The notes beneath the pieces were generated by a model that saw nothing but the letters and a program-made list of their open reading frames with translations, searched no databases and was not told where the DNA came from. This document shows, one piece after another, positions 1 to 61,090 of a stretch of DNA of 61,090 bases. The DNA is from Thermoplasmata archaeon (GTDB lineage Archaea; Thermoplasmatota; Thermoplasmata; Lutacidiplasmatales; UBA184). The stretch is from contig JAKASE010000012.1 in the NCBI GenBank assembly GCA_021819135.1, positions 1 to 61,090 on the forward strand, given 5' to 3'. The position numbers and the translations under genes were made by a program. How positions within the stretch are numbered: the stretch's first letter is position 1; each line of letters opens with the position of its first letter.

Positions 1-111
1 CGAGCGCGAGTGGTGAACGAGCTGCGACGATGGACGCGGGACGTGGAATGGTGGGAAGTGGATCTCACCGCCCGTCAGGAGCGACGCCTTCGGCTCGGGA
101 ACACAGACTAG
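1..111 (+). CDS. 3' end of an unidentified gene (partial)
   Basis: An open frame enters from the left edge and ends at TAG 109-111, giving the last 36 residues of a protein rich in Arg, Trp and Glu. Third codon positions are mostly G or C, as in the surrounding genes. No family can be recognised from so little sequence. It lies upstream of glycosyltransferase genes on the same strand, so it may belong to the same surface-glycan group, but that is inference. Confidence 0.4.
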   Translation, partial: RARVVNELRRWTRDVEWWEVDLTARQERRLRLGNTD

Positions 112-330
112 GTTTTGTCCCAAACTCTCGGAGGGCCCCCAGGCGCTAGACCGGGAGTCGCCCCGAGCCCGTCCTTCGGGGCGCGGACGGCCCCGCCCTA
201 CGGCCTTGCGGGGGCGCCCGACCCGGATGCGATGGGATCCCAAGCGTCGGGCATCCTCCCGTCACCTAGTTATTCGGTCGGCGCACTTCGCGAGGACGGG
301 AAGGGGCTCCGGGCCCGCTCCGGCATCACC

Positions 331-1173
331 ATGGGGACGGTCGTCGTGGAGATCGCGGTCAAGGACGACGTGCGTCTGCTGAAGGCGCTCGAGTCACTGG
401 CCGCCCAGACCCGTCCCCCCGACCACGTGCTGGTCGCCGCCTCCCCGAAGACCCCGGAGGCGCTCGCCGAGGCCGCGACCTCGCGATGGCCGGCGATCCA
501 CGTGGAGCTCGTACGGTTTCCGGGAGGACCGGTGGATGCGCGGACCCTCTCTCTCCCCTACCTGCGGGAGGAGACCACCGCGTTCCTCGACTCGGACGAG
601 ATCGCGCCGCCGGATTGGCTCGCCACGATCGTCCGGCCGATCGAGGAGGGACGCGCCGGCTATGTGGGCGGACCGACCCGACCGCTCCGGGCCGCCGAGA
701 ACCCGATCGAACGATATTACGAGCTCCTCGAAGTGGCGATCTACGACGACCTCGTGCGATCGAGCGTCACGTACCTCCCGCTCGGGAACTCCGCGTGGCC
801 CACTCGCCTCCTCCGTGAGTTCGGCTTCGACCCCCGCGTGACCGCCGAGGACCACGACCTCGAGACCCGGGTCCAGCGGGCGGGATACCGGGGTCTCTAC
901 CTCCCGGAGGCGTGGGTCTACCATGACAAGAGCAACGAGACGAGCTACGTGCGGTGGGCCCGCAAGCGCTACCTCTACCTCTTCCAGATGGCGATGTCGA
1001 TGATCAAGAACCGCGAGCTCTCGCACCGGCTCGCCGAGCGACGCCGGCCGGTCCGTCACCCCCTCCGGTACGTCGAGGCGGTGATGAAGCCGTTCGCGCT
1101 CGTCCACGCCTGGATCCGCTGGTCCCGGGTCGGCGACCGCCCGCCGGCACGACCCCCCCGAGCCCCCGGTTAG
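331..1173 (+). CDS. Family 2 glycosyltransferase
   Basis: A 280-residue protein with the GT-A fold of family 2 glycosyltransferases, which transfer a sugar from a nucleotide-sugar to a lipid or glycan acceptor. The N-terminal strand is followed by a 'SLAAQTRPPD' segment typical of the family. The metal-binding DxD equivalent is DSDE at residues 87-90, and an ED pair (163-164, in EDHDLETR) fits the catalytic base region. The frame is open back to 115, but the upstream part is Pro/Gly/Arg-rich and unlike the family, so ATG 331 is chosen. No clear membrane span is seen. The neighbouring GT4 and epimerase genes suggest extracellular polysaccharide or protein glycosylation. Acceptor and donor cannot be told. 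Confidence 0.8.
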   Translation: MGTVVVEIAVKDDVRLLKALESLAAQTRPPDHVLVAASPKTPEALAEAATSRWPAIHVELVRFPGGPVDARTLSLPYLREETTAFLDSDEIAPPDWLATIVRPIEEGRAGYVGGPTRPLRAAENPIERYYELLEVAIYDDLVRSSVTYLPLGNSAWPTRLLREFGFDPRVTAEDHDLETRVQRAGYRGLYLPEAWVYHDKSNETSYVRWARKRYLYLFQMAMSMIKNRELSHRLAERRRPVRHPLRYVEAVMKPFALVHAWIRWSRVGDRPPARPPRAPG

Positions 1174-1267
1174 GTGTGCGTCCCGCTCCGGCGGGATTCT
1201 CCGGGGGGCCGGCCCGTCCCCGGCCCTCGACCCCAAGGGCTTTTTCGGGGAGTCCGGTGCACCGCCC

Positions 1268-2323
1268 GTGCGGGTCGCGCTGATCGGAGGCGGGGTGCAG
1301 CCGATCCCTCCGACCGGCTACGGCGCGGTGGAACGGATCCTGGCCGACCTTCGTGCGGCCCTGGAGGCGGCCGGTCACGAGGCGTTCGTGGTGAACCGGG
1401 TCCGTCGGCGACGGACCCGGGACGAGTACCCGTTCGCATGGGAGCTGCCGCGACTCCTCCGCGCCGAACGGTACGACGTCCTCCATGCGCACACCCCGGT
1501 GGTCGCGAACCGCCTCGCCGGGATCGGATCACCCTACGTGTACACCTCGCATTCCCGCCACTGGTACTACCGCGAGCAGTGGACCCACCGGTGGGGCTAC
1601 TGGCTCGAGCGGCGGGCGGTGCGACGGGCCCGGGCGGTGATCGCATTGACCGCTCCGCTCGCGGAGACCATGCGCGATGCGGTCCGTCCCCCGCTGCCGC
1701 CGATCTCCGTCGTCCCGTTCGGGGTCGACACCGCGCGGTTCGCGCCCGACTGGACCGCGCGGACGGGACGGAGGGCGCTCGGCGTCGGCGTGATCGCCCC
1801 GTTCAAGCGCTGGCTCGTGGCCGCCGAAGCGCTCCGGGGGACCGGGGTGACGCTCTCGATCGCCGGTCCGGTGGTGTCGGCGGAATACGCCGAGCGCGTG
1901 CGGGCATGCGGGGACCACGTGGAGCTCCTCGGGGAGATCTCCGGGGAGGAGCTCGTGCGACGGTACGCCGAGAGCGACTTCCTGGTGCATCCGAGCGCGG
2001 TCGAGATCCTATCGGCGACGGTGCTCGAGGCGCTCTCGGCCGGCCTGCCGGTCCTGGGAGGGACCGCGGTCCGAGGGGTCGTCGACGAAGGCGTCACCGG
2101 CTGGGGGATCCCCGGCGACGACCTCGAGCTCGCCCGCGGCCTGCGGGAGCGCGCTCAGGAGCTGGTCGCTCGGGAGGAGGAGCGGCGAGCGATGGGGGAA
2201 GCCGCGCGGAGCTCCGCCGAACACCGGTACGCCTGGCCCCGGATCGTCGCGCAGCACCTCGAGGTCTACCGTGCCGTCATCGGCGAGACCGCGCCGGCGG
2301 GCGCCGGATCGATCGCGCGCTAG
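1268..2323 (+). CDS. Family 4 glycosyltransferase (GT-B)
   Basis: A 351-residue GT-B enzyme. The N-terminus opens with MRVALIGGG and a glycine-rich acceptor loop (TGYGAVER, about 17-24). The nucleotide-sugar side has PFGVDTARF and an E-x7-E region near 245-253 (VEILSATVLEAL), as in retaining family 4 transferases. The start is GTG 1268, which places the first beta strand at the terminus. The stop overlaps by a few bases the stop of the convergent epimerase gene. It probably acts in the cytosol on a growing glycan. Its specificity is unknown. Confidence 0.82.
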   Translation: MRVALIGGGVQPIPPTGYGAVERILADLRAALEAAGHEAFVVNRVRRRRTRDEYPFAWELPRLLRAERYDVLHAHTPVVANRLAGIGSPYVYTSHSRHWYYREQWTHRWGYWLERRAVRRARAVIALTAPLAETMRDAVRPPLPPISVVPFGVDTARFAPDWTARTGRRALGVGVIAPFKRWLVAAEALRGTGVTLSIAGPVVSAEYAERVRACGDHVELLGEISGEELVRRYAESDFLVHPSAVEILSATVLEALSAGLPVLGGTAVRGVVDEGVTGWGIPGDDLELARGLRERAQELVAREEERRAMGEAARSSAEHRYAWPRIVAQHLEVYRAVIGETAPAGAGSIAR

Positions 2324-3288
2324 GTCCGGGACGCGCGCGCCCGCTGCATCTCGGCGATCGTATGGTCGATCGCGCCCGAGCTCGAGAACCGGGGCGCCCA
2401 GCCGAGCGCCTCGAGCTTGTCGATCGCGAGGAGCTGCTGGGGGACGTCGCCCGCCCATCCCCGCTCTCCGCCCGTGTACTCGACGCGGGCCGTCCCGCCG
2501 TGGGCGGCAACGACCTTCTCCGCAATCTCGCGGACCGAGGTCCGGTCCCGGGTCCCCAGGTTGTAGATGTTCACGAGCTCGGTCGCGCGCTCGTTCACGC
2601 GGAGCATCGCGTCGACGCAGTCCTCGGTCCGCAGGTAGCTCTTGGACTGGCGGCCATCCCCCAGGACCTCGAGCCGTCGGGGGTCCCGCCGGAGCTTCTC
2701 GAAGAAGTCGTAGAGGACGCCATGGGTCATCGCCGGGCCGATGATGTTCGCGAAACGGAAGAGGTACGACCGGATGCCGTACATGTGCGCGTACGCCGAG
2801 ATCATCGCCTCCCCGGCGAGCTTCGCTGCCCCGTAGAGCGATTCCGGCTCGAGCGGACCGTAGTCCTCCGGGGTCGGGAACCGTTTCGGGAACCCATAGA
2901 CCACGCTGGACGAGGAGAAGAGAACGCGAGGCACGTCGTACCGGCGGGCGGCCTCGAGCACGCGGAACGTCGCGACGGTGCCGTCGGCGAAGTCGATCTC
3001 GGGGTCCTTCGATCCCTTCTGGATGTCGGTGTTCGCCGCGAAGTGCCACACCTCCGAGGCGCCCCGGAACAGGTCGGAATACGTCGAGGGCTCCCGCAGG
3101 TCGGCGACCGTCAGCCGGCAGTTCCGCGCGTTCCCGGCCTCGGCGAGGTGCTCGCGGCGCCCGGTCGACAGGTTGTCGATGACCCGCACCTCGATGCCCC
3201 GTCCGACCAGGACGCGGACCAGCCAGGAACCGATCGCACCCGCTCCGCCCGTGACCACCACGGGTCCCGCGCGCGTGGGCCGCTCCAT
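2320..3288 (-). CDS. NAD-dependent sugar-nucleotide epimerase/dehydratase
   Basis: A 322-residue extended short-chain dehydrogenase. The Rossmann motif TGGAGAIG is at 13-20, SSSVVYG at 126-132 and the catalytic Y152-x3-K156 in YGAAKLAGE. Length and motifs match the UDP-glucose 4-epimerase family, which changes the stereochemistry of UDP-sugars through a 4-keto intermediate. Related dehydratases share these motifs, so the exact reaction is open. Convergent with a GT4 and near a GT2, it likely supplies an activated sugar for glycan synthesis. A TATA-like element lies about 27 bp upstream of the ATG, so the transcript is probably leaderless. Confidence 0.85.
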   Translation of the reverse strand: MERPTRAGPVVVTGGAGAIGSWLVRVLVGRGIEVRVIDNLSTGRREHLAEAGNARNCRLTVADLREPSTYSDLFRGASEVWHFAANTDIQKGSKDPEIDFADGTVATFRVLEAARRYDVPRVLFSSSSVVYGFPKRFPTPEDYGPLEPESLYGAAKLAGEAMISAYAHMYGIRSYLFRFANIIGPAMTHGVLYDFFEKLRRDPRRLEVLGDGRQSKSYLRTEDCVDAMLRVNERATELVNIYNLGTRDRTSVREIAEKVVAAHGGTARVEYTGGERGWAGDVPQQLLAIDKLEALGWAPRFSSSGAIDHTIAEMQRARASRT

Positions 3289-3310
3289 CGAAGGGCGCGA
3301 GTCAGGGAAG

Positions 3311-3320
3311 CATATATAAA
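3311..3320. promoter_or_regulatory. Shared TATA-like element between divergent genes
   Basis: CATATATAAA is the most A/T-rich stretch here. Read on the minus strand it is about 27 bp from the epimerase ATG, the spacing expected for a leaderless archaeal transcript. Read on the plus strand it is about 50 bp before the 74-residue gene, leaving room for a short leader with a GGAGGG ribosome-binding site at 3352-3357. Confidence 0.6.
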
Positions 3321-3367
3321 CCGACGGAGGCCTAAACGCCCACCATCGACCGGAGGGTCGGGGGACG

Positions 3368-3592
3368 ATGCGTACCTACGTCCGGATGACCTTCCACTCC
3401 GAAGGCGCGAACCCGCTGAAGGTGCTCGAGGCCATGAAGCTCCTAGGCTTCGAGGAGTCGATGGGGATGCACGACTTCGTCTACAAGTGGAAGGAAAAAG
3501 CGTCGCTCGACGAGGTCATCCACCTGATGACCGAGATGCACGAACGCCTGAAGGGGCTCGACGTGCACTACGAGATAACCACGATTTCCTAA
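3368..3592 (+). CDS. Small uncharacterised protein (74 aa)
   Basis: A compact alpha/beta protein with no recognised family. The N-terminus is a likely beta strand (MRTYVRMTFHSE), followed by a helix (PLKVLEAMKLLGFEES), a KWKEK strand, a helix (SLDEVIHLMTEMHERL) and a last strand (VHYEITTIS). A beta-alpha-beta-alpha-beta layout of this size resembles small ligand-binding or ferredoxin-like folds, but that is only a shape argument. Codon use matches the neighbours and a GGAGGG site sits about 10 bp before ATG, so it is probably translated. It is followed after 16 bp by a winged-helix gene on the same strand. Confidence 0.6.
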   Translation: MRTYVRMTFHSEGANPLKVLEAMKLLGFEESMGMHDFVYKWKEKASLDEVIHLMTEMHERLKGLDVHYEITTIS

Positions 3593-3608
3593 TCCACGCA
3601 GCGGATGG

Positions 3609-4004
3609 GTGATGCCGCGGGAGTACCTCGATCGGCTCGAGCGGATGTTGTTGCTGCACCTCCTGGAGCACCGGGGGCAGCAGATCCGGTTCGAGGCGTC
3701 CCAGTGGACGACCGAGTTCGGCATCGCCCGTAAGTTCGCGAGCGAGGACCCGGGCGACCTCAAGACCGCCCTGCGCACCCTCGAGATGTCCCGGATGATC
3801 TACCGGCGGACGCAGTACGTGGTCGGGTACTCCGAGCCGAAGCACGTCTTCTCCCTGACGGCGACCGGCCACCGCAAGGCCCTCGAGTTCTTGCGCGAGG
3901 ACAACGGAGGCAGCCTGCCCGCGAACGGCACGGAACCGGCCCCGGGCCCCGACGGTTCTCCGGAGGGGAACCTGCCCTCCTTCCCCCACGCCCCCGGCGC
4001 GTAG
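3609..4004 (+). CDS. Winged-helix DNA-binding protein
   Basis: A 131-residue protein. Residues about 5-95 have the helix pattern of a winged helix-turn-helix: a helix in EYLDRLERMLLLHLLEH, a second with WTTEFGIARKFA, and a recognition-like helix in LKTALRTLEMSRMIYRR. A wing-like YVVGYSEPKHVFSLT segment and a closing helix (GHRKALEFL) follow. The last 35 residues are a Gly/Pro-rich tail. GTG 3609 and ATG 3612 are adjacent possible starts. It could be a local transcription regulator; no target is evident. Likely co-transcribed with the genes on either side. Confidence 0.6.
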   Translation: MMPREYLDRLERMLLLHLLEHRGQQIRFEASQWTTEFGIARKFASEDPGDLKTALRTLEMSRMIYRRTQYVVGYSEPKHVFSLTATGHRKALEFLREDNGGSLPANGTEPAPGPDGSPEGNLPSFPHAPGA

Positions 4005-4016
4005 GGCCGGGGCCCG

Positions 4017-4568
4017 ATGACCGTTCTCGAGGGGACCGCGGTCCGTCTCCGCCCCCTCCGGCCGGCGGAGTATCCGACCGTGATGGCGTGGTACCAGGAT
4101 CCGGAGGCGGTCGCCCCCCACGACCGGTACCTCGTCGACACGCTCGAGGGGCTCGCCCGGGCGGTCGAGTCGGCCGAGGGGGATCCCGGTTCGGTCGCGC
4201 CCCGGTTCGCGATCGAACGCCGGACGGACGGGACCCTGGTCGGTCTCCTCGGATACTATCGGGCCCACCCGGTCCTGGAATACCTGGACCTCTGGTATCT
4301 CATCGGGGACCGGACGGCCCGGGGCCAGGGCCTGGGGCGCGAGGCGGTCGAGCGGCTGGTCGACCACCTCTTCCGGACCACGTCCGTCGAGAGGATCGGC
4401 GCGGCGATCGACGCCCAGAACGAGGCGTCGTGCCGGTTGGTCGACCGTCTCGGATTCCGGCTCGAAGGGACGCTCCGCTCCGCGCTGTTCCACCATGGTC
4501 GGTGGCATGACGTGCGGGTCTACGGGGTCACCCGTCCGGAATGGGACGGTCGGGCTCCGCGAGCGTGA
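4017..4568 (+). CDS. GNAT-family N-acetyltransferase (RimJ/RimL-like)
   Basis: A 183-residue Gcn5-related acetyltransferase. It starts with VRLRPLRPAEYPTVMAWYQDPE, typical of the RimJ/RimL/SpeG subgroup. It carries the acetyl-CoA binding loop with a Gly-rich RGQGLGREAV segment near 102-111, followed by 'IDAQNEASCRLVDRLGFRLEG', a hallmark of N-terminal or ribosomal-protein acetyltransferases. It moves an acetyl group from acetyl-CoA to an amine; the target is unknown. It starts 12 bp after the winged-helix gene, and its 3' end overlaps the convergent alaX gene by 41 bp. Confidence 0.8.
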   Translation: MTVLEGTAVRLRPLRPAEYPTVMAWYQDPEAVAPHDRYLVDTLEGLARAVESAEGDPGSVAPRFAIERRTDGTLVGLLGYYRAHPVLEYLDLWYLIGDRTARGQGLGREAVERLVDHLFRTTSVERIGAAIDAQNEASCRLVDRLGFRLEGTLRSALFHHGRWHDVRVYGVTRPEWDGRAPRA

Positions 4569-5286
4569 ACCCGATCCGCACGGACCCGTCCGTGTTGCGG
4601 TAGGGCGCCGCGAACCGGAGCGGTCCGATCTCCCCGGTGGAGCGCACGTGCGTTCCTCCGCACGGACAGATGTCCGCCCCTTCGATCTCGATGACCCGGA
4701 CCGGATCGACGTGGGGCGCGAGGGGCACGAGGCCGGAACGGCGGGACGTCGGATGGCCGTCCCACTCGGAACGGGGGATCGCCCGGATCGAGACCGGCCG
4801 AACGTTCCTTAGCTCGTCGCCCACCGCCTGGGACACCGCGTCGACCGCGTCGTCCGGGAGGGAGGCCTCGAGGTCGATCGTCGCCCCGATCCCGCTCAGG
4901 TTGGCGTGGCGGGTGCGGAGCCCCGTCCGCTCGAAGACCATCGCGCTCACGAGGTGCTGCGCGGTGTGCAGCCGCATGTGACGGTGGCGACGGGCCCAGT
5001 CGATCCGTCCTTCGACCTCGGCGCCGAGGGCCAGCCCCTTCCCGCCTCCGCCCCGGGGGCGGAGGCGATGGAGCACCGAAGCGCCGGACTTCGACACGTC
5101 CACGACCTCCATCGGGGCGGAGTCCCCGACCGTGAGGCTCCCCCGGTCCCCGGGCTGGCCCCCTCCCATCGGGTAGAAATAGGTCCGGTCGAGAACGACC
5201 GCCCCGGGCGGGAGCGCGGTGACCCGGGCCGTGAACGTGCGGACGTACGCGGACGCCATGTCGGTGAGGTAGGCGAGATCGGTCAC
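4528..5286 (-). CDS. alaX: Alanyl-tRNA editing protein AlaX
   Basis: A 252-residue free-standing editing domain related to AlaRS, which hydrolyses mischarged Ser- or Gly-tRNA(Ala). GGGQ at 41-44, the zinc-binding HxxxH (HTAQH, 107-111) and CPCGGTH with C209 and H213 are all present, so the metal site looks complete. The GTG start at 5286 gives the family's usual opening, TDLAYLTDM. Starting at the next ATG (5259) would lose that first strand. The length fits an AlaX-M/L type with a short C-terminal extension. It is divergent from pcna. Confidence 0.85.
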   Translation of the reverse strand: MTDLAYLTDMASAYVRTFTARVTALPPGAVVLDRTYFYPMGGGQPGDRGSLTVGDSAPMEVVDVSKSGASVLHRLRPRGGGGKGLALGAEVEGRIDWARRHRHMRLHTAQHLVSAMVFERTGLRTRHANLSGIGATIDLEASLPDDAVDAVSQAVGDELRNVRPVSIRAIPRSEWDGHPTSRRSGLVPLAPHVDPVRVIEIEGADICPCGGTHVRSTGEIGPLRFAAPYRNTDGSVRIGFTLAEPDRPIPDG

Positions 5287-5344
5287 GGAGGGCGATGGCC
5301 GTGAGGGCGGATGGGGCTTGCGACTCTCCTCGGAGGTCCGGAAT

Positions 5345-5354
5345 CCTTTTAGAG
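5345..5354 (+). promoter_or_regulatory. TATA-like box of pcna
   Basis: CCTTTTAGAG is an A/T-rich island centred about 34 bp before the GTG start of the sliding clamp gene and outside the alaX frame. It suggests a very short leader. Confidence 0.45.
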
Positions 5355-5383
5355 GGGGTCGATGTGCGCCGCCGAGGATTTCC

Positions 5384-6115
5384 GTGTTCAAGCTCCGGAT
5401 CAAGATGGAGAACCTCCGCGAGGTCGTCGAGGTCGTCTCGACCCTCGTCAGCGAGGTCAAGCTGAGCATCTCGAAGGACGGTCTCGAGGCGAAGGCGGTC
5501 GATCCGTCCCACGTCGCGATGCTCGTCCTCAAGCTCCAGAAGGGCGTCTTCGAGGAGTTCACTGGAGAGCCGACCGACATCGGGGTCGATGTCGAGAAGC
5601 TCAAGGAGGTGCTCCGCCTCTCGAAGCCGGGCGACATCATCGACCTTCAGTTCGACGGCAAGAACCGCCTGGTCGCCGGGGTCGGCCGACTCACGCGCCA
5701 GATGGCGGTCGTGGACCCCGCGGGGATCACCGACCCCAAGGTCCCGAACGTCAGCCCGCCGGCCAGCGTCACCCTCAAGACCGAGGACATGCGCCAGGGG
5801 ATCCGGGGGAGCGAGAGCTTCACCGACCATGTGACGCTGAGCCTCGAGACGGACGGCTTCACGATGCACTCCGAGGGTGACACCGACCGGCTCGACCTCA
5901 AGATCCCGAAGGAGAGCCTGACCCGGCTCGACGTGAAGGAGCCGGTGAAGAGCATGTACCCGCTCGACTTCTTCTCCGCGATGGTGAAGTCGATCGGGGC
6001 CGAGGAGACGACCCTCCACGTCGGGAACGAGTACCCGCTCAAGGTCGAGTTCGCGATGGGAGCCGGTCGCGGCGAGGGCCGCTACCTGCTCGCGCCTCGC
6101 GTCGAAGAGGATTGA
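5384..6115 (+). CDS. pcn: DNA polymerase sliding clamp (PCNA)
   Basis: A 243-residue clamp subunit that should form a homotrimeric ring around DNA and tether polymerase, FEN1, ligase and other partners. The two repeated PCNA folds are evident: MFKLRIKMENLREVVE at the start, AVDPSHVAML near 38-47, and a second domain opening near residue 125. The start is GTG 5384. An earlier ATG would add 22 residues unlike the family, and the chosen start gives the expected length of about 245 residues. The C-terminal LLAPRVEED matches the usual end after the P-R-x-E segment. Only one clamp gene is present in the window. Confidence 0.92.
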   Translation: MFKLRIKMENLREVVEVVSTLVSEVKLSISKDGLEAKAVDPSHVAMLVLKLQKGVFEEFTGEPTDIGVDVEKLKEVLRLSKPGDIIDLQFDGKNRLVAGVGRLTRQMAVVDPAGITDPKVPNVSPPASVTLKTEDMRQGIRGSESFTDHVTLSLETDGFTMHSEGDTDRLDLKIPKESLTRLDVKEPVKSMYPLDFFSAMVKSIGAEETTLHVGNEYPLKVEFAMGAGRGEGRYLLAPRVEED

Positions 6116-6176
6116 CGGGCCCGACCGCCCCCCCGGTCGCCGTCCCGTTCGGGAATGCGGGGACGGGTGCGCTACC

Positions 6177-6184
6177 TTCTTAAT
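6177..6184 (+). promoter_or_regulatory. TATA-like box of the thiolase gene
   Basis: TTCTTAAT lies about 24 bp before ATG 6205. This fits a leaderless transcript and supports ATG 6205 over the in-frame GTG at 6187. Confidence 0.5.
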
Positions 6185-6204
6185 CCGTGGCCGGTCGTAC
6201 GGCC

Positions 6205-7410
6205 ATGAGCGCCGCCCCTTCTTCGCGCGTGGCGATCCTCTCGGCGGTGCGGACCCCCATCGGACGATTCGGGGGTGCGCTCCGAGAACTCTCGGCCGCC
6301 CAGCTGGGGGCCCACGCGACCCGCGCCGCGATCGAGCAGGCCGGGCTCACCCCCGATCGGATCGACGAGGTCCTGTTCGGGGAGGTCATCCAGGCCGGCG
6401 CGGGGCAGAACCCGGCCCGGCAGGTACTGCGGGGGGCCGGTGTGCCGGATTCGGTCGGCGCAGTGACCGTCAACATGGTCTGCGGCTCGGGCATGAAGGC
6501 GCTTCATCTCGGGTACCTTTCCATCCGCGCGGGCGAGCGCGACCGGGTCGTCGTGGGCGGGATGGAGAGCATGTCGAACGCTCCGTACCTTGTCGAAGGG
6601 TCGGTCCGATGGGGGACCCGACCGGGGCCCCGGACCCTCTTCGACGCGATGCAGTACGACGGGCTCATCGACGCCTACGAGGACCACGAGATCATGGGGC
6701 TCACGGGCGAGCGCATCGCGAAGAAGTTCGGCCTCTCCCGGACGGAGAACGATGCCTTCGCCCTCCGCAGCAACCTCCGGGCCTCCCGGGCGAGCGCGGA
6801 CGGGACGTTCGCGAGCGAGATCGTCCCCGTGCCCGGCACCCTCACCCCGGGCGGGGTCGGCCTCGAGCGGGACGAGGCCCCGCGTGGCGACACGACGATG
6901 GACAAGCTCTCGCGCCTGAAACCGGCCTTCGCGGCCGAGGGGGTCCTCACCGCCGGCAATTCCTCCAAGCTCTCCGACGGGGCGGCGGCGCTGGTCCTCG
7001 CGAGCGAGGCCGAGGTCGAACGCTCGGGCGTCCGGCCGATCGCGTGGGTGCACTCGATCGCGGAGAGCGGGGTCCATCCCCGGGATGTGATGGAGTCGCC
7101 GATCCCCACCGTGCGACGACACCTGGAGAAGACCGGCCTCTCTCCGCGGGATTTCGACCGGGTCGAGCACAACGAGGCGTACGCCTCGGCGTCCCTCGCG
7201 GTACAGAAGAGCTTCGGGTTCACCGAGGAGCAGTTCAACGTCTACGGGGGCGCGGTCGCGCTGGGCCATCCGCTCGGCGCGAGCGGGGCGCGGATCATCG
7301 TGACGCTCCTTAACGCCCTGAAGCGTGGGCACGGCCACCGGGGGCTTGCGACCCTGTGCATGGGCGGCGGCAACGGTCTCAGCACGATCGTCGAGCGGGC
7401 GCCCGACTAG
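6205..7410 (+). CDS. Acetyl-CoA acetyltransferase (thiolase)
   Basis: A 401-residue classical thiolase that condenses or cleaves acyl-CoA. All catalytic parts are visible: nucleophile C93 in NMVCGSGMKAL, the HNEAYA segment at 322, GHPLGASG with H355, and C385 in LCMGGGNG. It could make acetoacetyl-CoA for the mevalonate pathway or take part in beta-oxidation. This matters because the second thiolase in the window, beside HMG-CoA synthase, lacks these residues. It stands alone in front of an unusual CTAG-rich intergenic element and is convergent with cysS. Confidence 0.9.
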   Translation: MSAAPSSRVAILSAVRTPIGRFGGALRELSAAQLGAHATRAAIEQAGLTPDRIDEVLFGEVIQAGAGQNPARQVLRGAGVPDSVGAVTVNMVCGSGMKALHLGYLSIRAGERDRVVVGGMESMSNAPYLVEGSVRWGTRPGPRTLFDAMQYDGLIDAYEDHEIMGLTGERIAKKFGLSRTENDAFALRSNLRASRASADGTFASEIVPVPGTLTPGGVGLERDEAPRGDTTMDKLSRLKPAFAAEGVLTAGNSSKLSDGAAALVLASEAEVERSGVRPIAWVHSIAESGVHPRDVMESPIPTVRRHLEKTGLSPRDFDRVEHNEAYASASLAVQKSFGFTEEQFNVYGGAVALGHPLGASGARIIVTLLNALKRGHGHRGLATLCMGGGNGLSTIVERAPD

Positions 7411-7440
7411 ACTGGACTAGATTAGTCTAGACCAGACTAG
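7407..7440. repeat. CTAG-periodic imperfect palindrome between convergent genes
   Basis: Four CTAG tetramers begin at 7407, 7417, 7427 and 7437, exactly 10 bp apart. The whole stretch is an interrupted inverted repeat whose arms match at all but two positions in the outer 14. It holds the TAG stops of both the thiolase gene (7408-7410) and the convergent cysS gene (7437-7439). It may act as a two-way terminator or protein-binding site; the sequence alone does not decide. Confidence 0.7.
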
Positions 7441-8651
7441 GCGAGCGGGATTCCGAGCCGCATCTCCACTTCGGCGATCGCCCGCCGCGCGGCCGGACGG
7501 TCTCCCCGAGGGATCCCGCCGGCGGCCGTCGCCCTCAACGCCGACGTGAAATCCCGGACCCGGGCGATCGCCGCCGGGGTCCCGAGGTCGCAGGAGAGGT
7601 CGTCCCGGACCGCGCGGGCGAGGTTCCGCGCATCGGCCGCCGCCGGGCCCCCGCGCCCGGAGCCCCGGAACCAGGCGGAGATCGTGCGGCGGGCCTCCCG
7701 ATGCTCCTCGGTGGCCGCCCGCAGGTCACCCACCCTCCATTCGAGCCGCTCGGAGTACCGGGGTCCGACGAGGTACCAGCGGAGCCCCGGGGGGGACGCG
7801 ATCGCCAGAGCGTCCCGGATCGAGACGAGGTTCTGCGTCGACTTCGACATCTTCTTACCCTGCTGGAGGACGAAGGCGGTGTGCAGGAAGAACCGGGCGA
7901 ACGGCCGCCCCGTGAGCGCGAGCGCGATCTCGTTCTCGGCGTGGTGGTGGGGATAGACGAGGTCGAGCCCCCCTCCGTGGAGATCGACCGGGATCCCGAG
8001 GTACTGCTCGGCCATCGCGTAGCATTCGAGGTGCCAGCCCGGCATCCCCGGCCCCCAGGGCCCCCTCCAGGAGGGCAGCGGGGGGTCCTGGCGCTGCCAG
8101 AGCATGAACTCGGTCGCGGCGCCCTTCTCCGGGAACGGGTGTCCGGGCTCGGGTACCGCGTGGGCCGCGAGCTCGGTGCTGACCGGAAAGTTCGCCTCTC
8201 GCGGCCGGTCGGGAGGGCAGTAGTACCAGGTGTTCTCCTTGCGACGGACGCGTCCGACCTTCTCCAGCCGCGCCGCGAGGCGGACCATCCGCGGGATGAA
8301 GTCGCTCGCCCGGGGATGGTACGTCGGTCGGAGGATGCCGAGGGCGTCGAGGTCCCGGAAGAACCCACGCTCCTCCCGACGGGCGAGGGTGCGCCAGGTG
8401 AGGCCCAGCGCGTCGGCCCGACGGTCGATCTTCTCTTCGAAGTCGGTGATGTTCATCACGTGGCGGACCGGCACCCCGTCCGCGAGGAACGATCGGCGCA
8501 CGATGTCGAAGTAGAGGTACGTCCGAGCGTGGCCCACGTGCGTGGGGGCGTAGACCGTCGGGCCGCAGACGTACATGCCGATCGGCCGCTTCGCCCGCCG
8601 CGTGATCGAGCGCACCCGACCGGAGAGCGTGTCCAAAACCCGCAGGACCAT
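7437..8651 (-). CDS. cysS: Cysteinyl-tRNA synthetase
   Basis: A 404-residue class I synthetase that charges tRNA(Cys). The HIGH-type signature is THVGH (37-41) and the KMSKS loop is at 267-271. Zinc ligands are C29 (VCGPTVY), C210 (WHLEC), H235 and E239 in the PHHHAE segment. It is shorter than the usual 460 or so residues and ends soon after the helical bundle, so the C-terminal anticodon-binding part is reduced. A TATA-like GGGTTAAGG at 8678-8686 lies about 30 bp upstream of the ATG. Confidence 0.9.
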   Translation of the reverse strand: MVLRVLDTLSGRVRSITRRAKRPIGMYVCGPTVYAPTHVGHARTYLYFDIVRRSFLADGVPVRHVMNITDFEEKIDRRADALGLTWRTLARREERGFFRDLDALGILRPTYHPRASDFIPRMVRLAARLEKVGRVRRKENTWYYCPPDRPREANFPVSTELAAHAVPEPGHPFPEKGAATEFMLWQRQDPPLPSWRGPWGPGMPGWHLECYAMAEQYLGIPVDLHGGGLDLVYPHHHAENEIALALTGRPFARFFLHTAFVLQQGKKMSKSTQNLVSIRDALAIASPPGLRWYLVGPRYSERLEWRVGDLRAATEEHREARRTISAWFRGSGRGGPAAADARNLARAVRDDLSCDLGTPAAIARVRDFTSALRATAAGGIPRGDRPAARRAIAEVEMRLGIPLA

Positions 8652-8844
8652 GGGCCGACCGTCCGGGGGCCCGCGAGCCTTAACCCTTGTGCCCCCGGTG
8701 GGTTACCCCGACCCCCCGTCACGGGTCGGTCCCGGGGCCCTCCCCATCCCGCGGCGCCCCCGCTCGACACGGCCCTCCACAGGCCCGCACTATCCCGCGC
8801 CGGTCGCTAGCTTGAAGTCCCGCTCGGTCGTGGAGGCCCGAACG

Positions 8845-9081
8845 ATGGAGACCCTCTATCTCCTGGTCGAGACCGAGATCGGTCGGCTGGACGAGGTCCT
8901 GCGGAAACTTCGGACGGTACCGGGGGTCACCGAGGTACAGGCGGTCACCGGCCCGTTCGACCTGATCGTGAAGGTCGAGGCCCCCCAGATCAACGTCGCG
9001 CTCGACACGGTGGTCCACCGCATCCGCCGGATCGCCGGCATCAAATCGACCGAGACCCTGGTCACGGTCGCGACGGGCTGA
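8845..9081 (+). CDS. Stand-alone Lrp/AsnC ligand-binding (RAM) domain
   Basis: A 78-residue protein made only of the effector-binding domain of Lrp/AsnC regulators. It has a strand (METLYLLVETEIGRLDEV), a helix and strand with VPGVTEVQAVTGPFDLIVKVEA, and the closing IAGIKSTETLVTVA. No DNA-binding domain precedes it, and ATG 8845 gives the family's compact length. Such proteins form dimers or larger rings and bind amino acids; some modulate full-length Lrp partners. The function here is not known. It is 59 bp upstream of the peroxiredoxin gene, which has its own TATA box. Confidence 0.82.
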   Translation: METLYLLVETEIGRLDEVLRKLRTVPGVTEVQAVTGPFDLIVKVEAPQINVALDTVVHRIRRIAGIKSTETLVTVATG

Positions 9082-9112
9082 GCCGGGCCCGCCCGGCCGC
9101 CCGAGCGTTTCC

Positions 9113-9120
9113 CTATATAC
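9113..9120 (+). promoter_or_regulatory. TATA box of the peroxiredoxin gene
   Basis: CTATATAC is a strong TATA-like box centred about 24 bp before ATG 9141, as expected for leaderless transcription. Confidence 0.65.
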
Positions 9121-9140
9121 CCGGCCGCTACGGTGGGGCG

Positions 9141-9581
9141 ATGGTCGCAGTCGGAGAGCCCGCCCCGGACTTCGAGGCCCCAGATCAGGACGACACGCCG
9201 TTCCGCCTCTCGTCGCTTCGGGGCGCTCCCGTGATCCTCTACTTCTACCCGGAGGCGGACACCCCCGGGTGCACCATCGAGGCGAAGGGGTTCCGGGACC
9301 GCTACGCGGAGTTCCTCGCGAAGAAGGTCGCGGTCGTCGGCGTCAGCACCGACGACTGTCCGGCCCAGAAGGCGTTCGCGGTCAAGTACGGTCTGCCGTT
9401 CTCGCTGATCGCGGACCGGTCGAAGGAGGTCGCGCGGAAGTTCGGCGTGCTGAATGCGAAAGGCCGGGCGCGCCGCGTCTCGTTCTTCCTGGACGGGAAC
9501 GGCCGGGTCAGCGAGATCGTCGATACGTCGTCCGCGGAGACGCACCTCGCGCGGGCGGCCGACCGGTTCCTCTCCGGGTAG
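9141..9581 (+). CDS. bcp: Peroxiredoxin of the Bcp/PrxQ type
   Basis: A 146-residue thiol peroxidase that reduces hydrogen peroxide and organic hydroperoxides. The peroxidatic Cys is C44 in DTPGCTIE, preceded by the YFYPEADT strand typical of the family. The resolving Cys that many PrxQ proteins have five residues later is absent. Another Cys is at 73 (DDCPAQ), so a different disulfide or a 1-Cys mechanism is possible. Cytosolic, with no signal peptide. It is convergent with the MMPL transporter, only 3 bp apart. Confidence 0.9.
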   Translation: MVAVGEPAPDFEAPDQDDTPFRLSSLRGAPVILYFYPEADTPGCTIEAKGFRDRYAEFLAKKVAVVGVSTDDCPAQKAFAVKYGLPFSLIADRSKEVARKFGVLNAKGRARRVSFFLDGNGRVSEIVDTSSAETHLARAADRFLSG

Positions 9582-9584
9582 CGC

Positions 9585-12545
9585 TCACGGCGGAGGCGCG
9601 TCCGGCCCCCGCCCGCGACGGCCCGAGAGCGACCAGACCCGGTCGCCGAGGATGTGCAGGGTCGCCGGCACGAGGTAGGTCCGCACGACCATCGCGTCCA
9701 GGACGACCGCGATCGCGACCGAGATCCCGATCGCGCGGATCAGTGTGAACGAGCCGACCAGGAGCGCGGCGAACGCCGAGGCGAGGATGACCGCCGCGGC
9801 GGTGATGATCCCGCCGGTCCGCCCGACGGCCTCGACCGCGGCCTCTCCCGACGCTCGCCCTCGGAGCCGCTCCTCGCGGACCCGCGTGAGGACGAAGATG
9901 TTGTAGTCGATCCCGAGGCCGAGGACGAGCATGATCAGGAGCGTCAGGACGTAGAAGAAGATCGGGAATCCGAACAGCTGCTGGAAGAGGAGGTAGGTGA
10001 GGGCCCACGCCCAGCTGATCGAGAGCCCGATCGTCGCGACCGCCATGAGCGCGATGATCCAGGACCGGAGGACGGCGAGGAGCACGACCACGAGCCCGAT
10101 CGTGACGGCGACGAGCAGGAGGTCGGTCGCCGTCGCGGTCTGCCCGGCGAGGTCCCGGATCGTCGGCGCCCCTCCCCCGTAGGCCACGGTCACGATCCCG
10201 GGATGGGTGGCGGCGTACGCGGAGAACGAGCTCTCGACCGAGTCGACCGCGTGTACCGCGGTCTCGGAGAGTCCGGTCGCGTTCGGGACGAGGTCGAGGA
10301 GGACCGTCCGCTGGTCGGTGCCGACGAACGCCCCGAGGGCCCCGAGGAGACCCGTCTGGACCGCGGGCGGGAGCGCCGATAGGTTGAGCCAGGTGGCGAG
10401 GGGGGCCCCGTCCGCGCCGACCGGGGACCGGACCGACGCGATGCCGTCCGTCGCGCCCGCCCGGGCGGTGAGCGCAGCGACGTCGGTGAACTCGGTCGCG
10501 TTGGGCGTGGTGCCGACCACGAGGGGGGAGGCGAAGGTGACGAGGGCGAACGACGGGACGGCGAACCCGTCCCCGAACTGGCTACCGAGCTCGGCGAGCC
10601 CGTTCGTCGCGGGCTGGCCGCTCGGCAGCTGGGCGTAGAAGTCGTAGGAGAGCGGGGTGGTGACCGCGATCGCGACCAGCGGTACCGAGACGAGGACGAC
10701 CAGGCCGATCACGGTCCACGGCCGCCGCTCGGTGGCGCGGCCGACCCGGTAGAAGTACGTCGACTCCTCCCGGAGGCGCTGGGCGGTGCGCTCGGCGTGT
10801 CGGCGGAACCGGTCCCGGGTCGTGGGCCAGAAGATCCGCGGTCCCACGAGCTTCAGCAGCGCCGGGATCATCGTCAGGGACAGGAGGAGCGTGATGAGGA
10901 TCGCGAGGGAGAGGACCGAACCCCACTGGCTCAGGAGCGCGACCCCGCTGAAGGCGAGCGCGAGGGTGGCGATGATCGCGGTCGATCCGCTCGTGGCGAC
11001 CGACTGCCCCGCCCAGGAGAGCGACTCGACGATCGCGTCGTCGGGCGAGCGCCCGGCCATGAGCTCCTCCCGGTACCGGGCCGTCAGGAAGATCGAGTAG
11101 TCGGTCCCGACCCCGAGCACGAAGACCTCCTCGAGGGTGATCGACGTCGTGTCGACATGCGTGACCCAGGTTCCGACGAGGATCGTCCCCCCGAGCGCGA
11201 GGACGAGGGCGATCGCGAGCGCCGCGAAGGTGACGAGCGGGGTGATCGGGGAGCGGAAGTAGATCATCGTGATCCCGAGGAGCAGCCCGACCGTGAGGGG
11301 CAGGACGAGCGCGATCGACGCGTTCACCGAGGTGTTCGTCAGTAGGTCGAGCGCGGGTCCCCCGGTCTGGACGTACTCGATCGTCCCGCTCCCGTCGTGC
11401 GCGGAGACGATCGGCGGCACGAGCGTGTCGATCTTCCCGAGGTCCGCATAGACCGGCTGGCCCCCGCTCGCGTTGGTGTAGTCGTCGGCGACCGAGAACG
11501 CCACGTTCACGATCGACGCGGTGCCGGACGGGTTGACGTACTGCGTGGCGATCGCGGCGGGGACCGGCAGCGGCTCGGTCGCGAGGGTGGAGGCGGCGAC
11601 GGTAGCGTTCGCCCAGGTCGAGGAGGCGGGGGCCGAGACGACCCCGCCGGGGAACGCGCCCAGGACGCGCTCAAGGAAGCTCGCGGGCAGGCCGGCCTGG
11701 GGTGCGAGCGCCGAGGTCGCGGCCGCCTCCACGGAGGGCCATGCCGTAGAGTTCTCGATCGCGAGGTCGGCCAGGGCGACCGAGGCGAGCCCCCGCTCCG
11801 TCGCCGGGAGGCCGGCCACGAGCGGCCCCTCGCCGGCCCGGGCCGCGCCGTCCGCGCAGGCCGTCACGGTCGTTCCGTTCGCGGTACCGGTGCAGTCCGG
11901 ACCGGGCGCGGTCCCGTTGAACGCGGCGTAGAAGGCGTCGAAGTACGGGGCCGTCGTCCCGTTCAGCGTGCCGTTCACGGCGGCGTAGGCGAGCGCGCTC
12001 GCCTGGCCAGTCGGCGTGCCGTTCGCGACCAGCGCCCTCCATTCGAGCGTGAAGCCGGTCGGGGCGGACCACAGGAGCGCCGCTGTCGTGTTGAACGCGG
12101 GGAGCCCCGGGACGAGGACGCCTCCCGCGAGCGCGGCCTCTCCCGCGAGGTATCCCGCGTACGCCGTGTAGACGCTCGAGACGTCCGAAACGAGGACAAG
12201 CGAGCGATCGGCGGCGATCGCCCGCGTGACGTTCATCACGACCCCTTGGGCGTTCGCGTCCGTGAGGTCGGGTCCGTAGAACAGGAGGATCGTCGCGCTC
12301 CCGCAGGCGTCCGACGGGAAGAGCCGGGCCAGCTCCGCGTTCGCCTTCGCGCTCGGGGAGTTCGAGGGGAGCGCCGTCACCGAGTTGGTCGTCACCGAGC
12401 CGAGGTGGGAGAGGAACGGGGCCGTGACGAGCAAGAGGACGACCCAGAAGACGATCGGGTACCACGGGTGCCGGACGATCCAGCGCCCCAGGTGGGCGAA
12501 GAGGTGGGTCCCCCGGAACTCCCCGGAGGGACCGACCGTCTTCAT
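9585..12545 (-). CDS. MMPL/RND-family membrane transporter
   Basis: A 986-residue integral membrane protein of the MMPL type. The first span follows residue 25 (WYPIVFWVVLLLVTAPFL) and precedes a large Ala/Thr/Asn-rich extracytoplasmic domain of about 370 residues. A cluster of five to six spans comes next, then a second span (TVIGLVVLVSVPLVAI), a second outer domain and a second cluster. This gives the usual two MMPL halves with about 12 spans. GTDYSIF and GIDYNIF mark the conserved span of each half. Such proteins export lipids or hydrophobic molecules, driven by ion gradients; the substrate is unknown. A TATA-like stretch at 12570-12580 lies about 30 bp upstream. Confidence 0.85.
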   Translation of the reverse strand: MKTVGPSGEFRGTHLFAHLGRWIVRHPWYPIVFWVVLLLVTAPFLSHLGSVTTNSVTALPSNSPSAKANAELARLFPSDACGSATILLFYGPDLTDANAQGVVMNVTRAIAADRSLVLVSDVSSVYTAYAGYLAGEAALAGGVLVPGLPAFNTTAALLWSAPTGFTLEWRALVANGTPTGQASALAYAAVNGTLNGTTAPYFDAFYAAFNGTAPGPDCTGTANGTTVTACADGAARAGEGPLVAGLPATERGLASVALADLAIENSTAWPSVEAAATSALAPQAGLPASFLERVLGAFPGGVVSAPASSTWANATVAASTLATEPLPVPAAIATQYVNPSGTASIVNVAFSVADDYTNASGGQPVYADLGKIDTLVPPIVSAHDGSGTIEYVQTGGPALDLLTNTSVNASIALVLPLTVGLLLGITMIYFRSPITPLVTFAALAIALVLALGGTILVGTWVTHVDTTSITLEEVFVLGVGTDYSIFLTARYREELMAGRSPDDAIVESLSWAGQSVATSGSTAIIATLALAFSGVALLSQWGSVLSLAILITLLLSLTMIPALLKLVGPRIFWPTTRDRFRRHAERTAQRLREESTYFYRVGRATERRPWTVIGLVVLVSVPLVAIAVTTPLSYDFYAQLPSGQPATNGLAELGSQFGDGFAVPSFALVTFASPLVVGTTPNATEFTDVAALTARAGATDGIASVRSPVGADGAPLATWLNLSALPPAVQTGLLGALGAFVGTDQRTVLLDLVPNATGLSETAVHAVDSVESSFSAYAATHPGIVTVAYGGGAPTIRDLAGQTATATDLLLVAVTIGLVVVLLAVLRSWIIALMAVATIGLSISWAWALTYLLFQQLFGFPIFFYVLTLLIMLVLGLGIDYNIFVLTRVREERLRGRASGEAAVEAVGRTGGIITAAAVILASAFAALLVGSFTLIRAIGISVAIAVVLDAMVVRTYLVPATLHILGDRVWSLSGRRGRGPDAPPP

Positions 12546-12575
12546 GGCCCCGCCGAACCCGGGACCGTGATAACC

Positions 12576-13532
12576 CTATTCCGGCCCGGGGTCGCTGAGG
12601 GAACCGGCGGATCGTCCGGGATGCCGCCAGAGCGGCGGGAAGCGCGCCGGGTCGACGAAGACCCGGGTCTCGCCCACCACCCAGCCGTGCGGGACCTTCG
12701 TCGCCTCGTGGGAGTCGCACTGCGCCACCCCCGTGGCGACCACCGCCCCGCTGCGGGTGACGAGGACGACGTGCGCCCCCCGGCCGAACGGCCGCGAGAC
12801 CGAGACGATCCCGCCGCTCGCGAGCCCCGCCCCGTGCGCGACCGCGCTCGCCGCCCCGTCCTTGACGACGACGGCCGGGAACTCCCGGAACACCTCGTCC
12901 ATCGGGTGCAGCAGGGCGAGCAGGGGCCCGGGGTCCCCGGCCTTCCGGGCCGAGACCGCGTCGGCGAGCGCGGTGAGGGAGACCACGGACCGCTCCTCGA
13001 ACGGGCCGTTCTGGACCCGCCGCAGCTCGTCCATGTGGGCGCCGACGCCGACCGCCTCGCCCAGGTCGACCGCCAGGGTCCGGATGTACGTCCCGGAGTC
13101 GGCGGTGACGTCGAGGAGCAGGCGCGTGCCGTCGCGCTCGACGAGGCGCAGGCGGTGGATGGTGCGCACCCGGCGCTCGCGCTTCACCGCCGAACGGACC
13201 GGGGGGGTCTGGTAGATCGGGCCGGTGAACTCGGTGAGCACGCGCTCGAGGTCCGCCTTCGCCACCTCGCCGTGGAGGACGGCAGAGGCGATGTACCGCT
13301 TCGGGAACTCGAGCACGAGGGGGAGGAGCTTGAGGGCCGGCCCGACGCCGACCCAGAGGAGCCCCGAGACGTTCGGGTCGAGCGTGCCCGCGTGGCCGGC
13401 GACCTCGACCCCCAGGAGGTCCCGGGCCCACGCCGTCACCTGATGCGACGACGGTCCGCGGGGCTTGTCGAGGAGGAGGAACGCCCCGGTCGCGAGGCGG
13501 TCGGCGACGGAGTCGGTGCTCGGCTCGGTCAT
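12576..13532 (-). CDS. cbf5: Cbf5/TruB tRNA and rRNA pseudouridine synthase
   Basis: A 318-residue Cbf5 homologue, the catalytic subunit of H/ACA guide RNPs, which converts uridine to pseudouridine in rRNA and tRNA. The catalytic Asp is D52 in HAGTLDPNVSG. The YI(A/R)xxAVLHGE and GTYIRTLAVDLG motifs and a C-terminal PUA domain (from about 230, with AVVVKDGAASAVAHGAGL) are present. It is the last gene of the superoperon. Its ATG overlaps the stop of cmk by 4 bp. Confidence 0.93.
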   Translation of the reverse strand: MTEPSTDSVADRLATGAFLLLDKPRGPSSHQVTAWARDLLGVEVAGHAGTLDPNVSGLLWVGVGPALKLLPLVLEFPKRYIASAVLHGEVAKADLERVLTEFTGPIYQTPPVRSAVKRERRVRTIHRLRLVERDGTRLLLDVTADSGTYIRTLAVDLGEAVGVGAHMDELRRVQNGPFEERSVVSLTALADAVSARKAGDPGPLLALLHPMDEVFREFPAVVVKDGAASAVAHGAGLASGGIVSVSRPFGRGAHVVLVTRSGAVVATGVAQCDSHEATKVPHGWVVGETRVFVDPARFPPLWRHPGRSAGSLSDPGPE

Positions 13533-14077
13533 CGGTCGGCCGTACGTTCCGCTTCCCGTACGAAGGTGACGATCGCCTCGGCGACGGCGACGGGCGGCAT
13601 CGACGTCGAGTCCACCAGAAGGTCGGGAACGTCGCGGTCGAGGTCGATCCCGTAGAAGGCGCGGTAGCGCTCGCGCTCGACGGCCTCGCGCGTCCGGACC
13701 GCCTCGCGGGCCTCGTCGATCGACTGGTGGTCTCGGCCGGCGACCCGCCGGATGCGCTCCTCCTCCGACGCGGTGACGGCGATGTGGTGGACCGGGAGGC
13801 CGTTCCGGCGGCAGAGGATCCCCTGGATCCGTCCCTCGAGGAGGCGTCCCGGCCGCGCGAGCTCCTGCATCGCCCGGTCGAGCTCCCGGTCGACCTCGGG
13901 ATGGGCCCGGGCGTACTCGCCGAACTCCGCGAGGGAGGCCCCGCGGCGCGCCGCTTCCGCGCGGAACAGCTCCCCCGCCGAACGGAACTCGAGACCCAGC
14001 GTCGCTGCGGTGAGGCGGCCCGCGGTCGATTTGCCGCTCCCCGGGGGACCGGCGATCGTGACGACGGCCCGGATCAC
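13529..14077 (-). CDS. cmk: Cytidylate kinase
   Basis: A 182-residue archaeal CMP kinase that phosphorylates CMP/dCMP with ATP. The P-loop GPPGSGKS is at 10-17, followed by the FRSAGELFR substrate segment and the lid region near GRDHQSIDEA. GTG 14077 overlaps the stop of the DUF106 gene as GTGA and gives the usual length. Its position between DUF106 and cbf5 is the standard archaeal order. Confidence 0.9.
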   Translation of the reverse strand: MIRAVVTIAGPPGSGKSTAGRLTAATLGLEFRSAGELFRAEAARRGASLAEFGEYARAHPEVDRELDRAMQELARPGRLLEGRIQGILCRRNGLPVHHIAVTASEEERIRRVAGRDHQSIDEAREAVRTREAVERERYRAFYGIDLDRDVPDLLVDSTSMPPVAVAEAIVTFVREAERTADR

Positions 14078-14910
14078 GCGAGGACCCCGGGCGCCTCCCC
14101 GACCGGCGGGCGGGGGTGCGAGACCTCGTACCGCCGCAGCCACCAGGTCTTGAGGACGCGTCGGAAGATCATGGAGGTCGGGACCGTGTAGAGGCTGAAG
14201 ATGATGAACCACCAGGGGATGCCGCCCGAGCCGTACGGGACCGCGAAGCCGTTGAGATCGATCAACGCCCCACCGAGGCTGATCGTCCGCTGGACGGAGT
14301 TCGCGTCGCCGATGACGATCCCGACCCAGGTGTAGATCAGGATCAGGAGGAAGTAGGTGATCGCCATTCCCTTGAACTGGGCGATCGACACCTCCCCGGA
14401 GAGCCGCGTGAGCCGCTCCTGGTGGGGCTTGAGGGCCGCGATGCGGTCCTTCTTCCCCGAGCGGATCGCCTCCATCTGGACCTTGCGGAACGCCGAGCTC
14501 CACTTCTGGACCCGGGCCGCCTTCATCCAGTCGGTCGTGTAGTTGTAGGCGAGCGAGGTGATCAGCATCTCGATCGACCCCGCGAGCGCCATCGTGAGGA
14601 GCAGGTAGTCCGAGCTGAAGCCGATCGCCCAGTAGAGCGGCCCGCCTTTGCCGGGGCTGACCCCGAGAGCGTCCGCGATGCCGTTGCGGAACTGCTGGTC
14701 GATCAGCATGTAGAGTCCGAGAAGGCCGAGGAAGACGTAGAGGAACGTCGAGATCTTGAAGTTCGGCCGCGGGGCCGGTGTGCGCGGCGCCGGTCGGGAA
14801 GGCGGGGCGGTCTCCTCCTGCTCGTCCTCCTCCGTCTCGTCCGCCGTCGTCTCCTCGTCGGTCTCCTCCTCGTCGGAGGAGGACGGGAGCGGCCGATCGC
14901 CGGCGCTCAT
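14074..14910 (-). CDS. DUF106/EMC3-like membrane insertase
   Basis: A 278-residue membrane protein of the archaeal DUF106 family, related to EMC3, TMCO1 and the YidC/Oxa1 insertases that help place proteins in the membrane. The first 45 residues are acidic and Thr-rich. Membrane spans follow near 52-68, 95-115, 180-200 and 225-245, with a positively charged cytosolic coiled hairpin between (KAARVQKWSSAFRKVQ...LKPHQERL). It is directly downstream of secY with a 1 bp stop/start overlap, which supports a role with the Sec channel. Confidence 0.85.
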   Translation of the reverse strand: MSAGDRPLPSSSDEEETDEETTADETEEDEQEETAPPSRPAPRTPAPRPNFKISTFLYVFLGLLGLYMLIDQQFRNGIADALGVSPGKGGPLYWAIGFSSDYLLLTMALAGSIEMLITSLAYNYTTDWMKAARVQKWSSAFRKVQMEAIRSGKKDRIAALKPHQERLTRLSGEVSIAQFKGMAITYFLLILIYTWVGIVIGDANSVQRTISLGGALIDLNGFAVPYGSGGIPWWFIIFSLYTVPTSMIFRRVLKTWWLRRYEVSHPRPPVGEAPGVLA

Positions 14911-16673
14911 CAGCTCTCGCCTCCGAGGAACCGGCGGAGGAGCGGGTTCATCTCCATCAGCTGCTCGCGACCCATCGCCTCGTAGAGGTTGATGATGATC
15001 CCGACCATCAGCAGCACCCCGGTGCCGCTCGCATTGCCGAGGGTCCCGATGAGGTCTGCGCCCGCGGCGAGCGCCCCCACGGCCGCTCCCGAGATCGTGG
15101 TGATCACGGGGATGTACCGTTCGAGCACGCGACGCAGGACCCTCGGTTCTCTACGGAAGCCGGGGATCTGCATCCCCGAGGCCTCGATCTGGCGCGCCAC
15201 CGCCTCCGGGCCCATGTTCGTCGTCTGGATCCAGAACTTTGCGAACAGGATCGAACCGCCGACCATCGCCCCGAAGTACACGGCGACGTGGAGGAGCCCC
15301 TGCCACCACGCGTGGCCGACCAGGAAGTTGCCGTAGGTCTGATAGTTCAGGATCGGCAGCAACCAGGACTCGAGACCGTTCACGGTGGAGAGATAGTAGG
15401 CGCCTCCGGTCAGGGGGGTCGTCTGGCTCACCCCGAACGAGTTCGAGGTGCTCGCCGGGTACGAGCCGATCCACCACTGGTGGCCGAGGAGCGGGAAGTG
15501 GACGAGGGTCGGGTTCGTCCAGAGGAGGATCGAGATCATCGAGACGTTGGCGAGGAGCGCCGACATCAGGATGACGGGGATGTTCGACGCGTAGATCAGA
15601 CGCAGCGGGTAGCGGCCCCGGGCCCCTCGCGCCTCGGCGTGCGAGAGCGGCAGCTCGATGCGGGTCGACTCCGTCCACGCGACCAGGAAGAAGATCGCGG
15701 CGGTCCCCACGAGCGCCACGATCGGGTTCGGCTGGCGTAAGAGGACCTGTTCCCAGCCACCCCCCGCCATCTGCGTGGCCGTGAGGTGGGTCAGGAAGTA
15801 GAACGTCTTCGGGATCGTCCCGCTCGGCGGGTTCGACAGCGAGACCGAGAGCGCGGGGTTCTGGGGGAGCCAGTTGAGCGTTCCCTGGATGATCTGCTGG
15901 GAGACCCCGGCGGCGATGAACAGCGAGATCCCGCTCCCGATCCCCCACTTCGAGACGACCTCGTCCATGAGGAAGACGAGGTAACTGCCGAAGACGAGCT
16001 GGGCGACGATGATCGTGTTCGCGAGCAGGAGCCCGTTCCCCGCCGAGCTCTGGCCGAGCGAGGTGACGAGCGAGGCGGACGGGGTGAGGTACCCGTAGAC
16101 CTGCGGGATCGCCTCGACGAAGATCATCGCGATCACGATGACCTTCTGCGAGCCCTGGTAGACGCTCTTGTCCTCGTCGTCCGTGAGGTCGAGGTTGATG
16201 ATCTTCGCGCCGGTGAACAGCTGCATGATGATCGACCCCGTGACGATGGGGCCGATCCCGAGGTGCATGAGCGTCCCCTGGGCTCCCGCCAGGATCGCCC
16301 GGTAGCTCGCGAAGAGGTCGATGACCGTCGCCTGATCGACGCCGAAGAGGTAGATGTTCGTGAGCAGGAAGTACATCAGCAGGATCCCGATCGTCCAGAA
16401 CATCTTCGTCCGGAAGTGGACGTGGCCCTTCGGCTGGGTCACCGCGGGCATGCGGGAGGTGAGCGGTTTCAGGCCGTACAGCTTCGAACGGGGACCGCTA
16501 TAGGACAGGCCGAGGTAGAGGAGGAGGAGGACCGCGGCGATCGCGGCCCCGATCAGGGCGAGCGCGAGGGGCGTCGGCTGCTCCCAGAACCAGAGCAGCG
16601 CAACGATGAGGGCCCCGAGGATCGCGAGAGGAAGGGCCCACCGGCGGTCACGTGGGATCTCCTCCTCGGCCAT
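14910..16673 (-). CDS. secY: Preprotein translocase subunit SecY
   Basis: A 587-residue SecY, the protein-conducting pore of the membrane. The conserved region begins near residue 65 (LYGLKPLTSRMPAV, then GHVHFRTK). The plug and pore segments (LMHLGIGPIVTGSIIMQL) and the cytosolic KFWIQTTNMGPEAVA loop follow. About 64 residues precede the usual start and carry two extra hydrophobic spans (about 13-31 and 36-55). This makes the protein roughly 100 residues longer than typical SecY. The adenylate kinase gene often found after secY in archaea is not present. Confidence 0.93.
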   Translation of the reverse strand: MAEEEIPRDRRWALPLAILGALIVALLWFWEQPTPLALALIGAAIAAVLLLLYLGLSYSGPRSKLYGLKPLTSRMPAVTQPKGHVHFRTKMFWTIGILLMYFLLTNIYLFGVDQATVIDLFASYRAILAGAQGTLMHLGIGPIVTGSIIMQLFTGAKIINLDLTDDEDKSVYQGSQKVIVIAMIFVEAIPQVYGYLTPSASLVTSLGQSSAGNGLLLANTIIVAQLVFGSYLVFLMDEVVSKWGIGSGISLFIAAGVSQQIIQGTLNWLPQNPALSVSLSNPPSGTIPKTFYFLTHLTATQMAGGGWEQVLLRQPNPIVALVGTAAIFFLVAWTESTRIELPLSHAEARGARGRYPLRLIYASNIPVILMSALLANVSMISILLWTNPTLVHFPLLGHQWWIGSYPASTSNSFGVSQTTPLTGGAYYLSTVNGLESWLLPILNYQTYGNFLVGHAWWQGLLHVAVYFGAMVGGSILFAKFWIQTTNMGPEAVARQIEASGMQIPGFRREPRVLRRVLERYIPVITTISGAAVGALAAGADLIGTLGNASGTGVLLMVGIIINLYEAMGREQLMEMNPLLRRFLGGES

Positions 16674-16699
16674 GCGTCGTTGTCGGAGCCGGATGTCGT

Positions 16700-16708
16700 C
16701 TTAAATAG
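16700..16708 (-). promoter_or_regulatory. Internal TATA-like box before secY
   Basis: CTTAAATAG (CTATTTAAG on the coding strand) lies next to the L15 stop and about 30 bp from the secY ATG. It would let secY-DUF106-cmk-cbf5 be transcribed separately from the ribosomal-protein genes. Confidence 0.55.
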
Positions 16709-16709
16709 T

Positions 16710-17159
16710 CTACGGGAGGACGGCGGCGGGAGCGCCGGTGGCCGGGGGAGTTTCGAGGACGGTGACCTTCTCCCGCGCGTGCTGGGAGGCGTGGGGCACG
16801 TAGACCTTCCACGGAGGACCGACCATCTCCCCGCCGCCGAGCAGGCGGTCGACGCCGATCTTCGAAAGGTCGGCGACGATCGTCTCGCCCTCCCGCGAGA
16901 GGGCCCCCGCCGCCGTCAGGAGCGGAAGGACCGACGGGAGCTCCCCGACGTTGAGGACGTTCGGCCGGTCGACGATCTCGGGCGGCCGCTTGAAGCCGTG
17001 CCGGCCGAAGTGATCGGGCGCGTAGATGAGCATCGACTTGAACTTGTACTTGTGAAGGCCGGCGTTCCCGCGTCCGCCCTGCTTGCCCGCGCCGCGGCCC
17101 GCCTTGATCCCTCGGCCGTGCGTGCGAAGACCCCGGAACTTCCGTGTGCGGCTCGGCAT
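16710..17159 (-). CDS. rpl15: 50S ribosomal protein L15 (uL15)
   Basis: A 149-residue large-subunit protein. The N-terminal tail RKFRGLRTHGRGIKAGRGAGKQGGRG is the RNA-binding Gly/Arg-rich extension of the family, followed by the HFGRHGFKRP segment and the C-terminal globular domain. It sits between L30 (8 bp upstream) and secY, as in most archaea. Confidence 0.95.
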   Translation of the reverse strand: MPSRTRKFRGLRTHGRGIKAGRGAGKQGGRGNAGLHKYKFKSMLIYAPDHFGRHGFKRPPEIVDRPNVLNVGELPSVLPLLTAAGALSREGETIVADLSKIGVDRLLGGGEMVGPPWKVYVPHASQHAREKVTVLETPPATGAPAAVLP

Positions 17160-17167
17160 CCGTCCTC

Positions 17168-17626
17168 CTACACCATCCGTCGCACGAGGTCGTTGATTGC
17201 CCTTCCGCGGTAGCCGAGGGCGCCGCCGAGGGAGTAGGCCCGCTTCGTGGACCGCCAGCCGCCCTTCGGGGCCTTCAGCCGGAACAGCGGCTTGAGGCCG
17301 GGGACGCGGGGCATCCCTTCCGAGGCGACCTTTCGGGTCACCTCGGGGAGATCCTTCGCCCGCAGCACTTCCCCGATCGTCGTCTCGGTCAGGCGCTCGC
17401 CGCCAACGGTCTCGCCGCGCTCCTTCAGGAGAAGGGTCACGGTCTCGGGGTCGGCTTCGCCCCAGGTGACATAGCCCTGGACGGCCGCGAGCATCCCGGA
17501 GACGCTCGCCGCCTCGGGCACGACGGTCGCGTGGTTCGCGCGCGTGAGATGCAGGTGATGGAGCGTGTCGACGATATCGTGCCGCGCGTGAATCGTTCCC
17601 CGGACCCGTACGACCATCCAGCCCAT
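17168..17626 (-). CDS. rpl30: 50S ribosomal protein L30 (uL30)
   Basis: A 152-residue archaeal/eukaryotic-type L30, longer than the bacterial form. It opens with the VVRVRGTIHARHDIVDTLHHL ferredoxin-like strand-helix. It has the TRANHATVVP loop and a C-terminal extension with FRLKAPKGGWRSTKRAY. It binds 23S rRNA near the 5S region. It is 3 bp downstream of S5. Confidence 0.95.
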   Translation of the reverse strand: MGWMVVRVRGTIHARHDIVDTLHHLHLTRANHATVVPEAASVSGMLAAVQGYVTWGEADPETVTLLLKERGETVGGERLTETTIGEVLRAKDLPEVTRKVASEGMPRVPGLKPLFRLKAPKGGWRSTKRAYSLGGALGYRGRAINDLVRRMV

Positions 17627-17629
17627 CGT

Positions 17630-18505
17630 CTACCTCCGCGCTCCGCCGGTACCGCCCGCTCGATCGGAGGTTCCGCCCCGACCCGGCGGTCCGCCGCGGC
17701 CGGGGGGCCGTCCACCGGGTCCTCGCCCTCGTCCCCGGCCCCGCCCTCCGCGCAGCGGTCGCGCCGCGCCCTCTTCCTTCGGCGGGAGGATCGAGACCCC
17801 GATCGGGCCCCGGACGATCTTGAGCCGGGAGGCGTCCTCGGCGGGGACCTTGAGACCGGCGAGACCCACGAGGGCCTCATAGGCGGCCTGGGCGTAGTTC
17901 ACCGTCGTCTTCGTGTGCCCTTCCGTGAACCCCCACGCGTCGGTGATCCCGGCGAACCGGAGGATCGGCTTCGCGACCTCGCCGACCGCGAGCCCCACCC
18001 CCTGCGGCGCCGGCTTGAAGGAGACGACCACGGAGCCCGAGCGGCCCCGGGCGAGGAACGGAAGGCTGTGGGCGCGACCGCAGCCGCACTCCCAGCTGCC
18101 GCATCCCCGGAGGACCTCGATCACCTCGAGCTTCGCGCGGTCGATCGCCCGGCGGATCGTCGGTCCGACCTCGCGGCCCTTCGCCCGGCCGAGCCCGACG
18201 AACCCGTCGCCGTTCCCCACCACGACGGTCACGGCGAACTTGAACCGTCGGCCGGAGTCGGTCATCCGCTGGACCATGTTGACGTCCAGCACTTCGTCGT
18301 GGAGGCCGGGAAGGAGCTTGTCGACGATCTGCGGTTCGCGCAGCCGGAGCCCGCTCGCGAGCGCCTGGCTCATGGTCGTGACCTCGTCGGAGGCGACGCG
18401 GCGACCGAGCTCGGTCTTCGGTACCCAGGGGGGCGCGGCCGGCGCCCCGCCGGGGTAGGGGCCGCCCCGACCCGAGGCCTGGGGTCCCTGGATCGCGGCG
18501 CTCAC
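17630..18505 (-). CDS. rps5: 30S ribosomal protein S5 (uS5) with an RG-rich tail
   Basis: A 291-residue small-subunit protein involved in decoding accuracy. The double-stranded RNA-binding domain includes RRFKFAVTVVVGNGDGFVGLG, and the second domain contains GSVVVSFKPAPQGVGL and the IVRGPIGVSI end. A CGSWECGCG segment near 140 matches the Cys-containing insertion of archaeal S5. After residue 247 a 43-residue Arg/Gly/Pro tail with repeated RG is added, which most archaeal S5 proteins lack. The start overlaps the L18 stop by 4 bp. Confidence 0.93.
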   Translation of the reverse strand: MSAAIQGPQASGRGGPYPGGAPAAPPWVPKTELGRRVASDEVTTMSQALASGLRLREPQIVDKLLPGLHDEVLDVNMVQRMTDSGRRFKFAVTVVVGNGDGFVGLGRAKGREVGPTIRRAIDRAKLEVIEVLRGCGSWECGCGRAHSLPFLARGRSGSVVVSFKPAPQGVGLAVGEVAKPILRFAGITDAWGFTEGHTKTTVNYAQAAYEALVGLAGLKVPAEDASRLKIVRGPIGVSILPPKEEGAARPLRGGRGRGRGRGPGGRPPGRGGPPGRGGTSDRAGGTGGARR

Positions 18506-19029
18506 GATGCGGCCTCCGGCCGGGCCAGGATGCCCGGCAACTTCTGCTTGTACGATTCCATGGGGAGCGGCAGCCGCTTCGGGAGGTGGGCGCCGTTCAG
18601 CCGGTCGGCGCTCGGGAACCCCTCGTCGCCGTGGGGCACCTCGATCCCGGCATCCAGCAGGCCCTTCAGCGCGGCGGAGAGACGGCCGCCCGCCGTCGGG
18701 TGGCGGAGGCCGGTATCGAGGACCGCGGTCTCGGCGCCCGCGGACTTCGCCCGCAGGCCGGCCAGATAGGCCGTGAGGTACGTCGCGGGTGTCGAGGCCA
18801 GGCTCGCCTCGGGGAAGTCGATCCGCTCGAGCTCCGTCGAGTCGGCCGCCGCGAGGACCCGGTCCCCGACCGGATCGAAGCGCACGATCGCGACCCGGAC
18901 CCGGTGATCGCTGAGCCGCACGACGGCCCGAGGCTGTCCGCCCTTCAGCAGCCGGAGGCGGACGCGATAGTCGGTCTTCCCCTCCCGGCGGCGCCGGAAC
19001 GGGACGCGGTACCGGGGACCCGTGCTCAC
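18502..19029 (-). CDS. rpl18: 50S ribosomal protein L18 (uL18)
   Basis: A 175-residue 5S rRNA-binding protein. It begins STGPRYRVPFRRRREGKTDYRVR, typical of archaeal L18, and has the RLSDHRVRVAIV strand and TAYLAGLRAK helix. GTG 19029 overlaps the stop of L19e as GTGA and gives the family length. The frame is open further upstream only as a shadow of L19e. Confidence 0.94.
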   Translation of the reverse strand: MSTGPRYRVPFRRRREGKTDYRVRLRLLKGGQPRAVVRLSDHRVRVAIVRFDPVGDRVLAAADSTELERIDFPEASLASTPATYLTAYLAGLRAKSAGAETAVLDTGLRHPTAGGRLSAALKGLLDAGIEVPHGDEGFPSADRLNGAHLPKRLPLPMESYKQKLPGILARPEAAS

Positions 19030-19487
19030 GGCGATCCCTCCGGAAGGTGGCCCGCGAGGCGGAGGTTCACGAGCAGGTGGGCGCGGCTGCGGAACATGCC
19101 GCCCTTTGCGCGCCGGAAGAACTCCCGATAGACGCCGGCGGGGATCTTCTTCTGGTCGCGGAGGTCGCGCAGGAGGGTGCGCTGCGCCCGGATGCGGCGC
19201 ATCCAGCGGGACTTGCGGCTGAGGCGGGCGGCCGGGGTGCCCCGGCGCGAACCGGGCCCGGCGTGGCGGCCCTTCCGGACCTCGAGCGCATGGCGCCGGG
19301 CGCGCACGCGCGAGGTGCCGAGCACGGCCTTGCGGCGGATGACGCCGGCCTTGATCGCGCCGCGGATATCGGCACGCGTGACCGCGTCGGCGAGCTCCTC
19401 CTGGCTCGCCGGATCGATCCAGACCCGGCCCTCGCCGCATTTCAGGAGCGCGGCGGCCATGCGCCGCTGGTTCGAGAGATCGGGCAT
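19026..19487 (-). CDS. rpl19e: 50S ribosomal protein L19e (eL19)
   Basis: A 153-residue mostly helical large-subunit protein found only in archaea and eukaryotes. It starts with LSNQRRMAAALLKCGEGRVW, has the IRGAIKAGVI turn and the long basic C-terminal helix (RRIRAQRTLLRDLRDQ). It lies 5 bp downstream of L32e and is coupled to L18. Confidence 0.95.
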   Translation of the reverse strand: MPDLSNQRRMAAALLKCGEGRVWIDPASQEELADAVTRADIRGAIKAGVIRRKAVLGTSRVRARRHALEVRKGRHAGPGSRRGTPAARLSRKSRWMRRIRAQRTLLRDLRDQKKIPAGVYREFFRRAKGGMFRSRAHLLVNLRLAGHLPEGSP

Positions 19488-19492
19488 GGTCC

Positions 19493-20119
19493 CTAGGTCT
19501 CCTCCTCCCCCTTGACGATCGGGTTCAGGACCCGGATCCCCAGCTTTCGCGCCGCTTCCTCGAGCACGAGCCGCCGGCGCGTCCCCACCGTGCGGGCGAT
19601 GACCGCCGCTTCCTTGCGGCCGTCGATCTCCTCGAGGTCCTTGGGGGTGGAGACCGGCACCGGAGCAAAGCCGCTCGGGACCAGCCCGCGGACCCCCTTC
19701 GGGGAGCGGTAGCCGATCCGCACGATCTTCGAGCGATACCCGTAGTGCCGCCGCTGCTTCGACTGGAGCCCGCGGGGGCGCCGCCAGGAACCGTCACGTC
19801 CGATCCGGAAGTACCGGTTCGCCGCCTGCCGCCCGAAGATCGGGCGCCGCTGGTCGAGGGTGCGCCGGGTCGCGAGCAGACGCCGAGCGTCTGCGGAGAG
19901 CGTCGCCCGCTTCGGGATCGAGGGCTCCGCGGGGGAGCTCCCCTCCTCCTTCGGCTCCGAAGGAGCGACCGAAGCGTCGCCCTTCGACTTCGCCGCCGGC
20001 TCGGACCCCGACGCGGCCGGCGCCGAGGCCCCGTCGCGGGCCCGCGAGCGCTTCCGCTTCGGCGTCGCCGCAGGAGCCTCGGCCGGGACGGTCTCCTCGG
20101 GCGAGTCGGGGGCCGTCAC
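19493..20119 (-). CDS. rpl32e: 50S ribosomal protein L32e (eL32)
   Basis: A 208-residue archaeal/eukaryotic ribosomal protein. The conserved domain starts near residue 91 (RRPIFGRQAANRYFRIG, then SWRRPRG) and ends with KLGIRVLN. The first 85 or so residues are a low-complexity Ala/Pro/Glu/Lys extension. They may be disordered on the ribosome surface. Its start overlaps the L6 stop by 4 bp. Confidence 0.92.
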   Translation of the reverse strand: MTAPDSPEETVPAEAPAATPKRKRSRARDGASAPAASGSEPAAKSKGDASVAPSEPKEEGSSPAEPSIPKRATLSADARRLLATRRTLDQRRPIFGRQAANRYFRIGRDGSWRRPRGLQSKQRRHYGYRSKIVRIGYRSPKGVRGLVPSGFAPVPVSTPKDLEEIDGRKEAAVIARTVGTRRRLVLEEAARKLGIRVLNPIVKGEEET

Positions 20120-20682
20120 GCGTTCGCCTCCTTCAGGTGGGCGCGCTCGATGAGGTAGATGCCGTCCTGGAAGACCCGCGGGTCGTAGTCGCGGATCCGG
20201 GTCACCCGCTCGATGTTCGCGGCGCTCTGGCCGACCCGCTCGACGTCGTGGCCCGAAAGCGTCACGGTGTCCCCGTCCACCTTGGCCTCCGTGCCCGGAA
20301 GGAGGTGGGTCGAGCGCGGGAACTTCTCGCCCAGGAAGTTCTCGATGACGAGCTCCTCGCCCCGCACCGAGACCTTCATCGGAAAGTGGGCCGCGACGAC
20401 CTTCATGCGGGCCTCGACCCCGCGCGTGAGGCCCCCGACGAGGTTCTCGAGGTGCGCCGCCCAGGTGTTGAGGAGGGCCTGCGAGCGCTTGCGGTGCGCC
20501 GGGACCTTGAGCTCGAGGACCGCGGAGCCGGCCGACACGGTGAGGGAGAGCGCATCGGACGGGAACTCCCGCTCGACCACGCCGAGGGGCCCCTTGGTCC
20601 GGAGCGTGCTCCCGGCGAGCGTGAGGGTCACGCCCTTCGGCACGGGGACGGTTTCGCGCGTGTGCTCCTGATTAGTAGACAT
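20116..20682 (-). CDS. rpl6: 50S ribosomal protein L6 (uL6)
   Basis: A 188-residue protein of two similar domains, near the factor-binding site of the large subunit. Recognised by PKGVTLTLAGSTLRTKGPLG at the start, NLVGGLTRGVEARMKVVAAHFP in the middle and the NFLGEKFPR / RVTRIRDYDPRVFQDGIYLI end typical of archaea. It overlaps the S8 gene by 11 bp. Confidence 0.95.
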   Translation of the reverse strand: MSTNQEHTRETVPVPKGVTLTLAGSTLRTKGPLGVVEREFPSDALSLTVSAGSAVLELKVPAHRKRSQALLNTWAAHLENLVGGLTRGVEARMKVVAAHFPMKVSVRGEELVIENFLGEKFPRSTHLLPGTEAKVDGDTVTLSGHDVERVGQSAANIERVTRIRDYDPRVFQDGIYLIERAHLKEANA

Positions 20683-21061
20683 ACGCGATCAGCCGACCTC
20701 CGACCTTCATCTCGCGCGCCTCCGGGTGGGAGACGACGCCGCGGTTCGTGGAAAGGACGAGGATCCCGAAATCCTGGGCGGGAAGGAACCGCGATTCGTA
20801 CCGTTCGAGGTTGCCGTGCGCCACGGCGACCCGCGGCTTGATGACGCCGCAGGAGTTGATCCGGCGCGACAGGCGGACGTCATAGACCCCGCCGCGGCCG
20901 TTCGGGATGAACGTGAACTCGTCGATGTAGTGGTGCTCCCGGAAGATCCGGAGCACCTCCGCGATCAGCTTGGAGGTCGGGGCGATCTCGACCTTCGGAC
21001 GGCCGTCCCGGTCGGCGTGGCGGAGGGCGACGAGCGCGTCGTTCAGAAGATCGTGTCGCAT
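20672..21061 (-). CDS. rps8: 30S ribosomal protein S8 (uS8)
   Basis: A 129-residue 16S rRNA-binding protein of the central domain. It begins MRHDLLNDALVALRHAD, contains IDEFTFIPNGRGGVYDVRL and ends with the conserved GILVLSTNRGVVSHPEAREMKVGG. The stop lies inside the L6 reading frame, a sign of translational coupling. Confidence 0.95.
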   Translation of the reverse strand: MRHDLLNDALVALRHADRDGRPKVEIAPTSKLIAEVLRIFREHHYIDEFTFIPNGRGGVYDVRLSRRINSCGVIKPRVAVAHGNLERYESRFLPAQDFGILVLSTNRGVVSHPEAREMKVGGRLIAYVY

Positions 21062-21074
21062 GATCGTATCCTCC

Positions 21075-21221
21075 TCACTGGAACTTGCGGAACCCGAGGT
21101 CCATCGCGACCTCGCGGAAGCACTGCCGGCAAAGGTGGAGGCCGTAGCGGCGGACGATCCCCCGCTTGCGGTCGCACCGCAGGCAGCCTTCCTTCCGCCC
21201 GAACATCTTCTTCGGCTTCAT
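21075..21221 (-). CDS. rps14: 30S ribosomal protein S14 (uS14), zinc-binding
   Basis: A 48-residue small protein between S8 and L5, the usual archaeal position. The start is ATG 21219-21221 and the stop TGA 21075-21077. The four zinc Cys are C13 and C16 (CLRC) and C31 and C34 (CRQC). It opens with [11 protein letters not shown] and ends LGFRKFQ, as typical archaeal S14. It helps assemble the head of the small subunit. Confidence 0.93.
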
Positions 21222-21231
21222 GCTCTCCCTC

Positions 21232-21792
21232 TCACTCCAAGAGCGACACGCCGAGCGACTGCGTCAGGAACGCCCGGGTCTCCTCCCGGTTCGACCGGAG
21301 CGTACGGGGCAGAGGCCGCGGCTGCTGGCGGCGCTCCCGGATGCGGAAGCCCGAGCGGCCCAGCTCGACCGCGATGTCCATCCCGTGGATCCCGATCTGC
21401 GGGTCGTACTTCATTCCGGAGAAATCCGTGTAGTCCGCGATCCCGAACGAGAAGTTCCCGTTGCGGTCGATCGAGTCGATGTCGAGCTGGCGGTCGCGGG
21501 CCTCGAACGCGCGCTTCAGGAAGTCGAGCGCCAGCGCCCCCCGGAGCGTGACCTTGGCGCCGATCTCCTGGCCCTTGCGGATCCCGAAGTCCCGGTTCGT
21601 CGAATGCGAACGGGTCGCGATCGGCTTCTGGTGGGTGACCATCTGGAGCACGCGCGCTGCCTTCGTCCGGGCCTCGCCAGACTCGCCGACGCCCGCGTTC
21701 ACTACGACCTTGATGACCCGGATCGCCCGGTGGGCGTTCGCGGCTCCGATGGCCGGGCGGGGGGCCGTGACGGCGGACGGCGGGGCGCTCAT
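21232..21792 (-). CDS. rpl5: 50S ribosomal protein L5 (uL5)
   Basis: A 186-residue 5S rRNA-binding protein at the central protuberance. Core motifs are [23 protein letters not shown], the [27 protein letters not shown] strand pair and [16 protein letters not shown]. The start ATG 21792 overlaps the S4e stop as ATGA. About 20 Ala/Pro-rich residues precede the conserved part. Confidence 0.95.
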
Positions 21793-22505
21793 CGCGCGGC
21801 CCCCTCCGCGAGGGTGACTTCGGGCACGGTCTTCCCGACCACGAACACGTACTCCTTGATCGTCGAGAACCCCTCCTTGAAGTGGACGAGGTTCGGCTGG
21901 GAAGAGTTGCGCACCTCCACCCGGTCGACCCGGGCGAGTTCGCCGACGTGGGTCCCGCCCGAGACATAGGCGAGCGCACCGGGAGCGAGCGGGAGGTGCT
22001 CGAGCACCTTCTGGTCGGGGAGGCCGAACTTCACCGAATCCCCGACCCGGTACGGACTGCTCGCCGGAACGAGGAGGTTGCGGCCGTCGTGGAGCGTCAC
22101 TTCGACCCGGCCCTTCGGGACCGTGTGCTTGAACCGGACCCGGCCGAGCTTCACCGACGCCTCGCTCGCCGGGATCGCGACGAGCGCGAGCTTTCCCCGC
22201 CGGTCCTTGATGACCCGGAAGTGGGCGTCCAGGGGCGGGGCGAACGAGAGGGTGTCCATGAGGCCGAGTCCGCGGTCGAGGTCCTTGGCGACCTTGCCGT
22301 CGACCCGGACCGCGCCCGTGCGTACGAGGATCCGCGCCTCCCGCGCCGTGCTGGCGAGGCGCCGAACGTCGCGCAGGACGAGCAGGAGGGGGATCGACTG
22401 GTCCTGGGCATGCGGACCGGGGCCGGGGCGCTTCAGCCACTTCGTCCCCTTGCGGGGGACCGTCCAGGCCCGCGGCGCGGCCCGTCGCTTCAGTCGGAAC
22501 GTCAT
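21789..22505 (-). CDS. rps4e: 30S ribosomal protein S4e (eS4)
   Basis: A 238-residue archaeal/eukaryotic small-subunit protein. The N-terminal MTFRLKRRAAPRAWTVPRK is followed by an S4-like RNA-binding domain (VLRDVRRLASTAREARILV) and a KOW-like C-terminal part with VSGGTHVGELARV. ATG 22505 overlaps the stop of L24 by 4 bp. Confidence 0.95.
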   Translation of the reverse strand: MTFRLKRRAAPRAWTVPRKGTKWLKRPGPGPHAQDQSIPLLLVLRDVRRLASTAREARILVRTGAVRVDGKVAKDLDRGLGLMDTLSFAPPLDAHFRVIKDRRGKLALVAIPASEASVKLGRVRFKHTVPKGRVEVTLHDGRNLLVPASSPYRVGDSVKFGLPDQKVLEHLPLAPGALAYVSGGTHVGELARVDRVEVRNSSQPNLVHFKEGFSTIKEYVFVVGKTVPEVTLAEGAAR

Positions 22506-23116
22506 GCGTCCTCCTCCGGGTCCGGCGCAGGGGCCGCCTTCGCGGCCTTCTTCCGAGGTCGCCGCGGCTTCGGCGTCTCCTCGGCCTCGGGCTTCTCCTC
22601 GGACGTCGGGGCGCCGGTGGAGGGGCTTTCGGTATCGGCCCCCGCCGCTTCGCCCTCCGTCTTCGCCACGGGGGTCTCGGGCGCGCCGGCCGGCTCGGCC
22701 GGGGTCTCCTCCTCCGCCTCGGGGACCACGCCGCGCTCTTCGGGGGTGACCTCCTCCTCGGATACCTTGAGGGCCCGCCGGCGCCATGCGTCCGAGAGGT
22801 TGAGACGGGTGATCACGAGGTGTCCCGGTCGGAGCGCGAGCGGCTTCAGCTTCTCGTCCGCTGCCTTGAGCGTCACGTTGTCGAGCGTCACGGAGTAGTC
22901 GCGCCGGTCGACCCGGGCGACGCGCTCCTCGCGCCCGACGAAGCTTCCCGAAAGGACCCTCACGGTGTCGCCCTTGCGCAGAGGAAGGGAGCGGCGGTGG
23001 AACCGGCGACGGAGCTCCCGCGAGAGCAGGACGGTCATCCGGCGGCGGCGCTCGAACGAATCGGCCGTGTAGAGGGCCTTCCGTTGGCGCCGGGGGGAAC
23101 GGGGAGAGATTCGCAT
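22502..23116 (-). CDS. rpl24: 50S ribosomal protein L24 (uL24) with a long charged tail
   Basis: A 204-residue protein. Residues 1-118 are a normal archaeal L24: a basic start (RISPRSPRRQRKALYTADS), the KOW motif (LPLRKGDTVRVLSGSFVGREERV) and the VDRRDYSVTLDNVTL strand. The last 86 residues are an added Glu/Ala/Pro/Thr-rich stretch ending in a Lys/Arg-rich patch and DPEEDA. This is probably disordered. It initiates folding of 23S rRNA in related organisms. Confidence 0.92.
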   Translation of the reverse strand: MRISPRSPRRQRKALYTADSFERRRRMTVLLSRELRRRFHRRSLPLRKGDTVRVLSGSFVGREERVARVDRRDYSVTLDNVTLKAADEKLKPLALRPGHLVITRLNLSDAWRRRALKVSEEEVTPEERGVVPEAEEETPAEPAGAPETPVAKTEGEAAGADTESPSTGAPTSEEKPEAEETPKPRRPRKKAAKAAPAPDPEEDA

Positions 23117-23127
23117 CGACCGACCTC

Positions 23128-23526
23128 CTAGACGATGATGGACGACGCCGCCGCGATGCGCGGCCAGCGTTCGGCGGCCTCCTTCGCCACCGGTCCCTTG
23201 ATCTGCGAACCCTTGATCTCGCCGGTCTCGGTCGTGATGACCGCGGCGTTGTCCTCGAACTGGAGCCGCGAGCCGTCCGCCCGGTGGATCGGGGAGCGGG
23301 ACCGGACGATCACGGCATGCAGGACCTGACGTCGCATCTCGGGGGTCCCCTTCTTCACGGAGACGATGACCAGGTCGGCGATCCCGGCCCGGGGGTAGCG
23401 CCGGTGCGTGCCATGCCAGTTCCGCACGGCGATGATCTCGACGACCTTCGCGCCGGTGTTGTCCACGCACTCGAGCCGCGAGCCCTTCGGAAGGCCCCGT
23501 CCCCGGCGCCCCGCGAGCCCCTTCAT
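23128..23526 (-). CDS. rpl14: 50S ribosomal protein L14 (uL14)
   Basis: A 132-residue beta-barrel protein at the subunit interface. It carries [23 protein letters not shown], the [20 protein letters not shown] segment and [24 protein letters not shown]. Its start overlaps the S17 stop by 4 bp. Confidence 0.95.
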
Positions 23527-23942
23527 GCCGCCTCCGCGGACCGCTCGGGGCGGGCCTCGAGGTCCTCGCCGCGGACGTGCCGGGCGGCCTCGCCGAGGTC
23601 CTCGACGATGCAGAAGGAGACGAGCTTCGAAAGCGGACGCGTCTCGGCGATCCGGACCCGGTGCCCGACCGTGGGGCTGAGGCAGGGAGGGGCGTGCGCA
23701 AGGTAGCGCCGACGGCGCTTCTCGTACCGCTCGTACTTCGACACGAAGTGGAGGATCGTGCGCTCGACCACGGCGGTCCGCTGCATCCCGAGCGAGACGA
23801 CCGTGCCTTCCAGGACCTGCCCCCGGAGCGGGAGCCGTCCGTGGAACGGACAGTGCCGGTCCTCGCAGACCGTCTTGGGGGCGCGGACGTCGAGACCGAT
23901 GTCCCGCGCGCGGCGAGCACGTGCGGTACGGGCCGGCGTCAT
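23523..23942 (-). CDS. rps17: 30S ribosomal protein S17 (uS17)
   Basis: A 139-residue archaeal-type S17. It has the Cys/His segment [11 protein letters not shown] (C26, C31, H34), the OB-fold strand [21 protein letters not shown], and [24 protein letters not shown]. It binds the 5' domain of 16S rRNA. Its ATG overlaps the Rpp29 stop by 4 bp. Confidence 0.94.
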
Positions 23943-24268
23943 CGCAACCTCTTCGGACCGACCGCGAGCAGCCGCTTCGTCCGGTCCTCGGGACGCACGC
24001 GAAGGAAATCGCCTCTTAAGGGTAACTCTCCCGACGGGAGGACGATCGTCCCCTCGAGGCCGGCCTTCGGGATCCGGACCGTGCGACCGCGTCCGACCGG
24101 ACGGATCACGAACGTCGAGAGCGTCTCGTCGACCAGGGTCCCACGTAGGGGAACCGCCCGACCCGGGGCGCGATGCACCGCGACCGACGCGCCGAGGATC
24201 TCGCCGGCGAGTGCCTCGCGGGTGGCGCGGTCGAAGGGGGGTGCCACGGAATGGGAAGGATCCGGCAT
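23939..24268 (-). CDS. rnp1: RNase P protein component 1 (Rpp29/Pop4)
   Basis: A 109-residue Sm-like barrel protein of archaeal RNase P, which trims the 5' leader of tRNA precursors. Characteristic segments are [29 protein letters not shown] and the [17 protein letters not shown] end. It lies between L29 and S17, the conserved archaeal location. The translation factor SUI1 gene often found just before it is absent. Confidence 0.88.
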
Positions 24269-24287
24269 CGGTTCACCTCATCGCCTC

Positions 24288-24512
24288 CTACGGACGACGA
24301 ACCCCCGAGGCGGCGTGGGAGCGCTCGCTCAACACGGTGAGGGCACGGGCGACGTTGGTCCGGAGGGCGCGCATCCGTCCCGGGCTCGGCGGCGCTCCCC
24401 CCATCGCCGCCACCCCCCGCTCTCGGAGCAGGTCGTTCTCCACGTCGGCGATGCGACGCCGGAGCTCGTCGTCGCTGAGCGCCCGGAGGTCGCGCATCCG
24501 CAGAAGCGTCAC
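24288..24512 (-). CDS. rpl29: 50S ribosomal protein L29 (uL29)
   Basis: A 74-residue two-helix protein near the peptide exit tunnel. It begins with LLRMRDLRALSDDELRRRIADVENDLLRERG and continues with a second helix (MRALRTNVARALTVLSER), the archaeal form. The start overlaps the S3 stop by 4 bp. Confidence 0.9.
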   Translation of the reverse strand: MTLLRMRDLRALSDDELRRRIADVENDLLRERGVAAMGGAPPSPGRMRALRTNVARALTVLSERSHAASGVRRP

Positions 24513-25192
24513 ATCGCCCCCGGAGTCGGCGCCTCGGCCGGGGCGCTCGGCTCAGCAACCGGCGGGATCTCGGTCGGCTCCTCTTTCGCCCGCTTCTCGA
24601 TGCCCTTCACGACGATCTCGTCCGGGAGCTTCGCCGTCGGGCGCATGATCCAGACATTGACGCCGATGACGCCCGGCTTGAGCCGGGCCTGGTAGAACCC
24701 CTTGTCGATCCAGAGATGGACGGCCTCGCCGCAGTACTTGATGGTGCCGGCCTTGAACCGCTCGGTACGGTGCCGCTCTCCGGTGAGCTTACCGGACAGG
24801 ATGACCTGGCAGCCGCGCGCCCCGCTCTCCATGATCCGCCGCACGGTCGAGTGACCGGCGCGCCGGAAGTGCCAGCCCCGCTCGAGGGTGGAGGCGAGCT
24901 TCTCCGACATCAATTGGGCGTTCAGGCTCGGGTTGCGCTCCTCCTGCACCTCGATCTGCGGGTTGTCGAGGGAGAACCGGTGCTGGATGTCCTCCGTCAG
25001 GCGCTTGATGAGCTCTCCGCGGTGGCCGATCAGGATCCCGGGCCGCTCGCAGATGAGCGTCACGCGCGTGCCCATCGGCGTCCGCGTGATGTCGAGCCCG
25101 CCGAAGCCGGCCCGTGCGCTCTCCTGCACGAGGTAGTCCTTCAGCAGCACGCGGCGCATCTGCTCCTGGATGACCTTGCGCTCCGCGCTCAT
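24509..25192 (-). CDS. rps3: 30S ribosomal protein S3 (uS3)
   Basis: A 227-residue protein at the mRNA entry site. The N-terminal KH domain contains TLICERPGILIGHRGELIKRL. The second domain has RAGHSTVRRIMESGARGCQVILSGKLTGERHRTE and VWIMRP. A short acidic Pro-rich tail follows. It is coupled to L22 by a 4 bp overlap. Confidence 0.95.
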   Translation of the reverse strand: MSAERKVIQEQMRRVLLKDYLVQESARAGFGGLDITRTPMGTRVTLICERPGILIGHRGELIKRLTEDIQHRFSLDNPQIEVQEERNPSLNAQLMSEKLASTLERGWHFRRAGHSTVRRIMESGARGCQVILSGKLTGERHRTERFKAGTIKYCGEAVHLWIDKGFYQARLKPGVIGVNVWIMRPTAKLPDEIVVKGIEKRAKEEPTEIPPVAEPSAPAEAPTPGAM

Positions 25193-25647
25193 TCAGCCTC
25201 CTTCCGCTCGGCGAGCACGATCTCGACGTTCGTCGTCTGCTCGTTCCAGGCGGTGGCGCGCCCGTGCGCCCGGGGCATCGTGGTCTTGCGAATCTGCCCG
25301 CGGGCGGCCGACGCGACCTTCACGTACAGGCGGTCGGTGTCGAGGCCATCGTATTCCGCGTTCCCCGCGGCGTTCTCGAGCACCTTTAGGACGTTCGTGG
25401 CGACCTTCTTCGCGTACCGACCGGGGCCGGTGCCGCGGTGGTGGGCCGTCTCCTGGTTGTAGCGACGGAACGGGATGGCGTGCCGGAGCGCGATCGCGTT
25501 CTCGAGGACCGTGCGGGCCCGGTCGACCGGTAGGCCGCGGATCGCGTTCAGTACCTCGTACGCCTTCTTCGGTGAGATCGGGAGCTCGATCCCCCGCGCC
25601 CGGGCGACGCTCATCCCCGACTCGGTCTGATAGGTATACCCGCGCAT
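25189..25647 (-). CDS. rpl22: 50S ribosomal protein L22 (uL22)
   Basis: A 152-residue protein that lines the exit tunnel. It shows the archaeal start (MRGYTYQTESGMSVARARG), SPKKAYEVLNAIRGLPVDRARTVLENAI, and the loop and end motifs ASAARGQIRKTTMPRAHGRAT followed by TNVEIVLAE. It is 19 bp downstream of S19. Confidence 0.95.
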   Translation of the reverse strand: MRGYTYQTESGMSVARARGIELPISPKKAYEVLNAIRGLPVDRARTVLENAIALRHAIPFRRYNQETAHHRGTGPGRYAKKVATNVLKVLENAAGNAEYDGLDTDRLYVKVASAARGQIRKTTMPRAHGRATAWNEQTTNVEIVLAERKEAE

Positions 25648-25666
25648 CCCGATCCCCCTCCCTCGT

Positions 25667-26092
25667 TCACTTCAGTGGCATGAACTTCGACGACCGCGTC
25701 GCGCCGACGCCGGGGCCGGAGTGCTTTTCGAACCGTCGCGTGAGCGAGAACTCCCCGTAATAGTGGCCGATCATCTCCGGGCGGACCTCGAGCTCGGTGA
25801 ACGCCTTGCCGTTGTGCACCGCGACGCGCCGTCCGACATGCTCGGGCAGGATCAGGGCGTCCCGGCAGTGGGTGCGGACGATCTTCTCCTTCGGCGTCTC
25901 GCGCATCCGCTCGAAGAACTGGCTCGTCTCGATATTGAACCCGCGGCGGATCGAACGGCGCGCCCGGGCGCTCAGGATGCGGGCGAGCTCCTCGAGGCTC
26001 ATCGCCTGGAGCTCCGGGAGCGACTTCCCCCGGTAGCTGAACTCGCGCTTGCGGCGGGCCTCGACCTTCTTCGTCCTCCGTGCCTTCGGCAT
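25667..26092 (-). CDS. rps19: 30S ribosomal protein S19 (uS19)
   Basis: A 141-residue protein of the small-subunit head. It carries EFSYRGKSLPELQAMSLEELARIL, the EKIVRTHCRDALILPEHVGRRVAVHNGKAF core and EMIGHYYGEFSLTRRF near the end. ATG 26092 (MPKARRTKK) starts 7 bp after L2 ends. Confidence 0.94.
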   Translation of the reverse strand: MPKARRTKKVEARRKREFSYRGKSLPELQAMSLEELARILSARARRSIRRGFNIETSQFFERMRETPKEKIVRTHCRDALILPEHVGRRVAVHNGKAFTELEVRPEMIGHYYGEFSLTRRFEKHSGPGVGATRSSKFMPLK

Positions 26093-26099
26093 GGTCTGT

Positions 26100-26828
26100 C
26101 TACCCCCCTCCCGACCGCGTGCGCAGGCGCTTCTTCCGGGCCGACCGCGAGAACCGTCCCACCTTCGCCCCGGGCCACGTGCCGCTCTGGACCGTGCTCG
26201 GTCGGCCGACGTGCTGGTGGGCTCCGCCACCGAACGGGTGGTTGACCGGGTTCATCGCCACGCCCCGCACCTTGTAGGGGGCGCGGGCGAGCGAACGGGT
26301 CGTCCAGACCTTCTTTCCCGCCTTGATGATCGGCCGCTCGCGGCGGCCGCCTCCGCCGACGGTCCCGACCTGCGCCCGGCAGGTCGCGAGGAACTGCTTG
26401 AACGTGCCGGACGGAAGCTGCACCGTGACCTCGGTCCCGGTGTGGGCGACCACGAGGGCGCTCGTGCCCGCCGACCGGACCAGACGGCCCCCGTCGAACG
26501 GTTTGACCTCGAGATTGGAGACGAGCGTCCCGTCCGGGATCCGACCCAGGGGGAGGATCGAGCCGCGGTCGACCTTGCCCTCCGCGAAGGCGATGGCGTC
26601 CCCGGTGGCGAGGCCCGCCGAGGCGAGGATGCGGACCGTGCCGCCATCCGGCGCGAGCACCTCGGCGACCGGAGCGGTGCGCCCGGGCGCCGGCACGATG
26701 CGGAGGACCCGTCCCTCGCCGACCAGGGCCGGCGGCGGGTGGTAGATCGGTCCGTGGTGACGGTGGCTCGGGGAGCGGTAGGTGGGGGTCCCGCTGCCGC
26801 GCCGCCGGGAGATGATCCGCTTTCCCAT
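26100..26828 (-). CDS. rpl2: 50S ribosomal protein L2 (uL2)
   Basis: A 242-residue protein essential for peptidyl transfer and subunit joining. It begins MGKRIISRRRGSGTPTYRSPSHRH, contains the SH3-like barrel (GTLVSNLEVKPFDGGRLVRSAGT), and near the C-terminus VRGVAMNPVNHPFGGGAHQHVG with the conserved histidines. Its ATG shares one base with the L23 stop. Confidence 0.96.
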   Translation of the reverse strand: MGKRIISRRRGSGTPTYRSPSHRHHGPIYHPPPALVGEGRVLRIVPAPGRTAPVAEVLAPDGGTVRILASAGLATGDAIAFAEGKVDRGSILPLGRIPDGTLVSNLEVKPFDGGRLVRSAGTSALVVAHTGTEVTVQLPSGTFKQFLATCRAQVGTVGGGGRRERPIIKAGKKVWTTRSLARAPYKVRGVAMNPVNHPFGGGAHQHVGRPSTVQSGTWPGAKVGRFSRSARKKRLRTRSGGG

Positions 26829-27097
26829 CAGAACACTCCCGCCCGGCTGCCGATGTCCTCCGCCGAGTACTCCTTGGTGAAGCGCACGGTCGCGATCTTG
26901 CCCGCGCGGACGATCTTGGTGGTGATCTTGGCGACCTTGCAGTGATAGAGGGACTCGACCGCGCCCCGGATCTCCGCCCGGGTCGCGCGATGGTCGACGA
27001 CGAACTCGAGCTTGTTCTGGCGCTCCATCTCATCCATCGACTTCTCGGTCACGTACGCATGGCGGATGATCCGGTGGCGCAGCTCGGGCTCGCTCAC
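26828..27097 (-). CDS. rpl23: 50S ribosomal protein L23 (uL23)
   Basis: An 89-residue protein at the tunnel exit, where signal recognition particle and nascent-chain factors dock. The archaeal pattern is RHAYVTEKSMDEMERQNKLEFVVDHRATRAEIRGAVE, then KVAKITTKIVRAGK. GTG 27097 overlaps the L4 stop as GTGA and sets the normal length. Confidence 0.95.
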   Translation of the reverse strand: MSEPELRHRIIRHAYVTEKSMDEMERQNKLEFVVDHRATRAEIRGAVESLYHCKVAKITTKIVRAGKIATVRFTKEYSAEDIGSRAGVF

Positions 27098-27930
27098 GGC
27101 ACGGCCTCCCCGAGACGGGTCCGAAGGAACTCGACCGCGCTCTGACTGAATAGCGTGAGACGGCCCGGGACTCCCCCCGGGGCGAGGTCTTCCGTGGCGA
27201 GCCGTTGGGCCGGGACGACCTCCACCCCGGCGAGGTTGCGGAAGCCGAGCGCCTTCCCCGGTCCGCTCGTGACGATCAGGAGGCTGCGCGGGGTCCGGCG
27301 CACCCGGCCCCGGCGACGGGCCCGACCGGAGGAGACCATGTGGGTCCCGTCCCGGGCACGCGTGACATCGCGGAGCACCTTGAGCCGATGGAGCAGTTCC
27401 TGCGCGTCCGACGCGGTGCGGATCTCCTCGACCGGGTCGAGGACCACGAGCGGAAGGTGGAGCCCATGCGGGACCGTGTGGCCCCGCTCGACGGCGAGCC
27501 GATGTTCCCGGGTGGCCGCCAGGGCGGAGAGGAACGCGAGCCGCCGCTCCTTGCGGTTCATCTTCTTTGCCCAGATCCGATCGACCTTGGGGGGGTGCGC
27601 GGGGCGCCCTCCGACCGTGTTCGGCGCCTGGGCCCCCCGCATCGAGTCCATGAGACGGGGGGTACGGGCGACGCCGCGACCCTTCCCCGACCACTCCACG
27701 GAGTGGCGGAGACCGGCGAGCGGGGAGGTACCGTACGGCTGGCGTCGGTGGGACTGGGCGGCCACGACCGCGCGATGGATCAGGTCGGTGCGGACGGGGT
27801 GAGAGAACGCGAGCGGAAGGGCGATCGTCTCGCCCGGGGTCCCTTCGAGGTCGATGAGGTGCACCCGGTGATGGGGAGTGTGCGGTTCGGGCGGGAGCGA
27901 CGGGCTCCCCCCCGCGTCGTCCGTCGTCAT
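27094..27930 (-). CDS. rpl4: 50S ribosomal protein L4 (uL4)
   Basis: A 278-residue protein reaching into the exit tunnel. It has the extended loop RQPYGTSPLAGLRHSVEWSGKGRGVARTPR, the KKMNRKERRLAFLSALAAT helix and LLIVTSGPGKALGFRNLAGVEVV. About 20 residues (MTTDDAGGSPSLPPEPHTPH) precede the first conserved strand. The start overlaps the L3 stop by 4 bp. Confidence 0.95.
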   Translation of the reverse strand: MTTDDAGGSPSLPPEPHTPHHRVHLIDLEGTPGETIALPLAFSHPVRTDLIHRAVVAAQSHRRQPYGTSPLAGLRHSVEWSGKGRGVARTPRLMDSMRGAQAPNTVGGRPAHPPKVDRIWAKKMNRKERRLAFLSALAATREHRLAVERGHTVPHGLHLPLVVLDPVEEIRTASDAQELLHRLKVLRDVTRARDGTHMVSSGRARRRGRVRRTPRSLLIVTSGPGKALGFRNLAGVEVVPAQRLATEDLAPGGVPGRLTLFSQSAVEFLRTRLGEAVP

Positions 27931-28928
27931 GCTCCCTGCTTCGAGCGCGTGCTCAGGTAGCGGATGTCGACCTTCTCGACCGACGTGACCTTGCTCCGCA
28001 GCGGCGTCCGGAACCGGAGCAACCGCTTCGCGGGGCCGGGCAGCGAGCCGTGCAGGACGATGCACGCGGACCTCACGTCGCCGTAGTGGAGGAACCCCCC
28101 GGCGGGGGTGATCGGGTCCGCGCGGGGGTCCCGGACGACCCGGAGGACCCGCATGTTGAACTGCGTCCGGCGGTGGTAGCCCTGCTGCCCCGCCTGCGGG
28201 ATGCGATAGCTGACGAAGCTCGGATTATGGGGTCCCAGCGTCCCGATCATCCGGCGGTGCTTCGAGTTCTTCCGCGGCTGGAGCTTCACGCCCCAGCGCT
28301 GGGTGTGACCCTGGAACCCGAACCCCTTCGTGACCCCTATGACATCGACGAACTCGCCTTCCTTGGTGAGCTGGTCGACCGGGACCTCCTGGCCGACCTT
28401 CGAGAGCGCGAACGCCCGGCGCTCGGGGAACTTCTCGCCGGAGACCCGCAGCTCGAACAGCGTGGGCGTCTTCGAGCCGGTGCCCGTGATCAGCTGGGGC
28501 TGCGTGTAGGCGATCAGGCGGACCTCGTCCGCCTCGGTCGAGGCGAACGCGTCCCGCTCCGGGGCCGGGCTCTCCGGATGGCCCGGGATGCGCCGGCCGA
28601 CGTCCCCGGTCGCGTTGGCTCCCCAGATCTCCCGGACGACCCGCATCCCGTACGGTTCCCGCCGGTAGAGGCGGGCGCCGACGATCTGGAGCGGGGGGAC
28701 CTCGACGACCGTCACGGGCACGGCCAGCTCCTGACCCGCGGTGGTCGACCGCTTGCGGTAGTCCACGATGAACGCGTGGCTCATGCCGACCTTGTAGCCG
28801 GCGAACCCTTCGATGGTGGGGGTCTTGGGCCCCTCGGGCCAGGATCGCACCCGGGGGACGGGGCGGACGGACCGGGAACGGGGGGAGAAGGCGAGGGAAC
28901 CTCGCCGGGGACGGTGCCGTCGTGCCAT
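27927..28928 (-). CDS. rpl3: 50S ribosomal protein L3 (uL3)
   Basis: A 333-residue archaeal L3, the first gene of the superoperon. It starts MARRHRPRRGSLAFSPR, with GFAGYKVGMSHAFIVDYRK and the tryptophan-finger segment GFGFQGHTQRWGVKLQPRKNSKHRRMIG near the peptidyl-transferase centre. ATG 28928 follows a TATA box by about 50 bp and a GGAGGT site by about 18 bp. Confidence 0.96.
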   Translation of the reverse strand: MARRHRPRRGSLAFSPRSRSVRPVPRVRSWPEGPKTPTIEGFAGYKVGMSHAFIVDYRKRSTTAGQELAVPVTVVEVPPLQIVGARLYRREPYGMRVVREIWGANATGDVGRRIPGHPESPAPERDAFASTEADEVRLIAYTQPQLITGTGSKTPTLFELRVSGEKFPERRAFALSKVGQEVPVDQLTKEGEFVDVIGVTKGFGFQGHTQRWGVKLQPRKNSKHRRMIGTLGPHNPSFVSYRIPQAGQQGYHRRTQFNMRVLRVVRDPRADPITPAGGFLHYGDVRSACIVLHGSLPGPAKRLLRFRTPLRSKVTSVEKVDIRYLSTRSKQGA

Positions 28929-28977
28929 CGGTCGATAGGGGGTCCTACCTCCAGTGGGAGCGGGGGAGAAGGGTGCC

Positions 28978-28987
28978 CTATATAAGC
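28978..28987 (-). promoter_or_regulatory. TATA box of the ribosomal-protein superoperon
   Basis: CTATATAAGC (GCTTATATAG on the coding strand) is a strong box about 50 bp upstream of the L3 ATG. It predicts a leader of roughly 25 nt containing GGAGGT. The 250 bp up to tdh holds no other feature I can name. Confidence 0.65.
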
Positions 28988-29180
28988 GCTCGCGCGCGCT
29001 CAAAACGAACGGCGGCCGGGAGGGAGTTCTCCTCGAAAAATCCCCCTCACGGCCGGCCCGCTTCGGACGCGCGCGTAGAGAGACCGGGCGGCACGCCCGC
29101 GTCGCACGAGCCCCGGAGTTCGCCGAGAACGGCACGAACCGTTATGGCCGTACACCCTTCGACGGCGCAGGGTCGCGGTC

Positions 29181-30242
29181 ATGAAGGCATACGTGAAGAC
29201 GTCGCGCGGACCGGGCGGCGAGGTGCGGGAGGTGCCCGAACCCACGCCCTCCCGGGGCGAGGTGCTGATCCGGATCCGGGCCTCCTCCGTCTGTGGGACG
29301 GATGTCCACATCTGGACGTGGAACGAGTGGGCCCGGGCTCGGGTCAAGCGGGTGCCGATGATCTTCGGGCATGAGGTGAGCGGCGAAGTGATCGGGCTGG
29401 GTCCCGGGGTCGAGAGCCTCAAGGTCGGGGACCACGTCTCCGCGGAGACCCACATCGCCGACGGCACGTGCTACCAGTGCCGGACCGGCAAGATGCACAT
29501 CTGCGAGCATGTCGAGGTCCTCGGGGTCGACCGGGACGGGGTGTTCGCCGAGTACGCGGTGCTCCCCGAGAGGAACGCCTGGAAGAACGACCCGAAGCTC
29601 GATCCGTCGCTCGCTTCGATCCAGGAGCCGCTCGGGAACGCCCTCCACTCCCTGCTCCCCGAGGACAACATCGAGGACCTGGCGGGACGGGACGTGCTGG
29701 TGACCGGGTGTGGTCCGATCGGCCTGTTCGCGATCCTGGTCGCCCGCGACCTCGGCGCGCGCAAGGTCTTCGCGACGGAGGTGAACCCGGTACGGGTACG
29801 GCTCGCGGAGCGGATGGGCGCGGACCGGGTCTACAATCCGAAGGAGACCGACGTCGACATCGCCCGGGCGATCCGCGACGAGACCGAAGGCCGCGGTGTC
29901 GACGTCGCGGTCGAGATGTCTGGCCATCCGTCCTCCGCCCGCCTCGCGTTCGATGCGCTGACCCCGGGCGGTCGGGTCTCGCTGCTCGGGATCTTCGACA
30001 ACGAGTTCCCGCTCAACTTCGACGATGCCATCATATTCAAGGCGGCCCGCGTCCACGGGATCTTCGGTCGTCGCATGTTCGAGACGTGGTTCCAGGCGAA
30101 GGGGCTTCTCGAGAAGCCGGCGTTCCGGGCCAAGATGACGGAGATCATCACGCACCGGGTACCGATCGCCGAACTCCCGCGCGCGATGGACCTCATCCAG
30201 TCGGGCGCCGCCGCGAAGGTATCGCTCGAGCCGAGGTGGTAG
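29181..30242 (+). CDS. tdh: L-threonine 3-dehydrogenase
   Basis: A 353-residue zinc-dependent medium-chain dehydrogenase that oxidises threonine to 2-amino-3-ketobutyrate with NAD+. Catalytic zinc residues are C38 (SSVCGTDVH) and H64-E65 (FGHEVSG). The NAD site is GCGPIGLFA near 174-182. In the structural zinc loop C97, C100 and C108 are present, but the first of the usual four Cys is Asp (D94). The overall match is to Tdh rather than other alcohol dehydrogenases, and the kbl gene starts 2 bp after its stop, which confirms the pathway. Cytosolic, tetrameric in relatives. Confidence 0.92.
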   Translation: MKAYVKTSRGPGGEVREVPEPTPSRGEVLIRIRASSVCGTDVHIWTWNEWARARVKRVPMIFGHEVSGEVIGLGPGVESLKVGDHVSAETHIADGTCYQCRTGKMHICEHVEVLGVDRDGVFAEYAVLPERNAWKNDPKLDPSLASIQEPLGNALHSLLPEDNIEDLAGRDVLVTGCGPIGLFAILVARDLGARKVFATEVNPVRVRLAERMGADRVYNPKETDVDIARAIRDETEGRGVDVAVEMSGHPSSARLAFDALTPGGRVSLLGIFDNEFPLNFDDAIIFKAARVHGIFGRRMFETWFQAKGLLEKPAFRAKMTEIITHRVPIAELPRAMDLIQSGAAAKVSLEPRW

Positions 30243-30244
30243 GC

Positions 30245-31438
30245 ATGCGCGACCCGACCTCCTTCCTCGCCCAGGAGTACCGCGAGCTTGTCGACAGCGC
30301 GACCGACTGGAAGCTCCGGGTGCTCGGCGGCCCGAGCGCGCCGTGGTGCACGATCGACGGGAAGAAGGTCCTGATGTTCTGCTCGAACAACTACCTCGGG
30401 CTGTCGAACCATCCGAAATTGATCCAGGCCGCGATCGAGGCGACCCGGACGCACGGTGTCGGATCCGGTTCCGTCCGGCCGATCGCCGGGAACATGGACC
30501 TCCACGTCGAGCTCGAGCGCCGCCTCGCGCGTTTCAAGCGTGCCGACGCCTCCCTCGTCTACCAGAGCGGGTTCGCGACCAACTCCGGGCTCATCCCCCA
30601 GCTCGCCGGGGAAGGGGACCTGATCATCAGCGACGAGCTCAACCACGGCAGCATCATCGACGGGGTCCGGCTCTCCCGCGCCGAGCGCGCGGTCTACCGA
30701 CACGCCGATCCGAGCGACCTCGAACGCGTCCTGGCCGCCGCCGAGGAGCACCGCCCGTCGTACCGGCGGATACTGATCATCACCGACGGCGTGTTCTCGA
30801 TGGACGGGGACATCGCCCCGCTCGACCGCATCGCGGAGCTTGGGGCGCGCCACGGCGCGATGGTCTATGTCGACGACGCCCACGGCGAGGGGGTCCTCGG
30901 CGAGGGGGGACGCGGGATCGTCTCCCACTTCGGGCTCTCGCGGGACCGGGTCCACGTGGAGATGGGAACGTTCTCGAAGGCGTTCGGCGTGGTCGGGGGC
31001 CACATCTCGGGATCGAAGGCCCTGGTCGATTTCGCCTACAACAAGTCCCGGACGTGGCTGCTCAGCGGTTCCCACCCCCCGCCGGTCGCCGCGGCGTGCC
31101 TCGCCGCGATCGACGTCCTGGAGAACGAGACGGAGCACGTCCGTCGCCTGTGGGACCTTACCCATCGTTTCAAGTCGGCGATGGCGGGGCTCGGCTTCGA
31201 CATCGGCCAGAGCACGACCCCGATCACCCCGATCATCGTCCGGGAGAGCCGGGTCGCGAAGGCGCTCAGCGATCGCCTCTTCGCGCTGGGGGTCTTCGCG
31301 CTTCCGATCGTCTACCCCATGGTGGCGAAGGACAAGGCCCGGATCCGCACGATCATGAACGCGGCCCTGACGGACGACGACCTCTCGGTCGCGATCTCGG
31401 CGTTCGAGAAGGCGGGGCGCGAGCTGAAGCTGATCTAG
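30245..31438 (+). CDS. kbl: Glycine C-acetyltransferase (2-amino-3-ketobutyrate CoA ligase)
   Basis: A 397-residue PLP enzyme of the alpha-oxoamine synthase family. It cleaves 2-amino-3-ketobutyrate with CoA to glycine and acetyl-CoA, completing threonine catabolism begun by Tdh. The PLP lysine is K245 in GTFSKAFGV, and VDDAHGEGV (D210, D211, H213) holds the cofactor ring. SNNYLGLSNHP near 47-57 is the family opening. ATG 30245 is 2 bp downstream of tdh. Related enzymes (KAS, BioF) share motifs, but the neighbour settles the call. Confidence 0.93.
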   Translation: MRDPTSFLAQEYRELVDSATDWKLRVLGGPSAPWCTIDGKKVLMFCSNNYLGLSNHPKLIQAAIEATRTHGVGSGSVRPIAGNMDLHVELERRLARFKRADASLVYQSGFATNSGLIPQLAGEGDLIISDELNHGSIIDGVRLSRAERAVYRHADPSDLERVLAAAEEHRPSYRRILIITDGVFSMDGDIAPLDRIAELGARHGAMVYVDDAHGEGVLGEGGRGIVSHFGLSRDRVHVEMGTFSKAFGVVGGHISGSKALVDFAYNKSRTWLLSGSHPPPVAAACLAAIDVLENETEHVRRLWDLTHRFKSAMAGLGFDIGQSTTPITPIIVRESRVAKALSDRLFALGVFALPIVYPMVAKDKARIRTIMNAALTDDDLSVAISAFEKAGRELKLI

Positions 31439-31540
31439 GGGCGCGGGGGTTTCTCCCGGGGTCCCCCCCCCCCGACCGGGTGGTTACCCGAGCACTATCA
31501 TGGTCGTAAATAGGGGAGGCGGATTGGATTCCGCGCACGC

Positions 31541-32041
31541 ATGGAGCGCGGCATGCGCACCAAGGATTCGGCACACGGGCACCCGCCCCGCCTCTGGACC
31601 GTCGCCGAAGCGAACCGTCGTATCGACGATCTCACCGAGCTCCTCCCGCGGCTCAAGGGCTGGGTCCTCCGACTCGGCGAGGTGCATGAGGAACTGAAGC
31701 GCCTCTCGGAGTTCTGGGGCTCCGACGTCGACGCCCCGGACCACGCCGACCGCGACCTCAAGAGCCGCCTCGACGCCGAATGGAAGAACCTCACCCGCCG
31801 GCTCGAGGAGGTCGTCGGGTCGCTCCGCGGCGAGGGAATCGAGCTCAAGGACCTCGAGAGCGGGACCGTCGACTTCTACGGCATGGTCGGGGACGAGGTC
31901 GTCTTTCTCTGCTGGCAGCGGGGGGAGCCCCGCGTCGGGTTCTATCACCCGATCTCGGGCAGTGCCCGCGACCGCCGCCCGATCCCGGGCGACGTGCCCC
32001 CTCCTTCCGCCGGGGCGGCGCGGGGCGGGCCGGGCGCCTAA
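31541..32041 (+). CDS. DUF2203 family protein
   Basis: A 166-residue helical protein. The first part is a long helical hairpin (VAEANRRIDDLTELLPRLKGWVLRL to ARRLEEVVGSLRGEG). It is followed by the diagnostic GIELKDLESGTVDFYG strand and the VVFLCWQRGEPRVGFYHPI end of DUF2203. The family's function is not known. A TATA-like CGTAAATAGG at 31507-31516 sits about 30 bp upstream. The frame ends directly against the convergent zinc-ribbon membrane protein. Confidence 0.75.
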   Translation: MERGMRTKDSAHGHPPRLWTVAEANRRIDDLTELLPRLKGWVLRLGEVHEELKRLSEFWGSDVDAPDHADRDLKSRLDAEWKNLTRRLEEVVGSLRGEGIELKDLESGTVDFYGMVGDEVVFLCWQRGEPRVGFYHPISGSARDRRPIPGDVPPPSAGAARGGPGA

Positions 32042-32968
32042 CTAGTCGATCGCGGGGACCTCGCCCGACTGGGCGAGCTCGACCGCTCGCAGCGCGACCA
32101 CGAACGCCCCGACCGCGGCGACGGCCGACGTCGCTGCGACCGTGAGCGGGAATATCGCGTCGAGACCGAGGAGATAGAGGGTGAACGGCGCGGCGAGACC
32201 CGCTCCCCCGCCCACGATCCCGAGCGCGGGCCGGTCCGCGCGCCGGGTCCCGAGCGCGGCATAGGCGGCGACCGCCGCCACGAAGCCAAAGAGAACCGTG
32301 GCGCCCCCGATCGAGGCGAGGAGGGTCTCGAGGTCCGGGAAGGCGGACAGCGCGACGGTGGAGGCGTTCCCGACGGGGCCGGGGGAAAGGGTCACGACGA
32401 GCCCCTGGGTGCCGGCGCTATAGACCGGGCTCGCGAACGCGAGCACGACCACCGGCGAAAAGCCCGGGAGCGTCACGTTGAGCGAGTCCCCACCGGCCGG
32501 GACCCCCGTGAAGAGGAACGTGCCGTCGGAGGCGCTGTGGGTCGTCAGCGTCCGCCCGCCCTCCGCGGTCAGTACGATCTGGGCCCCGGCGGCCGGTCCG
32601 ACGCGGCCTCCCGAGCCCTGGGCCAGCACGGTCCCCGAGACCGTGAAGCTGCCGGGACCCCCCGCGAGGACGGCGTAGTAGCCGAGCACGCCCGCGAACA
32701 CCGCCGCGAGGACCACGACCCCGACCAGGCCGACGCCCGCAAGACGCCGGGCGCGCCAGCGGGGCGGTCGGGGGCGGGGGAACATGGGATAAAGTCCCGG
32801 CAGGGCCTCCCAGGAATACAGCGGAGGGAGCTCGCGGGGCGCGAGCACGGGGATCGGCTCATGGCAGCGCGGACAGGCGAACCACTGCGTCGGAGGCGTC
32901 GGCGCCGCCGCGACGACCACGTCGAGCCCGCACGCCGGGCACTTCAGCCTCGTCGTCGGCGCGCTCAT
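32042..32968 (-). CDS. Zinc-ribbon membrane protein with a carboxypeptidase-regulatory-like domain
   Basis: A 308-residue protein of unknown role. An N-terminal zinc ribbon has CPAC (10-13) and CPRC (32-35). A Pro-rich linker and a span (about 75-97, LAGVGLVGVVVLAAVFAGVLG) lead into a beta-rich outer domain with SGTVL, ASDGTFLFTGVPAG and VTLPGF. These are typical of the Ig-like carboxypeptidase regulatory repeat. Three further spans follow in the C-terminal third. The ribbon would face the cytosol and the beta domain the outside. Confidence 0.6.
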   Translation of the reverse strand: MSAPTTRLKCPACGLDVVVAAAPTPPTQWFACPRCHEPIPVLAPRELPPLYSWEALPGLYPMFPRPRPPRWRARRLAGVGLVGVVVLAAVFAGVLGYYAVLAGGPGSFTVSGTVLAQGSGGRVGPAAGAQIVLTAEGGRTLTTHSASDGTFLFTGVPAGGDSLNVTLPGFSPVVVLAFASPVYSAGTQGLVVTLSPGPVGNASTVALSAFPDLETLLASIGGATVLFGFVAAVAAYAALGTRRADRPALGIVGGGAGLAAPFTLYLLGLDAIFPLTVAATSAVAAVGAFVVALRAVELAQSGEVPAID

Positions 32969-33001
32969 CCTTCCCGGCCGACCCCGGCGGAGGTCTTAGC
33001 C

Positions 33002-33637
33002 TTGCGTCGGTCGCTCGCCAAGCCCCACCCGAGGGTCGCCGGGGTCGACGACGGCGCGTTCCACCGGGCGGACCGCGAGGCGCCGATCGCTGCGGTCGTC
33101 CTCTCGGCTCCCGATTACGTCGAGTCGATCCGGACCGGGCGGGTGACGGTCGACGGGACCGACGCGACCGAGCGGGTGATCGACCTCCTCCGCGCGACCG
33201 GTCCGCTCGAGGGGGTGCGGGCGCTCCTCCTCGACGGCGCGGTTCTGGGAGGGTTCAACGTCGTCCACCTGGGCCGGGTCCACCGGTCGCTCGGCCTTCC
33301 GGTGGTCGCGGTCACCCGCCGGCCTCCCGAGTTTGACCGGATCCGGACCGCGCTCGCCAAATGGTTCCCCCGGGACGCGACCCGACGGTGGAAGCTCCTC
33401 ACGGCGCACCGGCTCTTCTCCGTTCCGACCGCCGGTCGACCGATCCTCGCCGCGGCGGTGGGCTGTTCCCGTCGCGACGCGATCCAGCTGATCCACCGCA
33501 CGACCGTGCGGGGGTACTGGCCCGAACCGCTGCGGCTCGCGCACCTCGTCGCCTCCGCCGGGGCCCGGGGGGCCATCGCGTCTCGCGCGAAGGTTAAAGC
33601 CCGCGTTCGCCGTCCGGCGCCCGGGCCTGTAGCTTAG
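33002..33637 (+). CDS. DUF99 family protein (endonuclease V-related fold)
   Basis: A 211-residue member of DUF99, a mostly archaeal family distantly related to endonuclease V. VAGVDDGAF with D16-D17 near the start matches the metal-binding strand. LLLDGAVLGGFNVVHLGRVH is the second conserved acidic strand, and GLPVVAVTRRPP follows. Activity on deaminated DNA has been proposed for the family; it cannot be shown here. The best start is TTG 33002, as no ATG or GTG is near. The stop codon lies inside the tRNA-Arg gene, overlapping its first 15 bases. Confidence 0.75.
   Translation: MRRSLAKPHPRVAGVDDGAFHRADREAPIAAVVLSAPDYVESIRTGRVTVDGTDATERVIDLLRATGPLEGVRALLLDGAVLGGFNVVHLGRVHRSLGLPVVAVTRRPPEFDRIRTALAKWFPRDATRRWKLLTAHRLFSVPTAGRPILAAAVGCSRRDAIQLIHRTTVRGYWPEPLRLAHLVASAGARGAIASRAKVKARVRRPAPGPVA
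33592..33599 (+). promoter_or_regulatory. TATA-like box of tRNA-Arg inside DUF99
   Basis: GGTTAAAG lies about 27 bp before the first base of the tRNA, within the DUF99 reading frame. It would give the tRNA its own transcription start. Confidence 0.5.
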
Positions 33638-33729
33638 CTTGGACAAAGTACTGGCCTTCTAAGCCAGCAAACTCGGGTTCAAAGGCCCCGGGCGCGCCCC
33701 GCCCGGGGCGGAGAGTCCCGACAGGCCCG
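33623..33729 (+). tRNA. tRNA-Arg(TCT) with a 32-nt T-loop intron
   Basis: The mature tRNA is 75 nt. Acceptor GGGCCTG (33623-33629) pairs perfectly with CAGGCCC (33722-33728), and discriminator G is 33729. The D-stem is GCTT/AAGT with A20 in the loop, an Arg identity base. The anticodon stem is CTGGC/GCCAG with TCT at 33658-33660. The T-stem TCGGG (33673-33677) pairs with CCCGA (33717-33721) only after removing 33684-33715, which splits the T-loop as TTCAAA / T between positions 59 and 60. The intron is a G, a 9-bp hairpin (33685-33693 with 33701-33709, 7-nt loop) and GGAGAG. CCA is not encoded. Confidence 0.88.
33684..33715 (+). other. T-loop (59/60) intron of tRNA-Arg
   Basis: A 32-nt insertion with a perfect GC hairpin. 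Exon TTC (33678-33680) can pair with GAG (33711-33713). That leaves AG|T as a three-nucleotide bulge at the 3' splice site and AAA at the 5' site, a relaxed form of the bulge-helix-bulge that archaeal splicing endonuclease cuts. The same arrangement is found in the tRNA-Ala of this window. Confidence 0.85.
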
Positions 33730-33829
33730 ACCCCCAGCGTGCGGGGAGCCTCTATGGTGTCGCATCGGCAGTCCCCACCGCCGGTCCGTTCCGCGGGGGG
33801 GTCGGAGGGGCCCGACCGGAGGTCGCCGA

Positions 33830-34891
33830 TCAGGTCGTCCCGACCTTGGCGGCGCAGATCTCGCACAGGATCCCCCGGGGGCCGGGCGGTAGCGGGTTGC
33901 CGCAGAGCGGGCAGGTCGCCCGCGCATCGGCGGCCGCGAGGAGCTCCTGGACGCTCGTGCGGAGGGCCGGATCGGCGACCGGCCCCACCGACCGGACCGG
34001 TTCGGTGATCGGCCCGACCGCCGGGAGGAACGCCTCGAGCCGGGGGCGGTAGATCGCCATCCGGTGGTCAAAGGTCACCCACTGCCGTTCGACGAGCCCC
34101 TGGAGGGCGGAGTCGACCAGCTCGCGCACCCCTCCGAAGATGTGGGCGAGCTCGACCGCGGTGAGCCCGTTCGACTCGATCAGGACCTCGAGACACCGCG
34201 ACGCGAGCAGGGAGAGATCGCCCCGGGCGATCGCCCGGTCGACCCCCCAGGCGAGCCGGGACGTGCGGCGGACCCGCCGCGCGGACGGAAGGTGACCGGC
34301 CCGGGGATCGGCGAGGAGGTTCGACCGCACGAGGTCGAGCTCGAACCGGATCCGTTCGTCCGGCAGGTAGGCCAGCAGCGCCGCCGAGAACGGCAGGAGC
34401 GAGGATTTCCGGCACGCCGAGACCCCCTCTTCGAGCGTTCCGAACAGGGCGCCAAGCGAGACGCGCGAGCCCCCGGTCGCCGCGCGGTCCTCCTCCGAGC
34501 GCGAGCGGGGTAGGTAGTGCTCGCGGAGGAGCAGACGGACCACGGCCCGCTGGGGGGGGCCGGAGTCCCGTGGGTAGAGGTCACCCGTACCGTCCGGCCG
34601 GACGGAGAGGCGTTCGAACGGCCGCAGGTAGTCCCACGCCGGGCCGGCGGGCGGGGCGGGCTCGAGCCGCAGCTCGGCGGTCGCGGACTTCGCGTTCGGG
34701 TCGGCGAGCATCGCGAAGAAGGTCGGGTACTCCTTCTCGTCGACCTGGAGGACGAACGGCGCGAGCGGGGTACGTCGTCGGCTCAGGAACTCCTCGTAGG
34801 CCCGGGCGAGCGCGCGTCCGGAGTAGGCGTCGTGCCGGTCCCCGGCGAACCGGCGGGCGAGCTGGTCGAGCTCAGAGAGCGGAACGTCCAT
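33830..34891 (-). CDS. Uncharacterised protein with winged-helix and C-terminal zinc ribbon
   Basis: A 353-residue protein I do not recognise. The N-terminal 200 residues are mixed helix and strand, with no known motif. Around 240-285 the pattern LEVLIESNGLTAVELAHIFGGVRELVDSALQGLVERQWVT resembles a winged helix-turn-helix. The end carries CPLC and CEIC (about 328-348), a likely zinc ribbon. A DNA- or RNA-binding role is possible but unproven. Its start overlaps the end of the upstream glycosyltransferase by 20 bp, so the two are probably co-translated. Confidence 0.6.
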   Translation of the reverse strand: MDVPLSELDQLARRFAGDRHDAYSGRALARAYEEFLSRRRTPLAPFVLQVDEKEYPTFFAMLADPNAKSATAELRLEPAPPAGPAWDYLRPFERLSVRPDGTGDLYPRDSGPPQRAVVRLLLREHYLPRSRSEEDRAATGGSRVSLGALFGTLEEGVSACRKSSLLPFSAALLAYLPDERIRFELDLVRSNLLADPRAGHLPSARRVRRTSRLAWGVDRAIARGDLSLLASRCLEVLIESNGLTAVELAHIFGGVRELVDSALQGLVERQWVTFDHRMAIYRPRLEAFLPAVGPITEPVRSVGPVADPALRTSVQELLAAADARATCPLCGNPLPPGPRGILCEICAAKVGTT

Positions 34892-36080
34892 CGCGACGGA
34901 GCCTCCGCTCGGCCGCCAGCGAGTACAGAGAGATAAGTCGCCGGGCCATCGTTTCGAGGGAGCCGTTCCGCCGGACGAAGTCGGCGGCGCGGCGGCCGGT
35001 CTCGGCGCGTACGTTCGGCCGGTCGGCGAGGTCGACCAGCGAGCCGGCGAGCGCCCCCGCCGACATCATCGGTACGAGACGGCCCGTGACCCCGTCCTCC
35101 ACGATCTCGGCGGGTCCGCCGGTGTCGGGGGCCAGGACCATCGACCCGCAGGCCATCGCCTCGAGCAGGGCCACGCTCGAGGTGTCGCTGGTCGAGGGAA
35201 GGACGAAGAGGTCCGTCTGCGCGAGCAGCGCCGCCTTCTCGGCCTCGGCGACCGGTCCGAGGTACCGGACCCGTCCGGCGAGCCGCGGGTCGTTCGCGAT
35301 CCGCTCGCGGACCGCCTCCTCCTCTGGACCGAGGCCCCCGACCACGGCCACGAGGTCCGTGTGCTCCAGGGCCGCCGAGATGGCATCGAGGAAACGGTGG
35401 ACCCCCTTGTCGACGGTGAGCCGCCCGAGGTAGGTGACGAGCGGGTCGTCGGGGAGCCCGCAGCGTGCCCGCCAATCCGGCACCCGCATCGCGGGGCGGA
35501 ACCGTCCGACATCGATCCCGTTCGGGACCACCTCTACCGGGTAGTGGAACGGCTTGCGGGCGCCCTCGAGGAGGGCCTCTCGTGCGGCCGCGGACGGGGT
35601 GGTGGTGAGGTCGCACCGCCAGTACGTACCTAGGTTGTACCACCAGGCGAGCCGGAAGAAGAACGGCACGAGGAACTTCTGCGGCACCGCCTCCCGCATC
35701 TCCCGGATGTTGGTGTGGAACGTCCCGACCAGCGGCCGGTGAAAGCGTCGCGAGGTGAGGAATCCCATGCTCCCCATCGGCCCGGGAGTGTGGAGGTGGA
35801 TCACGTCCGCGTCCCGGCCCCCTCGGGCCTCCCGGAGAAGGCCGAAGGGGAACACCGGCCAGCGGTACTGGCCGTACAGCGGCACGGGGATCGACCGGAT
35901 CCGCCGCACCAGCACTCCATCCCGGGTCTCCTCCTCGGTGCTCCGGCCGGACCGCGAGCTCGGCGCGTAGACCCGGACGGAGTGGCCGAGGCGCACCATC
36001 GTCCGGGCGAGCCCGTCCGTGATGGCGGCGACCCCATCGCGGAAGGGGGGGTAGGAGTCGGTGAAGTAGACGATCTCCAT
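34872..36080 (-). CDS. Family 4 glycosyltransferase
   Basis: A 402-residue GT-B enzyme. MEIVYFTDSYPPFRDGVA at the start and VIHLHTPGPMGSMG and GTFHTNIREM near 95-125 are typical of the mannosyl- and glucosyltransferase group acting on phospho-inositol or diacylglycerol-type acceptors. The donor side has VPNGIDVGRFRP, TYLGRLTVDKGVH and the E-x7-E segment in SDTSSVALLEAMACG. ATG 36080 matches the family start. It may make a glycolipid. A divergent A/T-rich promoter is shared with the serine hydrolase gene. Confidence 0.83.
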   Translation of the reverse strand: MEIVYFTDSYPPFRDGVAAITDGLARTMVRLGHSVRVYAPSSRSGRSTEEETRDGVLVRRIRSIPVPLYGQYRWPVFPFGLLREARGGRDADVIHLHTPGPMGSMGFLTSRRFHRPLVGTFHTNIREMREAVPQKFLVPFFFRLAWWYNLGTYWRCDLTTTPSAAAREALLEGARKPFHYPVEVVPNGIDVGRFRPAMRVPDWRARCGLPDDPLVTYLGRLTVDKGVHRFLDAISAALEHTDLVAVVGGLGPEEEAVRERIANDPRLAGRVRYLGPVAEAEKAALLAQTDLFVLPSTSDTSSVALLEAMACGSMVLAPDTGGPAEIVEDGVTGRLVPMMSAGALAGSLVDLADRPNVRAETGRRAADFVRRNGSLETMARRLISLYSLAAERRLRRDGRSAL

Positions 36081-36113
36081 GAGTGCCCGAACGGGAGCGG
36101 GGCGCACAGGTTC

Positions 36114-36124
36114 GTTAACTTTAG
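36114..36124. promoter_or_regulatory. Divergent promoter (GT4 / serine hydrolase)
   Basis: GTTAACTTTAG is the only A/T-rich stretch between the two divergent genes. It lies about 38 bp from the glycosyltransferase ATG and about 29 bp from ATG 36148 of the hydrolase, so it may serve both. Confidence 0.5.
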
Positions 36125-36147
36125 GGTTGATGGGCACTGAAGGGGGC

Positions 36148-37632
36148 ATGGCCGGAACCCAGCGTCCGGGGACCTCCGAGCTCGAGCGGTACATCGAACG
36201 GTGCCGGCAACGCCGGCGGATCCCGGGCCTCGCGCTCGGGCTCGTCGCGGGGGACCGGACGGTCCTCGCGCGCGGGTTCGGATTCCGCGACGTCGCCGCC
36301 CGCGCCCCGGCGACCGTTCACACGATCTTCGGCATCGCATCGATGACGAAGTCGTTCGTCGCGATGGCCCTCCTGCGGCTCGCGGAGCACGGGGCGCTGC
36401 GGATCTCGGACCCGGTCGTACGGCACCTGCCGGGGTTCCGGACCCCCGAACCGCGGCGGACGGCGAAGATCACCCTCGCCCACCTGCTCTCACACTCGTC
36501 GGGGCTTCCCCCGCTCCCGTCGATCTACTACACCGCGGCCCGGAGCCTGTCCCGCGATCCCCCCTACGACCCCCGGGTCGCCCGCCGGGTCGGGATCGAC
36601 CCCGACCACCCTCCCATCGACACCTACGAGGGGCTCCTGGACTATCTCGCCACGGCCCGGTACCGGCTCCTCGGACCCCCCGGCGCCCAGTTCAGCTACT
36701 CGAACGAAGGGTACGGCCTGCTCGGGGCGGTGATCGAGCGGACGAGCGGCGAGCGATTCGAGCGGTATCTCGAGGAGGAGGTCCTCCGCCCGGCCGGCAT
36801 GCGCCACACGATGTTCGATACGGGCATCATGCTCCGCGAGCCCGAGGTCACCACGCTCTACTCCCCGAACTGGCACCGTCCGAAGGGGAGGCTCGTCGCC
36901 TCCCAGGAGTGGTGGGAGGATGCGAGCCTCCGGGCGGCCGGTTCCCTGCGGACCCACGTCGCCGACCTGATGCGCTACGTCGGGATCTACCTCCACGGCG
37001 GACGGGCGGGTCGGGAGCGGATCCTATCCTCCGCGAGCCTCGAGGAGATGCTCCGGCCCCGCATCGAGGTCGCTCCCGGCGTCGCCTACGGCTATGGTCT
37101 CGCGATCCTGCCGGACTACCACGGGCACCTCGTGGCCTACCACGGCGGGGGACTGAAGGGGGTCGCCTCCGAGTTCGCCGTGCTGCCCCGCGACGGGATC
37201 GGCGGCGCGGTCCTCGCGAACGCGGACGGCGCGCCGAGCCACCTGGCCCTTCATGCCGGGATCAACCGCCTCCTCGGCCTGCCGCTCGCGACCCCCTTTG
37301 AGGAGGTCCCGCGCGGTCGGCGGCACCCGGGACCGCTCGGCGAGTACGCCGGGTGGTACGCCTCGGGCGAGGGGATATGGTGCCGGATCCGTCCGCAGCG
37401 GGCCGGCCTGCGGCTCGACTTCCGTGGGATCGAGTACATCGACCAGGGGCTGCGTCTCCGCCCGGTCGGCGACGACGGGTTCGCCCTGCGGAAGGGGGGA
37501 GAGTCCCGGTACTTCCGGTTCCTCCGGGACGAACGCGGGAAGGTCCGCTCGGTCCATCTCGGCTGGCGCTGGGTGCGCCGCCGCTCCGTGCCGGAGCTCC
37601 GCCGGGCCCGGACGGGCGGGATCGTCTGGTGA
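36148..37632 (+). CDS. Beta-lactamase-family serine hydrolase
   Basis: A 494-residue protein of the class C beta-lactamase/penicillin-binding-protein fold. The catalytic Ser and Lys are S65 and K68 (ASMTKS), and the Tyr motif is Y184-S-N186 (FSYSNEGYG). A HGGGLKG segment near 330 takes the place of the KTG box. The last 110 residues form a beta-rich C-terminal domain seen in esterase and D-aminopeptidase relatives. It likely hydrolyses an ester or amide rather than beta-lactams. No clear signal peptide is seen. ATG 36148 is preferred over ATG 36130 because of its distance from the TATA-like element. Confidence 0.8.
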   Translation: MAGTQRPGTSELERYIERCRQRRRIPGLALGLVAGDRTVLARGFGFRDVAARAPATVHTIFGIASMTKSFVAMALLRLAEHGALRISDPVVRHLPGFRTPEPRRTAKITLAHLLSHSSGLPPLPSIYYTAARSLSRDPPYDPRVARRVGIDPDHPPIDTYEGLLDYLATARYRLLGPPGAQFSYSNEGYGLLGAVIERTSGERFERYLEEEVLRPAGMRHTMFDTGIMLREPEVTTLYSPNWHRPKGRLVASQEWWEDASLRAAGSLRTHVADLMRYVGIYLHGGRAGRERILSSASLEEMLRPRIEVAPGVAYGYGLAILPDYHGHLVAYHGGGLKGVASEFAVLPRDGIGGAVLANADGAPSHLALHAGINRLLGLPLATPFEEVPRGRRHPGPLGEYAGWYASGEGIWCRIRPQRAGLRLDFRGIEYIDQGLRLRPVGDDGFALRKGGESRYFRFLRDERGKVRSVHLGWRWVRRRSVPELRRARTGGIVW

Positions 37633-37656
37633 CCGACCTCGTCGGTCGGCCGCCGC

Positions 37657-38442
37657 TCAGAGGACCGTCTCGAACGCGCGCTCGAGGAGGCTCATCTCGC
37701 GGAGGTCGAGGGCGCGCCGGTCGAAGGAGACGATCAGGCCGGAGCCGGTCTCGCGCGCCTGCGCGACGAGCCAGTGGACGAACTTGAGGGTCGTGTCGAG
37801 CGAGTACTCCGTCGCGAGATACTCGAGCGCGTCGACGTAGAGGAGGGCCCCGCCGTCCGCCTCCGTCGGGTCGCGAAGGCGTCCGCCGATCTCCCCCGGC
37901 GCGAGCCGGGCCTCCGGGCTCCCGCCGGCCCCGGCGCCGCCCACGACGAGGTCGATCCGCCGGTCGGGGGGAACGCCGGGAACGTCGGGAGGCCTTAGGG
38001 AGACCGTCGCGAGGCGGGGGAAGCCCGCGGCGTTCGACCGCAGGATCTCGAGGGCTCGCGCCGGCCGCTCCTCGCGGACGAGAACGCTCTTGCCCGGGAG
38101 GATCCGCACGGAAGGGGCCCCGCCGCCCGTCAGCGGCGCGGTCCAGGGGCGCGCGGCCTGTGGGGGGCGCAGGAGCGAACCCCACGCCGGTCGTCGCGGG
38201 GGTGCGAGGAGGCTCTTCCGTTTGATCTCGACCTCCTCGGGCAGCCGGGCGAGCCGGCTCTCGACGAGGATGCGGAGCTCCTGGGCGGTGTGGCCCCGCG
38301 ACGTGTGCTGGAGGACCTCCCGCAGCGCGCTCCGCACGCCTTCCTCATAGCCGGACGCGTACGTCCTCGCGAACTCCTCGTCGGCCGGCGGCTCGTCGGA
38401 CGGGGCCGGGGGCGGCTCGGTCCGGCGATCCGGCGCGCTCAC
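37657..38442 (-). CDS. DUF835 domain protein
   Basis: A 261-residue protein. The C-terminal part matches DUF835, a domain common in Thermoplasmata and Thermococci signalling proteins. It includes PGKSVLVREERPARALEILR, the FPRLATVSLRPP strand and LLYVDALEYLATEYSLDTTLKFVHWLVAQARETG, ending with LIVSFDRRALDLREMSLLERAF. The first 90 residues form a charged helix (YASGYEEGVRSALREVLQHTS, then LRILVESRLARLPEEVEI). It may sense or relay a signal, but no partner is evident. The start overlaps the DUF35 stop by 4 bp. Confidence 0.75.
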   Translation of the reverse strand: MSAPDRRTEPPPAPSDEPPADEEFARTYASGYEEGVRSALREVLQHTSRGHTAQELRILVESRLARLPEEVEIKRKSLLAPPRRPAWGSLLRPPQAARPWTAPLTGGGAPSVRILPGKSVLVREERPARALEILRSNAAGFPRLATVSLRPPDVPGVPPDRRIDLVVGGAGAGGSPEARLAPGEIGGRLRDPTEADGGALLYVDALEYLATEYSLDTTLKFVHWLVAQARETGSGLIVSFDRRALDLREMSLLERAFETVL

Positions 38443-38930
38443 GCCGTGGCCCGGTCCTTCGCCGCCGCTTCGGCCTTCGGGACGGGCACCGACGGACCCC
38501 GGGCGGCCGGCGCCTCCCCGGGCTCCTCCACGGGCGCGAACTTGTAGCCGTAGTGGATCACGCCGGCCTTTCCCTCCTCGCGGAGCTTGCGGAACGTCGC
38601 GTGCACCCGCAGGCCGATTCGGACCTCCTCGGGGGCGACGTCGACGACCTGGCCGGTCAGCATCGGTCCCTCGACGGTCTTCACGAGCGCGACCACGTAC
38701 GGGACCTGCATCTCGAACCCTTCGGCCGCCTCATGGACGACCGAGTAGGAGAAGACCTCCCCTTCGCCCGAGAGCTGGAACGGCATCATCTTCTCGATCG
38801 ACTGGCGGTGGCTCGTGCAGTGGGGGCAGACGCTCCGCGGGGGGAAATAGACCGTACTGCACGTCGAGCACTTCGATCCGCCGAGGTTGTAGCGTCGCGG
38901 GGTCTCGCGCCAGAAACGGGCGATCGACAT
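38439..38930 (-). CDS. DUF35 OB-fold/zinc-ribbon protein of the HMG-CoA synthase complex
   Basis: A 163-residue scaffold protein. The rubredoxin-like zinc ribbon has C21/C24 (CSTC) and C35/C38 (CPHC), followed by an OB-fold (GEGEVFSYSVVHEAAEGFEMQVPYVVALV). The last 30 residues are an Ala/Pro-rich tail. In archaea such proteins hold thiolase and HMG-CoA synthase together, so acetoacetyl-CoA passes directly between them. The gene order here (synthase, thiolase, DUF35) is the same. Confidence 0.85.
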   Translation of the reverse strand: MSIARFWRETPRRYNLGGSKCSTCSTVYFPPRSVCPHCTSHRQSIEKMMPFQLSGEGEVFSYSVVHEAAEGFEMQVPYVVALVKTVEGPMLTGQVVDVAPEEVRIGLRVHATFRKLREEGKAGVIHYGYKFAPVEEPGEAPAARGPSVPVPKAEAAAKDRATA

Positions 38931-38939
38931 GGTCTTCCC

Positions 38940-40109
38940 TCAGTTCCCCCGTTCGAGCAGGTGCACGACGCTCGTCGCCCCGGTCCCGCCCACATCGTGG
39001 GTGAGCCCGAGCGCGGCCCCCGGCACCTGACGATCTTTCGCCTCGCCCCGGAGCTGTCGGACGATCTCGACGACCTGCGCCACCCCCACGGCGCCGAACG
39101 GACGGCCCTGGGCCTTGAGGCCTCCGGAGGGGTTCACCACGGTCCGGCCCCCGGGGCCGAACGTCCCGCTCGAGAACTCCGCGCCGGCGCGGCCCTTCTC
39201 GACGAACCCGAGGTCCTCGAGCGCGACCAGCGCGCTGATCGAGTATCCGTCGTGGATCTCCGCCACCCGCACGTCGGGGGGCGCCCGGCGGGCGCGCCCG
39301 AAGGCGCGGCGGGCCGCCTCGACCGTGGACGCGAGGGTCGTGATGTCCTCGCGGTGTTGGAGGGCCATCGTGTCGCAGGCGACCTCGCTCGCCGCGATCC
39401 GGATCGGCGTGTCGGTATGCTTCCGCGCGGTCTCGAGCGGGCCGAGGACGACCGCGGCGGCGCCGTCCGAGAACGGCGCGCAGTCGAGCATGCCGAGGGG
39501 CTCGGCGACCGGTCCGGCCCCGAGCACCTGCTCGAGCGTGAGCTTGTTCCGGTAATGCGCGTTCGGGTTCCGCGCGGCCATCGCGTGGGCGTGGACCGGG
39601 ACCTGGGCGAGCTGTTCGCGCGTCGTCCCGTACTGGTGCATGTGCCGTCGCGCGAGCAGGGCCCAGAGGGCCGGGAGCGTCGCCCCAAAAACGACCTCCC
39701 ACTCGTGGTCGGCCGCCGAGCTCGTGATCTCGGAGGCGGTCGCATCGGGGACATCGGTCAGCTTCTCCGCCCCCCCGACGACGACATAGTCGTAGAGGCC
39801 GCTCGCGACCGCGAGGTATCCCTGGTGGAGCGCGAGCGAGCCGGACGCCCCGCCGCCCTCGATGCGGACGCTCGGGAGGTGCCGACCGGCAAGACCGGCA
39901 TAGTCGAGGATCAGGGGGGCGATGTGCTCCTGGTCGATGAGGGTCCCGGACGCCATGTTGCCGAGGTAGAGGGCGTTCAGGTCGCTCGAAGAGAGCTTCG
40001 CGTCGACGAGCGCCTCGAGCCCGGCCTCGATCCCGATCTCCCGGAACGACCGGTCCCAGAGCTCGCCGAACTTCGTCTGCCCGACGCCGAGCACCGCGAC
40101 CTCGCGCAT
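38940..40109 (-). CDS. Thiolase of the mevalonate cluster, lacking catalytic residues
   Basis: A 389-residue archaeal thiolase (SCP2-like group) starting MREVAVLGVGQTKFGELWDRSF. In the family, VEAACASG supplies the nucleophile and KxxGHPxGATG the His base. Here these read IEGGGASG (Gly at 87 in place of Cys) and KAQGRPFGAVG (Arg336 in place of His). The EIHDGYS His (H286) and THDVGGTGAT end remain. The enzyme probably cannot catalyse normal condensation and may be a structural partner of the complex. It lies 2 bp from the HMG-CoA synthase gene. Confidence 0.85.
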   Translation of the reverse strand: MREVAVLGVGQTKFGELWDRSFREIGIEAGLEALVDAKLSSSDLNALYLGNMASGTLIDQEHIAPLILDYAGLAGRHLPSVRIEGGGASGSLALHQGYLAVASGLYDYVVVGGAEKLTDVPDATASEITSSAADHEWEVVFGATLPALWALLARRHMHQYGTTREQLAQVPVHAHAMAARNPNAHYRNKLTLEQVLGAGPVAEPLGMLDCAPFSDGAAAVVLGPLETARKHTDTPIRIAASEVACDTMALQHREDITTLASTVEAARRAFGRARRAPPDVRVAEIHDGYSISALVALEDLGFVEKGRAGAEFSSGTFGPGGRTVVNPSGGLKAQGRPFGAVGVAQVVEIVRQLRGEAKDRQVPGAALGLTHDVGGTGATSVVHLLERGN

Positions 40110-40111
40110 CG

Positions 40112-41164
40112 TCACTCGCCTCCCATGTGGATCTTGCCCCGGAACTTCGCGTAGACGGCGTACGACAGCTCGACGCCCTGGTCGAGGTACCACTGGACCG
40201 GCCGACCGTGGTGTCGGTCGAACCGGGCGATCTCGTCGGTCGTTTCGAGGTCGAACGCGTCCGAGCCGGCCCCCGAACCGTATCCGACCACGAGGATCCG
40301 TTCGCCGGGTCCGGCGTGGTCGAGGACGTTCGCGAGGCCGATGAGCGCCGCGCCGGAATAGGTGTTCCCGATGTAGGGGGTCACGAGGCCGTATCGCATC
40401 TGGGCGTCGGTGAAGCCGAGCTGCTTGCCCACCCGCTGGGGGAACTTCCCGTTCGGCTGGTGGAAGACGACGTGCCGGTAGTCCTTCGGACCGGTCCCTC
40501 CCGCCTCCATGATCCGCCGCGCGCACTCCGACTCGTGCCGGAAGTACGCGGGCTCACCGGTGAACCGCCCGCTGTGGCTGGGGTACTTCTGGCCCTCCCG
40601 GCGCCAGAAGTCCGGGGTGTCGGTGGTGTACGAGAGCGTCCGGTGGACCCGGCAGATCACCCGGTCCCGGCCGATGACGAACGCGGCGCCGCCGGCGCTC
40701 GCGGAGTACTCGAGGGCGTCCCCCGGGGCCCCCTGCGACGTGTCGGTACCGATCGCGACGCCGTACCGGATCATCTCCGACCCGACGAGCCCGAGGCAGG
40801 TCTGGATCGCGGCCGTTCCGGCCTTGCAGGCGAACTCGAAGTCGGCCGCGGTGAGGTTCGGGGTGGCGCCGACCGCCTGCGCGACGACCGTCGCGGTCGG
40901 TTTGACGGCGTACGGGTGCGACTCGGACCCGACGTAGATCGCGCCGATCTCTTGCGGGTCGATCGCGCCGCGGAGGAGCGCGGTGCGCAGCGCCTCCGTC
41001 GAGATCGTGATCGTATCCTCGTCCGGCGAAGGGACGCTCTTGCGGACCACGTTCAGGTTGTGGCCCATCGCCTCGCCGTCCGAGCCCCAGACCCGACCGA
41101 TCTCGGCGGGGGTGATGCGGTATCTCGGTACGTACGCTCCGTAGCTGACGATCCCTGCTTGCAT
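40112..41164 (-). CDS. Hydroxymethylglutaryl-CoA synthase
   Basis: A 350-residue archaeal HMG-CoA synthase that joins acetyl-CoA and acetoacetyl-CoA in the mevalonate route to isoprenoid lipids. The catalytic triad is visible: E81 ([10 protein letters not shown]), C113 (FEFACKAGT) and H235 (FHQPNGKFP). Length and the opening [17 protein letters not shown] match archaeal enzymes. It is the first structural gene after the regulator and precedes thiolase and DUF35. Confidence 0.93.
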
Positions 41165-41203
41165 GGTTCCGTTCCTTCCTTCTTCGAGCTCGATCCCTTC
41201 GGA

Positions 41204-41881
41204 CTAGAGGTCCTCCAGCCGCTCGAGGAGCTCCGAGGCCCCGAGGGGCGTGGTGAGGAGCGGGATGTTCTCGACCTCGCTGAGGCGGATGGCGAGCGGG
41301 TCGATCCGGCCGGGGGCGGCGAAGACCACGGCCGCCGGCTTCAGCGGGTGCGCGCGGATCGCCACCATCGGAGACCGGCCGTACTTGACGTTGGAGAAGA
41401 TGAGGGCCCGCTGGGTCGTCCAGCCGTACACCTCGACGAAGCGGGTCGCGTCGATCGAGAGGATCGCCCGGGGGGCATCGAGGACCGTGAACCCGTGGAT
41501 GTCCCGGTGGAGTCCGACCCGGCTCACCGCCCGTGCGTTCAGGCGGTCGGCGAGCGCGCGGAGGGGGATCGCCACCGCGAACTCGCGCATCCCGAGGATC
41601 CCTTCGGAGTGGGGGTGCAGCCCGAGCCGCTGGCTGACGTGTCCCCCGTTCTCCGCATCGACGGCGAGCAGCGCCTCGACGTAGCGACGGATGAACCCGG
41701 CCCCGGGGCTCGCCCGACGCTCCGACTCGTAGTCGCTGATCACGCTCGGCACCGTGTCCAGGTGCTTTGCGAGGTCGCGCTGGGAGATCGCAAAGCCCTC
41801 CCGCCACTTCCTAAGGGTCCGCCCGGGGTGGGGGGAGAGGACGACCTCGCCGGCGATCTTCTCTCGGATCTCGGCGTCCAC
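41204..41881 (-). CDS. Helix-turn-helix regulator of the HMG-CoA synthase cluster
   Basis: A 225-residue regulator. The Xre-type helix-turn-helix is at about 25-70 (FAISQRDLAKHLDTVPSVISDYESERR). The C-terminal domain of about 150 residues, with VYGWTTQRALIFSNVKYGRSPMVAIRAHPLKPAAVVF, is shared by archaeal regulators found beside this cluster. It probably controls the mevalonate genes downstream, 39 bp away. The ligand is unknown. A TATATTTATACC-like stretch (plus-strand GGTATAAAT, 41902-41910) is about 25 bp upstream. Confidence 0.75.
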   Translation of the reverse strand: MDAEIREKIAGEVVLSPHPGRTLRKWREGFAISQRDLAKHLDTVPSVISDYESERRASPGAGFIRRYVEALLAVDAENGGHVSQRLGLHPHSEGILGMREFAVAIPLRALADRLNARAVSRVGLHRDIHGFTVLDAPRAILSIDATRFVEVYGWTTQRALIFSNVKYGRSPMVAIRAHPLKPAAVVFAAPGRIDPLAIRLSEVENIPLLTTPLGASELLERLEDL

Positions 41882-41901
41882 GGAGGGCGCCGAGGGTCCC
41901 C

Positions 41902-41910
41902 CCGGTATAA
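41902..41910 (-). promoter_or_regulatory. TATA box of the mevalonate-cluster regulator
   Basis: GGTATAAAT on the plus strand (ATTTATACC on the coding strand) lies about 25 bp before ATG 41881, the spacing of a leaderless archaeal promoter. Confidence 0.6.
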
Positions 41911-41976
41911 ATCGATGCGCATGGTGTCGGTGGGAAGGCTCGACATCTGCCGATGGACGGGCCGGACCCGGGGGAG

Positions 41977-42082
41977 TGGACCGGGCGAGACTCTCCGGCC
42001 GAGAGCGGTACGCGCTCGCGACCCTTTGAACTCGCGACCTCTACCTTGCCAAGGTAGCGATCTTCCGCTGATCTACCGGCCC
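41977..42082 (-). tRNA. tRNA-Ala(GGC) with a 34-nt T-loop intron
   Basis: The mature tRNA is 72 nt. Reading the minus strand, acceptor GGGCCGG (42082-42076) pairs with CCGGTCC (41984-41978), including G3-U70, the identity pair of tRNA-Ala. The discriminator is A (41977). The D-stem is GATC/GATC. The anticodon stem is CTACC/GGTAG with GGC at 42050-42048. The T-stem GCGAG (42035-42031) pairs with CTCGC (41989-41985) only if 42024-41991 is removed, splitting the T-loop as TTCAAA / T (59/60). The intron is a G, an 11-bp hairpin with one mismatch and a 5-nt loop, then GGAGAG. Confidence 0.88.
41991..42024 (-). other. T-loop (59/60) intron of tRNA-Ala
   Basis: A 34-nt insertion at the same position and with the same layout as in tRNA-Arg: a single G after TTCAAA, a hairpin (42023-42013 with 42007-41997), then GGAGAG directly before T60. 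Exon TTC can pair with GAG of the intron end, leaving AG|T bulged at the 3' junction. Confidence 0.85.
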
Positions 42083-42110
42083 ACGCCGAGCGGGCGAGGC
42101 CGGGCCGAGG

Positions 42111-42118
42111 ATAAGCCT
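42111..42118 (-). promoter_or_regulatory. TATA-like box of tRNA-Ala
   Basis: ATAAGCCT (AGGCTTAT on the coding strand) lies about 30 bp upstream of the tRNA 5' end in otherwise GC-rich DNA, so it is the likely promoter. Confidence 0.5.
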
Positions 42119-42216
42119 TCTCCGCAGGCCGGCCGTTGGGAACCGGCGGGACCTCCCCTCGCCGGCTCCGCGTCCCCAACCAAACTGTTATGGGACCCGT
42201 CCGACATCGGCCGCCG

Positions 42217-42576
42217 ATGGCGGAAGGCAGCTCTTCCGGTGAGCCGATCAACATCCTGGTCCAGAGCACCCGGGACCTCCTCCGGCCCGAGGAGCTGGTC
42301 CGGGAAGCGACGCGCGACATCGTCAAGGACGAGATCCGACGGCACCTCGAGAAGACCCTCAAGGAGGACCCGAAGCTCCAGCAGGACCTCCGGGACGCCG
42401 TGCGGGCCCTCCTCGAGGCGCGGGCCAACGAGTACGCCGCCCTGTTCCGGGTCGGGACCGCCACGGCCCGTCTCGGGCTTTCGGCGCTCCCGCTCGAGGT
42501 GCGGCAGGCCCTGATGAAGGACGTCGTCGAGCTCCTGTCGAAGGAGCTCGGCCACATCGTCGAGAGGTCGCTGTGA
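42217..42576 (+). CDS. Uncharacterised helical protein upstream of PAC2
   Basis: A 119-residue, almost entirely helical, charged protein with no recognised family: PEELVREATRDIVKDEIRRHLEKTLKEDPKLQQDLRDAVRALLEARANEYA and LMKDVVELLSKELGHIVERSL would form amphipathic helices. ATG 42217 lies about 30 bp after the A/T-rich ACTGTTATG, which supports it over ATG 42190. The stop overlaps the start of the PAC2 gene by 4 bp, so the two proteins are probably made together and may interact. Confidence 0.6.
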   Translation: MAEGSSSGEPINILVQSTRDLLRPEELVREATRDIVKDEIRRHLEKTLKEDPKLQQDLRDAVRALLEARANEYAALFRVGTATARLGLSALPLEVRQALMKDVVELLSKELGHIVERSL

Positions 42577-43394
42577 CCGCCCCGATGCCTCCGGACGGCG
42601 TCCGCATCTACGAGATCAAGCGGGTCGACGTCGAGGGGGCGATCGTCATCGACGGCTTTCCCTCGGTGGGGCTCGTGAGCTCGATCGTCGCGAACTACCT
42701 CATCGACACCCTCGAGATGGAGCAGATCGGCATCGTCGAGTCGCCGGCGTTCCCGACGGTCTCGCTCGTCCGGAACGGGAACCCCCAGCATCCCGTGCGG
42801 ATCTACGCAGGCCGGCCCCCGGCCGACCGGGCCGGCCGCGGCGCCGACAAGATCGTCGCGTTCGTCTCGGAGTTCCACCCTGCGCCGACGATCATCCACC
42901 CGCTCGCGACCGTGATCCTCGACTGGGTCCAGGAGCAGCGCTGCTCGCTCCTCGTCTCCCCTGAGGGTCTCGTGGTCGAGGCCGCGCCCCAGACGGGCCG
43001 GGGGGCCCGCGCGCCGCGGCTCAACGACGTCAAGGTCTACGGCGTAGCGAGCACGCGGAAGGCCCGGGAGCTCTACATCGAGCCCAACATGATCCCGTTC
43101 GCCGAGGGCGTGATCACGGGGATCGCGGGGGTCCTCCTCAACGAGGGCCGGCGGCGCGGGTTCGACGTCCTCACCTTCCTTGCGGAGGCCCAGTCCGACT
43201 ATCCGGACGCCCGGGCCGCCGCGAAGGTCATCGAGACGATCAACCGGATCCTCTTGCGGACCCCGCTCGACCCCGTACCCCTGTACGCCGAGGCGGAACG
43301 GATCGAGCAGCAGCTCCTGTCGATCCAGCGGCACGCGACGGACCGGACCCGCGGCGAGGCGGCGACGCCCTCCTCGCAGCCGATGTACCGCTGA
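42573..43394 (+). CDS. PAC2-family protein (proteasome assembly chaperone-like)
   Basis: A 273-residue member of the PAC2 family, whose eukaryotic members help assemble the 20S proteasome. Archaeal members such as PbaB bind proteasome subunits. Typical parts are EGAIVIDGFPSVGLVSSIVANYLID near 22-46, a VSPEGLV segment, and YIEPNMIPFAEGVITGIAGVLLNEG near 165-190, the common glycine-rich helix. The 3' end runs 155 bp into the convergent cysteine desulfurase frame. Confidence 0.82.
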   Translation: MTAPMPPDGVRIYEIKRVDVEGAIVIDGFPSVGLVSSIVANYLIDTLEMEQIGIVESPAFPTVSLVRNGNPQHPVRIYAGRPPADRAGRGADKIVAFVSEFHPAPTIIHPLATVILDWVQEQRCSLLVSPEGLVVEAAPQTGRGARAPRLNDVKVYGVASTRKARELYIEPNMIPFAEGVITGIAGVLLNEGRRRGFDVLTFLAEAQSDYPDARAAAKVIETINRILLRTPLDPVPLYAEAERIEQQLLSIQRHATDRTRGEAATPSSQPMYR

Positions 43395-44616
43395 CGGGAC
43401 GCCCCGGGAGCCGCTCGAGCAGCTCCCGCACGCCGCGTACGAGCGCCTCCGCGTCCGCGACCCCGTTGTATAGGTAGAAGGAGGCCCGCAGGTTCCCCGG
43501 GAGCCCGCGGCTCTCGTAGTAGGAGTGGACGCAGTGCCGGCCCGAACGGATCATCACCCGGTGCCCCTCGTCCAGGAAGAGCGCCGCGTCGTTCGGGTCC
43601 ACTCCGTCGATCGTGAAGGCGTAGATGCTGGGGCGTTCGGCCGGGTCGGTCGGTCCGATCGGATGGATTCGGGGCTCCCCCTCGAGCGCTGAGGTCACCC
43701 GCCGGTTGACCTCGCGCTGCTGCGCCTCGATCGCCTCGAGCCCCACGCGGGCGAGGTAGTCGATCGCGGCGTGCGAGCCGATGACGCCCGCGTAGTTCTG
43801 GAGCCCCGCCTCGAACCGGTGCGGGACCGGTCGCAGGGTGTGCCCCGTGAGCGAGCTCGTCTCGACCGTCTCTCCTCCCAGCAGGAGCGGCCGGAGCCGT
43901 TCGAGACCCGCCGGGGTCGCGGCGAGCACGCCCGTACCCGTCGGACCCAGCATCTTGTGCGCCGAGACGGCGTAATAGTCGACCCCCTCCCGGTCGAGGT
44001 CGACCGCCCGGTGGGGGGCGGCCTGGCACCCGTCGAACAGGACGAGCGCCCCGTGGTCGTGGGCCCGTTCGGTCACCTCCCGGACCGGGAGCGATCGCCC
44101 GTCGAGGTTCGACGTGTGGAAGAGGCTCACGAGGCGGACCCCCCCCGCGAGATGGCGCTCGAGGAGCTCCGTCTCGAACGAGCCGTCCGCGCTCAGCGGA
44201 AGGACCTCGATGCGGATCCCGCGCTCCGCGACGAGCCGCTGCCAGACGATCAGGTTCGAGTTGTGCTCCTGGTCCGAGATCAGCACCCGGTCCCCGCGGG
44301 ACCAGGCAAGGCCCTGTCCGACCAGGTTGATCGCCTCCGTGGCGTTGCGCAGGAAGATGATCCCCCGCGGGTCGTCCCGCCCCAGGAAACGGGCGAACGC
44401 GCTCCGGGCCGCTTCGTAGCGGCGGCCGACCTCTTCGGCGAAGCGGTGGAGGCTTCGACCCGCGCACCCGGGGTAATCCCGGTAATACTCCTCCATCGCG
44501 CGAAGGACGGGTCGGGGGACGAGCGACATGCACGCCGAATCGAGGTAGACGGGCGGGGGCCGGTCGGCCCGGGCGTCGAGGGCGGGAAAGTCGCTCCGTA
44601 TCCTATCGACGTTCAC
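43240..44616 (-). CDS. SufS/CsdA-type cysteine desulfurase
   Basis: A 458-residue PLP enzyme that takes sulfur from cysteine for Fe-S clusters or thiolated products. The PLP lysine is K221 (SAHKMLG) and the persulfide Cys is C362 (RSGRHCVH). YLDSACMSLVPRPV near 24-37 opens the fold. GTG 44616 overlaps the M20 peptidase stop as GTGA. The conserved enzyme ends near residue 408. The remaining 50 residues are Arg/Gly/Pro-rich and are encoded in the overlap with PAC2, because no stop occurs earlier. Confidence 0.85.
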   Translation of the reverse strand: MNVDRIRSDFPALDARADRPPPVYLDSACMSLVPRPVLRAMEEYYRDYPGCAGRSLHRFAEEVGRRYEAARSAFARFLGRDDPRGIIFLRNATEAINLVGQGLAWSRGDRVLISDQEHNSNLIVWQRLVAERGIRIEVLPLSADGSFETELLERHLAGGVRLVSLFHTSNLDGRSLPVREVTERAHDHGALVLFDGCQAAPHRAVDLDREGVDYYAVSAHKMLGPTGTGVLAATPAGLERLRPLLLGGETVETSSLTGHTLRPVPHRFEAGLQNYAGVIGSHAAIDYLARVGLEAIEAQQREVNRRVTSALEGEPRIHPIGPTDPAERPSIYAFTIDGVDPNDAALFLDEGHRVMIRSGRHCVHSYYESRGLPGNLRASFYLYNGVADAEALVRGVRELLERLPGRPVSGTSAARRASPPRRGSGPSRAAGSTGAAARSVPPRRTGVRGRAGSARGSG

Positions 44617-45809
44617 GGCGGGCTCCGCTGGAGGCCATCGGCCGCCGCCGCCAGCGTAGCCGCCCCGATCACGAGGGCGCGTTCGTCCGGGGCGAACGTC
44701 GCGCTGTGGAGACTCGCCGGCCGGTTCGGAATGCCCACCCCGAGCCGCAGGAAGGTCCCCGGCACGCGCTCGAGATAGCGCGCAAAGTCCTCGGCCCCCA
44801 TCAGGGGCCGGTCGACCTCGATCACGTTCGATCCTCCGAGCTCGATCGCGAGGGCCGCCGCCACCGTCCGAGTCGCCGCCGGGTGATTGATGAGCGGCGG
44901 GTAGCCCCGGAGGTAACGGATCGCGACGCGCGCGCCGAGGCTCGCCGCGATCGAGCGCACCCGCCGCTTCAGGGCGCGCTCCATCAGGTCGCGCGTCGCC
45001 GGGCGGAGGGTCCGGACCGTACCCTCGAGCACGACCTCGTCCGGCAGGATGTTGTTCCGAGTCCCGCCGTGGAACGAGCCGATGCTCACGACCACCGGGT
45101 CGACCGGGTCCCGCACCCGGCTGACCAGCGTCTGAAGCCCGAGGACGATCTCGCTGCCGATCACGATCGCGTCGGGTCCCTGGTGCGGGGTCGCCGCGTG
45201 ACCGCCCTTCCCGCGGACCGTGATCCGCACGAAGTCCGCGGCCGCCATCAGCGGGCCCGCGCGCCAGCCCACGTGACCGAGCGGCAGGCTCGGGTCGACG
45301 TGCTGGCCGACCACGTAGTCGACCTTCGGCCGGTCGAGGCATCCGCGCTCGATCAGCGGGAGCGCGCCCCCCCGGTCCCCATCCTCCTCGGCGGGCTGGA
45401 ACAACAGGCGGATCGGACCGCCGAGCCTCCCCTCGGCCTTCGCGAGGATCGCCGCTGCCCCGAGGAGGCAGGTCATGTGCACGTCGTGCCCGCAGGCGTG
45501 CATCCGGCCGGGGAACCGGGATGCGAACGGTAGGCCCGTCGCCTCGGTCACCGGCAGGCCGTCCATGTCGGCCCGCAGCGCTACTACCGGGCCGGGCCGA
45601 CCCTCGCCGATGGTGCCGACCACGCCGGGAAACTCGCCGAACGTACGGTACGGGATCCCGAGGTCGTCGAGCGCCGCCGTGACCTTCTCCCGGGTCTTGA
45701 GCTCATGCGAGGAGAGTTCCGGCTCCTGGTGGAAGGCGACCCGCCAGGCCCGCATCGCGGGCAGCGCCCGGCGGGCGAGCGCGACGAACGAGTCCCGGCC
45801 CCGAGGCAT
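44613..45809 (-). CDS. M20-family metal-dependent amidohydrolase
   Basis: A 398-residue di-metal peptidase/aminoacylase of the M20D group (hippurate or IAA-amino-acid hydrolase type). Metal ligands are visible in HACGHDVH (C106, H108) and QPAEE near 141-145. ADMDGLPVTE lies near 80-89, and the dimerisation domain contains GKGGHAATPHQGPDAI. It removes acyl groups from amino acids or short peptides. The substrate is not known. It is coupled to the downstream desulfurase by a GTGA overlap. Confidence 0.87.
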   Translation of the reverse strand: MPRGRDSFVALARRALPAMRAWRVAFHQEPELSSHELKTREKVTAALDDLGIPYRTFGEFPGVVGTIGEGRPGPVVALRADMDGLPVTEATGLPFASRFPGRMHACGHDVHMTCLLGAAAILAKAEGRLGGPIRLLFQPAEEDGDRGGALPLIERGCLDRPKVDYVVGQHVDPSLPLGHVGWRAGPLMAAADFVRITVRGKGGHAATPHQGPDAIVIGSEIVLGLQTLVSRVRDPVDPVVVSIGSFHGGTRNNILPDEVVLEGTVRTLRPATRDLMERALKRRVRSIAASLGARVAIRYLRGYPPLINHPAATRTVAAALAIELGGSNVIEVDRPLMGAEDFARYLERVPGTFLRLGVGIPNRPASLHSATFAPDERALVIGAATLAAAADGLQRSPP

Positions 45810-45858
45810 CGACCGCGCAACCGCGTGACCGATATAATGCCGGACCCGAGCGACCGCG

Positions 45859-46620
45859 CTACCCGGTCCGGGAGCGGGCGGCCTCCCGGAAGAGCACGTC
45901 CTCGACCCGGCGGGGTGCCCGGAACGAGTGGACCTCGGGCACCCGGGCCCCGTCGGGAGCCTCCGCTCGGAACCGGTTGAACCAGACGGCCCCGATCCCG
46001 GCGTTGCGCGCCCCGACGATATCGTTCCTCCAGGAGTCCCCGATCATCACGGACTCGTCCGCCGCGACCGAGGCCCGCTCGAGGGCGACCTCGAAGATCC
46101 GGGGATCGGGCTTCGCGGTCCCGACCTCCTCCGAGACGACCAGGACGTCGATGAACCGGTCCAGGCCGAGGTAGGCGAGCTTCTCCTGCTGTTCCCGGGT
46201 CTCGTTGTTCGAGACGACCCCGATCACCGTGCGCCCGTGGAGGCGCTCCAGAAGCGCCTGCGCGCCGGGGACGGCGCGGCGCAGCCGCTGGTAGCCCTCC
46301 CGGTACATCCGCGACCGCTTCGCCCCCTCCGCCGCGGAGATCGAACGGCCGCAGTAGCGGGCGAGCATCTGGAACCGAAGCGTTCGTGCCTCGTCCGCGG
46401 TCACCGACCCCGCGAGGACCGCCGGATAGACCGACTCGAGCAGTCGCGAGTACTCTTGCCAGACATCTCCCAGGGATCGGCGGTCCAGGAGGGGCCAGGC
46501 CCGCTGGAGCGCGGCAAGTGCGGCGCGCGAAGTGAGCGCATGGTCGAACAGGGTGTCGTCCATGTCGAAGAAGACCGCCTCCGGGACGCTCGGGGGTCCG
46601 TGACGAACGCGTGCGGGCAG
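45859..46620 (-). CDS. HAD-superfamily hydrolase, apparent CTG start
   Basis: A phosphatase-like HAD protein of about 253 residues. Motif I is FFDMDDTLFDH, motif II is VVSNNETRE, the Lys is in GTAKPDPRIFE and motif III is VMIGDSWRNDI. The first ATG in frame (46563) falls inside motif I and would delete the nucleophilic Asp, so the gene must begin earlier. No ATG, GTG or TTG is in frame upstream. CTG 46620 has GGAGG five to six bases before it and a TATA-like TTAATAG at 46665-46671. The substrate is unknown. It may detoxify or recycle phosphorylated metabolites. Confidence 0.75.
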   Translation of the reverse strand: MPARVRHGPPSVPEAVFFDMDDTLFDHALTSRAALAALQRAWPLLDRRSLGDVWQEYSRLLESVYPAVLAGSVTADEARTLRFQMLARYCGRSISAAEGAKRSRMYREGYQRLRRAVPGAQALLERLHGRTVIGVVSNNETREQQEKLAYLGLDRFIDVLVVSEEVGTAKPDPRIFEVALERASVAADESVMIGDSWRNDIVGARNAGIGAVWFNRFRAEAPDGARVPEVHSFRAPRRVEDVLFREAARSRTG

Positions 46621-46750
46621 AGTTCCCTCCGTAACGATCGGTCGCCGTTCGTACGATGAGGGAGCTATTAAGGGTCGGACCGAGTCCGCGCCGCCTACCG
46701 ATCCGTCCCCCCGTCATCGGGGTCGGGCAACCCCGAACGGACCGTCCGTT

Positions 46751-48214
46751 CTACCTCGCTCGGGCGCGCGGCACGTGCTGGCGCGGGGCGGAGGAACGAG
46801 GATGGGAGCCTCGTCGCCGGGCGGCGAACCGGATGGGGGAACCGGTCCCTCCACCGGCCCGCGTCTCGACCGCCCGATTGATCGTGACCTCATTGATGAT
46901 CACGAGCATGTCCATGCCCATGATCAGGTTCCAGACCACGCGTTGCGCCGCGATCGCGAGGGGCCGATCGGGGATCTGCCGGGCGATGCCGTCGCCCAGG
47001 ACCGAGCAGTTCGGTACGGAGCCCGCGATCTCGTCGAGCAGGGCGTTCGCGGCGCTCGGGGAGAGCCGGAGGAACGAGGCCGTGGTGCGGGCGAGGGTCG
47101 CATCGAACCGGCCGAAGCAGTTGACCAGCTCCCGCGTGATCTCGGGCGATAGGCTCGCGAGCTCGTCCAGGTGCTGCGCGACCTCGGTCCCGGCGGCGTG
47201 GAGGAGGTCTCCGACGACCTCGAGGACCTTTGCGACCAGGCGGTCGCCCATCTGGTAGTGATGGCTCCTGACCCGGATCTTCCGGGCCACGCTCGGGCTC
47301 TCCGCGGAGAGCATGAGCTGACGGACCATGAGGAGGTAGAGCCGGTCGACCCCCTCCTCGATCTCCTCGATGTCAGCAGCGAACCCGGCGTTCGCCCCGC
47401 CGAGGGCGCGCCGGCACAGCTCGATCTCGGCCCGGAGCAGCCAGACCATGCGCTCCAGGAGCGGCAAGAACGCGTACTTGGCCGGGTCGAGGAAGCTCTG
47501 GACCTCGACATGGTCCCGCGCGTCCTCCACGACCGACATCCCGAGGACCCGGTGCGCGGTGAGCTGCACCGCGGCGCGTTGCTCGGGCGTGAGCCCGCGC
47601 GGGGAGGATACGACCACGCGGTCCTGACCGGTGATGTAGCCCCCGATGAGCAGGCGACCGAGGAGGCGCGGGGGCACGTCATCGGCCTCGATGCGGAGCA
47701 GGTTGCGATCGGATTCCGAACGGTCCCGACCCTTCCGGGGGGCGGACTCCACCCGCCCCATCCCCAGGACCTGAGGGAGCCAGGAGGGACCGGTGGCCGG
47801 GCCAGCCGCGAGAGAGCCCGCGCCCCGCGTCCTGGGGGATCGGGGGCCCGGAGTGGCGGGACGCGCGGTCGTCGCCCCCAGGTCCCCGGAGGAGCCCGGG
47901 CTCTCCGTCGACGGGAACCCGAGCCGGGGGTCTCCGAGGGGTCCTTCGCCGTACCGACCCTGGAGGGGTACGACCTGGGCTCCCGGCCAACGTCTCCGGG
48001 CGCTCCGGAGCAGGGACCGTCCCTTCTCCCGGGCGAACCGATGGTCGACGAAGACCAGATCGAAATCGGTCCCCGCGAGCCGGGTGAGGGCGGCCGTCGT
48101 CGAACAGGAGGTCACCGAACCCAGTCCGATCCGTCCCAGGAACTCGGTGATCCGCGCACGCCCCCGGGAGTCACCGACCACCAGCACTCTCGGGCTCGAA
48201 CCGCCCTCGCTCAT
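46751..48214 (-). CDS. Receiver-like domain fused to a PhoU-type regulator
   Basis: A 487-residue protein. Residues 8-85 resemble a response-regulator receiver: VLVVGDSRGRA with D15, and VFVDHRF with D57 as the possible phosphoacceptor. The usual conserved Lys near the end is not visible. A Gly/Pro/Arg-rich linker (about 90-175) leads to a PhoU-like region (175-455) closely similar to the neighbouring AbrB-PhoU protein: GGYITGQDRVVV, HRVLGMSVVED, YLLMVRQLMLS, SHHYQMGDRL. The C-terminus is a basic tail. It may link a two-component signal to phosphate or ion control. Confidence 0.75.
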   Translation of the reverse strand: MSEGGSSPRVLVVGDSRGRARITEFLGRIGLGSVTSCSTTAALTRLAGTDFDLVFVDHRFAREKGRSLLRSARRRWPGAQVVPLQGRYGEGPLGDPRLGFPSTESPGSSGDLGATTARPATPGPRSPRTRGAGSLAAGPATGPSWLPQVLGMGRVESAPRKGRDRSESDRNLLRIEADDVPPRLLGRLLIGGYITGQDRVVVSSPRGLTPEQRAAVQLTAHRVLGMSVVEDARDHVEVQSFLDPAKYAFLPLLERMVWLLRAEIELCRRALGGANAGFAADIEEIEEGVDRLYLLMVRQLMLSAESPSVARKIRVRSHHYQMGDRLVAKVLEVVGDLLHAAGTEVAQHLDELASLSPEITRELVNCFGRFDATLARTTASFLRLSPSAANALLDEIAGSVPNCSVLGDGIARQIPDRPLAIAAQRVVWNLIMGMDMLVIINEVTINRAVETRAGGGTGSPIRFAARRRGSHPRSSAPRQHVPRARAR

Positions 48215-48375
48215 GATCTCTCCATCCCCGGGCCGAACACAGGAGAAAGGGTTAGCCTCGGTCGTCCGGTTTCCGCGGGGACAGGGCCGGATAACGAGGG
48301 TCGGCAGGAGCGGAGGTAACCGCCCCTACCGACCCCCAGCCGCGGCCCGCCGTCCTCGCGTTCCCCTCTTGGCCC

Positions 48376-49140
48376 CTACGGGGCCTTGGCCAGGTGGGCC
48401 GGGAGCGTGCTGTCCAGGTAGAACAGCGCGGCGATCCCCGCCAGGGCCAACGAGACCACGAAGACGACCATCGCGACGTTGATGTAGACCGGCAGCCGCA
48501 CGCGGATTGGGACGCTCGTCTCGGGCTCCGCCGTGTCGGTCGCTCCGGGAGTGATCGGCTGGACCGCACGGGTCGCGCCGCGGAGCGAGAACGCCGGGCG
48601 GCTCGCCGAGGTGCTGACCGAGCTCGCCGCCGGGGCGGCCACGGTCGCCGCGTGGGCGAAGAAGTGGTCGACCGCCAGGGTGGCGGGCATCGCGAGGATC
48701 CCCGCGAGGCCGAACGCGCCGTAGAGCAGGAAGGTCTCGAGCGGGTCCTTGGTCATGCCGAGGACGTAGCCGTTCCAGCCGTAGGCGATGGTCGTGCCAC
48801 CGGCTACGAGGGCGAACAGGCCCACGTACTGCAGCTTGAGCCCGTACGCGACGGAGACCGCGGCCAGGACCATCGTGACGCCGAAGAGGAGGTAGACGTC
48901 ACCGAAGAAGATATTGTAACTGCCGGGAAGGGGCCAGACGATCTCCTGCCAGAGCCCGAAGAAGGTCGCTACGGCACCGAGCGCCCCGAGGGGCGCGGCC
49001 GTGCCCTTGATCGTCGAGGAGACGCTCGCCGCATCCTGCCGGCGCATGCCGAAGAACGCAAGGATGCCCGCGTAGCCGATCAGGACCGCTGCGAAGAGGA
49101 GGGTCGCCTCCTCCAGCGCGAGGATATCGATGAACGCCAT
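48376..49140 (-). CDS. Polytopic membrane protein, probably DUF981
   Basis: A 254-residue protein with six or seven hydrophobic spans, starting MAFIDILALEEATLLFAAVLIGYAGILAFFG. The charged GMRRQD loop, then GTAAPLGALGAVATFFGLW and PGSYNIFFGDVYLLFGV, match DUF981, an archaeal family of unknown function. A poorly conserved Ala/Ser/Thr loop (about 168-205) precedes the last span. It lies between two PhoU-type regulators, so a role in phosphate or ion transport is conceivable but not shown. No clear TATA box is seen close upstream. Confidence 0.65.
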   Translation of the reverse strand: MAFIDILALEEATLLFAAVLIGYAGILAFFGMRRQDAASVSSTIKGTAAPLGALGAVATFFGLWQEIVWPLPGSYNIFFGDVYLLFGVTMVLAAVSVAYGLKLQYVGLFALVAGGTTIAYGWNGYVLGMTKDPLETFLLYGAFGLAGILAMPATLAVDHFFAHAATVAAPAASSVSTSASRPAFSLRGATRAVQPITPGATDTAEPETSVPIRVRLPVYINVAMVVFVVSLALAGIAALFYLDSTLPAHLAKAP

Positions 49141-49429
49141 GGCCTACGCTCCCTCGACCGCCGGGGGGTCGGACAGGGCCGGGACGACTTCGGACTTCGC
49201 CGTCTCTTCCCGTCGGAACCGCCGGGGCACTCTCGCCTTTCGCTGCCATGTCGCTCGGTCGAACACCTGTATGGGTCCGCTCCGCATAGTCCACCTGGGT
49301 GGGGGATGGGCAGGGGTAGTGATGCGAACTCACTCGCTTGCATAAGGAATGTAAGGAGTCGGCACCCCTCCGTCGGGACTTCCGATACCGACCGAGATAC
49401 GTTTAGAGGGGGACGCGGTCGGGTAGTGA

Positions 49430-50536
49430 ATGGCCCGAGAGCATAAGGAGACGGGGGAGGAGCGCCCGGTCAGCGGGTTCACCCGGCGCGTGCAGCGCAC
49501 GGGCATCTCGTCCCTCTCGATCACGCTGCCGAAGTCCTGGAGCGACTCGATGAACCTTCAGGTCGGGGACGTGCTCCGGTTCCGGGACCTCGGCGCCGGC
49601 CGGCTCGAGGTCCGGCCCGCGCGGGTCGACTCGCCCGAGGAACGGCGGCAGCGGCTCCTCCGCATCGATGCCACCGATGCCGCGCCGAACCTCGTCTCCC
49701 GCCTCCTGGTCGGGGGGTACATCACCGGACAGGACCATATCATCGTGACCGCGCGCACCGCGCTCACCCGCGAGCAGCGGCGCGAGGTCCGTCACACCGT
49801 CTCGCACGTGCTCGGAATGACGGTCGTGGAGGAGTCGACCGACTCGATCGAGGTCCAGAACTTCGTGGACCCGGGTCGCTACCAGCTCCACCGGCTGCTC
49901 GGGCAGGTCGTGCGGATCCTCCGCTCCGAGCTCGAGACCTGCCTCGCGGTCCTGCGGGGGACGGATGGGGCGGCGCTCGAGCAGATCGGCACGCTCGAGG
50001 ACGAGGTCGACCGCTTCTACCTCCTCATGGTGCGGCAGCTCCTGCTCGCCTCGGACGACTTCCAGGTCGCCCGGGACATCGGGGTCGAGAGCCACCACTA
50101 CCAGATCGGCTACCGGCTCATCGCGAAGGTGATCGAGGTGCTGGGGGACCTCCTCTCGGGCGTGGCCCACGATATCGCGCAGAACCTCGCCGGCTTCCGC
50201 AAGCTCGCAAAGACCGATCGCACATCGCTGGTCACGCTCATCACCCGCTTCGACGAGCGTCTCCGACGGACGATGGAGGCGTTCGACAACCTCTCGGTCG
50301 TCGACGCGAATGCGGTGCTCAACGAGATCGCGGAGACGCAGCCGGCCGAATCGACGACCGGCGACTCGCTGGCCCGACAGGTGAAGGAGCGGACCGTCGC
50401 GGTCGCGGCCCAGCGGGTCGTCTCGAACATCATCATGGCGACCGAGATGCTGGTGATCGTGAACGAGGTGACGATCAACCGCAGCGTGGAGCCCGAGACC
50501 GTCGCGAAGACCGACCGGAACGTCGCGATGGGGTGA
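49430..50536 (+). CDS. AbrB-PhoU phosphate-uptake regulator
   Basis: A 368-residue regulator. The N-terminal AbrB-like DNA-binding domain (about 20-63) has RTGISSLSITLPKSW and LQVGDVLRFRD. The rest is a PhoU-like helical domain with two repeats (VDRFYLLMVRQLLLASDD and DERLRRTMEAFDNLSVVDANAVLNEI). Proteins of this layout in archaea are thought to control phosphate transport genes. TACGTTTAGAG at 49399-49409 lies about 26 bp upstream, so the transcript is probably leaderless. It is a paralogue of the receiver-PhoU gene, transcribed away from it. Confidence 0.82.
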   Translation: MAREHKETGEERPVSGFTRRVQRTGISSLSITLPKSWSDSMNLQVGDVLRFRDLGAGRLEVRPARVDSPEERRQRLLRIDATDAAPNLVSRLLVGGYITGQDHIIVTARTALTREQRREVRHTVSHVLGMTVVEESTDSIEVQNFVDPGRYQLHRLLGQVVRILRSELETCLAVLRGTDGAALEQIGTLEDEVDRFYLLMVRQLLLASDDFQVARDIGVESHHYQIGYRLIAKVIEVLGDLLSGVAHDIAQNLAGFRKLAKTDRTSLVTLITRFDERLRRTMEAFDNLSVVDANAVLNEIAETQPAESTTGDSLARQVKERTVAVAAQRVVSNIIMATEMLVIVNEVTINRSVEPETVAKTDRNVAMG

Positions 50537-50633
50537 TCCTCCGACCCCCGGCCCCGACCCCCTCCCTCGGCGCCATGCCCACCGGACGCCGGCATGCGAA
50601 GACGGACGGCGTCTCTCGGCTTCAGAGATATGT

Positions 50634-50643
50634 CTTTTTATAG
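50634..50643 (+). promoter_or_regulatory. TATA box of dnaK
   Basis: CTTTTTATAG is a clear box in a locally A/T-rich stretch (50625-50665), unlike the rest of the window. It predicts a leader of about 55 nt before the dnaK ATG. A second weaker candidate is ACTAATAAC at 50656-50664. No known archaeal heat-shock operator could be identified. Confidence 0.6.
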
Positions 50644-50720
50644 CAGTGCTTTCTTACTAATAACGACTGCCGAGCGGCGCCGACCCGGGACTCCCGGAGG
50701 CGCGCGAAGCGAGGTCCACC

Positions 50721-52616
50721 ATGGCAAAGATCATCGGAATCGACCTGGGAACGAGCAATTCGGCGGCCGCCGTCCTCGAGGGTGGCCGGCCCGTGATCAT
50801 ACCGAGCGCCGAAGGGACGACGGTCGGGGGCGGCAAGGCGTTCCCGTCGTACGTCGCGTTCACGAAGGACGGCCAGCTCATCGTCGGGGAGCCGGCCCGC
50901 CGGCAGGCGATCTCCAATCCGGAAGGCACCGTCACCGCGTTCAAGCGGAAGATGGGGTCCGACTATCAGTACTCGATCCACGGCAAGAAGTACACGCCCC
51001 AGCAGCTCTCGGCGTTCCTCCTCCAGAAGATCAAGCGGGACGCGGAGGCGTTCCTGGGCGACAAGGTCGAGAAGGCCGTCATCACGGTCCCCGCCTACTT
51101 CAACGACAACCAGCGGCAGGCGACCAAGGACGCCGGTGCGATCGCCGGTCTCGAGGTCGTCCGAATCATCAACGAGCCGACGGCCGCCTCACTGGCATAC
51201 GGCCTCGACAAGGCCGGCAAGAACCAGAAGATCCTGGTCTTCGACCTCGGCGGCGGAACGCTCGACGTCACGGTGATGGAGTTCGGGGACGGGGTCTTCG
51301 AGGTCCTCTCGACGAGCGGGGACACGCAGCTCGGGGGGACCGACATGGACAATTCGATCACCGAGTGGATCGCCTCGGAGTTCCAGAAGGAGTCCGGCGT
51401 CAACGTCCGCGGCGACAAGATGGCGATGCAGCGGGTGCGCGACGCCGCCGAGAAGGCGAAGATCGAGCTGTCGTCCACCGTCGAGACGCAGGTGAACCTG
51501 CCGTTCCTCACCGCCACCAACGAGGGGCCGAAGCACCTCGCGCTGAACGTGACCCGGGCGAAGCTCGAGGAGCTCGTCCGCCCGATCATCGACCGGTGCC
51601 GGCACCCGGTCGAGCAGGCGATCCAGGACGCGAAGCTCTCGAAGGACCAGATCCACCGGGTCGTCCTGGTCGGCGGCCCGACCCGCATGCCCGTGGTCCA
51701 CAAGTTCCTCGAGCAGTCGATCGGTCGCCCGATCGAGCACGGGGTCGACCCGATGGAGTGCGTCGCGATGGGCGCGGCGATCCAGGGCGGGGTGCTCGGT
51801 GGCGAGGTGAAGGACGTGGTCCTCCTCGACGTGACGCCGCTGTCCCTCGGGGTGGAGACCCTCGGCGGGGTCTTCACGCGGCTCATCGAGCGGAACACGA
51901 CGATCCCGACCCGCAAGAGCCAGATCTTCACCACCGCCGCCGACAACCAGTCGACGGTGGAGATCCAGGTCTCCCAGGGAGAGCGTCCCATGGCGCAGGA
52001 CAATGTGGCCCTGGGGAGCTTCCTCCTGACGGGGATCCCCCCGGCGCCCCGCGGGGTCCCCCAGGTCGAGGTCGGGTTCGACATCGACGCGAACGGCATC
52101 CTGAACGTCTCCGCGAAGGACCTCGCGACCGGACGCAAGCAGGGGATCACGATCACCGCGTCCAACAAGCTCTCGAAGGACGAGGTCTCCCGGATGGTCC
52201 ACCAGGCCGAGGAGTTCGCCGAGAAGGACCGGGAGCGCGCGGACCTCGTCACGGCGCGCAACGTCGCGGAGTCGCTCGCCTATGAGGCGGAACGCCTCCT
52301 GACCGACCAGAAGGACAAGATCGACTCCTCGGACGCCGAGACGGTCCGGGCCAAGATCCAGGCGGTCCGGGACACCGTCCAGAAGAAGGACTCCACGAAG
52401 CCGGAGATCCAGAAGGCCGCGGACGAGCTCACCCGCGCCCTGCACACCGTGAGCCAGAAGCTCTACCAGTCCGGCGCGGCCCCCCCGCCCGGCACGAGCG
52501 AGCCTCCCGCGTCCGAAGGGAGCGAGCCGTCCGGTTCGGGAAGCGTGCCGGGGGCGGTCGACGCCGACTTCAAGGTCGTCGACAAGGAAGACGGGAAGGA
52601 ACCCGGCTCCTCGTAG
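50721..52616 (+). CDS. dnaK: Hsp70 chaperone DnaK
   Basis: A 631-residue ATP-dependent chaperone. The actin-like ATPase domain has [10 protein letters not shown] at 4-13, [16 protein letters not shown] near 116, [13 protein letters not shown] and the phosphate loop [13 protein letters not shown]. The substrate domain begins near 370 with [16 protein letters not shown]. The C-terminal lid ends in a Gly/Ser/Pro-rich tail with [11 protein letters not shown]. DnaJ and GrpE are not next to it, unlike many archaeal loci. Archaeal DnaK genes are mostly considered acquired from bacteria. Confidence 0.95.
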
Positions 52617-52637
52617 GGCCTCGAGGGCCCCGGCGGC

Positions 52638-53768
52638 CTAGGGATCGGCGAGGGGTCGGGGCCACCGGCGACCCTTCGCCGGCCCGTCGTACTCGACGTC
52701 GGGCCGGATGAGCCGGTTGTCGCCGGCCTGCTCGAGCGCGTGGGCGGTCCAGCCGACCGTCCGCGCGACCGCGAACGTCGGGGTGAACAGATCGGGCGAG
52801 AGCCCGATCGCCTCGAGGACGACCGCGCTGTAGTACTCCACGTTCGTGAACAGCCGGGCGTTCGGGCGCGCGCGGCGCAGCGCGTCGAGCGCCGCCCGCT
52901 CGACCCCCTCGGCGAGCGCGAGCCGCTTCGGGTCCGCGACCGTCCGGGCGATCGCGTGCAGGATGAGGCCCCGGGGGTCCTCCGCCTTGTAGGCGCGGTG
53001 ACCGAAGCCGAAGAGCACCTCGTGTCGGGCGAGGCGGTCCTCGATCCAGGCGGGAGCCCCCTCGGGATCGCCGATCGCGTCGAGCATCTCCGAGACCCGG
53101 GCCGGGGCGCCCCCGTGGATCGGTCCCTTCAGCGTCCCGAGCGCCGCGGTGGCGGCGCTGATCAGGTCGGACTGGGTGGAGATCGCGACCCGAAGGGCGA
53201 ACGTCGATGCGTTCATCCCATGGTCGGCGAGCAGGTCGAGGTAGGCCTCGAGGGCCCGCACCCGGTGCGCGTCCGGTTCGAGCCCGGTCAGCATCCACAG
53301 GTAGTTCGCCGCGTGCGAGAGGTCGTCCCGCCCCGGGACCGCCGGCTCGCCCCGCGACCGCCGAACGTACCGGGCGAGGAGCACCGGGGCGCGCGCGATC
53401 AGACGGAACCCCTCGTCGATCGTCGGGGGGTAGCCGTACGTCCCATCCCCCAGGGACGAGAGGATCGTTCGCATCGCCTCGAGCGGGGGCAGGCCGGTCG
53501 GCAGCGCGTCGACCACCGCCGCGATCCGGGGCGGGACCGTACGATGGGATCGGAGGGCGCCGGCGACCTCGGCGGAGGGGTCCGACGGCGGTGGCTCTCC
53601 GTGAAGGAGGAGGTGGACGACCGATTCGTACGGCACCCCCGGGACGAGGTCCCGCACGTCGTACCCCCGGAAGACGAGCTCGCCGGTTTCCCCGCCGACC
53701 CAGGAGATCTTCGACCGGCCGACCGCGACATCGTCCAGACCCTTCGAGAAGTGTCGCGCGGCGGCCAT
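52638..53768 (-). CDS. Citrate synthase
   Basis: A 376-residue enzyme that joins acetyl-CoA and oxaloacetate. Active-site residues are H218 (GPIHGGAP), H257-R258 (FGFGHRAYKAEDPR) and an acidic residue in NVEYYSA (E311). Most citrate synthases have Asp in NVDFYSG at this site, but a subgroup uses Glu. The family's ARTVGWTAHALEQ is present. ATG 53768 gives the normal start with KGLDDVAVGRSKIS. A 2-methylcitrate activity cannot be excluded. Divergent from the LSm gene. Confidence 0.9.
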   Translation of the reverse strand: MAAARHFSKGLDDVAVGRSKISWVGGETGELVFRGYDVRDLVPGVPYESVVHLLLHGEPPPSDPSAEVAGALRSHRTVPPRIAAVVDALPTGLPPLEAMRTILSSLGDGTYGYPPTIDEGFRLIARAPVLLARYVRRSRGEPAVPGRDDLSHAANYLWMLTGLEPDAHRVRALEAYLDLLADHGMNASTFALRVAISTQSDLISAATAALGTLKGPIHGGAPARVSEMLDAIGDPEGAPAWIEDRLARHEVLFGFGHRAYKAEDPRGLILHAIARTVADPKRLALAEGVERAALDALRRARPNARLFTNVEYYSAVVLEAIGLSPDLFTPTFAVARTVGWTAHALEQAGDNRLIRPDVEYDGPAKGRRWPRPLADP

Positions 53769-53849
53769 CGGGCCCTCACGGCCGAAGGAGAGATAGGCTC
53801 TCCGGCTCGGTTGGGCAAAGATTAAGGGCCGCCCCTCGGTCGACGGCCG

Positions 53850-54092
53850 ATGCAAGGATCGCCGGGTCATCTGCTCGATCGCCTGATCCGCCAGCGGGTG
53901 GCGCTGGTCCTCAAGGACTCGCGGACGATCTCGGGCACCCTGCTCGGTCTCGACGAGCACATGAACCTCGTCCTCGACGACGCCGACGAGATGACGGAGG
54001 AGGCGACGAAGCACCTGGGCCGGCTGGTGCTGCGGGGTTCGAACATCGTCACCCTTCATGCGCCGCACGGAGCGGCCGGTCGATCGGCCTGA
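53850..54092 (+). CDS. Archaeal Sm-like protein (LSm)
   Basis: An 80-residue protein forming six- or seven-membered rings that bind U-rich RNA. Sm1 is VALVLKDSRTISGTLLGLDEHMNLVLDDADEM and Sm2 is LGRLVLRGSNIVTLHAP. A TATA-like AAGATTAAG (53817-53825) lies about 29 bp upstream. It is followed closely by, or slightly overlaps, ribK, so the two may be co-transcribed. Confidence 0.92.
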   Translation: MQGSPGHLLDRLIRQRVALVLKDSRTISGTLLGLDEHMNLVLDDADEMTEEATKHLGRLVLRGSNIVTLHAPHGAAGRSA

Positions 54093-54099
54093 GGGTCCC

Positions 54100-54801
54100 G
54101 TGTCGTCCCCCCACCGGAACACGGCGCCCGAGACGACCCGCTCCCGCGGGGAGGCGCTGGCGGTGCTGAAGCTCCTCGCGCTCGCCGGGGCCGACCATAC
54201 GCCGATGGTGGTCACCTCGCGCGAGGTCGGCGAACGCATCGGGACGAGCCAGCAGGCGGCGGACCGCTACTTGGTCTCGCTCGAGAAGCGCGGCCTGATC
54301 ACGCGCTCGCTCGCCCAGCGGCGACAGCGGCTGCTCCTCACGCCGACCGCGATGACCCTCCTGCGCGCGGAGTACCACGCCTATCGGAGGATCTTCGAAG
54401 GGCCCGCGAAGCTCTCGTTCGCGGGGGTGGTCGCCTCCGGCCTTGGCGAGGGGCGGTACTACCTGAGCCAGCCCGGCTACGTCCTCCAGTTCAACGAGCG
54501 CCTCCGCTACTCGCCCTACCCGGGAACGCTCAACGTCCGTCTCGGCCCGGACGAACGGCGGAAGATCGAGCTGCTCGAGGGATGGCAGGGGCTCCGGATC
54601 GACGGGTTCCAGGCGAGCGGCAGGACGTTCGGCGGGGCGACCTGCTTCCCCGCCCGCCTGAACGGGCACGCCTGCCACCTGATCCACCCGGACCGCACGC
54701 ACTACAAGGACGTCGTGGAGTTCGTCGCGCCCGAGTGTCTCCGCGAGGCGCTCCCGGTGAAGGACGGCGACACCGTCCAGATCGACATCGAGGAGTCGTG
54801 A
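54100..54801 (+). CDS. ribK: CTP-dependent riboflavin kinase with N-terminal HTH
   Basis: A 233-residue protein. Residues about 15-90 form a winged helix (TSREVGERIGTSQQAADRYLVSLEKRGLI). The rest is the archaeal riboflavin kinase, which makes FMN using CTP: FAGVVASGLGEGRYYLS, YSPYPGTLNVRLG and GATCFPARLNGHACHLIHPDRTHY. The HTH may make it a self-regulating enzyme. GTG 54100 avoids overlap with the LSm gene; an in-frame ATG at 54058 is the alternative. Its stop overlaps the next gene as GTGA. Confidence 0.88.
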   Translation: MSSPHRNTAPETTRSRGEALAVLKLLALAGADHTPMVVTSREVGERIGTSQQAADRYLVSLEKRGLITRSLAQRRQRLLLTPTAMTLLRAEYHAYRRIFEGPAKLSFAGVVASGLGEGRYYLSQPGYVLQFNERLRYSPYPGTLNVRLGPDERRKIELLEGWQGLRIDGFQASGRTFGGATCFPARLNGHACHLIHPDRTHYKDVVEFVAPECLREALPVKDGDTVQIDIEES

Positions 54802-55823
54802 AGGGCGAGTCGCTGGCCCGGTCGGTCGCTCGCGACCGACGGCCTCCTCCCGCGCCCCCCGGGTCGGCCGACCGCTACGTGAACGCCTGGGCCGAGGACG
54901 AGGCGATCGGGACGGAGCGGGTGCGCGCCTTTGTCCTGATCCTGAAGACCCGGGGCTGCTACTGGGCCGACCTCAAGGGCTGCTCGATGTGCGGCTACTC
55001 CCGAGACACCCTCGGCCGTTCGGCGACCCCGGCGGAGCTCGCCGAGCAGCTCCGTCGGGCCCTCGAGCGGTACCGGGACGAGCCGTACGTCAAGGTCTAC
55101 ACCTCGGGCAGCTTCCTCGACGACCGAGAGGTCGACGCGGAGAGCCGTCTCGCCCTGGTGTCGGCGTTCTCGGGGCGGGCGCGTCGGTTCCTTCTGGAGA
55201 CCCTCCCGGAGTTCGCGACGCCCGAACGCCTCTCGCCGCTCCGGGAGGCCTTTCGGGGGGAGCTCGAGGTGGCGCTCGGCCTCGAGTCGACCGACCCCAC
55301 GGTCCTCGGTCGGTTCGTCCACAAGAGCGCCTCCCCCGCGGAGTACCTCGACGCGGGGGACCGGGTCCGCTCCCTCGGGCTCCGGTCCAAGGCGTACCTG
55401 CTCCTCAAGCCCCCGTACCTGACCGAGACCGAGTCGGTCGAGGATGTGGTCCGCTCGGTGGAGGAGGCGGCACCCCACTTCGACACCTTGTCGGTCAACC
55501 CGGTGCACATCCAGAACGGGACGGTCGTCGAGTGGCTCTACCACCGGGGCCGCTACCGTCCTCCCTGGCTCTGGTCGGTCGTCGAGTCGCTCTCCCGAGG
55601 GGCGTCGAAGCGGGGAGCGGCCCGACTGGTCTCTTTCCCGACGGCCGGCGGGCTCCCGCGGGGTCCCCACAATTGCGGGGAGTGCGACCGGGGGGTCCTC
55701 GCGGCGATCGAGGAGGCGTCGCTCAGCCAGCAGTTCGCGCCTCTGGAAACCCTCGACTGCGCCTGCCGGGGGACCTGGCGGGACGCGGGTCTTCGCGAGC
55801 CGCTCGGCGTGGAGGTCGGATGA
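54798..55823 (+). CDS. raSEA: Archaeosine biosynthesis radical SAM protein (RaSEA)
   Basis: A 341-residue radical-SAM enzyme. The cluster-binding motif is the C-x7-C-x2-C form (C54, C62, C65 in RGCYWADLKGCSMCGYS), which identifies the archaeosine-synthase radical SAM subunit family. It works with the lysine-adding ArcS to turn preQ0-lysine into archaeosine at position 15 of tRNA. The VKVYTSGSFLDDREV strand, ALGLESTDP and the Cys-rich C-terminal part (NCGECD, CAC) match. The start GTG 54798 overlaps the ribK stop. G15 is indeed present in both tRNAs of the window. Confidence 0.87.
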   Translation: MKGESLARSVARDRRPPPAPPGSADRYVNAWAEDEAIGTERVRAFVLILKTRGCYWADLKGCSMCGYSRDTLGRSATPAELAEQLRRALERYRDEPYVKVYTSGSFLDDREVDAESRLALVSAFSGRARRFLLETLPEFATPERLSPLREAFRGELEVALGLESTDPTVLGRFVHKSASPAEYLDAGDRVRSLGLRSKAYLLLKPPYLTETESVEDVVRSVEEAAPHFDTLSVNPVHIQNGTVVEWLYHRGRYRPPWLWSVVESLSRGASKRGAARLVSFPTAGGLPRGPHNCGECDRGVLAAIEEASLSQQFAPLETLDCACRGTWRDAGLREPLGVEVG

Positions 55824-56626
55824 GCCTCGTTCCCCGCCTTCCCACCCACGCGCTCACGACCCTGCACCAGTTCCTGCGGGCCCACGCGCTCGCCGGGACG
55901 ACGCGCGGCGTCGTCGTCGGCCTCTCCGGCGGCATCGACAGCGCGCTCGTGGCCCGGGTCGCGCGGGACGCCCTCGGGGCCGAGTCGGTGCTCGGGGTCC
56001 AGCTTCCTGACGCGTCGTTCCCCGCCGAGCTCCGGGAGGAGACCGAGGCGTATGCGCGAAGCCTCGGCATCGAGCACCGGGTCGTCCCGATCGACCCGAT
56101 CTTCCGGGCGTTCCGTACCGCGCGGCCCGAGGTCACGGACCGGGTGGCCCTCGGCAACGCGATCGCCCGGATCCGGATGATGGTCCTCTACTCCTTCGCC
56201 TGGGAGCGCCACCGCCTCGTCGCGGGTACCGGCAACAAGTCGGAGATCCTCCTCGGCTACTTCACGAAGTACGGCGATGGCGGGGTCGACATCCTGCCGC
56301 TCGGGGACCTGTACAAGACCGAGGTCCGGGCGCTCGCGGCATCGCTCGACCTTCCGGCCCCGATCCGGGAGCGGCCTCCCACCGCCGGCCTCTGGGAGGG
56401 CCAGACGGACGAGGGGGAGCTCGGGATCTCGTACGACGACGTCGATCAGATCCTCTACGGCCTCGAACAGCTGCGGCGCCCTTCGGAGATCTCGGCCGAG
56501 ACCGGGTTCTCTCTCGAGCGGGTGCGCGAGGTCGTCCGACGGGTCGAGCAGCACCGGCACAAGCGTCGTTCCCCGCCGATCCCGAAGATCGGGCTGCGGA
56601 CCGTCGGGATCGACTGGCGGGACTGA
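55820..56626 (+). CDS. nadE: NAD+ synthetase (ammonia type)
   Basis: A 268-residue enzyme that makes NAD+ from deamido-NAD with ATP and ammonia. The PP-loop SGGIDSA is at 36-42, and AGTGNKSEILLGYFTKYGDGGVDILPLGDLYKTEV is the signature region. No glutaminase domain is attached. Its ATG overlaps the RaSEA stop as ATGA, so flavin, archaeosine and NAD enzymes are translationally coupled. Confidence 0.93.
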   Translation: MSLVPRLPTHALTTLHQFLRAHALAGTTRGVVVGLSGGIDSALVARVARDALGAESVLGVQLPDASFPAELREETEAYARSLGIEHRVVPIDPIFRAFRTARPEVTDRVALGNAIARIRMMVLYSFAWERHRLVAGTGNKSEILLGYFTKYGDGGVDILPLGDLYKTEVRALAASLDLPAPIRERPPTAGLWEGQTDEGELGISYDDVDQILYGLEQLRRPSEISAETGFSLERVREVVRRVEQHRHKRRSPPIPKIGLRTVGIDWRD

Positions 56627-56701
56627 CGCGGCCTCGACCGCCGTGGGGGCGGGGGCGCACCGGGAGCCCACCGTCCGGTGCCGGGCGGGGCGGCCCGCAT
56701 C

Positions 56702-56709
56702 GTTTAATG
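56702..56709 (+). promoter_or_regulatory. TATA-like box of the TPD nuclease gene
   Basis: GTTTAATG is an A/T-rich island about 47 bp before ATG 56753 in the 126-bp gap after nadE. It suggests a separate transcript with a leader of about 20 nt. Confidence 0.45.
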
Positions 56710-56752
56710 CGATGGACGCTCGGGAGGCGGACGTAGCCATCGAGACGTTCCC

Positions 56753-57637
56753 ATGGATCGGGCCACCTACCAGCGATTGTACGACGCGCTTGCCACCTAC
56801 GAGGACGTGCACCGGATTGCGCACGACGAGCACCGGAGCGAGGAGCTCCTGTTCGTCATCCACACCCACCGGGTCACCCGGGACGCCACCCGGCGGTTCT
56901 ACGTCGTCCGCCGGCAGGTCCCCCGCCTGGTCGGCCAATGGAAGCGCGGCCGGTCGATCCTCGACATCGCCCGCGACTGGACGTTCCCTCCGGTCCTGAT
57001 GGGCCAGCAGATGTTGGGGGAGCTCGGGATCCCCCGCAAGCGGGTCTGGCAGACGTTCCTCCACCCCGAGACGGCACCGGACGCCCGCATCCGCCACGAG
57101 GTGGAGGAGCTGCTCGCGCACGACATGATCTACTCCCCCCACGGCATGGACCTCCAGCGGGAACGCGGCCGCAAGGGCGAGGACCGCCTCCAGCGGTGGC
57201 TCGAGAAGCACGGGATCGGGTACCGGACCGAGAAGGACCTCCGCGGGAAGTACGCGAAGACCCCGGACGCGCTCCTCGACACCCCCATCATCTTCTTCGG
57301 GCAGAAGCTCACGTGGATCGAGTCGAAGGCGAACTTCGGCGACGACGTCGAGCTCCGGAAGAACCTGCGCCGCCAGCTCGCCCCGTACACCGAGCTGTTC
57401 GGCGAGGGGGCGGTCGTCTACTGGTACGGGTACGTCGAGGGGGCGGAGTCGCCCCCCGGGATCCTCTTGTGGGACGCGGAGACGTTCGAGTCGATCACGC
57501 CGACCGTGCTACCGCATCCCGAGCGATCGCACGCTGCGCACCCGTCGCGAGATCCCGCTCGATCACCGCACCCGGGGGCGTCTCCTTCAGCCCCACGATC
57601 AGCGCACGACGGCTCCGCCGCCGCGCCGCCTCCTTGA
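56753..57637 (+). CDS. CDIN1/C15orf41-like TPD-motif nuclease
   Basis: A 294-residue protein similar to the TPD family, including human CDIN1, in which mutations cause congenital anaemia type I. The N-terminal part is helical with two helix-turn-helix-like segments. The C-terminal part is a PD-(D/E)xK nuclease core: GRKGEDRLQRWLEKHGIGYRTE, KTPDALLDTP with T170-P171-D172, and WIESKANFGD with E190 and K192. The last 60 residues are a Pro/Ser/Ala-rich tail coded in the 143-bp overlap with convergent hisS. Substrate and cellular role are unknown. Confidence 0.82.
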   Translation: MDRATYQRLYDALATYEDVHRIAHDEHRSEELLFVIHTHRVTRDATRRFYVVRRQVPRLVGQWKRGRSILDIARDWTFPPVLMGQQMLGELGIPRKRVWQTFLHPETAPDARIRHEVEELLAHDMIYSPHGMDLQRERGRKGEDRLQRWLEKHGIGYRTEKDLRGKYAKTPDALLDTPIIFFGQKLTWIESKANFGDDVELRKNLRRQLAPYTELFGEGAVVYWYGYVEGAESPPGILLWDAETFESITPTVLPHPERSHAAHPSRDPARSPHPGASPSAPRSAHDGSAAAPPP

Positions 57638-58796
57638 GCTGCCGGGACATCGAGCGCGACAAGAGGTCGCAGTCGGCGCTCTCGCCCGCGCGCCGTAGCT
57701 CCTCGACGATCGCGGCCGCCTCCGCGTGGTCGGCCGGGTCGACCGCCACCACGTAGGTGCCGAGCGGGGGCTCGCCTTCCGGCCAGCGGCCCCCCTCGCG
57801 GAGCAGGATCTCGAGGGTCTGGTCGCCGATGGCGAGGCCGATCGCCGGGGTCGGCGGGCCGCCGAACAGCTCGATCAGGTGGTCGTACCGGCCGCCCCCG
57901 AAGACCGAACGACCATCCCCCGATCGGGAGAACGCCTCGAAGACCGTCGACGTGTAGTAGGCGAGCCCGCGGACGACCGTCGGGTCGAAGACGACGCGGT
58001 CCGCGAGCCCGGCCTTTCCCAGCAGTCCGAAGAGGTTCTCCAGCCGCTCCCCACCGGCGCGCGCAGGAGCGTCGAGCCCTCGGCCGACGAGGTCGCGGAC
58101 GAACCCGTCCACCCCGTCGACCGGGATGCCGGAGCCGACCGAGCGGAAGAGCGCCGCCAGCTCCTCCGCCCGGTCGTCGGCGATCCCCGCGGCCCGCAAC
58201 GCGCCCCGGAACGCCTCCTCCGGTACCTTCCGGTAGCCGTCCACGGCGCGGAAGAACCCCATCGGGTCCGTCGCGCCGAAGAGGCGGCCGATGCCCTCCG
58301 CCAGCGCCCGGTCGTTGGCGCGGAACCGGTACAGGCCGACGGCGCCGGCCTCGTCGAGGACGAGGGCGGCCGCGCCGAGGAGGTCCGCCTCCGCCTCCAC
58401 GCCCGCGGCCCCGAGGATGTCGAGGTTGAACTGGAGGAACTCCCGCGTTCGGCCGGCCTGGGGCTCCTCGTAGCGCCAGGTTTTCGAGATCGTGAACCAC
58501 TTCACCGGCAACGGTTCGGCCTTCGCGCGCTCGGCGAAGACCCGGGCGAGCGACGGGGTCGTCTCCGGCACCAGCGCGACCGGGCGACCGCCCTTGTCCG
58601 TGAACGTCCAGGCCTGGGTCGCGATCCCGTCCCCGCTCTTGAGCTGGTAGAGCTCGAAGCTCTCGACCGAGGGCACCTCGAGCTCGACGTAACCGGCCCG
58701 GCGGGCCGCGGCGCGCATCCGTCGCAGCACCTCCGAGCGGGCGCCGGCGTCGGGGGGCGGGTAGTCACGGAAGCCCCGTAGGGCCCGGAACGGCAT
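57495..58796 (-). CDS. hisS: Histidyl-tRNA synthetase
   Basis: A 433-residue class II synthetase. It starts with RALRGFRDYPPPDA, then has motif 2 around WRYEEPQAGRTREFLQFNLDILG and the His-specific LVGRGLDAPAR to GLAYYTSTVFE region. Motif 3 is AIGLAIGDQTL. The anticodon domain covers the last 95 residues. Its 3' end overlaps the TPD nuclease gene by 143 bp. The start is 27 bp from the stop of the upstream zinc-ribbon gene. Confidence 0.93.
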   Translation of the reverse strand: MPFRALRGFRDYPPPDAGARSEVLRRMRAAARRAGYVELEVPSVESFELYQLKSGDGIATQAWTFTDKGGRPVALVPETTPSLARVFAERAKAEPLPVKWFTISKTWRYEEPQAGRTREFLQFNLDILGAAGVEAEADLLGAAALVLDEAGAVGLYRFRANDRALAEGIGRLFGATDPMGFFRAVDGYRKVPEEAFRGALRAAGIADDRAEELAALFRSVGSGIPVDGVDGFVRDLVGRGLDAPARAGGERLENLFGLLGKAGLADRVVFDPTVVRGLAYYTSTVFEAFSRSGDGRSVFGGGRYDHLIELFGGPPTPAIGLAIGDQTLEILLREGGRWPEGEPPLGTYVVAVDPADHAEAAAIVEELRRAGESADCDLLSRSMSRQLKEAARRRSRRALIVGLKETPPGAVIERDLATGAQRAIARDAVARSA

Positions 58797-58820
58797 GGAG
58801 AGGGGGAGCGGCCCTTCCGT

Positions 58821-58828
58821 ATTTTAGA
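58821..58828 (-). promoter_or_regulatory. TATA-like box of hisS
   Basis: ATTTTAGA (TCTAAAAT on the coding strand) overlaps the stop codon of the upstream gene and is centred about 28 bp before the hisS ATG, suggesting a leaderless transcript. Confidence 0.55.
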
Positions 58829-59948
58829 GGTCGGAGGGCGTCCCGCGCACCGTATCGCCGGCGTCCACAGGGCCGGTCGGCTCGGGGGGGCTGACCCGCT
58901 CGAGCGCCGCCTTGAACCGGGAGTACGCCGTGACGGTCCCGACGAAATTGCGGGTCCGGAGCTCCGTCGCGATGTGCTGGAGCTCGGCAAGGGCCGGCCC
59001 GACGTCCGCGCCGCCGGCGCGCAGGTCGACCATGCGGTCGCGCATCTTCCGCAGTTCTTCGAAGAACCTCGGCTCGAGGATCGCCCACAGGGCTACCGCC
59101 GTCCGGGCGAGGAGCCGCTCCCCCTCGTCCCGCCGTCCCTGCCCGAGCGCCCGCCGGCCCTCCTCGAGCGGGCCGAGCGCCGGCTCCGGGGCTCCCCCGA
59201 GGTCGCGGATGGTCCGGGCGAGGAGGTCGCACTCGGTCACGAGGATCCGCCCGACCTCCCACTCCTCCTCGAGGCGACCGAGCTCGTCGCGGGCGCTGAC
59301 CAGGCGACGCTGGGCGCCGCCGAGGTCCCCGACCGCGATCGACTGGCGGATCGCGGTGAGCACGACGTCGACGCTCGGGGTCCCCACGAGCGACGCGAGC
59401 TCGTTCCGCCGGGCGAGGACGCTCTCGTACTCCTCGACGACCGCGCTCGCGAGATGGACGAACATCTCGCGGGACAGGACCTCGAGGGACGGGAGGTCGT
59501 CCACGAGCGCCGCCGAACCGGCCCGGGCCTCGAAGTCGGTGAAGTCGAGGCCGAGCCTCCGGCCGATGCCGAAGTACTCCTCGATCCGTTTCTTCAGCAC
59601 CGGCACCGTACCGGCGGCCGGCAGGGCGGGTAGGTCCGACAGGGGCTCGATCGGGGGCACGTCGCGGCTGGGGGTCGTGGCGGGCGGGACCGCGGGCAGC
59701 GAGGGGAACCGTCCCGGACGGCTCAGGAGCCCTTGGGCGGCCGGGGGCGCCGGGCCGGCGGGCCGGTCGAGCTCGACCGAGGCGAGCAGCTCCGCGATCG
59801 TCCGCAGGTACGCCGGATCGGGAGCATGGCCATCGCCGGCCGCCTCGCGGACCGCCTGGAAGAGCCCGGTGGAGAGGTGGCAGTGCGGGCAACGCGCCGC
59901 GGCGTCCGCATGCTCGACCTCATGCCCGCACGCCGGACAGCCGACCAC
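58824..59948 (-). CDS. Uncharacterised zinc-ribbon and coiled-coil protein
   Basis: A 374-residue protein of unknown function. A four-Cys zinc ribbon opens it (CPAC at 4-7, CPHC at about 21-24). A Pro/Ala-rich linker follows to about residue 115. Next is a long helical region with charged heptad-like repeats (VEEYESVLARRNELASLVG, RRLVSARDELGRLEEEWEVGRILVTECDLL, FFEELRKMRDRMVDLRAGG) and a Pro/Gly-rich tail. The start GTG 59948 is chosen because it places the ribbon at the N-terminus, 17 bp after HtpX. It may sense or hold a membrane-protease partner, but that is a guess from position only. Confidence 0.6.
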   Translation of the reverse strand: MVGCPACGHEVEHADAAARCPHCHLSTGLFQAVREAAGDGHAPDPAYLRTIAELLASVELDRPAGPAPPAAQGLLSRPGRFPSLPAVPPATTPSRDVPPIEPLSDLPALPAAGTVPVLKKRIEEYFGIGRRLGLDFTDFEARAGSAALVDDLPSLEVLSREMFVHLASAVVEEYESVLARRNELASLVGTPSVDVVLTAIRQSIAVGDLGGAQRRLVSARDELGRLEEEWEVGRILVTECDLLARTIRDLGGAPEPALGPLEEGRRALGQGRRDEGERLLARTAVALWAILEPRFFEELRKMRDRMVDLRAGGADVGPALAELQHIATELRTRNFVGTVTAYSRFKAALERVSPPEPTGPVDAGDTVRGTPSDL

Positions 59949-59965
59949 GCGAACCCCTACCTCGA

Positions 59966-60892
59966 CTAGCTCCGGGCCGGCCGTCGGGCCGCCGCGACCG
60001 CGGGGCCCCGGACGTTCGGGCGATAGGCATAGTTCGAACGCATCGCCTGGAGTCGGCGGATGCGCTCCGCCGTCGGGGGATGCGTGGAGAACAGCGACGC
60101 GAACGCCGACCCGCGGAACGGATTCACGATGTACAGGCTCGACTGTGCCGGCGAGCCGACGTTCATCGGCCGCCGCTGGTTCTCGGCCTCGAGCTTTCCG
60201 AGCGCGCTCGCGAGCGCGGCCGGGTCCCCGAGCGTGAGCGCCCCCACCTCGTCCGCCCGGTACTCGCGCGAGCGGGAGATCGCGAGCTGGATCAGCATCG
60301 CGGCGATCGGGGCGGTGATGGCGGCGAGCAGGACGACCAGGAAGTTCTGGTTGCTCCGGCCCCCGCGGCCGAACAGGCTCGAGAAGATGACGATCTGCGC
60401 GGCGTAGGAGATCGCCCCCGCGAGCGTCGCGGCGAACGTCATCAGGAGGACGTCCCGGTCCTGGATGTGCGCGAGCTCGTGCGCGAGCACGCCCTTCAAC
60501 TCGCGGTCGTCCAGGATCCGGAGGATCCCCTCCGTCGCCGCGACGACGGCATGGTGCTCGTTGCGCCCGGTGGCGAAAGCGTTCGGGGTCTGGGTCGGGA
60601 CGATCGCGAGACGCGGGGCCGTGAGGTGGAACTGGGGGGCGAGCTCGTTCACGATCTTCGCAAGGCGAGGCGCCTGCTGCGCGGAGACGCTCCGGGCCCC
60701 CGTCGACCAGAGCACGATCCGGTCGGCGAGGAAGTAGGAGACGAAGTTGAGCACGAGCGATAGGGCGAGCGCGATGACGAGCCCCGCGAGCCAGCTGTTG
60801 AACGCGTACTCGCCGACGAGCCCCCCCACGGCGACGAAGAGCGCGATGATGACGACGAACAGCATCGCCGTCTTGGTACGGGCCCACGCCAT
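59966..60892 (-). CDS. htpX: HtpX membrane zinc protease
   Basis: A 308-residue integral membrane metalloprotease of the M48 family that cleaves damaged membrane proteins. Two N-terminal spans (about 9-27 and 33-53) precede the catalytic HELAH (H138, E139, H142). Two more hydrophobic segments follow, and YRADEVGA near 214 gives the third zinc ligand. The GRNEHHAVVAATEGIL segment is also typical. CACTTTTGAG (coding strand, about 60930) is a likely TATA element about 35 bp upstream. It starts the transcription unit that continues with the zinc-ribbon gene. Confidence 0.92.
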   Translation of the reverse strand: MAWARTKTAMLFVVIIALFVAVGGLVGEYAFNSWLAGLVIALALSLVLNFVSYFLADRIVLWSTGARSVSAQQAPRLAKIVNELAPQFHLTAPRLAIVPTQTPNAFATGRNEHHAVVAATEGILRILDDRELKGVLAHELAHIQDRDVLLMTFAATLAGAISYAAQIVIFSSLFGRGGRSNQNFLVVLLAAITAPIAAMLIQLAISRSREYRADEVGALTLGDPAALASALGKLEAENQRRPMNVGSPAQSSLYIVNPFRGSAFASLFSTHPPTAERIRRLQAMRSNYAYRPNVRGPAVAAARRPARS

Positions 60893-61008
60893 CGGTCGAC
60901 CTCTCCCCGACTAGCGCTCCACGCTCAAAAGTGCTTGTCCCGAACCGAGAGGGGATCCTCGGGGAGTCCTGTGAAATAATCGGTTGACGGCGCCCCTGTT
61001 GAGAACGG

Positions 61009-61090
61009 TCATCCCAAGGCCCTCCGGGCCAAGTACCTTTGCGCCGCCCAGTCGTAGACCCCACGTCGGGTCTTCCGGGCCAGGAGCATC
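61009..61090 (-). CDS. Possible 3' end of an unidentified gene (partial)
   Basis: An open frame enters from the right edge on the minus strand and ends with TGA at 61009-61011. The last 26 residues are basic and aromatic (ARKTRRGVYDWAAQRYLARRALG). Third positions are mostly G or C, which fits a real coding end, but the piece is too short to identify. The 116 bp between it and htpX shows only promoter-like A/T patches. Confidence 0.35.
   Translation of the reverse strand, partial: MLLARKTRRGVYDWAAQRYLARRALG

Follow-up and report, generated by a model that had tools for sequence, protein, structure and literature searches.

What are the insertions that interrupt the T-loops of two tRNA genes in this window, the whole 61,090-nucleotide stretch of DNA analysed here, and how would they be removed? 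The window comes from a Thermoplasmata MAG, which its relatives place in Ca. Lutacidiplasmatales/UBA184. A scan of the window that requires an anticodon arm, an acceptor stem of 7 bp and a T-stem of 5 bp whose strands are separated by 11-60 inserted nt returns exactly two loci, tRNA-Arg(TCT) and tRNA-Ala(GGC), while 40 dinucleotide shuffles of the window return none. As first noticed from the letters alone, both genes share one architecture, with an intron between positions 59 and 60 that starts with G and ends in GGAGAG. The features are as follows.

33623..33729, plus strand: tRNA-Arg(TCT) gene, exons 33623-33683 and 33716-33729
33678..33681, plus strand: T54-T55-C56-A57 of tRNA-Arg(TCT), putative exon strand of the bulge-helix-bulge (BHB) central helix, from 57/-6 covariation in 142 introns
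33684..33715, plus strand: T-loop intron of tRNA-Arg(TCT), position 59/60, 32 nt, G...GGAGAG
33710..33713, plus strand: intron bases -6 to -3 (GGAG) of tRNA-Arg(TCT), putative opposite strand of the central helix, with G at -6 mismatched to A57
41977..42082, minus strand: tRNA-Ala(GGC) gene, exons 42082-42025 and 41990-41977
41991..42024, minus strand: T-loop intron of tRNA-Ala(GGC), position 59/60, 34 nt, G...GGAGAG

In the Arg gene, T-stem TCGGG and loop TTCAAA are followed by the 32-nt intron, T60 and CCCGA; in the Ala gene, GCGAG and TTCAAA are followed by the 34-nt intron (42024-41991), T60 and CTCGC. With the introns removed, both genes form 7 of 7 acceptor and 5 of 5 T-stem pairs. They match the covariance model R1, which was partly built from these same two genes, at 91.8 bits (Arg) and 89.2 bits (Ala). 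Standard tools fare worse: the Rfam tRNA model gives the Arg gene 39 bits and closes it inside the intron, and ARAGORN on the window finds the Arg gene only, likewise closed inside the intron, and misses the Ala gene. MAG tRNA counts made with tools similar to ARAGORN and Rfam, the two compared here, can therefore be too low.

A genome search of the kind suggested by the first-pass annotation does find T-loop introns, together with places of other kinds. The pattern GTTCRAA...GGAGAGT occurs at four places, two of them the window introns; the third is a Met tRNA in which GGAGAGT follows a D-loop insertion, and the fourth holds no tRNA by ARAGORN. A looser pattern hits seven places, four T-loop introns and three others. 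Because such patterns mix true and false places, R1 was used instead and is the source of most relatives. It includes the 57/-6 pairs, so the larger intron set leans towards them, and intronless tRNAs match it too, at up to 61.3 bits for loci of the window's own genome, so that counts at E<=1e-9 are mixed and separable only by length or by script. At E<=1e-12 the matches are mostly intron-bearing genes, and the count, with 13 candidates scored per genome, is too low: it recovers 9 of 11 in the own genome (G000) and 0 in G038 and G039 despite their T-loop introns, and the 226 genomes without a match at this threshold may still hold some. Gly and Arg(TCG) genes stayed outside alignment A4 and R1, their intron ends having been displaced by MAFFT. 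An anticodon filter removed some genes with additional insertions, among them both in G053, as well as the Gly(TCC) genes of G000 and G029 and the Asn gene of G029; the last three were inspected by eye.

How widespread are these introns? They interrupt 11 of the 39 tRNA genes seen in G000 and 14 of the 43 seen in G029, a relative whose completeness is rated at 100%. Both totals, taken from RF00005 at E<=10 with one Leu gene added by script, are incomplete, no Ile(GAT) being seen in G029 and no His or Asn in G000. Ten of the 11 genes of G000 come from RF00005 and the eleventh from a script that does not use the 57/-6 pairs; excision restores the 7-bp acceptor stem and 5-bp T-stem (G-U allowed) in all 11, both being required by the script. 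All 36 other genomes of the genus have at least five R1 matches, with at least one of 99 nt or more among the matches listed, and reading by script identifies T-loop introns in 29 genomes of the genus, G000 among them. The proposal of a general feature of this lineage thus holds up. Misassembly or pseudogenes could be suspected where standard finders miss or truncate the genes. Matches of 99 nt or more throughout the genus, and in named MAGs as well, speak against this, as do the sole Asp, His and Asn tRNAs seen in G029, essential isoacceptors that all carry a T-loop intron, and such an origin is barely credible.

Most tRNA genes of the own genome do lack a T-loop intron (28 of 39), an outcome that had been expected to count against a general feature, yet the feature is general and heritable. 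The same count bears on a different account, in which the introns are retained for breaking up the attachment site that integrases find in the tRNA 3' end. The 3' half of tRNAs is a common target of archaeal integrases. Viral or other mobile elements are also suspected behind split tRNA junctions, in the passages of PMC3218864 consulted. With 28 of 39 and 29 of 43 genes lacking a T-loop intron, this account seems improbable.

The initial reading left open whether an intron family had spread to, or become fixed in, the T-loops of many tRNAs. Recent copying of a mobile family, as described for Thermoproteales, would explain why ends and position are common to many isoacceptors. However, hairpin likeness between isoacceptors averages 0.475 against 0.462 for shuffled hairpins (99th percentile 0.72 against 0.69), hairpins within one isoacceptor are more alike (0.56), and no hairpin copies are seen by eye among the 11 introns of G000. 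Ten isoacceptors are intron-bearing, by script, in all four genomes compared. This persistence, with the weak hairpin likeness, points to old fixation rather than recent spread, and a recent mobile origin is accordingly quite implausible. Ser(CGA) of G000 provides a precise empty site: it reads TTCAAAT without an intron, the joined Ser(CGA) exons of three relatives are identical to it at 82, 81 and 82 of 87 positions, and their intron borders agree with it. Together, the ten isoacceptors and the empty site indicate, at the level of sequence, that the intron set is inherited and not freshly mobile.

The intron ends suggest how the introns would be recognized. Exon base 57 and intron base -6 covary across 142 distinct introns: G57:C in 55, A57:G in 76, A57:T in 8, G57:A in 2 and A57:C in 1, which is a standard pair in 63, A.G in 76 and a break of the rule in 3. 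These introns were drawn from 69 genome entries, some of them duplicated (G065 repeats G025 coordinates), and are related sequences, over which a p-value is no fair probability. In the own genome, where the 11 genes are of different isoacceptors, G57 goes with C(-6) in 5 of 5 and A57 with G(-6) in 6 of 6 (Fisher p=0.002). Throughout the genus A57 is nearly always opposite G. Within Arg(TCT) alone the pair swaps between A:G (24), G:C (3) and A:T (1). All 142 introns kept by the anticodon filter have G at base -5, opposite C56; the base is C in tRNA-Asn of G029, a gene outside that set, and C in 1 of 70 genus introns in a separate script reading. The covariation argues that the BHB, canonical in its other features, has a central helix of 4 nt formed by T54-T55-C56-R57.

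The bulges A58 A59|N1 and N-2 N-1|T60 fit a 3-nt BHB by position, whereas RNAfold pairs UUC with the GAG at -3..-1 in its preferred structure for each of the two window T-arms, a register other than that of the central-helix model; this alternative is possible because the intron end reads GAGAG. Hairpins counted from pair 2/-7 have a mean of 4.5 pairs against 0.73 when shuffled; with the register shifted by one base, the means are 1.2 and 0.6. Of the 142 hairpins, 64 have fewer than four uninterrupted pairs. The GGAGAG end is present in both window introns and proves to be one form of a looser end over the 142: mostly C or G at -6, G at -5, A or G at -4 and -3, mostly A at -2 and any base at -1. 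The leading G also occurs in both and is not conserved, the 70 genus introns starting with G in 37, C in 17, A in 10 and T in 6.

Could the motif instead be a relaxed one, its central helix only 3 bp long and its cutting dependent on a specially adapted endonuclease? The A.G mismatch at the inner pair, in 76 of 142 introns and in 53 of 75 in the genus, leaves three standard pairs only, and both window introns are among these. Against that reading, position 57/-6 covaries, the fourth pair is standard in 63 of 142, and the bulges keep their 3-nt length, all of which favour four canonical positions. What remains is the enzyme.

The endonuclease, a chain of 354 aa, has two PF01974 stretches in one frame, two PF02778 stretches as well, and there is no other PF01974 match in the own genome at E<=10. 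Its monomer model has a pLDDT of 91.9, and the best solved folds for it are M. kandleri 5x89 and A. fulgidus 2gjw, with ARMAN-2 4fz2 lower (TMq 0.57). Y292, H300 and K331 of the second repeat, the presumed catalytic residues, fall within segments alignable to the A. fulgidus chain; no comparable set is seen by eye in the first repeat. In sequence alignment the chain lacks the insertion of about 10 residues found near the N-terminus of the A. pernix chain, presumably the CSL; CSL and ASL are lineage-specific loops close to the active site of broad-specificity enzymes. Repeats, alignment and predicted fold thus classify it, as the initial reading had recommended doing, as a single alpha'2-type chain of two repeats in which neither a CSL nor an ASL loop is evident. 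This gives no sign of the specially suited enzyme that had been proposed, and the relaxed motif with its adapted endonuclease is a less probable alternative. Strong R1 matches occur in 63 of the 137 genomes that show two PF01974 repeats, in 1 of the 145 that show one and in 4 of the 12 in which no repeat was found. A genome was counted under one repeat if it had a single PF01974 match at E<=1e-5, and some of these frames are long, for example 372 aa in G083; any link between repeats and T-loop introns is confounded by ancestry, cut-offs and incomplete R1 scoring.

These are very probably protein-spliced archaeal tRNA introns, an old inherited set in which the canonical BHB has been shifted from the anticodon loop to the T-loop. 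In the precursor, the T-stem would act as the exon helix, T54 T55 C56 R57 would lie opposite intron bases -3 to -6, A58 A59|N1 and N-2 N-1|T60 would form the two 3-nt bulges, and the intron hairpin would begin with base 2 paired to -7. The single-chain alpha'2-type endonuclease would cut this T-loop BHB, and a ligase, with RtcB expected, would join A59 to T60. As T-loops hardly differ in sequence between tRNAs, one type of intron end could suit many isoacceptors, leaving the hairpin free to drift. The intron set would have been largely fixed before the genus diversified and then passed on by isoacceptor, with few losses or gains.

In BHB introns at 37/38 the exon strand lies 5' of the first bulge and consists of anticodon-loop bases, whereas here it would be T54-R57. 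The canonical euryarchaeal BHB at 37/38, as passages of PMC6379350 describe it, has the same 4-nt central helix and two 3-nt bulges. According to parts of three papers (PMC4090602, PMC6379350, PMC12397907), endonuclease type sets the tRNA intron spectrum, and many or oddly placed introns are tied to special endonucleases with extra loops. Euryarchaea with alpha4 or alpha2 enzymes are described, in a section of PMC4090602, as having introns in fewer than 10% of tRNAs, one intron each, at the canonical position. Here enzyme family and motif are the same, and T-loop introns alone occupy 11 of 39 and 14 of 43 genes, which contradicts this published rule of few introns, at 37/38 only, in euryarchaea with a narrow-class enzyme. 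A quarter to a third of tRNA genes with T-loop introns and a plain two-repeat enzyme, in acid-loving archaea, mean that the rule needs changing: the decisive factor may be whether a site forms a canonical bulge-helix-bulge, anywhere in the tRNA. More tentatively, and a little short of even confidence, the T-loop would be a preferred site since its TTCR offers one BHB strand; such introns would be old in Thermoplasmatota and would have reached up to a third of tRNA genes in Lutacidiplasmatales, with an ordinary alpha'2-type enzyme that tolerates or reads A.G, so that the motif and not enzyme type sets the load if both repeats are intact. The position-57 swap offers a handle on how strictly the enzyme reads its motif.

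Thermoproteales use position 59/60 too. Many BHB introns outside 37/38 are likewise described for Pyrobaculum and Thermofilum in portions of PMC8450103 and PMC4033280, the former giving P. calidifontis 46 tRNA genes with 71 introns between them. The Pyrobaculum enzyme is of the broad (alpha-beta)2 type (PMC6379350, in part), whereas the enzyme here is alpha'2-type and 59/60 is the main non-canonical position; the same excerpts state archaeal T-loop intron positions in general. Permuted tRNAs of Thermofilum pendens and Cyanidioschyzon merolae have the same 59/60 junction with a BHB (PMC3218864, in part), unlike the present genes, whose halves stand in normal order with the intron between them. 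The Asgard Atabeyarchaeia and Freyarchaeia, also from wetland soil, have many non-canonical introns, in 92-95% of tRNA genes by the excerpts of PMC11291895, against 11 of 39 and 14 of 43 here. No report of T-loop introns in Thermoplasmata or Lutacidiplasmatales was found in the open literature, covered mostly as titles and abstracts, and "intron" occurs 0 times in the main text of PMC9287336; single Thermoplasmata cases may well be listed in GtRNAdb, preprints or subscription papers.

The two window genes had been called unlinked. In a relative (G001), both are intron-bearing and lie 5.6 kb apart on opposite strands, which does not sit well with that description. Pairs of opposite-strand R1 matches 5-7 kb apart, with isotypes read for some of them, are listed in several other genomes of the genus.

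Two tRNA genes of the window are interrupted in the T-loop:

33623-33729, + strand: tRNA-Arg(TCT), with a 32-nt insertion at 33684-33715
42082-41977, - strand: tRNA-Ala(GGC), with a 34-nt insertion at 42024-41991

The insertion site in both is between bases 59 and 60, and taking the insertion out restores the T-stem (5 bp) and the acceptor stem (7 bp). ARAGORN calls the Arg gene alone in the window and places its end within the intron, as does Rfam. A structural scan (acceptor stem, T-stem across the insertion, anticodon arm) gives 2 matches in the window versus 0 in 40 dinucleotide shuffles. Coordinates, restored stems and shuffle control bear out the first-pass annotation, which had placed both genes and their 59/60 insertions. 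The spacing of the two genes in the genus relative G001 (5.6 kb, opposite strands) resembles that in the window (8.3 kb). The 5' end of tRNA-Arg (33623) shares 15 bases with the end of a same-strand ORF (32537-33637, + strand) that encodes an Endonuclease dU domain (PF01949); a 517-aa Beta-lactamase-family (PF00144) protein of ordinary annotation (36079-37632, + strand) adjoins a family 4 glycosyltransferase.

The host genome is an archaeal MAG of 2.20 Mb, 91% complete, with the window as contig 30. Its tRNA genes total 39, counted as 38 RF00005 matches at E<=10 plus one Leu(TAG) found by the scan and later by R1, a covariance model built on nine of its genes. The scan reads T-loop introns in 11 of these 39: Gly(TCC), Glu(CTC), Arg(TCT), Ala(GGC), Ser(GCT), Ser(GGA), Asp(GTC), Gln(CTG), Arg(TCG), Lys(TTT) and Leu(TAG). 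Further tRNAs show, by eye, introns near 37/38 or D-loop insertions. Lys(TTT) (locus L037, 312-454) and Leu(TAG) (L040, 387-531) combine the T-loop intron with a D-loop insertion; in Met(CAT) (L029) and Arg(GCG) (L035) a D-loop insertion is the only one. At G000:C16:8042-8129 of the host genome (L029/L032), CTCTCTCGGAGAGT directly follows a Met tRNA, and its end resembles an intron end, probably by chance. The genus relative G029, rated 100% complete, has T-loop introns in 14 of 43 genes (12 by script, Gly(TCC) and Asn(GTT) by eye), the total being 42 RF00005 matches plus Leu(TAG) and incomplete, with no Ile(GAT) among it. The sole Asp, His and Asn genes among the 43 all carry introns, which would therefore have to be excised in the cell.

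At E<=1e-9, R1 gives 5-17 matches in each of 36 other genus genomes, counts that include some intronless genes, and a match of at least 99 nt is listed for every one. Named genomes, again mixing both kinds, give UBA184 12, UBA61 15, AcS1-67 10, YP1.bin63 16, AcS5-107 15, AcS5-58 15, CP070736 3 and CP070748 3. Among fetched loci, T-loop introns are read by script in 29 genus genomes, the host included. Together with the counts in the two genomes, this upholds the earlier proposal of a general feature of the lineage. Outside the host's family, 12 genomes of the order and class were searched, and T-loop introns are read by script in 11; the exception, G051, whose endonuclease is short (289 aa), has 10 R1 matches, all of 73-75 nt. 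Across the phylum, 68 of 294 genomes have a match at E<=1e-12, with 13 candidates scored per genome, so that the 226 matchless genomes may still carry introns, as G038 and G039 do. Matches at this threshold number 5-10 per genome in 16/16 genomes of the host's family, 1-2 in positive genomes of the other families of order and class, and 1-5 in the rest. A tRNA gene in another compared genome (G053, L240), whose anticodon place reads CAT, combines a T-loop intron with an insertion close to the anticodon.

The introns are alike in anatomy (-1 being the final intron base). In the 11 host introns, collected without a model of the central pairs, G57 goes with C(-6) in 5/5 and A57 with G(-6) in 6/6 (p=0.002). 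Among 142 distinct introns from 69 genome handles (some genomes stand under two handles), mostly fetched with a model containing the central pairs and so leaning towards them, positions 57:-6 are G:C in 55, A:G in 76, A:T in 8, G:A in 2 and A:C in 1. Base -5 is G in 142/142, a purine (A or G) stands at -4 and -3 in every one, and base 60 is T in 142/142, though the scan permits C; the anticodon filter left out tRNA-Asn of G029, where -5 is C. Because of these regularities, T54-T55-C56-R57 is placed opposite -3 to -6, with 3-nt bulges A58 A59|N1 and -2 -1|T60, a predicted layout that is the canonical bulge-helix-bulge (BHB), given in an excerpt of PMC6379350 as a 4-nt helix flanked by two 3-nt bulges. 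The first-pass annotation had proposed a relaxed BHB of three base pairs; the window introns do lack a standard inner pair, having A.G as do 53/75 genus introns, but the 57/-6 covariation points to a central helix of 4 nt, with a predicted canonical geometry. For the two window T-arms RNAfold pairs the other GAG (-3..-1), an alternative that ends like GGAAAC do not offer. The intron hairpin starting from 2/-7 has a mean run of 4.5 pairs versus 0.73 in shuffled introns, with 1.2 and 0.6 in slid registers; uninterrupted pairs number fewer than 4 in 64/142.

Mean hairpin identity is 0.56 within an isoacceptor, 0.475 between isoacceptors and 0.462 after shuffling. Ten isoacceptors are intron-bearing in every one of the four genomes that the script compared, and Gly(TCC) is an eleventh with by-eye genes. 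Ser(CGA) of the host (L019, G000:C7:54293-54379) has an uninterrupted TTCAAAT where G001, G018 and G029, all of the genus, have an intron, and their joined exons are 81-82/87 identical to it, suggesting precise loss or recent gain. The simplest account would be an old inherited set with some loss or gain.

The host endonuclease, an alpha'2-type chain judged from its sequence and model, has two PF01974 matches within one frame, in a 354-aa protein that also has two PF02778 stretches. In the second repeat, Tyr, His and Lys, the presumed catalytic residues, lie in stretches aligning to A. fulgidus EndA. The solved structures nearest to the predicted fold (pLDDT 91.9) are M. kandleri 5x89 and A. 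fulgidus 2gjw. Among the best 80 of 517 relatives, the protein matches Thermoplasmata MAGs including UBA184 (78%) and the AcS/SubAcS soil set. Part of PMC9287336 assigns UBA184 and AcS genomes to Ca. Lutacidiplasmatales, from acidic habitats, with GC of 67-71% among the rows examined. On the strength of these matches the host MAG probably falls in that order as well. Strong R1 matches occur in 63/137 phylum genomes with two recognisable repeats, 1/145 with one and 4/12 with none found, an association that ancestry could account for entirely. In G136:C75, a contig of a compared genome, the endonuclease stands in two identical-scoring copies on opposite strands, perhaps an assembly effect.

Judged from sequence, this is a real, heritable, lineage-wide T-loop intron set whose members share a predicted BHB, canonical in geometry, and it sits in a group where the literature consulted would not predict one. 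According to an excerpt of PMC12397907, alpha'2 enzymes have no ASL-like loop, which may restrict them to canonical BHB motifs; an excerpt of PMC4090602 puts the share of tRNAs with introns at <10% in euryarchaea that have such enzymes, with a single, canonically placed intron. The latter statement, as excerpted, is contradicted by this lineage. The canonical-motif limit of PMC12397907 could still hold for this lineage, should the T-loop motif, in spite of its frequent A.G pair, count as sufficiently canonical.
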